The notes under the pieces were generated by a model. That model was not told the origin of the DNA, made no database searches, and saw only the letters and a list, made by a program, of their open reading frames with translations. From NCBI GenBank assembly GCA_013290045.1, contig JABCYU010000007.1:1-34640 (forward strand): a DNA stretch of 34,640 nucleotides, in the 5' to 3' direction. Made by a program: the position numbers and the translations under genes. Below are positions 1 to 34,640 of this stretch, one piece after another (the stretch's first letter is position 1; every line of letters starts with the position of its first letter). This DNA comes from Methanobacteriota archaeon. Lineage in GTDB: Archaea > Thermoplasmatota > Thermoplasmata > Lutacidiplasmatales > UBA184.

Positions 1-2
1 CG

Positions 3-539
3 GTGAGCGCCGGAGCACCGGGGTTCGCGAGCAACCTCACGATCCAGCCGGTGTTCCACCCGTGGATCGCCACGACGATCGTTCTCCTGAACCTGACGCC
101 GGACCAGGGATTCAATCTCAGCGTCGTCGTGCGGGACTCGGCGACCCGGCAGCCGATCGATAACGCCACCGTGGAGGTCGGGTACACCTACCTGCGGCAC
201 ACGATGGCCCCGGGGTGGGCGAACTTCTCGAACGTCCGGCCCCCCGGAAGCTGGGGGGTCGTCGCCTCGGCCTCGGGTTACGCCTCCAACCAGTCGTTCG
301 TGGTGCTCGGGCCGCTTACGCCGCGGGCGTCGATCGCGATCTACCTCACGCCGCTCCCCTGCGTCCCGCCCGGATGCGTCGCGCCCCGCGGGGCGACCCC
401 ACCCGGGACGTTCTCGCTGTTGCCCGGTAGCAGCGGGTCGCTCACGTTCCTGTTGGCCGCTCCGCTGATGTTCCTCGCCGCGTCGATCGCCTACGCCCTC
501 TACTTGCGCCGGCGGACGGCGTCCGGGCGGCCCGCGTGA
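3..539 (+). CDS. C-terminal part of a surface protein (carboxypeptidase-regulatory-like beta domain, C-terminal TM helix, basic tail); 5' end probably outside the window
   Basis: ORF open to the window edge; 'VVVRDSATRQPIDNATVEVGYTYLRHT...GWANFSNVRPPGSWGVVASASGYASNQSFVVL' resembles CarboxypepD_reg-like modules; C-terminal hydrophobic helix then RRR. Confidence 0.7.
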   Translation: MSAGAPGFASNLTIQPVFHPWIATTIVLLNLTPDQGFNLSVVVRDSATRQPIDNATVEVGYTYLRHTMAPGWANFSNVRPPGSWGVVASASGYASNQSFVVLGPLTPRASIAIYLTPLPCVPPGCVAPRGATPPGTFSLLPGSSGSLTFLLAAPLMFLAASIAYALYLRRRTASGRPA

Positions 540-572
540 CGGCCCCGAGCCCCGCGAGGTGCCGTCGCGTTT

Positions 573-595
573 CGGGCGGCCTTATAGGCCGCCCG
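573..595. promoter_or_regulatory. Perfect 9-bp inverted repeat CGGGCGGCC-TTATA-GGCCGCCCG with a TATA-like loop upstream of the MoxR operon
   Basis: Read directly; about 47 nt before the TTG start at 642, which is preceded by GGAGGTGA (630-637). Confidence 0.6.
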
Positions 596-641
596 TCCTA
601 CCCCGGCGGTCCGGCGGCGCGCCGGTTCGGGAGGTGACGCG

Positions 642-1127
642 TTGGTCCGAGAGGCCCTCCGATCGGCGCTCCGCAGCTGGCTGCCTGCCCGCCCCACGTT
701 CATCGACCAGGTGAAGACCCTGGAGGTACCCCCGGTGACCGAGGTGAAGCGCCGGTTGCTGCGGGGCGATTACGACGGCGCCGTCCTCTTCGCCTACCCC
801 CGGGCGCTCGAAGACCTCGAGCGCGCCTATGGACGGGTGTTCAGCCCGGAGCTCACGCACGCGGAGATCCTCGTCCGAGGGATGCAACCGGAGATGGGGA
901 ACCTGCCGGAGATGTTCGTCCGGCTCCACCGGCTCTACGAGCCGGTCCGATACGGGGGCGGAGGCCCCCGCTCGCCGTCCGACCTCGAGGGGATCATGAT
1001 CAGCATCTACTCGCAGCGGCCGATGTGGACGCTGTACACCGAGCTCCTCGCCCGGACCCCGGACGAGCCGTCCCGGGGCGTGCCCGTCCCGTCGGGGGCG
1101 AACGGCGTCCCGGTGGAGGGGAACTGA
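642..1127 (+). CDS. DUF4129-like protein, first gene of the MoxR operon
   Basis: TTG start with strong Shine-Dalgarno GGAGGTGA 4 nt upstream; 'LTHAEILVRGM...LPEMFVRLHRLYEPVRYGG' resembles the DUF4129 T..E...yE.vRYG pattern; operon context. Confidence 0.7.
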   Translation: MVREALRSALRSWLPARPTFIDQVKTLEVPPVTEVKRRLLRGDYDGAVLFAYPRALEDLERAYGRVFSPELTHAEILVRGMQPEMGNLPEMFVRLHRLYEPVRYGGGGPRSPSDLEGIMISIYSQRPMWTLYTELLARTPDEPSRGVPVPSGANGVPVEGN

Positions 1128-1129
1128 GC

Positions 1130-1663
1130 GTGCCCGCGCTGCCGTTCCCGGTCCCGCCGGAGATCGTCGGATTGTTCACGAACCCGACGTTCGGCATCCC
1201 GTTCCTCGTGACCGCCGCCGTCCTCGGTTCGTGGTTGTACTGGAACCCGCTCGGCGCGCCCGCCTCGCTCGGCACGCGGGCGACGTGGCGCGCCCCGGCC
1301 CACGACCCGGTGTCGAGGACGTACTACGCCCTCACCGCCGGTCTCGTGAGCCAGGTCGTCTCGGCGACGTACGAGCGGTTCGAGACCGCCGTGAAGGCGA
1401 AGTTCGGCCGGACCCTGGGCGAGCTACCGGTGACCTCGTGGGGGCGCGAGCGCGCGGGGATCCCCCAGGCGCGCGAGCTGCGGCGCCTGGCGGCGCAGCT
1501 CCGCGAGGCGTACCAGCAATCGCTCCTCTGGGAGGCGCCGATCCGCATCCGATGGGCGTTCTGGCGGACGCCGGAACAGGACCGGGCGCTCTTCGAGGGC
1601 CGCGTCCACGACCGGCTCGATTCCACTCGACACATGATCGCGTTGATGGAGCAGAGCCGATGA
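1130..1663 (+). CDS. Membrane-anchored hypothetical protein of the MoxR operon (one N-terminal TM)
   Basis: GTG start 2 nt after the upstream stop; hydrophobic segment 'FGIPFLVTAAVLGSWLYW'; same strand and tight spacing. Confidence 0.7.
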   Translation: MPALPFPVPPEIVGLFTNPTFGIPFLVTAAVLGSWLYWNPLGAPASLGTRATWRAPAHDPVSRTYYALTAGLVSQVVSATYERFETAVKAKFGRTLGELPVTSWGRERAGIPQARELRRLAAQLREAYQQSLLWEAPIRIRWAFWRTPEQDRALFEGRVHDRLDSTRHMIALMEQSR

Positions 1664-1715
1664 GCGAGCGTCGATCGAGGAGCGCCCCCGCGTCGATGGC
1701 CGGACGGGGCGGCTG

Positions 1716-1716
<1 letters not shown>
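1660..1716 (+). CDS. Possible 18-aa bridging micro-ORF (MSERRSRSAPASMAGRGG)
   Basis: ATGA overlap with the upstream stop (1661-1663) and TGATG overlap with the MoxR start (1716); could be chance. Confidence 0.25.
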
Positions 1717-2774
<1,058 letters not shown>

Positions 2775-2799
2775 GGCCGCCCCGCGAATCGAGGCCGCC

Positions 2800-4116
2800 G
2801 TGATCACGCGCCGCGGATGGGCCGCCATCGGCGACACCCTCGCCGCCCTGTTCGTCGCGCTCGTCACCCTGAACCCGCTTCTCGTGCTCCTCGCGCTCGT
2901 CGCCTTCGCCTTCGTCGCGACGCAGGTCTCGGTGTTCCACCGCTCGACCGCGGCGTTGACCCCGGGGTCGTTCCGCGTCGAGCGGTCGCCGCTGTTCAAG
3001 CGGATGCCCGTGGGGCTCGAGGTCGTCGTCACGGTGACGGCGACCTACACCGGGACCCGCGGCTTCTGGGGGGAGATGTACGATGTGCTCCCCGATTCGT
3101 TCGACCTGCGGGACGGCTCGACCCGCCTGCGGACCTGGTGGGCCCCCGGCGCCACGCATCGGCTCGCCTACGTCTTCCGACCCGGCATCCGCGGCGGCTT
3201 CCTGCTCGGACCGACGATCGTCGCGGCGCACGATCCGTTGGGATTCGCCCGGACGACCGTCGTCCTCCCGACCGCGGCCCCGGCGACCGTCCTGCCCGCC
3301 AGCCTCGGGGTCCGACCGTTCCCCGTCGGCCCCACCCTGCCGAACCGCGCCCCCGGTCGCCTGATCCTGCGTCGGAAGGGGTTCGGGACCGAGTTCCGCT
3401 CGCTGCGCCAGTACCAATCGGACGACGATATCCGCCACATCGCCTGGAAACGCTCGACGCTCCAGCAGCTGTACGTGCGGGAGTTCGAGCAGGAGAGCCG
3501 GCAGGACTACCTGTTGGTGATCGACCTCGACCCGACGATGCACGCCGGATTGTGGGGGGAGAGCGCCCTCGACAAGAGCGTCGAGGCGGCGACGATCATC
3601 GCCCAGATGATCGCCCGTCAGGGCGAGGACCGGGTGGGCCTGTTGACCTACGCCGGCGGCATCTTCCAGTTCCTCCCGCCCGGACGCGGCCCGCGCCAGA
3701 TGAAGCGGCTCACCGACAACCTCGCGCTCACCTCGACCCGCTCGGCCGGGTTCAACCTGCCGATGGCGCTCACCGAGGTCGCGGGCCGGCTCAAGGTCCA
3801 CACCCATGTCGTGGCGTTCACCTCGCTCTCCGGGCCGATGGAGAACCTGGGCGCCGCCCGGGTCCGGTTCGGTTCCCGGGGCCACCGATTGTACCTGTTC
3901 GTCCCGGACCTGGGGAGCTTCTACCCGACGGCGACCGACCCGATCGGGGCGGTGGCCCTCCCGTGGGCGTCGGAGAGCGAACGGGTGCGCCGCGAGGCGG
4001 CGATCCACGCCGTCGAGCACGTCGGGTTCCCGGTCGCCGTCTTCGGTCGTGAGGGCGCGGCCGACAAGGTCCTCGCGACCTACCAGCGGATCCGGGCGTG
4101 GGAGAACTCGAGATGA
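2800..4116 (+). CDS. DUF58 domain protein (vWA-like)
   Basis: Two N-terminal TMs, then 'RRKGFGTEFRSLRQYQSDDDIRHIAWKRSTLQQLYVREFEQESRQDYLLVIDLDPTM'; GTG start at 2800 chosen over the longer ORF. Confidence 0.93.
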   Translation: MITRRGWAAIGDTLAALFVALVTLNPLLVLLALVAFAFVATQVSVFHRSTAALTPGSFRVERSPLFKRMPVGLEVVVTVTATYTGTRGFWGEMYDVLPDSFDLRDGSTRLRTWWAPGATHRLAYVFRPGIRGGFLLGPTIVAAHDPLGFARTTVVLPTAAPATVLPASLGVRPFPVGPTLPNRAPGRLILRRKGFGTEFRSLRQYQSDDDIRHIAWKRSTLQQLYVREFEQESRQDYLLVIDLDPTMHAGLWGESALDKSVEAATIIAQMIARQGEDRVGLLTYAGGIFQFLPPGRGPRQMKRLTDNLALTSTRSAGFNLPMALTEVAGRLKVHTHVVAFTSLSGPMENLGAARVRFGSRGHRLYLFVPDLGSFYPTATDPIGAVALPWASESERVRREAAIHAVEHVGFPVAVFGREGAADKVLATYQRIRAWENSR

Positions 4117-5078
4117 AGATCGACCCGTGGCGCTCGGCCACCATCGTTCCCGTGTTCCTGTACGCCGTCGTCGCCGCGGTGTGGGCGTTCACGGGGGTCA
4201 CCGTCGGCCTCGTCGCCGGATTCTTCCTGACCGGCATCGCGCTCCCCGGCGCGGCGCTGTACGGCCGCCGGCTGTTGCCGTTCGCCCCCGGCGCGATCCT
4301 CGCCGCCGCGATCGGGCTCCTCTGGTTCTTCAACGGGGCGCCTCCCACCGGTGCGCTCGGGGACGTCGCCGCCGGGGTGCTGCTCGCCTCGCCTCTCGTC
4401 TTCCTGGCCGCCGTGTGGGTGACCGAGGACCTCCCCGGGACGAGCGTCGCGATGGTGATCATCGGGTTGACCGACGCCGTCGGTCTGCTGGCGGCGTCGC
4501 GGAACCTCGGAACCGCTCCGGGCACAAACGGCCCGTCCGGCCTGCTCGACGCGACCGCCGCCGTCTACGGCCAGCAAGGGAGTGCCATCGCCCAGCTGCT
4601 CCGGGGCCGTCTGCCGTCGAACATCCCGATGTCGTCGACCCCGGATGCGCTGTTCGTCCTGCTCGGGATCCTGGCGATGGTCGGGCTCCTGCTGAGCCTG
4701 CTGCGCGGACCGGGGATCGAGTGGTTGAGGTCGGCGCCGGGCCCCGCCCCTCCCCGCCACCCGGCCGGGACCCGGGTCCCCCATCCCGTGCCGTCCCCCG
4801 AGCTCGCCGGGATCCTCGCTTCGGCGACGCGCTCCGAGCTCCCGGAGTTCCCCTCGTACACCGGGCTCTACCCGGTCCTCGCCGCCGCCGGCGCCGCGGC
4901 CGGGTTCCTCGGTGTCGCCGAGTTCGCCCCGACCTACGCCCTCCTCGCCGTCGCGTTGGGGGTCGCCCTGGCGGTCGTCTATCTGTTGGTCACCGGCGGG
5001 GCGCGCCGGGTGGCTCGGCCATCGCCATCGCCACCGGCGGGGCCGCTCGCCGATCCGCGGCGCCCCAAGCCGCGCTGA
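4113..5078 (+). CDS. Multi-pass membrane protein, last gene of the MoxR operon
   Basis: ATGA overlap with the DUF58 stop; several hydrophobic helices. Confidence 0.8.
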   Translation: MKIDPWRSATIVPVFLYAVVAAVWAFTGVTVGLVAGFFLTGIALPGAALYGRRLLPFAPGAILAAAIGLLWFFNGAPPTGALGDVAAGVLLASPLVFLAAVWVTEDLPGTSVAMVIIGLTDAVGLLAASRNLGTAPGTNGPSGLLDATAAVYGQQGSAIAQLLRGRLPSNIPMSSTPDALFVLLGILAMVGLLLSLLRGPGIEWLRSAPGPAPPRHPAGTRVPHPVPSPELAGILASATRSELPEFPSYTGLYPVLAAAGAAAGFLGVAEFAPTYALLAVALGVALAVVYLLVTGGARRVARPSPSPPAGPLADPRRPKPR

Positions 5079-5117
5079 CCGGGGGCTGCGGGTCGAGCCC
5101 GACGCGTATATCCCGCC

Positions 5118-5600
5118 GTGCCCGAGCCCCGTTCCGGGTCCCCCATGGTCGCCCCGCTCCGGGTCGTGCGCGATTCCGCGGGGTGGTTCTCGATCGGTAC
5201 GGCCCGGAAGGCGGAGGCGCGCAGGAGTCACCGCTGCGTGGAGTGCGGCGCCTCGCGCCCCGACGGGCGGAGCGCCTACTGCACCCGTCGTTGCCAGTGG
5301 CGGTTCCGGGGCCGCTTCTTCTGGGACGCGGCCCGGACGTTCGTCCTGCACCGGGACCGGTTCACCTGCCAGCGATGCCACGTCCGGCACCGCGTCCGCG
5401 ACCTCGAGGTCGACCACATCGTGGAGATCGCCCTCGGCGGCAGCTCGCTCGACTACGACAACCTGCAGACGGTGTGCCGGGCGTGCCACCGGAAGAAGAC
5501 GGCCGAGTTCCTGCACCGCCGGGCGGCGGTCCGACGGCTCGGTCGCGTCACGCCCCCGGTGGAACCGGACGAGGGGAACCCGAGCTGGTTCCCGGCGTGA
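5118..5600 (+). CDS. HNH endonuclease family protein with an N-terminal Cys4 zinc-finger-like segment
   Basis: 'CVECGASRPDGRSAYCTRRCQWRFRGRFF' then 'DRFTCQRCHVRHRVRDLEVDHIVEIALGGSSLDYDNLQTVCRACHRKKT'. ATG 5145 is an alternative start. Confidence 0.88.
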   Translation: MPEPRSGSPMVAPLRVVRDSAGWFSIGTARKAEARRSHRCVECGASRPDGRSAYCTRRCQWRFRGRFFWDAARTFVLHRDRFTCQRCHVRHRVRDLEVDHIVEIALGGSSLDYDNLQTVCRACHRKKTAEFLHRRAAVRRLGRVTPPVEPDEGNPSWFPA

Positions 5601-6717
5601 ACGGGAGCTCGTAGGCGATCCCGCCCCCGGACGGCGCCGGGGAGCTCGGCCGGGGGGAGCCGGGGGGCGTCGGCAACTGACGTGCCCAGCGGGCGAAGGC
5701 GTAGACGACCGCCGCATCGACGCCGAGGACGAGGAAGTTCCCCCCGAGGGCACCGAGCAGGCTCAGCGCGACCAGGAACGAGATCGCCCCGGCGCTGAAC
5801 GCGAGCCGGCGGTCGGCGCGTTCCGGACCCGCGAGGCGGGGCACGAGGTATCCGAGCGTGGCGACGGACAGGGCGACCATCCCGACGATCAGCACGAGCA
5901 ACGGGATGTGGAAGATCGGCGCGAACCAGTTGATCGCGAAGAACGTCCAGACGAAGGCGGCGCCCACCGCGGCGGCCTCGGGGACCGAGCCATCCCCGAC
6001 GAACTCGGGAAGGCGGGGGAACGTCGGGGCCGATCGAAGGCCGAGCGCGGTGAAGGCGGCGATCGCCGCCAAAGAGCCGAGGATGTACGGCCATGCGAGG
6101 TGCCAACCCCAGCCGAACAGCGCGAACATCGCGACGACCGTTGCGGTGAAGATCGCCAGGAGGGCGCCGTAGCCCCGGTCGGAGACGAAACGCTGGCCCT
6201 CGGTCGCTGGAAAGACGATCTGGACCACGAGGATCGGGAGACCGATGCTGAAGACGGCATGGAAGATCGTCAACTGCGAGAGCCACAGCCAGTTGACCCC
6301 GAACGAGTGGCCGTAGGCGCCGACCGGTCCGATCAGGGCGGCGTCGAAGTAGGTCTTCGTGCCGATCGCCTCCTCGGCGAACGCGTACGCCCCGCCGAGC
6401 AGCAGGATCATCGGCCAGCCGCCACCCCGTCGGACGGACGTCTCGCGGATCAACAGGACGCCGGCGCCGTACAGCCCGAGGAGGAAGGCGAGGGCGATGG
6501 GATTGAACAGCGTGAACACCGGCGTCGATCCGGTGAGGAGCTCCGGGAACGTGATCGACAGGATGACGAGCAGCAGCTCCGCCCGATGTCGTCGACCCCA
6601 GGGGATAAGGCGAGCGGGCCGCGACGGCCCTGAGCCGTCCGATCGCGTCGACACCGGGGGCGGCGGGAGCGGGAGGGGGGCGGATCCGGCGCTTGTCTGG
6701 CCGATGGAGTCGGGCAT
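5548..6717 (-). CDS. Multi-pass membrane protein of unknown function
   Basis: About ten hydrophobic segments; ATG at 6717 (MPDSIGQTSAGS) lies about 30 nt after the TATA-like GTTTCAAATA; 3' end overlaps the convergent HNH gene. Confidence 0.8.
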   Translation of the reverse strand: MPDSIGQTSAGSAPLPLPPPPVSTRSDGSGPSRPARLIPWGRRHRAELLLVILSITFPELLTGSTPVFTLFNPIALAFLLGLYGAGVLLIRETSVRRGGGWPMILLLGGAYAFAEEAIGTKTYFDAALIGPVGAYGHSFGVNWLWLSQLTIFHAVFSIGLPILVVQIVFPATEGQRFVSDRGYGALLAIFTATVVAMFALFGWGWHLAWPYILGSLAAIAAFTALGLRSAPTFPRLPEFVGDGSVPEAAAVGAAFVWTFFAINWFAPIFHIPLLVLIVGMVALSVATLGYLVPRLAGPERADRRLAFSAGAISFLVALSLLGALGGNFLVLGVDAAVVYAFARWARQLPTPPGSPRPSSPAPSGGGIAYELPFTPGTSSGSPRPVPPGA

Positions 6718-6750
6718 CGTCGTTCCCGAAGATTTGACCGGGGGACGGGG

Positions 6751-6760
6751 TATTTGAAAC
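6751..6760 (-). promoter_or_regulatory. TATA-like box (GTTTCAAATA) for the gene starting at 6717
   Basis: A/T-rich island in GC-rich DNA about 30 nt upstream of the ATG. Confidence 0.5.
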
Positions 6761-6857
6761 GCCCCGGAACTGTCCGGCGGCCCCCGGGAACCCCCGACGG
6801 AGCCCAGCGCGCGCGGGAATCCCCATCGGTCCGCGGTCGGCGGGGCCAGCGGCCCGT

Positions 6858-7307
6858 TCAGTGCGGGACGTACCAGACGTAGTACGTCGAGAGCCCGAGA
6901 ACGATCACCGACCACCAGAGGATGAGCTCGGTCCGCATCCACAGCTTGTAGCGGCGGAAGCGGAACCGTTCCGGGACCCACGGAGTTCCGGCGACGAGCA
7001 GGATGTAGATCCCGAGGGACTCGGCCGCCACGCCCGCGATGAGCATCAGCGTCGGGACCCAGTAGAACTGGTTGGAGAACTCGGAGGCGAGGTCGGGAAG
7101 GACGTACTCGAGGTACTGGGGGACCATCCACGCCAGGACGATGGGGATGTTGAGCAGGACCATCGAGCTCTGGATGTACATGTGGGCGCGGACGTGTCCG
7201 CGGCGGACGACGAACATCCCGATCAGCAGGACGATCGCGATCACCACCTCGAAGACGGCGACCATGTCCGACGTCGACGGGGCGTAGGTACCGAACAGAG
7301 TCCCCAT
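6858..7307 (-). CDS. DUF420-like integral membrane protein
   Basis: Four TM helices; 'RRGHVRAHMYIQSSMVLLNIPIV' and 'RYKLWMRTELILWWSVIVLGLSTYYVWY' resemble DUF420. Confidence 0.65.
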   Translation of the reverse strand: MGTLFGTYAPSTSDMVAVFEVVIAIVLLIGMFVVRRGHVRAHMYIQSSMVLLNIPIVLAWMVPQYLEYVLPDLASEFSNQFYWVPTLMLIAGVAAESLGIYILLVAGTPWVPERFRFRRYKLWMRTELILWWSVIVLGLSTYYVWYVPH

Positions 7308-7369
7308 CGCCCGTTCACCCCGCCCGCGCCGGCGCCGGTGGTGTCGAGCCGGAACGGCGCGCTACCGGT

Positions 7370-7861
7370 TCAGAAGTCATGGGGCGGGATCAGGTCCAGG
7401 ACCGTCTTCTCGCGCATCTGCAGCCGGAACTCCTCCCAGAGGCGGCGGACGTCGGCTTCGTTGAGCCCGAGGAGGTAGACGGGGGAGACGAGGGGGGCGG
7501 CGTAGGCGACCTCGATGATCACGATGGCGCGGATACGGCGCACGTCGGCGCCCTCGTGCTTGTACAGTTCGAGCGCCTTCCAGTAGTCGTCACCGGAACG
7601 CAGGACCTTGGCCGTCCCCCGGAACCGGTAGCCCTTGCGGACGAACGGATCGACGACGTTCACCTCGGTCTTCGGGTTCTCGAGCAGGTTGCGGATCGTC
7701 CGGGGGGATTCCACGTCGGCGAACACCAGGTGGTTGTCGTCCCAGACCGTCAGCGAGCCCTTCGGCGACAGGTTGGGGGTGCCGTCGGGGGAGATGCTCG
7801 CAACGTAGCCCAACCGCTGCTCGCGGACGACCCGTTTCATGTCCTCGGTCAGCCCGGCCAT
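7370..7861 (-). CDS. Pyridoxamine 5'-phosphate oxidase-like FMN-binding protein
   Basis: 'LGYVASISPDGTPNLSPKGSLTVWDDNHLVFADVESPRTIRNLLENPKTEVNVVDP'; TATA-like 'ACCCATAAGC' about 28 nt upstream. Confidence 0.88.
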   Translation of the reverse strand: MAGLTEDMKRVVREQRLGYVASISPDGTPNLSPKGSLTVWDDNHLVFADVESPRTIRNLLENPKTEVNVVDPFVRKGYRFRGTAKVLRSGDDYWKALELYKHEGADVRRIRAIVIIEVAYAAPLVSPVYLLGLNEADVRRLWEEFRLQMREKTVLDLIPPHDF

Positions 7862-7936
7862 GGCCCACGGGGGTGCGAAGCCCTGCTTATGGGTTTGGTA
7901 TTCTCGGAAACGCGGGACCGGGCCCCCCGGGCTCCG

Positions 7937-10669
7937 TCAGTGCGGGGGGCTCGGGGCCGCCGGATCCGGCTCCTCGCTCCAGTCGGGGGGGAGCGGCGCC
8001 AACCGGGCGGAGGCCGTCGGTAAGCCGGCCGCCGGGGACGCCACGGATCCCGGGGGGCGTGGCGGGGGCCGTCGGGTCCACCAGACGATGGCTCCGGCGA
8101 CGAGGGCCGCCGTCCCTCCGAGCGCCAGGCCGAGGAGCAGCCAGGTGGGCGGGCCGCCCGCCGAGCCGTTCGTCGAGGGACCATGGGGCGGTCCGCCCAT
8201 GTTCGGCCCCGTGGCACTGGCGGTCCGGAACCAGAAGGTGACCGGGTGGGCGAGCGGGGTTCCCGTGGAGCTTTGCGCCGATGTCGAGAGGGTCACGGTG
8301 TAGGTCGTGTCGAACGCCAAGGGGGCGCTCGGGGTCCATTCGAGGACGCTCGACGACACGTTCACCGAGCCGGACGGCGCCCCGGGGGCGATCGAGAACG
8401 CGGCCCTCAGGGAGGTCCCGTTCATCGGGCCGTCAAAGGTGACCCACACCGAGGCGTTCCGGGAGACGTTGGTCGAGCCGTTCATCGGCAGGACGGCGGT
8501 GACCAACGGGGCGACAGCGGAACGGGTCGTGAAATCGAACGTGTAGGGAACCGCGAGCGTGGAGCCGGATCCCGTCGAGGCATTCGCCGCGATCACCACG
8601 GTGTACGTGGTGCCCGCGTCCAGAGATCTCGAAGGGGTCAGGGTCAGGTTGCGATCGAGCGGATCCCACGCCGGGGCGAGCGGGACGCTCGGGCGGATCG
8701 ACACGGCCGCCTGCGTCGTGCTCGGATTCATCGAGAATCCGAACGCGATGACGATGGGGGGCGGGTTGAGGGCGATCGAGGTGGAGCCGTTCCCGGGGGT
8801 CGTCGACTGGACGATGGGAAGGAGCGGGATCGCCGTCCATTCGACGCCCGTCACCTGCGCGAGGGTCAGGGTGCCCAGGTCATCCTGGAACGTCGTGGCG
8901 ACGGTGTACCCCGGATGCGACCAACCGATGTTGGTCAGCACCGCCCCCACCAGCGGGGTCGCCCACGCGCCGGAGGGATCGGAGGTCCCGGACGCCGCCA
9001 AGCTTCCGTTCGACGAGAAGCGGACGCTGACCGAAGCCCCGCGGACCGGCGAACCCGAGAGGGAGAGGTTCGTGTGAACGCTCCACGCGACCCGGACGAT
9101 CCCGCGCGAGAGCGTCTGATAGGTGTCCTGCGGCGCCAAGGAGGTGTCGAGGGCGTAGACCGAGGCGCTCCCGGTGGCGAGCACTCGGGAGGGGTACGCG
9201 CTGGCGATAGTACAGTTCACGAGCGAGGTGGAGCCCGAATACCCCACCACCTGGCCGTGGACCTGCGAGTCGGTGATCGTCAGCGTCGAGCTGCCCTGGT
9301 TTCCATAGTACCCTCCCCGCGCGGTGAGGTTGCTCGCAACGACCCGCGTCGTCGCCGCGCCGAACTGCTGGATCTCCCCGACCTGACTGTGGGAGATCGC
9401 CACGCTCCCGCCGAACGGGTAGATGTTCCAGGTGAAGATCGACGTGTTCCAGAGCCGCAGGGCGAGGCCGTCCGAAGCGAGGGCGAAGTGGGGATAGTGG
9501 CCCTCGACGAGGCCGGAGAGGACGAGGCTTCCTGCGTCGAGGTTGAGGGCCATCACGACGTCCGGCGAGTTCACGATCGTCAGGTTGCTCCCCTGCCAGA
9601 GCATCACGGCGAAGACGAGGACGTAGCAGTTGACCACCCGGACCGAGTAGTTGAGCCCGGAGACCTGGGCGGCGCCCGGGAACGTCCAGTTTCTCCATCC
9701 TTGGAGTCCGGGGAGGGTGAGGTTGGCGCGCGCCCCGGACTTGAAGTTGAGCCAGATATTGAACCCGGCCGAGTCGCCGGCGGAGAAGTTCGCCGTGGAC
9801 GGCGTGAACGGATTATCGAAGAGAATGACGTCGGAGGAGTACCACGAGTAGAGGACGGTGAGGTTCGCCTGGCCGACGAGCTCCGTATCGAGCCAGCCGC
9901 TCGGGTATCCCACGAGCGAGGAGATGACCGTGACGTTGGAGTTCCCCTCGTAGGCGGCTCCCCACTGGTAGCCGTTGGTGGTCACATTGGCGTAGGCGAC
10001 GACGAACCGGGAGTGGCCCGTCATCTGCAGGTTCCACTCCACATCGTACGCCTCGCCGATCGCGAGGTTCGAGGCGTTGACGAACAGCAACCCCTTGCCG
10101 CTGAGCCGGATGTTCCCGAGGACGGTGAGCGTCACCCGCTTCGTTGGACTGTGGACGTAGAGGGTCGCGTTGTCCTGGACGGTGATGTTCCGTACCGTGA
10201 GATTCGCCGAGACGATCATCGCCGTCGTGCCGGAGAGGTTGAGGTCGGACGGGGAACCCGAGGGGGCCGGGGACATCGGGTGGCTCGCGCCAACGAACGG
10301 GGCCGGGGGGAGCAACCCCGTCCTGACCGCGGGGGACGATGGAAGGACCACCGCGTGGCGACCGTGGTCATCCGTCTCGGAGAGGGTTCGCCCTACCTCC
10401 GGCAGGCTCGGTAGCGGCGATCGGGGGCTCTTCGCCCCGGGTCCCATCGAGGGGATGGAAGTCGCCGAACCCCGGTACTTGGCAACGTGAACGCTCGCCC
10501 CGAGCGCCACGGGAACCAGCTCGAGCGGGCCAGCGAGCAGCAGCACCACCCCGAAGATCAGCGCGGCGGCGGCCGGCGAATGACGCGGCCGTCGCGATTG
10601 GGCATTCGCCCCCCGGTTCGGAGATGGGCCTCGACGGGCCGCCGGAGGCGCCGGGCGGGGATCCCTCAC
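7937..10669 (-). CDS. Large surface protein: beta-helix-like region, two SbsA/Big_5-type Ig-like domains, C-terminal TM and Pro-rich tail
   Basis: N-terminal signal/TM; 'STTPGNGSTSIALNPPPIVIAFGFSMNPSTTQAAVSI' and 'AVLPMNGSTNVSRNASVWVTFDGPMNGTSLRAAFSI'; C-terminal TM followed by 'RRPPPRPPG'. Confidence 0.85.
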   Translation of the reverse strand: MRDPRPAPPAARRGPSPNRGANAQSRRPRHSPAAAALIFGVVLLLAGPLELVPVALGASVHVAKYRGSATSIPSMGPGAKSPRSPLPSLPEVGRTLSETDDHGRHAVVLPSSPAVRTGLLPPAPFVGASHPMSPAPSGSPSDLNLSGTTAMIVSANLTVRNITVQDNATLYVHSPTKRVTLTVLGNIRLSGKGLLFVNASNLAIGEAYDVEWNLQMTGHSRFVVAYANVTTNGYQWGAAYEGNSNVTVISSLVGYPSGWLDTELVGQANLTVLYSWYSSDVILFDNPFTPSTANFSAGDSAGFNIWLNFKSGARANLTLPGLQGWRNWTFPGAAQVSGLNYSVRVVNCYVLVFAVMLWQGSNLTIVNSPDVVMALNLDAGSLVLSGLVEGHYPHFALASDGLALRLWNTSIFTWNIYPFGGSVAISHSQVGEIQQFGAATTRVVASNLTARGGYYGNQGSSTLTITDSQVHGQVVGYSGSTSLVNCTIASAYPSRVLATGSASVYALDTSLAPQDTYQTLSRGIVRVAWSVHTNLSLSGSPVRGASVSVRFSSNGSLAASGTSDPSGAWATPLVGAVLTNIGWSHPGYTVATTFQDDLGTLTLAQVTGVEWTAIPLLPIVQSTTPGNGSTSIALNPPPIVIAFGFSMNPSTTQAAVSIRPSVPLAPAWDPLDRNLTLTPSRSLDAGTTYTVVIAANASTGSGSTLAVPYTFDFTTRSAVAPLVTAVLPMNGSTNVSRNASVWVTFDGPMNGTSLRAAFSIAPGAPSGSVNVSSSVLEWTPSAPLAFDTTYTVTLSTSAQSSTGTPLAHPVTFWFRTASATGPNMGGPPHGPSTNGSAGGPPTWLLLGLALGGTAALVAGAIVWWTRRPPPRPPGSVASPAAGLPTASARLAPLPPDWSEEPDPAAPSPPH

Positions 10670-10691
10670 GGATAGAACTCGCGCGGTAGGT

Positions 10692-10702
10692 CGGATAAAC
10701 CC
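10692..10702 (-). promoter_or_regulatory. TATA-like box (GGGTTTATCCG) for the surface protein starting at 10669
   Basis: About 25-30 nt upstream of the GTG at 10669. Confidence 0.45.
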
Positions 10703-10812
10703 GTAGGGAGGAGTCGGCCGCCCGAGCGGGCCATCGAGGCGAGGGGGACCTTCGGGGGTCCCCTCTGGGAGATGGACCGAAGCGCTTAGACGCCGGCACC
10801 GGTCGGCCGAGC

Positions 10813-11394
10813 GTGGCGCTCACCGGTCCGGCACCCGAGGGGAATCCGGCGCCCGCCGACCTGAGCCCCGAAGCGCGCCGCTGGCTCCACGACAAGTACG
10901 AACGGTTGGCCGCGGAGGAGGGTCAGCTCTCCACCAGCCGCACCTCGTACTATGCCGCCATCGGAACCGTGTTGATCACCGGCCTACTCGTGGTCGTGGA
11001 AGGGCTGACGAACCAGCCGTTGATCCTCACCGGGGTGGTGACCTTCCTGGCCTCCCTGGGGATCCTCATCTCGTCCGTCTGGGCCGTCCTCCTCCATCGG
11101 ACGAACGACGCTAAGAACCTCTGGCGGGAAGCGGCGCGACGCCTCGAGGAGACGAACCCGCCACTCCTCGGAGTCTGGAAAGCCCCGATCACGCTCCGTT
11201 CCGGAACGACCGTTCAGATCGATCTCCTACGCCCGTACCTCGCCCATCAGGAGAGGTTCGCCACCGAGAGGGGGATCTCGTGGATGGATCGGGCGAACCC
11301 CGCCGCCCTGACCGAGGTGCTTCCGCTCACCTTCCTCACCATCTGGGGATCCGTGCTGGCGATCGTGTGGGTCTGGTACTTGGTCATCCGGTAG
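10813..11394 (+). CDS. Membrane protein (about 3 TM), possibly RipA-family-like
   Basis: 'LHDKYERLAAEEGQLSTSRTSYYAAIGTVLITGLLVVVEG...LASLGILISSVWAVLLHRTNDAKNLWREAARRLEE' has the layout of RipA-type small membrane proteins; family call tentative. Confidence 0.75.
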   Translation: MALTGPAPEGNPAPADLSPEARRWLHDKYERLAAEEGQLSTSRTSYYAAIGTVLITGLLVVVEGLTNQPLILTGVVTFLASLGILISSVWAVLLHRTNDAKNLWREAARRLEETNPPLLGVWKAPITLRSGTTVQIDLLRPYLAHQERFATERGISWMDRANPAALTEVLPLTFLTIWGSVLAIVWVWYLVIR

Positions 11395-11462
11395 GAACGG
11401 GCCCGGATCCTCCGACCGAGATGTACCGCGAGTGGGCCCATGGTTGGGCCGGTCGGTCCGCT

Positions 11463-12755
11463 TCATCCACCCTGGCGGCACGGGAGGCGACCGTCGCGGA
11501 TCGCCTCAACGAGGAGCCGATAGTCTGCGGAGTTCTGTTCCGCGTACGCCTCGGCGAACTTGGTGATCGCCACGTCGAACAGATCCTTCTCTCCGAGATA
11601 CCCGGCGATGATCGCCGGATCGCCGGTCCGCGCATGCGCGCGAGCGAGCGCCGTCGCACAGAGCTCGGCGTGGCCGGCGAGTTCCCGAGCTCCCATCTCC
11701 CCGATGTCGACCGCGAACTTCATGTCGCGGAGCTGGCGGATGTAGAAGTCCCGGGAGCGCCACCGGCTCCACCCCAGGAGCACGTCGCTCGCCTCCTGGA
11801 TGAGGTGCTGTCCGACCACCACCCGTTGGGCGTGATTGGGGTAGATGCTCCGCGGCAGGTAGGCTTCGAGCGCCGAGTCATCGGCCTCTTTGAGCTGGAG
11901 GAACAGCGGATCGCCGACGTCGCCGTCGCCGAGGAGAAGCAGGACCGAGCAGGTGGTGCCAACGCTCCCGACGCCGACCACCTTCTGGGCGACGTCCACG
12001 ACCTCGTAGCGGTCCAGCAGCAGCCGTCGTTCCTCCGGAAGGGTCGAGCGGTACCGGTCGAAGAACGTCCGGGAGGCGTAGTCGTCGGCGGGATCCCGGT
12101 AGTGGACGATGAGCGGGGGTTCGTCGCGGATCCGGACCTTTCCACCGGGCCCGGGCCTCGCCATCTTCGGGAAGGCGTGGAGATCGGTCTGCCCACGCGC
12201 TCGCGCGACGGCGCGCCGGACCATCGCCCGGCCGATGGGGGAGAGCTGCGAAAGGCTCTCGGCCCGGTCGAGGTGCCAGTACCACACCGACAGGTACGGC
12301 ATCGAGGCGAATCGCTGCATCCAGTTCCGGTAACCATGGACCGTCGAACGGACCACGCTCCTGAGGTCGGTCCGCGAGATCCGGTTCTGCTGGCCGGCGA
12401 CGAACAGGCTCGTCGCGAGGCGCTTCACGTCCCACTCCCAGGGACCCGGGAGCGTCTCGTCGAAATCGTTCACGTCGAAGACCAGGTCGCGCTCCGGGGT
12501 TCCGAAGACGCCGAAGTTGCCGAGGTGGGCGTCCCCCGCGAGTTGGACCCGTATTCCGCTGGCCGGTGTTCCCGCGAGATCGCGGGCCATGATCGTCGCC
12601 GCCCCGCGCAGGAAGGCGAACGGCGAGGCGGACATCCGTCCGTACCGGATCGGGAGAAGCTCGCGGCGTCGGCCGCGGTCGGCCGTCTCGAGAAGTCGGA
12701 TCGGATCCGGTCGATCCGGGGACGGCGACCAGAGGGCGTGTCGGGATCGCGGCAC
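11463..12755 (-). CDS. DUF2252 family protein (kinase-fold-like); N-terminus probably extends upstream
   Basis: 'PIRYGRMSASPFAFLRGAATIMARDLAGTPASGIRVQLAGDAHLGNFGVFGTPERDLVFDVNDFDETLPGPWEWDVKRLATSL'. Confidence 0.93.
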   Translation of the reverse strand: MPRSRHALWSPSPDRPDPIRLLETADRGRRRELLPIRYGRMSASPFAFLRGAATIMARDLAGTPASGIRVQLAGDAHLGNFGVFGTPERDLVFDVNDFDETLPGPWEWDVKRLATSLFVAGQQNRISRTDLRSVVRSTVHGYRNWMQRFASMPYLSVWYWHLDRAESLSQLSPIGRAMVRRAVARARGQTDLHAFPKMARPGPGGKVRIRDEPPLIVHYRDPADDYASRTFFDRYRSTLPEERRLLLDRYEVVDVAQKVVGVGSVGTTCSVLLLLGDGDVGDPLFLQLKEADDSALEAYLPRSIYPNHAQRVVVGQHLIQEASDVLLGWSRWRSRDFYIRQLRDMKFAVDIGEMGARELAGHAELCATALARAHARTGDPAIIAGYLGEKDLFDVAITKFAEAYAEQNSADYRLLVEAIRDGRLPCRQGG

Positions 12756-13064
12756 CCGCTTTCGGATCGCCTTGCCCTTGGCCGCGCGCTCGGCGCGGCT
12801 GAGGGGGCGGGCGGTGCGGATTCTCGGAGCGGGTCGTCGTGGGGCCTTCGTCCCCGCCCTATGGCTCTGAGGAGCATGGCCTCATCGGCCTAACCCGAGA
12901 TCGACGACGGGTCGGGGGTACCCAGCTCGAAGGTTCGTTCAATCCGCTCCCTCCGACCGGACGGTAGCCGCCCGGTTCTCGCTCGCCGCTCCGACCCCGC
13001 CGGGATTCAGCCGGGCCGTCAGTATGCTGATAGGAGTGGTCCGGCTAGGGCTGGGGGGTAGGCG

Positions 13065-14039
13065 GTGCCGATCGAGATTCTCGAGTTCGGGGAGCTTCGC
13101 CGCTCCGCCGAGTCTCAGGTCGCGGCCCTCGATGCGTCGGACAACGATCCATCGCTCGACCGCCGGGCGGTGCGACGTGCCGCCCGGCTCGGGCAGCCGT
13201 ACGCCCCGTACGTCGCCTTGTTCGCGGTCGAGCGCGGCGAGATCCTCTCCCGGGTGGGCGTGATTCGCCGGGAGATGGTCACCGCCGCCGGTCGTTTGCG
13301 CTTCACCGGGATCACCGACGTGGTTACGCGACCCGACGCGGGTCGGAGGGGTCTCGCGGCGCGGTTGCTTCGGGCGGTCCACCGTCGGGAGCGCTCCGCC
13401 GGGATGCCGTGGACCTTCCTGTGGACGCGCCGCTCCTGGGGCGCCCACCGATTGTACGAGACCCTCGGCTACGAGGACCTCCTCTCCCTTCCCGTCGCCG
13501 TGGTCAAGCTGCGTCGGGGTCAACGACCCCGCCGACCGGCCGGGTTCTCCCTCCAGCGAGCCCGGGCGACGGACGCGGGACGCATCGAAGCCGTGTTCCA
13601 CGCCGCGACCCGGGGGCGCCTCGGCTACCCGCAGCGTCGCCCCGGAACGCTTCGCCTGCGATTCTCGATGGGTTGGAGGAAGCCGGAGGAGCACCTCATT
13701 CTTCGACACGGCCGAACGGCCGTCGGGTACGCCTACGCCACCGAGGGGCCGCACCATGTCGCGGTCCACGAGGCGTTGGTCACGGACCCGTCCCATCAGG
13801 CGATACTCCTCGATCTCCTCGAGCGCCTCGGCGGGGACCGATTCCTCGGCTTCACTTCGACCACCTTCGTGAACGACGCGGCGCCCGACCTTCGGGAGCG
13901 GGGGTTCACGATCTGGCCGAGTTCCCATGCCGTGCTGATGGGACGGTCTCTCGAGCGCGTGAGCCGTTCGGATCGGGCGGCGGTGAAGGACGTGTTCCGA
14001 GACCCACGGCTCTCCTGCCACCGGGGAGACATGTTCTGA
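13065..14039 (+). CDS. GNAT family N-acetyltransferase (Eis-like or two-domain)
   Basis: 'FTGITDVVTRPDAGRRGLAARLLRAVHRRERSAGMPWTFLWTRRSWGAHRLYETLGYEDL'; a second GNAT-like half follows. Confidence 0.85.
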   Translation: MPIEILEFGELRRSAESQVAALDASDNDPSLDRRAVRRAARLGQPYAPYVALFAVERGEILSRVGVIRREMVTAAGRLRFTGITDVVTRPDAGRRGLAARLLRAVHRRERSAGMPWTFLWTRRSWGAHRLYETLGYEDLLSLPVAVVKLRRGQRPRRPAGFSLQRARATDAGRIEAVFHAATRGRLGYPQRRPGTLRLRFSMGWRKPEEHLILRHGRTAVGYAYATEGPHHVAVHEALVTDPSHQAILLDLLERLGGDRFLGFTSTTFVNDAAPDLRERGFTIWPSSHAVLMGRSLERVSRSDRAAVKDVFRDPRLSCHRGDMF

Positions 14040-14155
14040 GGCGACGGGGTCGACGCGCGCCGAAACGTCGAGTGCCCCGGAACCGCCCGGAGAGTTTCGG
14101 CAACGATGCCGGGAGTTGTTCGGCCGCCCGCGGCCTCGCCACGTCGCCCGGAGCG

Positions 14156-14404
14156 CTAACGAGTCGGGGGGACGGCCCTGACCCCGTCGGGCGATTCGAC
14201 CGTGAGGCCGGCCTCCCGTGCCGCCTGGAGCGCCCGATTCAGGCCGGCGAGAGAGATCCGGTGACCCCGATGCTCCAGAGCTTCGAGAATCTTTCGTCGC
14301 CGCATCGCACCGGGCGACGCTCGAAGGATCTCGAGGACGCTCGCGACCACTCCGGCGGGGACTCCGCGGGCGGAGCTCGATGCGGCCGGAGTGGAAACCG
14401 GCAT
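14156..14404 (-). CDS. Small winged-helix-like protein
   Basis: 'VVASVLEILRASPGAMRRRKILEALEHRGHRISLAGLNRALQAAREAGLTVESPDGVRAV'; TATA-like 'GCGAAATATCC' about 27 nt upstream. Confidence 0.6.
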   Translation of the reverse strand: MPVSTPAASSSARGVPAGVVASVLEILRASPGAMRRRKILEALEHRGHRISLAGLNRALQAAREAGLTVESPDGVRAVPPTR

Positions 14405-14593
14405 CGTGGTCCGGGACGACCTGCCGGATATTTCGCCTCGCCCCTCGAACCTACCGGCGCGAGCGCGTCACCCGAGAACGAGAATATCATAGCCCGACCC
14501 GGCCGTTGAATCGGGACGCCGGCGATTTCGAATTCCGCGAGCTACCGGTGCCCGCGATCTAAACTGCGAACGGAAGCGAACGATCAGGGATCC

Positions 14594-14674
14594 GTCGACG
14601 TCCCCCGTTCCATCGAACGGGGCGAGAGGTCGACGCAAGCAATCCCCGCCGGCCGACGACCAGACAGGTCGTCG
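14594..14674. other. Two adjacent perfect-stem hairpins in an intergenic region (possible structured RNA or processing/termination element)
   Basis: GTCGAC..CCCCGTTC-CATC-GAACGGGG..GTCGAC (14594-14634) and CGACGACC-AGACA-GGTCGTCG (14654-14674). Confidence 0.45.
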
Positions 14675-14677
14675 CCC

Positions 14678-14731
14678 TTACTTCTTCTTCTTGCCCTTAG
14701 ACTGCTTCTTCGCCTTCGCCATGTCTACCAT
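14678..14731 (-). CDS. Possible tiny lysine-rich peptide (MVDMAKAKKQSKGKKKK)
   Basis: Short ORF, 8 Lys in the last 12 residues, stop 3 nt from a strong hairpin; could be chance or the end of a longer 90-aa ORF. Confidence 0.25.
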   Translation of the reverse strand: MVDMAKAKKQSKGKKKK

Positions 14732-15012
14732 GGACAACCGTCGAGGGTACATCAGGGAGCGTACCGGGTCCCGCCCTCGATTCCGGGCGAACGACCGGGA
14801 GTTGAAGCGGCCACCCATGCGTCGAAGATTCGGCCGGCTCTCGCGTTCCTCGTGTTCGCTCGCGTCGTTTTCCGGAACGGTCGTGGGGCGACCGAACGAT
14901 ACGACCGTCGCCGAACGCCGTCCCCCCCCGAGGCGTTCGTCGCATTCCATTCGGCCCGCTCCTTCGTCCCCGAGCGCTGGGTCTCACCGCTGCGTTATCA
15001 TCGACACATTTG

Positions 15013-15022
15013 CTTTAACAAT
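15013..15022 (+). promoter_or_regulatory. TATA-like box (CTTTAACAAT) for the gene at 15089
   Basis: A/T island about 70 nt upstream of the ATG; GGTGG about 6 nt before the ATG could act as a ribosome-binding site. Confidence 0.5.
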
Positions 15023-15088
15023 ACGAAGCCGATGGGTGGGCCCGGTCCACCGCGCGTGGGGCCGGAATCCATGGAAAGGGTGGCATCG

Positions 15089-18000
15089 ATGACCAAGAAC
15101 CAGGGAACGCAGAGGGGAGTGCGCTCGATCGTCTTGATGGGACTGACGGCCATGGTCGTGGTCGGCCTGCTGGGGCTGGCCCCCGGTATTTTCTCTCACG
15201 GGTTGGTACCGGCCCATGGCTCCACCGTCGCCCATTCGAGCCCCGCTCCCGTCACCACCGCCGCTCGTCCGTCTCTCACGCCGTACAATCCCCTGCCATC
15301 GCATCGAACGCAACTCGGGATGGTGTCGCCCCCCAATCACATCTCCCTCGGCAAATTCCAACTGAACGGTCCCCACCCGGCGGCGTGGGGTCCCTCGGCC
15401 ACCCCGCCCGGCTCGGAAGCGCTCCGGGCCCACGCCCAGGGTTGGGGCGGCGGGGGCGGCGGGGGTTCGGGAGGATCAGGGAACGCGAACTGGAACAACC
15501 GGTTCTGCGCCGGGCTCTGGCCGCAGTTCGAGAACTACGTCGGGTCCAGCTCCCAGGGCGCCTACGCCTCGGGATGCTACGGCCACGACGAACCCGGCAT
15601 GGAGTTCCAATCGGACCTGCCGGGGAGCGGTGGCAACGTCACCTGGAACGTCACGCTACCCACGGACCGCGACGCGACCCACAACCAATCGGACCTCTAC
15701 TCGGCGATCTGGTTCGGCATGACGATGACCGACCCGTACGGATGGATGGACCAATGCTTCCTCGAACTCCAGTTCTATCCGGACCAGTTGTGGACCAACC
15801 CCGGCCCGCAGTACCCCAACTGGACGGTCCCCGGGAAGTGGATCGGAGCGGCGGTCGCGTGGCAGATCGAGGCGGCGAGCGGGTTCGAGAACCCCTGCTT
15901 CTACGAACCCCTTTACCTCAACGGCACCCCGGGACCGGCGTACCTGAACATGACCCAGGGCGACCGCATCACCGTCACGATGACCGGGTGGGCGGGGAGC
16001 ACCACCGGAGAGGTCCTGTCGATCGTCGACCACACGAGCGGCCAGTCCTCTCTCGTCACGATGTACAACAGCGCCCAGGGATACCCGATCAACCCGGCGT
16101 ACAGTGCCAGCAACACCGAGGCCTCCATGCAGTGGACCCCGGGCGGGGAGTACCCCGTCTCCTTTGCGTTCGAGACCGGTCACGCTGGCAATCCCACATT
16201 CCCCTCGAACAACAGCTACGGCGGCTGCTCGGGCGGTCCGCAGTCGACCCCCCAGAACCCGGGCGCCCCGTGCCCGTCGTACGATCCCGGCTCTTGGGCG
16301 AACGATACGCTGACGCCCTGGCATTGGCAGGTCCCGACGTTCTTCGCCGGGCACACCGTCGCCCACCCGGTCCAGGTCGCCTTCACGCAGCCCGAAGGCG
16401 GGATGCCGCTCGTCGACCAGACCAGCAACGGCGTCTGTTCGGGGATCGAGGGCTCCGCCTGGTGCAGCTACCCGTACTACTCCTACTACTGCTCGTCGCA
16501 CACCTTCGAGTTCGGGGCGGTCGACTACAACGGGGTCACCACCGACTTCACCAAGTGGCACCAGTTCGACCCGAACCTGCAGACGCTGAGCTTCGGTGGC
16601 GGGTTCTTCCCCCCGACGAACTTCTCGATCCCCGCGTGCGGCAGTCCCGCGGCGACGATCAGTTTCGGTCCGTCGGTGGCCGGCGCCGGTTCGGTCTACT
16701 TCCTTTCCCACGCCGACTCGGCCGTGACGACGGTCAACGGGCTGCTGCACGGCAGCTACTCGCTGAACGCGATCGGGTCGTCCGGGATGGGATTCGGTCA
16801 CTGGGCGACGACCGGCGGCGCGAACGTCGCGATCTCGACGAGCCCGTACACCACGCTCCACGTCACTGGGAGCGGGTCGGTTCGCGCGGTGTTCACCGCG
16901 CATCCGGCCAAGACGTCGGTCAAGTTCCGGGATTTCGGCAACGGGACCGTCGGCCTCGACCCCAACTTCCTGTGGACGGGGAACGACGCGGGGCTCGCGA
17001 CCCTCTCGAACGGGGCGAGCTACTCTCTCGCCGCCGGCGTCTACTCGATCCAGGCGTATCCGATGCCCGGTTGGAACTTCGCCTACTGGAGCTACGCCGG
17101 AGGAGTGTCGGTCCCGGCTCCGACGTTCCCGTACACGCAGCTCATCGTGACGGGCAAGACCGCCACCGCCACCGTCGCGGCATGGTACACCGCGACGACC
17201 GACAATGGGACGATCTACCTCTACACGATCGGCGTCGGCTCGACCTCGTTCGGCTCGCTGACCGTGTCGAACTCGAACCCGTTCGGCTACAACTTCGGTA
17301 CCGCCACGATGCCCGTGGGAACCTACCCGATCAACCTGACTCCAGGACCGGGGGTCCTCAACTGGCAGATCCTCTACGGGTCGCCGCTCATCATCTCGAA
17401 CAACTCGGTGAGCACGTTCGGCAACCTCGAGAACGGGTCGGCCGTCCTCGAGGTCATCTTCACGTCGGGGGCGCAGGTCACCTACCACGTGAACCCGGGC
17501 AAGGGAGGGACGATCTACGCCCTCGGCGCGTCGGGATACACCGCCGTCGCGAAGGGGTCGACCCAGTCGCTCGCCCTCGGTACCTACGGGTTTGCCGCGG
17601 CGGCCGCCACCGGGTACGCCTTCGCGGGCTGGTCGACGGCCAATCCGAGCGCGATATCGTTCTCGTCGTCCACGCCGATCACCTCGGCGTCCATTTTCGG
17701 GAACGGGACGATCTCGGCGAACTTCCTGAAGACCAGCACGAACGGCAACGTGAGCTTCCGCGTCGGTCCTACGGCCGGGGCGGGGACCATCACCTACAAC
17801 TTCGGTGCGACGTACGGCAACGGCGCCCGGATCGCGAAGACGACCGCCGGGCAGTACGTCGTGACCGCGAACGCGGCGCCCGGATGGATGTTCGCCGGCT
17901 GGAAGGGTCTGGGATCGGTCTCGGTGGTCGGTTCGAGCTCCATGAATCCGGGCGTCGTCTCCGTGGTCTCGGGGGTCGGAACGCTCTGGGCGATGTTCGC

Positions 18001-18265
18001 CCCGGTCCTGGTGCCGCTGAGCTTCGTCGTCTGGAGCCCGACCGGGCCGGCTCCCGCGTTTGGAGGTCTCCATGTCGCGGGCGTCACGCTCCACTCGGGG
18101 GACACCGTCTGGCTCAAACCGGGCACGTACAACGTGACCCTCACCGCGCCCCGGCCGCTCAGCTCGTGGAGCCCCGACGGCGGTCTGACGATCGTCACAT
18201 CGAACTCCACGGCGGCCACGCTCTTGATCAGCGGTGGCGGCACCATCGAAGCCGATCTCACGTAG
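15089..18265 (+). CDS. Large secreted protein with unknown N-terminal domain and about six C-terminal InlB-B-like beta repeats
   Basis: Signal/TM 'SIVLMGLTAMVVVGLLGLAPGIF'; 'CYGHDEPGMEFQSDLPGSGGNVTWNVTLPTD'; repeats such as 'GFGHWATTGGANVAISTSPYTTLHVTGSGSVRAVFTA'. Confidence 0.88.
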   Translation: MTKNQGTQRGVRSIVLMGLTAMVVVGLLGLAPGIFSHGLVPAHGSTVAHSSPAPVTTAARPSLTPYNPLPSHRTQLGMVSPPNHISLGKFQLNGPHPAAWGPSATPPGSEALRAHAQGWGGGGGGGSGGSGNANWNNRFCAGLWPQFENYVGSSSQGAYASGCYGHDEPGMEFQSDLPGSGGNVTWNVTLPTDRDATHNQSDLYSAIWFGMTMTDPYGWMDQCFLELQFYPDQLWTNPGPQYPNWTVPGKWIGAAVAWQIEAASGFENPCFYEPLYLNGTPGPAYLNMTQGDRITVTMTGWAGSTTGEVLSIVDHTSGQSSLVTMYNSAQGYPINPAYSASNTEASMQWTPGGEYPVSFAFETGHAGNPTFPSNNSYGGCSGGPQSTPQNPGAPCPSYDPGSWANDTLTPWHWQVPTFFAGHTVAHPVQVAFTQPEGGMPLVDQTSNGVCSGIEGSAWCSYPYYSYYCSSHTFEFGAVDYNGVTTDFTKWHQFDPNLQTLSFGGGFFPPTNFSIPACGSPAATISFGPSVAGAGSVYFLSHADSAVTTVNGLLHGSYSLNAIGSSGMGFGHWATTGGANVAISTSPYTTLHVTGSGSVRAVFTAHPAKTSVKFRDFGNGTVGLDPNFLWTGNDAGLATLSNGASYSLAAGVYSIQAYPMPGWNFAYWSYAGGVSVPAPTFPYTQLIVTGKTATATVAAWYTATTDNGTIYLYTIGVGSTSFGSLTVSNSNPFGYNFGTATMPVGTYPINLTPGPGVLNWQILYGSPLIISNNSVSTFGNLENGSAVLEVIFTSGAQVTYHVNPGKGGTIYALGASGYTAVAKGSTQSLALGTYGFAAAAATGYAFAGWSTANPSAISFSSSTPITSASIFGNGTISANFLKTSTNGNVSFRVGPTAGAGTITYNFGATYGNGARIAKTTAGQYVVTANAAPGWMFAGWKGLGSVSVVGSSSMNPGVVSVVSGVGTLWAMFAPVLVPLSFVVWSPTGPAPAFGGLHVAGVTLHSGDTVWLKPGTYNVTLTAPRPLSSWSPDGGLTIVTSNSTAATLLISGGGTIEADLT
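16655..18262 (+). repeat. About six diverged 85-95-aa beta-repeat modules within the 15089 protein
   Basis: Recurring 'L..G.Y.(L/I)......G..F..W.......v........l.v.g.G.v.A.F' pattern; boundaries approximate. Confidence 0.6.
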
Positions 18266-18360
18266 GCCTCTCCCGGCTCCGGGCCCGGGCAACCCCTTCC
18301 CGCCCCCGGGTAACCCGGGCCGGCGGGGCACCGGCGTGCGACCGCCGGCCCACGCCCGGG

Positions 18361-18723
18361 TCACTTCGAGCGGGGTTTCGCCTTCTTCGGCGGCAGGCCG
18401 GAAGCGAACTCGAGCGATCGACGTATCCAGCGGCGGGCCTCGACCGGTTTCGCCCGTACGGCGGTAGGCAGAACGAGGTAGCCGCGCATCGGGCGGCCGG
18501 GCATCGGCTCGAACGGGCGGAATCCCGGGACCGACGCCGCCGCGACCGAATCGCGATCGGAGAGGCGGACGAAAAGCTCCGGGCCGAACACGCCAAAGAA
18601 CATGTTCCCGTTCACGAACGCGGCCGGATGGCCGAAGACCTTCCGGGAGGTCACGTTCGGTTGATCGGGCCGCAGCTGCTCGAACTGTCTCTCCGCCGCC
18701 GGGTCGGGCTTCGGCATCTCCAT
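18361..18723 (-). CDS. TfoX N-terminal domain-like protein
   Basis: 'VTSRKVFGHPAAFVNGNMFFGVFGPELFVRLSDRD...FRPFEPMPGRPMRGYLVLP'. Confidence 0.88.
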   Translation of the reverse strand: MEMPKPDPAAERQFEQLRPDQPNVTSRKVFGHPAAFVNGNMFFGVFGPELFVRLSDRDSVAAASVPGFRPFEPMPGRPMRGYLVLPTAVRAKPVEARRWIRRSLEFASGLPPKKAKPRSK

Positions 18724-18917
18724 CGGTGCCACCGGGGATCGCCGACGGCCGGCCCCCACTTGAACCCTCGTCCTCGGTTCGGCGGGCGGACGGGGCGCCG
18801 ACTCTCGGCCGCGCGTCGGCGCGCCGAGGGTAGCGCGGCGCCGGCCGGGCCGCCAACTTGTTAGGGGTTCACGACCTCCGTCCTGAGGGGCCCGTGGGGC
18901 CACGCCGGGGTTCTGGG

Positions 18918-20312
18918 ATGTCGTCCGACGGACGGGGGGGCCGGGGCCCGGAAGATCAGCCATTGCGATATCGCGTCCTCCCAACCGGCGTCGTTAGCGT
19001 CGTACTCGCGATCGTCGTGCTCGCCCTTCCCGGCGGCGTGGTCGCGCGCGCGCCAGCCGAACATGGTGGATCCTCTTCGACCGCCCCGCCCTCCGCCCTC
19101 TCGCCGTCGCACGGGCGGGTGCCTCCGGCCCACGTCAACTTCACCACCTCGACGATCTCCTACAGCAGCTCCGTCGACGGATGGAACCTGAGCTACGAGG
19201 AGACCCGCCCGGTCCCGTTCAACGCCAGCCGCACCTACCCGCTCGCGATCGAACTGCACGGGCTCACCGGCGAGACCCTACCCGTCTGGGGGGGCCTTCC
19301 GAACTACGTCGTGCCGACGACGGCCCAGGCGGCGGTCGACGTCGGGATGATCCTGATCAACCCGTGCACGCGCACCGGCTCGGGGTGGTACATCGACTCG
19401 AACTACACCGGACCCCAGGAGCAGGACATCCTGGACGCCCTCGTGCACGAACAGTCGATCCGGCACATCGGGGCCGTCTACCTGTTCGGTGAGAGCATGG
19501 GGTCGATCGGAACGCTCGAGATCGGGCTCGACCATCCGGGGCTCTTCCGCGGACTCGGCGCCATCGTGAGCTTCTCCGACTTCTTCGAGATGTTCGCCTA
19601 TCTCAACCAGACCGCGTACTCCTATCTCACGCCGTACATGCTGCTGCCCGCCGGCGGCCTCTACCCGAACGCCTCGTCGTATGCCCGGGGGATCTTCCTC
19701 CACCTCTCGTCGCTCCGATTCCACCCGCAGAACCTGAGCGGGGTGCGCCTGTTCGTGGCGAACGGCGCCCGCGATGTCCTCTCGTCGAACAACCTGAGCG
19801 TTTGGCCGTATCAACAGGAGAACAACACGCTCGTCAACCGAACCTGCCTGGTGACGCGGGTCTACGCCGAGCCGAACAGCTGCACCTTTCCCCTCTCCAC
19901 CTTGGCCGCTCTCTATCCGGCGAAGTACAGCTACCGGTACATCTTCGAGCCGAACGGCCCCCACGATTACTACGTCATGAACGCCACGGACATGTTCGGC
20001 TACTTCACCGGAACGGAGCCGACGGGTACGTTCTGGGGCACGTGGCCGATCCCTCAGGCCCGGAACCCGCCTCAGCCGCTGGTCGTCGTCGCGACGCGTC
20101 CGCTCTCGTGCGGTTCGGTGTCGATCGGCGGTCACGGGTACCGGACGGGAGACACGGTCCCGCTCTCCGTCGGGACGTATCCGGTGTCGTTCGCCCCGTG
20201 CGGGTCGAAGACGGTCTTCTCGGTCCACGGATCGGGTGGGGTCCACTATTCCTCGTCGGGCTCGAGCGTCTCGGTCTCGGCGAGCGGCGCCCTCGTCGTG
20301 AAGTTCAGCTGA
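18918..20312 (+). CDS. Secreted alpha/beta-hydrolase (esterase-like) with a C-terminal beta-repeat module
   Basis: N-terminal TM/signal; 'PLAIELHGLTGE', nucleophile elbow 'LFGESMGSIG' (GxSxG), 'NGARD' and 'NGPHDYY' as possible acid/His motifs. Confidence 0.82.
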   Translation: MSSDGRGGRGPEDQPLRYRVLPTGVVSVVLAIVVLALPGGVVARAPAEHGGSSSTAPPSALSPSHGRVPPAHVNFTTSTISYSSSVDGWNLSYEETRPVPFNASRTYPLAIELHGLTGETLPVWGGLPNYVVPTTAQAAVDVGMILINPCTRTGSGWYIDSNYTGPQEQDILDALVHEQSIRHIGAVYLFGESMGSIGTLEIGLDHPGLFRGLGAIVSFSDFFEMFAYLNQTAYSYLTPYMLLPAGGLYPNASSYARGIFLHLSSLRFHPQNLSGVRLFVANGARDVLSSNNLSVWPYQQENNTLVNRTCLVTRVYAEPNSCTFPLSTLAALYPAKYSYRYIFEPNGPHDYYVMNATDMFGYFTGTEPTGTFWGTWPIPQARNPPQPLVVVATRPLSCGSVSIGGHGYRTGDTVPLSVGTYPVSFAPCGSKTVFSVHGSGGVHYSSSGSSVSVSASGALVVKFS

Positions 20313-21213
20313 CGACGATGCTTCTCAGCGTCGCGCCGTTGCCGCGCGACCCGAGGTCGAGCGTGGCCCGCGCGGTCCCGGAGAGCGGAACGATCGAGGT
20401 GAAGTTCCAGTAGGAGGTCGTGAGGCTCGCGTACGTGTGGGCGATCCCGTAGACGAGCAGCTCCCAGACGTGCGAGGCGTTGGGGTTCGCCAGGGCGAAA
20501 TGGAACGTGTAGTTCCACGAGCCGCTCGTCGGCCCGCCCGGCGGGGTCGAGTGGTTCGACGCTTGGCAGGTCGGAGCGCAGTAGTCGTTCTGGTCGACGT
20601 AGGCGAAGCGGTAGACGCTCGGGAAGAACGCCGAAGCGAAGTAGTAGGCTCCGGAGGTCGCGTCGAACAGGTACGTCAGCAGATAGAACGAACTCGAAGC
20701 GTCCGCGCTGCAGTCGAGATATCCATAGGACGCCCCCGCCGAGAGGGTCCCGGAGCAGTTCTTCGTGATCGTGTACAGGTCGGAAACGCTCCAGGCGAGG
20801 TCCCAGGTGGCGTTGACGCTCTGGTTGCCGCTTCGCGGCGCGAGCGAGATCGGGACGAGCACGTCCCAACCCCCGAGCCATTGGGAGGTCGACGAGCCTC
20901 CCCTCCCCGGAGCCAACGCGGAGGGACACGACCCGGCGAGCGCCGCGTCGGAGACGACCGCCCGTCCGGTCTTGGCGATCCAGGCGGGGGCCACGGGTTG
21001 CCGATTCACGTCCTTGCCGCACGGTCCGGAGCTCGCGCTCCCGTAGGTGTATGAGGCGCTCCAACGGTACGGTGGTGCCGAGGTGCTCGACCCGCGGGAC
21101 ACGGGGACGGCGGCGGCCACCAGGAGGACGCAAAGCCCGACGCTCGTCCCCGACCACCACACGGGCGCGCGCGGCCGGACTCTCCGGAGCCCGCGAGCGG
21201 CGTCGGGAATCAT
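20305..21213 (-). CDS. Secreted protein, member A of the local paralogous family
   Basis: Signal/TM 'WWSGTSVGLCVLLVAAAVPVSRG'; C-terminus 'ATLDLGSRGNGATLRSIVVS'; start at ATG 21213. Confidence 0.8.
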   Translation of the reverse strand: MIPDAARGLRRVRPRAPVWWSGTSVGLCVLLVAAAVPVSRGSSTSAPPYRWSASYTYGSASSGPCGKDVNRQPVAPAWIAKTGRAVVSDAALAGSCPSALAPGRGGSSTSQWLGGWDVLVPISLAPRSGNQSVNATWDLAWSVSDLYTITKNCSGTLSAGASYGYLDCSADASSSFYLLTYLFDATSGAYYFASAFFPSVYRFAYVDQNDYCAPTCQASNHSTPPGGPTSGSWNYTFHFALANPNASHVWELLVYGIAHTYASLTTSYWNFTSIVPLSGTARATLDLGSRGNGATLRSIVVS

Positions 21214-21302
21214 CGACGTCCGACCGGGCGGCGCGCGTGGGACCGAACCCTTCCCTCGGAGCAAGTTTCGGACCCCCCCCCCGGGCCGAGACCGACCGGT
21301 CC

Positions 21303-21312
21303 GTTATTTGCC
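21303..21312 (-). promoter_or_regulatory. TATA-like box (GGCAAATAAC) for family member A
   Basis: A/T island upstream of ATG 21213; similar to the boxes of members B and C. Confidence 0.45.
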
Positions 21313-21421
21313 TTCTGCCAACGCCGGTGAGCGGGGCATCGGGCGAGAACTGGCCCCCGAGATTCCGGGGGTCCCCGGGGGGCCCACCTAATACCCCGGC
21401 ACGGCATTCGCCGGTGATACC

Positions 21422-21916
21422 ATGGGTTGGGGCGGAATCCAGAACATCCCGCCCGGCTTCGACGTGTTCGGCGGGAAGCAAGGAACCCGAAACATCGTCG
21501 ACGACGCGATCAAGGGGGCGGTCCAGGGACTGAGCCCGGCGCGCGAGCCGATGTTCGTCGACCTGAAACGCAACCTGCTGCGCCGGGACTACGCCAAGTA
21601 CTTCGAGAGCTGCCTGCCGTGCGCCGCCGTCCTGGGCGACATCAAGGACGGGATCTACAATGCCGAGATCCTCCGGGACCTCGTCGAGCCCGCCCTGAAG
21701 GTCGCGCTGGAACAGATGGAATCGATCCAGAAGGACGCCGAGCGAAGCCGGGCGGCGAACCGGAAGATGGAGTACGACGCCCAGTCCTCCCTCGACCAGA
21801 TGCACCGGAAGTCACTGCCGATCGCCCTCGCGTATCCCCAGGCTGCTGGGGCGAAGGAGCTCGACGCCCGGTATCAAGAGATCTCGGCGACCGTCCGTAC
21901 GTTGAATCTGCGTTAG
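21422..21916 (+). CDS. Hypothetical soluble protein, predicted largely alpha-helical
   Basis: ATG with TATA-like 'CCTAATACCC' about 30 nt upstream; charged C-terminal half; family not recognised. Confidence 0.75.
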   Translation: MGWGGIQNIPPGFDVFGGKQGTRNIVDDAIKGAVQGLSPAREPMFVDLKRNLLRRDYAKYFESCLPCAAVLGDIKDGIYNAEILRDLVEPALKVALEQMESIQKDAERSRAANRKMEYDAQSSLDQMHRKSLPIALAYPQAAGAKELDARYQEISATVRTLNLR

Positions 21917-22117
21917 TTGGGCCGACCACGCCCCACCGATCGATCCTTTCTGAGGGCGACTCGGGGCCGGTCCGACCCCGCCGGATGCCTCGGGCCACGG
22001 GTAGCGGGAAGATCGGAGCCCCAGGAGAATCACCGAGTCTCGGCGGCACGCCCGAAGGCCACGGACTCCGGTGGACCCCCGGCGGCCTGCGGACCCGAAC
22101 AGCGTCCCCATAACTGG

Positions 22118-22127
22118 CATAAATAGG
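22118..22127 (+). promoter_or_regulatory. TATA-like box (CATAAATAGG) for family member B
   Basis: A/T island about 85 nt upstream of ATG 22205; ribosome-binding-site-like GGGAGGA just before the ATG. Confidence 0.55.
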
Positions 22128-22204
22128 ACCGAGCGGTTCGGCCCCCGACCCGACGGGACGGCTGGGAGGGTGAATCGGCCGCCCCCCGAGGGAGGAATCC
22201 AGAG

Positions 22205-23068
22205 ATGGAGCGAGGCAACGCCAATCACCCAGGCGAGCGAGCCCTACGCCGAACGAGAACGATCTTTGCCGGAGGCGCGGGCGCGACCTTCGCGGCGGTC
22301 GCGGTGCTGATGATGCTGACGCCGGCCGCCCTCGGTGGGCCGTCGACCGCGGTCACCCTGTCGGCCCCGTACAAGAAGGCGACCGTGATCCTGTCGAGCC
22401 CCAGCAGTTCCGCTGGCTGCGGCTCCTACGTCGCCGTCAAGGCGCCGTTCTTCAACAAGACGAGCGGCATCGGCGGGTTCAGTGGCAACGCCTCGACGTC
22501 CTGGTGCACGACCTCGACTAACAACAGCGCCATCTCGGAAGGGAAGTTCCAGGTCAACCTGCCGATTTCGGTTTCGAGCACCGGCACGCACACGGTCACG
22601 GCCCTCTGGGACACCGTGGCGAGGGGCAGTGAGAACTTGACCGCGGGTACCTGCACCGGCAGCTCGAGCACGCTCTACTCCGGCTGCAACCGGTGGGCGA
22701 AGACGTTCGTCTACGGCTACGCGTTCCTCCTCGACAAGACGTCGCACAAGAAGATCGCCTCCACCAAGTGGCCGGGGAACTTCGCCTACTCGTCGAACTA
22801 CACCAGCTGCCGCTACACGGCCTGCGCTTCGTCCGGATCCGGGGGCTCTTCCGGGTCCTTCGGCGGATCGTTCTACTGGGCTTGGTACTGGAACAGCACG
22901 GCGATGAACTCCACCCACAAGTACGTGCTCCAGATGTTCATCCTCGGCGGATCGAGCGTCGAGCTGATGACTTCGGGGGCGACCCTTTCGGGGGCGAGCG
23001 CCAACTCGCAGCTCAACTCCGCCACGCTCGGGAACGATGAGCAGCTGGTCTCGGTGACCATCAGCTGA
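22205..23068 (+). CDS. Secreted protein, member B of the local paralogous family
   Basis: TM/signal 'AGATFAAVAVLMMLTPAALGG', then 'TLSAPYKKAT...AGCGSYV'; C-terminus 'SQLNSATLGNDEQLVSVTIS'. Confidence 0.85.
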   Translation: MERGNANHPGERALRRTRTIFAGGAGATFAAVAVLMMLTPAALGGPSTAVTLSAPYKKATVILSSPSSSAGCGSYVAVKAPFFNKTSGIGGFSGNASTSWCTTSTNNSAISEGKFQVNLPISVSSTGTHTVTALWDTVARGSENLTAGTCTGSSSTLYSGCNRWAKTFVYGYAFLLDKTSHKKIASTKWPGNFAYSSNYTSCRYTACASSGSGGSSGSFGGSFYWAWYWNSTAMNSTHKYVLQMFILGGSSVELMTSGATLSGASANSQLNSATLGNDEQLVSVTIS

Positions 23069-23127
23069 CGCAACCTTTTCCCGGGGACCGGCCGCGGGCA
23101 CGGGGGCCGGTCCCTTCCCACCCCGGA

Positions 23128-23673
23128 TCAGTCGGCCAGGCGCGCCAGGATCGTGCGAACGATCCGCGACGGCGGCGCCGTGGCGTCGATCGCCTCGCCA
23201 ACGTGGACGCGGTTCGTGAGTTCGAAGACGCGGCGAGTGGCCACGACCCCGTAGCTCCTCGCCCGGCGTCGGTCGCGCTCGATGCACACCTCGACGGGGG
23301 CCTCGAGCGTGAACACCCTGGAGGGCGCCCGAACGCGACGCCGCAGGTCGCGGATCTGGCCCATCCAGTAGAAGTTGCCGTCGACGACCACCCACCGGCG
23401 GCGTCGCGAACGGTCCAGGTACCGGGACGCGATCACCCGGTTCGCCGCGAGGAAGCTGCCGAGAGTGATGGAGTTGCGCTCGAACTCGATCAGATCGTGA
23501 CGGTCGAGGACCCGATCGACCGAGATGTACGACGCGTCCAGCGACCGCGCCAGTCGCCGGGCGATGGTGGTCTTCCCCACGCCCAACGGACCGCGGAGGA
23601 TCACGACGGTCCGAGGGGCGCGGCGGCGACCGATCGGCTCGCGGCGTGGTGGTCTTACGAACAACGGCCCCAC
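23128..23673 (-). CDS. P-loop nucleotide kinase (AAA_33-like)
   Basis: Walker A 'VVILRGPLGVGKTTIARRLA'; 'WVVVDGNFYWMGQIRDL'; 'FTLEAPVEVCIERDRRR'. Confidence 0.85.
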   Translation of the reverse strand: MGPLFVRPPRREPIGRRRAPRTVVILRGPLGVGKTTIARRLARSLDASYISVDRVLDRHDLIEFERNSITLGSFLAANRVIASRYLDRSRRRRWVVVDGNFYWMGQIRDLRRRVRAPSRVFTLEAPVEVCIERDRRRARSYGVVATRRVFELTNRVHVGEAIDATAPPSRIVRTILARLAD

Positions 23674-23728
23674 CGAGCTGCCCGAGGTCAGGGTTCCATC
23701 GGGAGGAGTCGGGCCCGTCCGGCCGATG

Positions 23729-24130
23729 TCAGTCCACCGGGGAGGTGAGCACGACGGACCGACCGTCGGGGTCCCGGAGGAAAGCGTTCCAGATGCCCAT
23801 CTCCCCGCGAGCTTCGGGCACGCTCAGGAAAACGACCCCCTTTCCCATCAGTCGCTCGAACGCCGCTCTCACGTCGCGGACCTGGATCGTCAGGACGAGA
23901 TCGGAGACCGAGCTCTCGCCCTGAACCGGATTCTCGGAGCCGTTCACCTTCGACCACCACCGACCATCGACGATCGAGAACGACGAGGGGGTCGAGAGGC
24001 ATTTGGCGTAGGGGTGGGATCCCTCGACGGGCAGCTCGAGTACGTCTCGGTAGAACTTCAGGGTCCGGTCGAAGTCCCGGGCGAGGAGGAGGGGACCGAA
24101 GAAGGTGGGAATCTCGAGCTCGGCGGCCAC
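23729..24130 (-). CDS. VOC (glyoxalase/bleomycin-resistance-like) family protein
   Basis: 'FFGPLLLARDFDRTLKFYRDVLELPVEG...VLTIQVRDVRAAFERLMGKGVVFLS...WNAFLRDPDGRSVVLTSP'. Confidence 0.93.
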   Translation of the reverse strand: MAAELEIPTFFGPLLLARDFDRTLKFYRDVLELPVEGSHPYAKCLSTPSSFSIVDGRWWSKVNGSENPVQGESSVSDLVLTIQVRDVRAAFERLMGKGVVFLSVPEARGEMGIWNAFLRDPDGRSVVLTSPVD

Positions 24131-24227
24131 AGCGGTGCAACGGTACTCCGGTCTGAATACGTTCGCATGCTCCCGCCGGGTGCCGACGGGGGCGGTGGGT
24201 CACGGGAGGGTCGGCCAATCGCCCTCG

Positions 24228-25280
24228 TCAGACCGCCGGTCCGGCGGGCGACGCTCGGGGTGCCGACCCGATGGGCGGGTCCCCGAAGACGCGTTCGGGA
24301 GCTCGCCACATCGCGCGGGTCGTCACCTTTCCGGTCGCGGAGTCGATGTGGGCCAGGACGCCCGCGGAGCGGCCGAAGAACGTCATCTCGAGGGAGTACC
24401 AGAAGACGTCGAATCCGCCCGGGCTCGCCCGAACCTCGGCGAACGGTCGAGTCTCCCCGAGGATCCAGCTCTCCGCGAACGACGGGCCGTAGGTCCGGGA
24501 TAACGCGGCCGAGGGGCTCCCCACCGGCAACGGGTCCGCGACACCCAGGGGCACCTCCAACGACCGGCCCGGTCCGTCGAACCCGCGGGTCAGATGGAAT
24601 CGCGCCCAGCGGAGCCTCCGGAGCTCTGGGGTCGACTCCTCATCGAACATCGCAAAGTGGAGCGGGTGGGCCTGGGGGATCACCGCCGAGTACCCTCCCT
24701 CGCGGGCCGCGACGCCGGCTCTCCAACGGGCGAGGATGCGGACGGCGAAGTAGAAGACCGCCGCGGCGAGCAGCAGCTCCGTGGTGTCGACCCACCAGGC
24801 CATCGGCACCCTTCCCCGCTCGTAGATCATGATCGCGTACGCCAGGACCGTGAACGCCATCGATCCGACGTTGACGATCCGATCGACATCGAACTTGTAC
24901 TCCGTCGGGGAGAACGGGGCGAAGATCGGCACCGACCAGTGGTCGAGGGAATCGAGGAACACGTGGGAGAGGCCCCCGACCTCCATCGCGAGGAAGAACC
25001 CGAGCGTCGACCCGGAGGCGAACCCCGATCCCAACCCCCAACCGATCGCCCGCGGGACGAGGAGACATCCGACCGCGGCGAGGACCGTGACCCCGAAGAT
25101 CGAGTGGGAGATCCCGCGGTGGCGAAGCAACGGGAACCGGTGCGAGAGCGGATACAGCAGGATGTCCCCATCGGGAAGCGCCCCCGCGACCGCGGCGGCG
25201 ACCACGTACGGGAGACCCCCGGGACCCCAGATCCCGAACCCGAGGAGGTAGCCGAGGAGCAGGTGGCTGAACGGGTCCAT
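24228..25280 (-). CDS. YdjM/DUF457-like membrane metal-dependent hydrolase family protein
   Basis: 'MDPFSHLLLGYLLGF...AGALPDGDILLYPLSHRFPLLRHRGISHSIFGV...GGLSHVFLDSLDHWSVPIFAPFSPTEYKF'. Confidence 0.9.
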   Translation of the reverse strand: MDPFSHLLLGYLLGFGIWGPGGLPYVVAAAVAGALPDGDILLYPLSHRFPLLRHRGISHSIFGVTVLAAVGCLLVPRAIGWGLGSGFASGSTLGFFLAMEVGGLSHVFLDSLDHWSVPIFAPFSPTEYKFDVDRIVNVGSMAFTVLAYAIMIYERGRVPMAWWVDTTELLLAAAVFYFAVRILARWRAGVAAREGGYSAVIPQAHPLHFAMFDEESTPELRRLRWARFHLTRGFDGPGRSLEVPLGVADPLPVGSPSAALSRTYGPSFAESWILGETRPFAEVRASPGGFDVFWYSLEMTFFGRSAGVLAHIDSATGKVTTRAMWRAPERVFGDPPIGSAPRASPAGPAV

Positions 25281-25414
25281 CTCGACTGCCGCGAGACCTG
25301 TTGCTCCCGATAACGCTCGCGTCGGCCGGAAAGTCCGGGGCCGGCGGACGCGAGCCTACGGCGGCTCCGCTCCCGGCGGGACCCGGCGGTGGACCGACCC
25401 CGGGAGGCGTCGGC

Positions 25415-26377
25415 TCAGGACACGGTGACGGACCGGAGGTTGGCGCCGTTCCCGAGGGTGCCCATGTTGATCGTGGCCCCCGCCGTACCGGCCCAGAATC
25501 CGAGCAGGTTGTAGGCGCTCGCGAACACGGTGACGGACATGCCGATGCCGAACACCAGGACGTAGTGGTGGTTGCGGACCATGTTCGTCCCGTTCGCCCA
25601 CATCGTCCACGTGTTCGTCCCGTTCCAGGTGAACCCGCTGAAGCCGACGATGTTCGTGCTGTAGATCCCCGATCCCGAGGCTCCCCAGACGGTCCCGGTG
25701 ATGTTCGTGCACGCGGGCGTGCCGAAGTTGTAGCAGTCGGTGTAGTTCTGCCAGTACGAATCGTTCTGGTCGTACCCGTACGCCGAGGTGCCGTACCAGC
25801 TGACGTTGTTCTCGTCGACGAGATAGGCGCTCGTCGACCAACTGATGTAGGCGGCGGCCTCGCAGATCCCGAACGAATACTGGTTCGGTTTCGCGGGGGA
25901 CGGGACGTTCTTCGCCGGGCAACCCCCGATGGTGAAGGCGTCGACGGTCGCCAGCTTCACCGTCACGTTCGCGCTGACCGAATGGCTCCCGGGGGAGGTG
26001 ATCCGGATCGGGATGGCGACGCTGATTTCGGTGTCGGCGTAGCCCTGGCCCGATCCCCCGACTCCGACGGATTTGCCGCACGTCCTCGCCGACGCCGACG
26101 TGAACTCCGTGATCCCGCCGGTCAGCGCGTGCCAGTACGGGGTCGGGGCGGACGCCTTGGCGCAACCGTTGACCTGGGTTCCCTTTCCTCCGGAGTTCTG
26201 GGTATGCAGGTAGGGGGCCGATATCGTGGTGGTGCCACGGACCAGCGCCCCGGAGGTGGCCGGCGCGAGGACCGTAAGGATCACGAGGGCGAAGGCGACC
26301 GCGCCGGTTCCGAGTCCGAGAGAGTCCCGATTCCACGCGAACGACGCCCGCCGCCGTGACCTCTGAAAATCCGTCAT
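25415..26377 (-). CDS. Secreted protein, member C of the local paralogous family
   Basis: TM/signal 'TGAVAFALVILTVLAPATSG', then 'TISAPYLHTQ...NGCAKASAPTPYWHALTGG'; C-terminus 'ATINMGTLGNGANLRSVTVS'. Confidence 0.85.
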   Translation of the reverse strand: MTDFQRSRRRASFAWNRDSLGLGTGAVAFALVILTVLAPATSGALVRGTTTISAPYLHTQNSGGKGTQVNGCAKASAPTPYWHALTGGITEFTSASARTCGKSVGVGGSGQGYADTEISVAIPIRITSPGSHSVSANVTVKLATVDAFTIGGCPAKNVPSPAKPNQYSFGICEAAAYISWSTSAYLVDENNVSWYGTSAYGYDQNDSYWQNYTDCYNFGTPACTNITGTVWGASGSGIYSTNIVGFSGFTWNGTNTWTMWANGTNMVRNHHYVLVFGIGMSVTVFASAYNLLGFWAGTAGATINMGTLGNGANLRSVTVS

Positions 26378-26450
26378 CTTTCGTTCCGCTGAGGGCCGCG
26401 CTCTGCCGCCGGGGACCGTCGGGGGCGCGGTGGCCGGGGAATCCTGTTCG

Positions 26451-26460
26451 GTTATTTAGA
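26451..26460 (-). promoter_or_regulatory. TATA-like box (TCTAAATAAC) for family member C
   Basis: A/T island about 75 nt upstream of ATG 26377. Confidence 0.5.
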
Positions 26461-26583
26461 CCGCAGCGAGACCGCCTCCCCGCCCTCCCGGGGCTGAGAC
26501 GGGGGACCCGGCCCCGATGCCGACCCGGGACCACTAGGACCCCACGGATGAACCGTTATGGACCATGGGGCCATCGCGGCCGC

Positions 26584-26799
26584 GTGGACGACCGGGAGAA
26601 GGAACTGCTCACCGGGATGGGGAACTGCTTCGCGGCCTGCGGGGAAGATTTCGAAGGGACGGTCGGCATGGTCGCCGGCGCGAGACAACGGCAGGTCGCC
26701 GAGGTGATCGCGACGCTGGCCCGGATGCGTCGACTCTACTCCGGGGACTCCGACTATCAGTCCCTCCGCGCCCGCCTCCCCGCGTCGTTCCCGCTGTAG
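26584..26799 (+). CDS. Small hypothetical protein (71 aa), first gene of a three-gene operon
   Basis: GTG 26584 about 26-30 nt after the TATA-like 'CCGTTATGGA'; 'VDDREKELLTGMGNCFAACGEDFEGTVGMVAGARQRQVAEVIATLARMRRLY'; next gene follows within 3-18 nt. Confidence 0.6.
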   Translation: MDDREKELLTGMGNCFAACGEDFEGTVGMVAGARQRQVAEVIATLARMRRLYSGDSDYQSLRARLPASFPL

Positions 26800-26801
26800 G
26801 A

Positions 26802-27713
26802 GTGGATCCCGGGACGATGACCCGTTGTCCGGCGTGTCTGGGGTCGTTCCCGGAGGGGGACCTGTCGGCCCTGGCGGAGCACCTCGTGGACCGGGCCTCG
26901 GAGAGCGATTCGGCGCACGTACGGTGGCTCAATCAGAACGTGACCCGACAAAAGTGCGAGGCGTCGGAACTCCTCCCGGCCCTTGAGCAGCTTTTCGCCA
27001 TCGGCCGCGGGGGCCTCCCGGGGTGGATCAAGGGACGGTTCATCGCGAAGTTCTACGGGAAGGCGCCCCACCCGTTCGTCGTGGCGCTGCAGCATCCGTC
27101 CCGTGCGACGTTGCTCGGCTATGTGGTGGAGCACCAGCATTTCCTTCGGCAGTGGGTCCGGTCCTGTTCGTTCATCATGGCTCGGACGGACGAGCGGAAG
27201 GTCGTACTCTACGAGCTCGACAACCTGAACACGGAGTTCGGGGGGTTAGGCCCCGACCGGGTCGCCCACTACGAGCTTCTGCTCCGGATGGGGGAGAGCC
27301 TCGGGGTCGACCGAGCGCGCGTCCTCTCCCTGGAGCCCCTGCCGGCCACCCGTCGCGGGATCGAAGGTTGGAACCGGATCGCCTCGGAGGAGCCGTGGGT
27401 CGCCGCCCTCGCGGCGATGCACGGGCTCGAGCTGATCGCCAATCGCGACCTCGTCAACGAGGGCGCGTCGATGCGCTACTTCGACCCGGAGATCCTGGAG
27501 GGGAGCGAGATCACCCACGAGGCGAAAGCGTTCCTGCGCGAGGGGTACGAGGCCGACGTGGCTCATTCGGGAGAGGCGCTCGACCTCGTGGCCGAGTTCG
27601 CCCGGGGCCGCGCCACGATCGAATCGGTCCAGTCGACGTTCCTGCGGTCGATCGATCTGTTCGACGACTACCTGATGGCCCGGCTCGAGCGGGGAGCCCA
27701 GTTTGAAGCGTAA
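26802..27713 (+). CDS. Heme-oxygenase-like (TenA/PqqC-type) putative iron-containing redox enzyme with N-terminal Cys/His motif
   Basis: 'CPACLGSF..HLVDRASESDSAHVRWLNQN', then 'VEHQHFLRQWVR', 'LDNLNTEFGGLGPDRVAHYELLLRMGESLG', 'EITHEAKAFLREGYEADVAHSGEAL'. ATG 26817 is an alternative start. Confidence 0.72.
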   Translation: MDPGTMTRCPACLGSFPEGDLSALAEHLVDRASESDSAHVRWLNQNVTRQKCEASELLPALEQLFAIGRGGLPGWIKGRFIAKFYGKAPHPFVVALQHPSRATLLGYVVEHQHFLRQWVRSCSFIMARTDERKVVLYELDNLNTEFGGLGPDRVAHYELLLRMGESLGVDRARVLSLEPLPATRRGIEGWNRIASEEPWVAALAAMHGLELIANRDLVNEGASMRYFDPEILEGSEITHEAKAFLREGYEADVAHSGEALDLVAEFARGRATIESVQSTFLRSIDLFDDYLMARLERGAQFEA

Positions 27714-27999
27714 CTTCGCGGGATGTGCCATCTGCGACTCGACCTGGGGCAACGTCTGGGAGGAGGTCGAGGGGGAGAGGATGTTCTTCTGCTGCCGGCT
27801 GTGCGCCACCCAATTCCGGACCCTGATCGAACGGATCGAACGGGAGACGGGCTGGACCACGGTCGAGGCGGTAGAGATCTCCGGCGACCGGCGCGGTCGC
27901 GAGTGCGTCGCGCGCTCGGGTTCGGGATCGATCCGGGTCGTGTTCAGCTTCACCCCAGAAGGGGAGCTTCTGCGGTTCGTGAGCCATGCCGTAGCTTGA
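27703..27999 (+). CDS. Ta0938-like small zinc-binding protein
   Basis: TTG start overlapping the upstream gene by 11 nt; 'FAGCAICDSTWGNVWEEVEGERMFFCCRLCATQFRTLIERI'; family recalled from Thermoplasma Ta0938. Confidence 0.7.
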   Translation: MKRNFAGCAICDSTWGNVWEEVEGERMFFCCRLCATQFRTLIERIERETGWTTVEAVEISGDRRGRECVARSGSGSIRVVFSFTPEGELLRFVSHAVA

Positions 28000-28030
28000 C
28001 GTTGGGCCGCTCGTCGAGTGCGACCGACAT

Positions 28031-28040
28031 GTTTAGAACG
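28031..28040 (+). promoter_or_regulatory. TATA-like box (GTTTAGAACG) for the first kelch/PKD paralogue
   Basis: About 25-30 nt upstream of ATG 28062; nearly identical context upstream of the second paralogue. Confidence 0.55.
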
Positions 28041-28061
28041 GGAGGGCCGGTTTCACGACAC

Positions 28062-30005
28062 ATGGGATCTCGCCCGACCATCCGGAAAACTCTCCGCCGA
28101 ATCACGGCCGTCACCGCGTGGCTGCTCGCCGCGACCTTCATCCTCTCTGGGGCCGTCCTCGTCGTCTCGGGTCTACCTTCCTCGCGAGCTCCGTTCCCAT
28201 CCTCGCACCACGCTCCGATCCAGTTCGGGGCGGCCGAGCGGCAGGCGGCCTCGGCGTCCCTTGCGAGGGGTGAGGGTCCCGCGGTCGGACACCCGTCCAC
28301 GTTGCCGATCTCTCCGGGCGGGTATACCTGGACGAACGTCTCCTCGGCCCTCTCCAACGCCCCGTCGGGACGGGTCGGCTCTCTGACCTGGGACGCTTCG
28401 GACGGCTACGTCCTCCTCTTCGGCTGGGCGACCATAGGCCACTCGCTCAACGATACCTGGTCGTTCGTCAACGGCAACTGGACGAACCTCACGGCGTCGG
28501 TCGGGACCTCCCCACCGCAGTCGGAGTACCAGTCGTTGACGTTCGATCCGTCCAGCCAGAAGGTAGTCATGTTCTACCCGTACTTCAACGCCACCTGGAC
28601 CTACCATAACAAGGTCTGGGCGAACATCACCGGAACCGCCGGAGCCCACCCGCCCGCCGCGATGTACGCGCAGTTCGTGACCGACTCGACGGACAACGAG
28701 GCCCTGTACTTCGGTGGCCAGCAACTCTACGGGCCGTCGATCCCCCATGACACGTGGGCGTTCAAGAACGGGACGTGGAGCAACATCACCGGGGCCTCGC
28801 CCTTCCAGTTCGGGAACATCCAGCTCCCCATCGCCTCGGATGACCCCGCGGACCACGGGGTCCTGGCGGTGGCGCTCTCGGTCTGGCATTCCACGAGCCC
28901 GGCGCTCGTGAAACCCACCACGTTCCTCTTCTCCGGCGGTACGTGGACCAACCTGACCCCGAGCGTGTCGGCCGAGCCCCCGATGACCGAGCTCGCGACG
29001 ATGGCGTACCTTCCGTCGATCTCGACCGTCGTCTTCGAATCCGACCTCACCCTCAACAGCACCGGAAATGTCGTCTCTCTCATCGGGCTCACCTGGGAGT
29101 TCTCGCACGGCTCCTGGACGAACGTGACCGCCGCGACGGGAGTCCAGCCCGACGACGGGATCATCACGACGTCCGCGGTGGACCCCGGCCGCGGGACGAT
29201 GGTCATGTTCTCCGGGGAGCGCCTCATCAGCCCGGCCGTTTACCCGGCCACCTGGCTGTTTTCGGCCCCGCCGGTGGTCACCGCCTCCGCGTCCAAGTCG
29301 GTGATCGACGCCGGCCAATCCGTCACGCTCACCGGGACGGTATCGCTCGGGGCCGCCCCCTTCGGGCTCAGCTGGAATCCGGGGGACGGATCGAGCCCCA
29401 CGAACGCGAGCCTCTCCATCAGCCACTCCTACTCCAAGGTGGGGGAGACCACGGCGACGTTCACCGTGAGGGATGAGGTGGGGCACGCCGCCGCCGCGAC
29501 CGCGAGCTTCTACGTGAACCCGGCGCTCGTCGTCTCCGCGAACGCGACCCCCGCGAGCGCGAACAACGGCACCTGGGTGGCCCTGGTCTCGCAGGTCACG
29601 GGCGGATCGGCTCCGTTCACCTACGCATGGTCCCTAGGGGACGGCGCGACCGGAACGACCCCCTCCTTGGCCCACGCCTACTCCCACAGCGGGAACTACA
29701 CCGTCAACGTGACGGTGACCGATGCGGCGGGTGCGGTGCAGTCCGCCACGTTCGTCGTGGCCGTCCATGCTGCCCCGGCCCCGAGCCACCCCGCCTCGAG
29801 CGGCTCCAGCTCGGTCAGCCTCACGAGCGGGACCGGACTCGGCCTGCTCTTGGGGATCTTGGTGTTGCTCGTCGTGGTGGTCGTGCTCGCCGTCCTCCTG
29901 ATGCGGCGACCGAAGTCCCCGCCGGGCACCCTTACCCCGTACGCGTCGACCCCGCCGGCATCGCCCGCCCCGCCGCCCGGCGCGGGGGGCCCGCCGGGCT
30001 CGTAA
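28062..30005 (+). CDS. Surface protein: kelch/galactose-oxidase-like repeats, two PKD domains, C-terminal TM and Pro-rich tail (paralogue 1)
   Basis: Repeats 'TWSFVNGNWTNLT', 'TWAFKNGTWSNIT', 'TWEFSHGSWTNVT'; PKD 'GLSWNPGDGSSPTNASLSISHSYSKVGETTATFTV' and 'TYAWSLGDGATGTTPSLAHAYSHSGNYTVNVTV'; TM then 'RRPKSPPGTLTPY'. Confidence 0.92.
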   Translation: MGSRPTIRKTLRRITAVTAWLLAATFILSGAVLVVSGLPSSRAPFPSSHHAPIQFGAAERQAASASLARGEGPAVGHPSTLPISPGGYTWTNVSSALSNAPSGRVGSLTWDASDGYVLLFGWATIGHSLNDTWSFVNGNWTNLTASVGTSPPQSEYQSLTFDPSSQKVVMFYPYFNATWTYHNKVWANITGTAGAHPPAAMYAQFVTDSTDNEALYFGGQQLYGPSIPHDTWAFKNGTWSNITGASPFQFGNIQLPIASDDPADHGVLAVALSVWHSTSPALVKPTTFLFSGGTWTNLTPSVSAEPPMTELATMAYLPSISTVVFESDLTLNSTGNVVSLIGLTWEFSHGSWTNVTAATGVQPDDGIITTSAVDPGRGTMVMFSGERLISPAVYPATWLFSAPPVVTASASKSVIDAGQSVTLTGTVSLGAAPFGLSWNPGDGSSPTNASLSISHSYSKVGETTATFTVRDEVGHAAAATASFYVNPALVVSANATPASANNGTWVALVSQVTGGSAPFTYAWSLGDGATGTTPSLAHAYSHSGNYTVNVTVTDAAGAVQSATFVVAVHAAPAPSHPASSGSSSVSLTSGTGLGLLLGILVLLVVVVVLAVLLMRRPKSPPGTLTPYASTPPASPAPPPGAGGPPGS

Positions 30006-30100
30006 GACGCCACCGGCCCCGCATCCCCGTTGGCCGGGGGGTCAGCCCCTCATAGAGGACGACGCGGCACGGGGCCCCGATCCGGGCCCCGAGAGCCCCT

Positions 30101-30349
30101 TCAGCCTTGGTGGACCTCGTGGATCTCGTCCGCGAGGAGGCCATGGGCCTCCTTGTGCACCCGCGCGGCCGCCTCGGGATTGGGGGCTTCGACGAGACAG
30201 AACACCGTCTCGGTCTTCTCGTCGACCCAGTAGCTCCGGTAGTTCACTCCGTGCTTTCCCTGGACCAAAAGGTCCTTCGCATGCGCATCGGCCACGGCAG
30301 CCTTCGTGACGCCCTTCACCTTGTGGTGGGTGTCCATGTAGAGGGGCAT
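30101..30349 (-). CDS. DUF4242 family protein (SCO4226-like)
   Basis: 'MPLYMDTHHKVKGVTKAAVADAHAKDLLVQGKHGVNYRSYWVDEKTETVFCLVEAPNPEAAARVHKEAHGLLADEIHEV'; may start at 30418 (MAVPRRTASS). Confidence 0.9.
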   Translation of the reverse strand: MPLYMDTHHKVKGVTKAAVADAHAKDLLVQGKHGVNYRSYWVDEKTETVFCLVEAPNPEAAARVHKEAHGLLADEIHEVHQG

Positions 30350-30545
30350 GACGGACCGGACTCGGTTTTCCCTGAAGTAGGTTTCGACGGAGCTCGCAGT
30401 ACGTCGCGGAACAGCCATGGAGGAGCCCGGTGACCTGGGCTCCGGCGGTCGGGCGTGATGCCGCCCCTCCCCCTCGGGTCCAAGGGCGTCCAGGGGATCG
30501 GCCGGTTCGACCGGTCCGATGATCGCGGGACTCCCCCACCCGCCC

Positions 30546-31652
30546 TTACAGGATCTCTCCATCGGCCACCAAGGTCTTTCCATCGACCTCAAGGTGCGCC
30601 CCCGCCACGCCGAGCCAAGACTGGAAGGCGGCCCGACTCTTTCCTCCGAACGCCGCGTTCGCGCCGATCCCCACGAGGATCGTCCCCCGCTCGAAGTCCT
30701 CGAGCCCGGGAGCGACCCGGATCTTCGGATTCAGGCCGACGGAGAAGAATCCGGGCCGCTCCTTGCCGACCCCGGCCGCGTCGTAGGCCTCCTGGAAACT
30801 CTCCCCCCCGGAGCGGTACTCGAACTCGGCCAGCCGGTTCTCGGCGAAAAGCCATCGGCCCCCTTCCAGCGGACCTTTTCCGGGATAGCTCACCCGGTTC
30901 GCGACGACCCGGCCGGAGGCCGACTGTTCGTCGACGGCGACGTAGACCGCTCCCGAGGGGAAGGAGGTGACATTGTTCCCGGACTTCACGTCGTCGGCGT
31001 CCACGATCCCGTCATCGATCACCGGCTTCCGTCGGGCGAGTTGGAGCTCGAGGTCGGTCCCGTTCGCGTGGGTCAACCGAACCCGTTTCCCCTTCCGGAG
31101 CCTCCCCGCGAGGCGGGCGCCGTCGCGCGCGAGGGCGGTCAGGTCGACGCGGCTCGCGTCGAGCAGGCTTTCCTGCCACGCCGTCGGGCTCACCCCATGG
31201 AGCCTGGCGGCGGGTGGGGTGGCGCGTCCGATCTCCATCCGGCAGCCACGAAGGTGGGCCTTGGCCGCCGCCTCGTACCATCGGCCGTTGTAGGCGGTGA
31301 GTGCTTGGTGCTGTTCCGACGGCAGTGCGGCCAGCCGGGGGCGATCTTCCGGCCCCCAGAGGAACACGTAGGCGTCTGCCTTGGCGATCGCCCCGAGTTC
31401 CGGATCGGGCATCCGTCCCAGATCCGCGGGCTTGCACGCCTCGACGGAACGCCAGTAAGTGGCTTCGTCTTCGTAGAGCAGGGTCGTGCGGACGCCGAGC
31501 CGGCGGGCCTCGAGGACGAACGCGTTCGCCCAGGGCAGCATGTGGGTCCAGCTCTCGACGATCAGGTTCTCCCCACGGCGGACGCGCAGGCTCTTCTTCA
31601 GGACGTTGCGACAGATCTCGTCGATATCCGTTGGGGTCGTCGTGTCCGCCAT
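30546..31652 (-). CDS. M29-family aminopeptidase-like protein
   Basis: 'CRNVLKKSLRVRRGENLIVESWTHMLPWANAFVLEARRLGVRTTLLYEDEATYWRS'; 'FPSGAVYVAVDEQSASGRVVANR'; 'ENRLAEFEYRSGGESFQEAYD'. Confidence 0.82.
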   Translation of the reverse strand: MADTTTPTDIDEICRNVLKKSLRVRRGENLIVESWTHMLPWANAFVLEARRLGVRTTLLYEDEATYWRSVEACKPADLGRMPDPELGAIAKADAYVFLWGPEDRPRLAALPSEQHQALTAYNGRWYEAAAKAHLRGCRMEIGRATPPAARLHGVSPTAWQESLLDASRVDLTALARDGARLAGRLRKGKRVRLTHANGTDLELQLARRKPVIDDGIVDADDVKSGNNVTSFPSGAVYVAVDEQSASGRVVANRVSYPGKGPLEGGRWLFAENRLAEFEYRSGGESFQEAYDAAGVGKERPGFFSVGLNPKIRVAPGLEDFERGTILVGIGANAAFGGKSRAAFQSWLGVAGAHLEVDGKTLVADGEIL

Positions 31653-31790
31653 CGATGAGGGAAGGAGCTCCGCTACAAGTGGATTCGCGCCCCGGGTCCC
31701 GCCGCGCCAACAGCCCCGGAGCCCCGATGGGCACCGGCGCCGGCGGGGGGGACCGAAGGGGATCGCCCCCGGCCGCGTATCGCCCGGTTC

Positions 31791-32130
31791 GTGACCACAG
31801 GCGCACGAGTGTTGGTGGTTCCGCCCGACGAAGGCCGGCCCTTCCGGATCGGAGTGGACCGATTCCTCACGAAGGGAATGGCTGGGGACGTTCGGAGGCG
31901 CTCACGCTGGTCGAGAACGAGGGCGCGCCTGGCGTTGCCGGGCCCCGGCCTCGAGGGCACCACGCGATCGCGAGGCGTAGTTCCTCCTCTCGGGCAAGGT
32001 CGCCTTCGCCGCGGCCCGACAGCGGGTGAGGGCCACGCCCGGTACCTGCCTGATCGTTCCTCGGGGCCGCCGGCGAGAGCCGGACCGGCCCGCCGCCGAC
32101 AGGCCGGCCCGAGCGACCGACACGTTTTAG
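31791..32130 (+). pseudogene. Degraded cupin-domain gene (two frame changes and an in-frame TAG)
   Basis: Frame 1 'VLVVPPDEGRPFRIGVDRFLTKGMAGDV', frame 3 'EALTLVENEGAPGVAGPRPRGHH', frame 2 'RDREA*FLLSGKVAFAAARQRVRATPGTCLIVPRG' (TAG 31978-31980); together they read like one cupin. Confidence 0.68.
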
Positions 32131-32133
32131 AAC
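32124..32133 (+). promoter_or_regulatory. TATA-like box (GTTTTAGAAC) for the second kelch/PKD paralogue
   Basis: About 25-30 nt upstream of ATG 32157; matches the promoter of paralogue 1. Confidence 0.55.
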
Positions 32134-32156
32134 CGCCCGCCGGCGTCCCGTACCCC

Positions 32157-34088
32157 ATGCGGTCGAGCGACCGAGGCGCGGGAATGGCGACCTGGCGAAC
32201 CATCGGCATGGCCCTCGCGATCACGTGCGTCGTGCTCATCTCGGGGGGATGGGCAGGTTCGCTCAGCGGATTTCACCCCCCGGGGGCCGCCCGACCAGTG
32301 AGCCACGTCTCCTCGCCCGCCGACGACCCAGCCCAGGCGGCTCGCGCGTCGCTCGCTCGGGGCGCCGGGCCGGCCGCGTTGCACCCCATGACCCTGCCGG
32401 TTTCCCCTGGAGGATACTCCTGGTCCAACATCACCGGGGCTCTCTCGGCGGCTCCGTCCGGCCGGCTCACCTCGATGACCTGGGACGCCTCGGATGGTTA
32501 CGTGCTGCTCTTCGGTTGGGAAAGCCTCTCCGGCTTCGAGCGGGACACCTGGACGTACTCGAACGGCAACTGGACGAACATTTCCGGCCAGGTAGGGACC
32601 CCACCGCCTCTCACCCAGGGCCCTCTGATGTCGTTCGATCCCTCGACCCAGAAGGTCGCCTTGTTCGCCCCGTACAACAACACGACTTGGACCTACCACG
32701 CGGACGTCTGGACCAACGTCACGGGAACTTCGGGAGTCCAGCCGGCTCCGCTGGCCTTCGCGTCGTTCGTCTCGGACACCACCGATAACGAGGCGGTGCT
32801 ATTCGGAGGCTCCGACCTCTTTGGCTCCCCCTTCGCATCCCAGACCTGGGCCTACAAGAACGGGACATGGAAGAACCTCACCTCGACCGCGCCGTTCCAG
32901 TTCGGCCGGATCTACCTCCCCACCGGTTCGGATGATCCGGCCGACCACGGGATCCTCGCCCAGGCGATCTCGATCTGGAAGAACACAAGCCCGTACAACT
33001 ACCGCGAGACGACGTTCCTGTTCAGTGGCGGGAGCTGGACGAACCTCACCCCGTCGATCTCGACCGAGCCGCCGGTCGGAGAGTTTGTCGCCATAGGATG
33101 GCTCCCATCGATCTCCGCGGTCGTCCTCGAGCAGCCGTTCTTCATCAACAGCACCGGGTCGATCGTCGACACGGCGGGCGACACCTGGGAGTACTCCCAC
33201 GGGGCGTGGACCAATCGGACCGGGGTGACCGGCACGCAGCCGAATCCCGGCCAGCTCACGAGCAGCGCGGTTGACCCCGTCGACGGAACGATGGTGATCT
33301 TCGGGGGATTGCGATTCGGCTCGCCCGGCGTGTATCCGGCGACCTGGTTGTTGTCGGCCCCACCGAGCGTGACCGCCTCGGTCTCGAAGTCGTCGATCGA
33401 CGCGGGACAGTCCGTCACCGTCACGGGGTCGGTCTCCGGCGGCGCCTCGCCGACCCTGGTCCGTTGGAACCTCGGCGACGGGTCGAACTCCACCACGCTC
33501 TCGGCCTCGCACGTCTACTCGAAGACGGGGCTCATCACCGCCACCCTCACCGCGACCGACCTCGTGGGACGTGTGGTCTCTGCCTCGGCGAGCCTTTGGG
33601 TGAATCCCGCCCTAGGGGCGAGCGCGAACTCCACGCCCAATACGCCCGGGAACGGGAGCTGGGTGGCGTTCGCATCGCAGGTCACCGGCGGCACCGCCCC
33701 GTGGACGTACGCGTGGACCTTGGGGGACGGGAGCACCAGCGCCGCTCCCTCGTTCGGTCACGTCTACGCCCGCGCCGGGAACTACTCGGTGGCGCTGAAC
33801 GTCACCGACGGAGCGGGGGCGATGAAGACCGTGGCCTTCGTGGTCGATGTCCACGTTGTCGCCGTTCCCCATCCGGCCTCCGGTTCGTCCGGCTCCGTGA
33901 GCCTCACGAGCGGGACGGGGTTGTACCTCCTGCTCGGCCTCCTGATCCTGCTCGTCCTCGTCGTGGTCTTGGCCGCCCTGCTCGCCCGTCGTCCCCGATC
34001 TCCCCCGGGAACCCTCCAGCCGTACCCGACGACCCCATCCTCGTCGCCGACCCCGCCCCCGGGAGCCGCGGGTCCACCTCCGTCGTAG
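32157..34088 (+). CDS. Surface protein: kelch/galactose-oxidase-like repeats, two PKD domains, C-terminal TM and Pro-rich tail (paralogue 2)
   Basis: Same architecture as 28062..30005, e.g. 'MTWDASDGYVLLFGW', 'TYAWTLGDGSTSAAPSFGHVYARAGNYSVALNVTD', 'SVSLTSGTGLYLLLGLLILLVLVVVLAALLARRPRSPPGTLQPY'. Confidence 0.92.
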   Translation: MRSSDRGAGMATWRTIGMALAITCVVLISGGWAGSLSGFHPPGAARPVSHVSSPADDPAQAARASLARGAGPAALHPMTLPVSPGGYSWSNITGALSAAPSGRLTSMTWDASDGYVLLFGWESLSGFERDTWTYSNGNWTNISGQVGTPPPLTQGPLMSFDPSTQKVALFAPYNNTTWTYHADVWTNVTGTSGVQPAPLAFASFVSDTTDNEAVLFGGSDLFGSPFASQTWAYKNGTWKNLTSTAPFQFGRIYLPTGSDDPADHGILAQAISIWKNTSPYNYRETTFLFSGGSWTNLTPSISTEPPVGEFVAIGWLPSISAVVLEQPFFINSTGSIVDTAGDTWEYSHGAWTNRTGVTGTQPNPGQLTSSAVDPVDGTMVIFGGLRFGSPGVYPATWLLSAPPSVTASVSKSSIDAGQSVTVTGSVSGGASPTLVRWNLGDGSNSTTLSASHVYSKTGLITATLTATDLVGRVVSASASLWVNPALGASANSTPNTPGNGSWVAFASQVTGGTAPWTYAWTLGDGSTSAAPSFGHVYARAGNYSVALNVTDGAGAMKTVAFVVDVHVVAVPHPASGSSGSVSLTSGTGLYLLLGLLILLVLVVVLAALLARRPRSPPGTLQPYPTTPSSSPTPPPGAAGPPPS

Positions 34089-34211
34089 GGCCTGCCGCGC
34101 CGACGGCGTCCGGGGCCCTGGGCCGGGCTCCCCCGGGGGCGGGATGATGGCGCGGGACCGCGCGCCGGGGGGACGGCGCCCGATCGGTCCCGCGCCCGGG
34201 GTCGTGGGAAC

Positions 34212-34640
34212 CTAGGTCACGGTGATCCACTTCAGCGTGAGCCCGTTGCCTCCGGTTCCCATGTTGAGAACCGAGACGGCCGCACCGTGCGCGTAGTAGT
34301 ACGTCGAGGTGCTCGTGGTTCCGCCCGGGATGAGGAAGACGTCCCAGACTGGACTGACGCTGTAGTTGCCGAACCACGAGAAGACCATGGTCACGGACTC
34401 CGAGACGGTCATCGAGGAGTTCGTGTTGTAGACGACGGTCCCGTTCTTGTACGCCCACGAGTTGGTGTAGGTGTTGTTCGAGCTCGAGCACGGTCCGGTG
34501 TAGTTCGACCAGGTCCCGTAGTTCCACTGGGTGTAGTTGTAGCAGTTCCAGTAGGTCGAGTTGATCGTCGAGACGTAGCCTCCGAACGAGATGGAGGGCC
34601 CGGACATGCTGAACCCGCCGGTCCCGACCGCCGAGACGAG
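34212..34640 (-). CDS. Secreted protein, member D of the local paralogous family (N-terminus outside the window)
   Basis: Frame open to the right edge ('LVSAVGTGGFSMSGPSISFGGYVSTINSTYWNCYNYTQW...'); C-terminus 'VSVLNMGTGGNGLTLKWITVT'. Confidence 0.75.
   Translation of the reverse strand, partial: LVSAVGTGGFSMSGPSISFGGYVSTINSTYWNCYNYTQWNYGTWSNYTGPCSSSNNTYTNSWAYKNGTVVYNTNSSMTVSESVTMVFSWFGNYSVSPVWDVFLIPGGTTSTSTYYYAHGAAVSVLNMGTGGNGLTLKWITVT

Follow-up and report, generated by a model that had tools for sequence, protein, structure and literature searches.

Three genes lie close together on one strand of a 34,640-nucleotide stretch of archaeal DNA (the window), and the locus raises the question of whether their products work together and in what kind of system. 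The operon encodes a 71-aa helical Cys protein (26584-26799, +, GTG start), a heme-oxygenase-like (HDO) protein of 298 aa (26817-27713, +, after a 17-nt gap), and a Ta0938 protein of 98 aa (27703-27999, +, TTG start), whose gene overlaps the HDO gene by 11 nt. The coordinates and the three-gene, one-strand layout given in an earlier sequence-only reading were exact on re-reading. The window comes from a 2.2-Mb Thermoplasmatota MAG in which HDO is single-copy, and the nearest relatives of the locus are found in Thermoplasmata MAGs.

All three genes were compared with relatives of 61-74% protein identity, and differences were counted by codon position. Third codon positions were the most variable in every comparison for all three genes, with example values of 0.21/0.19/0.51 for the small ORF, 0.19/0.14/0.45 for HDO and 0.34/0.15/0.49 for Ta0938, indicating that these are real translated genes under selection. 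This pattern, together with cross-phylum conservation, rules out that the small ORF is GC-rich noise. The GTG start at 26584 is consistent with the starts of its homologs, and since these homologs start at the GTG position, an ATG further upstream (26548) was discarded as the start. A putative TATA-like promoter box, CCGTTATGG, is located at 26553..26561 (+), about 23-31 nt 5' of the first start codon, which suggests a leaderless operon starting at the small ORF. The equivalent position in L073, L075 and L077 carries CCTTAAGG, about 25 nt 5' of the small-ORF start. Judged from the box in these relatives and in the window, transcription probably starts at the small gene.

Outside the conserved unit, the operon is surrounded by genes for large surface-type proteins with PKD, kelch-like and Big_5 domains (27723-30005, +; 31791-34088, +; 7937-10669, -). 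The first of these ORFs probably starts near 28063, about 60 nt 3' of Ta0938. The window also encodes a DUF2252 protein (11463-12755, -; Pfam E 8e-140), a member of a family without assigned function.

The Pfam matches of the HDO protein are TENA_THI-4 (4.6e-32, the top match), Haem_oxygenas_2 (PF14518; 1.5e-16) and zf-C2H2_9 (8.5e-13). Structure prediction, which the sequence-only reading had proposed for this enzyme, gave a confident heme-oxygenase-like AF2 model (pLDDT 95.3). A Foldseek search with the model retrieved 4LQX first (TM 0.92), then CtCADD, and also PqqC, BesC, HrmI and UndA. The AF2 model, the Foldseek matches and PF14518 place the protein among HDOs with the seven-helix heme-oxygenase-like fold. 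The window's HDO is an ortholog of SSO2700 from Saccharolobus solfataricus (PDB 4LQX), a structural-genomics structure with no function assigned, over its full length including an N-terminal finger (phmmer E 7.6e-91; 48% identity).

Metal ligands were mapped by a profile alignment of HDO with CADD, and conservation was assessed over 48 HDO sequences. The ligands of CADD are E81, H88, E142, H174, D178 and H181, a numbering that agrees with the alignment. In this alignment, E81 corresponds to E140 (27234..27236, +), H88 to H151 (27267..27269, +), E142 to E205, D178 to D247 and H181 to H250. The remaining ligand, the first His of helix alpha3 (H174), is replaced by G243, and this position is Gly in 48/48 sequences; G243, D247 and H250 are encoded at 27543..27566 (+). 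Besides the five ligands and G243, the residues E105, H106, E133, N136 and H202 are identical in all 48 sequences. E105 and H106 (27129..27134, +) lie in helix 96-123, and H202 is one turn before E205 (27420..27431, +, for the two residues). The window's HDO thus carries five of the six ligands of the canonical motif E-H-E-H-D-H, spread over alpha1, alpha2 and alpha3, and has E-H-E-G-D-H. Since the first alpha3 His is Gly243, it was classed as a variant rather than a canonical HDO member. The candidate ligands named in the sequence-only reading were largely right (E140, H151, E205, D247 and H250), but its EHQHF segment is not among the canonical ligands, and Gly occupies the place of the first alpha3 His. 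The usual motif, E-H-X-H-D-H or E-H-X-H-E-H, occurs in about 85% of the groups surveyed (PMC11363339). The mononuclear-iron HDO FlcD, with the motif E-H-X-H-V-R, likewise departs from E-H-X-H-D-H in helix alpha3 (PMC11363339); FlcD retains only the first of the three alpha3 ligands, the His, whereas in the family studied here it is this first one that is missing and the other two that are present. As far as the conservation pattern goes, H202 and/or H106 may compensate for the lost alpha3 His. The Gly at this position could also mean that the protein holds one metal or none.

The altered site raises the alternative of a metal-independent TenA- or PqqC-like enzyme, with Ta0938 unrelated to catalysis. 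TENA_THI-4 as the top Pfam match and the Gly at one canonical ligand position agree with it. However, the five metal-ligand positions do not vary in the family and are lost jointly in the paralogs described below, and profile similarity favours CADD over PqqC or TenA. The PqqC equivalog model scores only 14.7 against a cut-off of 240, with the general TENA_THI-4 model matching strongly. We consider a metal-independent enzyme improbable.

The nearest characterised enzymes, by both profile and fold, are the CADD / PabS self-sacrificing p-aminobenzoate synthases (1RCW, 8VA9, 9PJ4), with the same fold and 5/6 metal ligands. This closeness speaks for a CADD-type enzyme making p-aminobenzoate for the pterin cofactor. 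CADD uses Tyr27 as the sacrificial residue and Lys152 as the amine donor (PMC11965152). In the HDO family, the profile alignment places no conserved Tyr at the Tyr27 position and the Lys152 position is variable (R, K, E, D or N), which disfavours this reading. The family further differs from CADD/PabS in the Gly that replaces one alpha3 ligand, the extra His106 and His202, the N-terminal finger and the Ta0938 partner. The pair is also missing from close relatives, unlike a gene for an essential cofactor, and a p-aminobenzoate synthase is very improbable here.

The N-terminal Cys/His motif pointed out in the sequence-only reading is present and represents a known C2H2 zinc finger, C4-x2-C7...H22...H34 (26826..26918, +; zf-C2H2_9, PF16293; 48.4 bits against a cut-off of 29), with ligands invariant in 48/48 sequences. 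It is dispensable in two loci (L067 and L069), where the finger is absent and Ta0938 is kept. These two finger-less proteins retain the whole metal site. In our preferred reading, the finger would be structural.

The opposite situation is seen in three paralogs without Ta0938, all from one clade (L070:8828-9727, L071:9177-10085 and L072:8977-9879). They bear the finger and have lost most ligands: H106, N136, H151, H202 and D247 are lost in 3/3, E140 and H250 in 2/3, and E105 and E133 are kept. H106 thus belongs to the site that is lost together. Loss in these paralogs and retention in the finger-less proteins indicate that Ta0938 tracks an intact metal site, not the finger. In their conserved neighbourhood, the paralogs are followed by a conserved 85-109 aa gene that does not resemble Ta0938. 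It is possible that they are pseudoenzymes with another job.

The neighbourhood of the two genes was examined across archaea. A total of 80 related loci were obtained by an HDO-profile scan of the sequence collection, from Thermoplasmata, Bathyarchaeota, Nitrososphaerales/Thaumarchaeota, Sulfolobales, a Heimdallarchaeote and others. Ta0938 is directly downstream of HDO on the same strand in 79 of them; in the sole exception (L141), the contig stops inside HDO. Such retention of gene order shows that the arrangement did not arise at random. Two of the 79 pairs (L146 and L150), as well as L211, have an HDO frame broken by a stop, with the adjoining Ta0938 open; the broken frames may stem from faulty sequence in low-coverage MAGs, or from decay at an early stage.

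The same association is found from the side of Ta0938. Among 293 Thermoplasmatota genomes, 22 contain Ta0938, and an HDO of the same family is immediately upstream in 22/22, with the pair degenerate in one of them (G219). The other Thermoplasmatota with HDO at E < 1e-20 (G171 and G210) have only a divergent paralog. In genus g12, three genomes contain both genes and the fourth (99% complete) contains neither; in the window's genus, Ta0938 is present in two sampled genomes and absent in six. Given this distribution within genera, HDO and Ta0938 are accessory genes that are transferred or lost together. In the degenerate case (L068:9077-9829 in G219, of the window's genus), HDO and Ta0938 are apparently fused into one open 250-aa frame, and in-frame deletions have taken out the majority of the ligand positions as well as the Ta0938 cysteines; the upstream small ORF (L068:9747-9962) is intact. 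The fused frame represents either an operon in decay or an artefact of the MAG.

Among 300 Thermoproteota, the 12 genomes with strong Ta0938 matches (E < 1e-30) are the same 12 with strong HDO, and all pairs are adjacent. In seven more genomes, PF11494 gave weak and for the most part partial matches that still passed the cut-off, and no HDO was detected: six of these genomes (G424, G448, G387, G597, G418 and G532; loci L170-L175) carry partial matches, and in G571 the match is at a contig start. These weak matches are probably other TRASH-like proteins. One genome, G578, is the only one in this sample with two strong Ta0938 copies (G578:C1:81238-81498 and 88916-89188; L209), the second being about 7.5 kb from the HDO-linked copy.

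Beyond the pair, the neighbours vary in both Thermoplasmatota and Sulfolobales, so the conserved unit is HDO-Ta0938. For the same reason, a pathway deduced from the neighbours was rejected. An anti-phage role was rejected as well, as PADLOC found nothing.

The neighbourhood conservation that the sequence-only reading had asked for in the Ta0938 family was therefore found, and strongly; the lack of co-occurrence that would have spoken against its proposal did not appear. Functional coupling of HDO and Ta0938 is strongly supported by universal adjacency in the sampled genomes and joint presence or absence within genera, and is further backed by the loss of the metal site in the paralogs without Ta0938. 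The two proteins almost certainly act together. In openly licensed literature, no description of the pairing was found for SSO2700, 4LQX, 2FQH, PF11494 or the Ta numbers, and the partnership of SSO2700 with Ta0938 has not been pointed out there. A 2007 list of 30 proteins common to Thermoplasmata and Sulfolobus includes both Ta0938 and Ta0939 ('PQQC') and does not discuss them as a pair (PMC1852104).

The Ta0938 protein of the window belongs to the Pfam family Ta0938 (PF11494; E 1.7e-28, 99.3 bits against a cut-off of 27). The one solved relative in this family is Ta0938 of Thermoplasma acidophilum (PDB 2FQH), which matches the window's protein at E 1.2e-13 (9e-30 with the profile) and has the same Cys cluster; its gene adjoins the HDO gene of that organism (L064). 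The cluster, C8-x2-C11-x18-C30-C31-x2-C34, is TRASH-like, and all five Cys are invariant in 36/36 sequences. The C-terminus is variable in the alignment. The five invariant Cys and a weak TRASH similarity (PF24273, E 6e-4) suggest, at the level of sequence, that Ta0938 binds metal. A Zn-bound Ta0938 could also be purely structural.

Ta0938 might alternatively be an electron-transfer partner, in which the Cys would bind iron in a rubredoxin-like manner and feed electrons to the HDO centre. Many diiron enzymes need a reductant, which fits this alternative, as do the five invariant Cys. TRASH-type Cys clusters are usually tied to Zn or Cu, however, and the C-x2-C-x18-C-x3-C spacing is of this type. 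Nor is a reductase gene located alongside the pair in the neighbourhoods examined. A precedent is the mangotoxin system MboA/MboB, in which an HDO likewise has a dedicated redox partner (PMC13185094), but MboB, an NAD(P)H reductase with flavin and Fe2S2, has no relationship to Ta0938. We regard electron transfer by Ta0938 as unlikely.

In the alignment of the third component, the 71-aa protein, C15 and C19 are invariant and the C-terminal tail, LRxRLPxxFP, is conserved. Its AF2 model has four helices (mean pLDDT 92.1). No Pfam or NCBIfam model scored above cut-off, no significant PDB sequence match was obtained, and Foldseek with the model gave no significant fold match, the weak ones including HTH domains. 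On these results, assignment to a known family was rejected, and the 71-aa protein represents an unnamed, clade-specific family. The profile scan detected the small gene in 34 of the 80 loci, in each case immediately before HDO, with 7-22 nt between the two in 30 loci and 73-122 nt in four. These loci form one clade of the HDO tree (SH-aLRT 98) that includes several phyla. The gene is present in every clade member whose upstream sequence was available and is absent outside the clade; the group labels on the tree derive from an earlier, less sensitive small-gene scan. In the class of G294 (Bathyarchaeia; 151 genomes), 12 genomes contain the small gene and 13 a strong Ta0938. By coordinates, the 12 small genes are all in triads, and the 13th Ta0938 is at a contig edge. 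Among the 293 Thermoplasmatota, the small gene is confined to the window's genome and that of one congener, each time beside HDO. The window's HDO shares about 60% identity with Bathyarchaeia copies, compared to about 45% with those of Thermoplasmatales from its own phylum, a pattern consistent with horizontal spread of the operon between soil archaea. The 71-aa protein may be a clade-specific third component, acting as an effector or adaptor.

It could instead be a substrate. According to this alternative, HDO would act on one or both of its small partners, the 71-aa protein and Ta0938, by analogy with RiPP-type and self-modifying HDOs. The obligate 1:1 pairing without pathway genes is in line with a protein substrate, and so is the conserved motif with which the small protein ends, LRxRLPxxFP followed by a hydrophobic residue. 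MboA acts at a peptide C-terminus (PMC13185094), and CADD consumes its own residues (PMC11965152). Nevertheless, the small protein is missing in half of the pairs, the Ta0938 C-terminus is variable and no protease or exporter gene is linked, so that this alternative seems rather improbable.

The three proteins might also form a regulatory module, in which the finger, the TRASH-like protein and an HTH-like small protein would act on nucleic acid or in metal sensing, with the HDO fold as a sensor of a ligand or of metal. Zinc-finger and TRASH-like domains are common in regulators, and HTH domains are among the best, non-significant fold matches of the small protein. The conserved catalytic-type site, the dispensable finger and the lack of a fixed target neighbourhood argue against it, and we give such a module little probability.

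The distribution of the operon suggests a link to oxygen. In the class of G294, COX1 (heme-copper oxidase) was found in 10/13 operon genomes compared to 10/138 others (Fisher p 3e-8), with no COX1 match in 3/13 operon MAGs. As the genomes are related, this association is supportive but not proof, and a single aerobic clade may lie behind it instead of independent events. Other operon carriers in the HDO scan include Thermoplasma, Ferroplasma and Sulfolobales, which are aerobes or facultative aerobes. Overall, most archaea with the operon are aerobic, and in one otherwise mostly COX1-negative class it tracks heme-copper oxidase.

Our preferred reading, held at slightly less than an even chance, is an O2-dependent metal oxidase operon with Ta0938 as an obligate accessory subunit. 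The operon would be a self-contained, O2-dependent metalloenzyme system of mostly aerobic archaea. HDO itself is likely an O2/metal oxidase, for which the conserved site and the association with heme-copper oxidase genes are indirect evidence. It would bind two metals (probably Fe/Fe or Fe/Mn) through the non-standard ligand set E140, H151, E205, D247 and H250, with H202 and/or H106 replacing the first alpha3 His. Ta0938, the Cys-cluster subunit, would be made by coupled translation, bind HDO, and load, retain or gate the labile metal centre. HDO metal centres have been described as labile (PMC13108848), making a metal-loading, retaining or gating subunit the most economical role for Ta0938; we assign it loading or gating tentatively. 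The changing neighbourhoods suggest that the substrate is a general metabolite or a protein and not the product of a pathway next door. Metal content, O2 chemistry, physical binding and the role of Ta0938 are points that we infer, and the same holds for the shared redox, metal-handling or small-molecule oxidation role put forward in the sequence-only reading.

According to a review, the HDOs examined to date do not depend on a protein effector (PMC13108848), and MboAB is perhaps the first dedicated HDO-redox partner pair, according to its authors (PMC13185094). The partner in the present operon would be of a different type from MboB. The HDO family described here is a strong candidate for an enzyme that needs a protein effector, with an altered metal site. 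It is possible, though still doubtful, that the operon represents a new multi-component archaeal HDO class, with a rebuilt dimetal centre (E-H-E-G-D-H plus His202/His106), dependence on the treble-clef-like Ta0938 (for metal loading, gating or electron donation), and the 71-aa protein, of a previously undescribed family, as a third component in one cross-phylum lineage. Two structures without function, 2FQH (deposited as a hypothetical protein) and 4LQX (released in 2013), represent the two halves of one obligate gene unit and can therefore be studied as a complex. This pair is kept across Thermoplasmatota, Sulfolobales, Bathyarchaeia, Nitrososphaeria and Asgard archaea, and the operon provides a lead on archaeal adaptation to oxygen.
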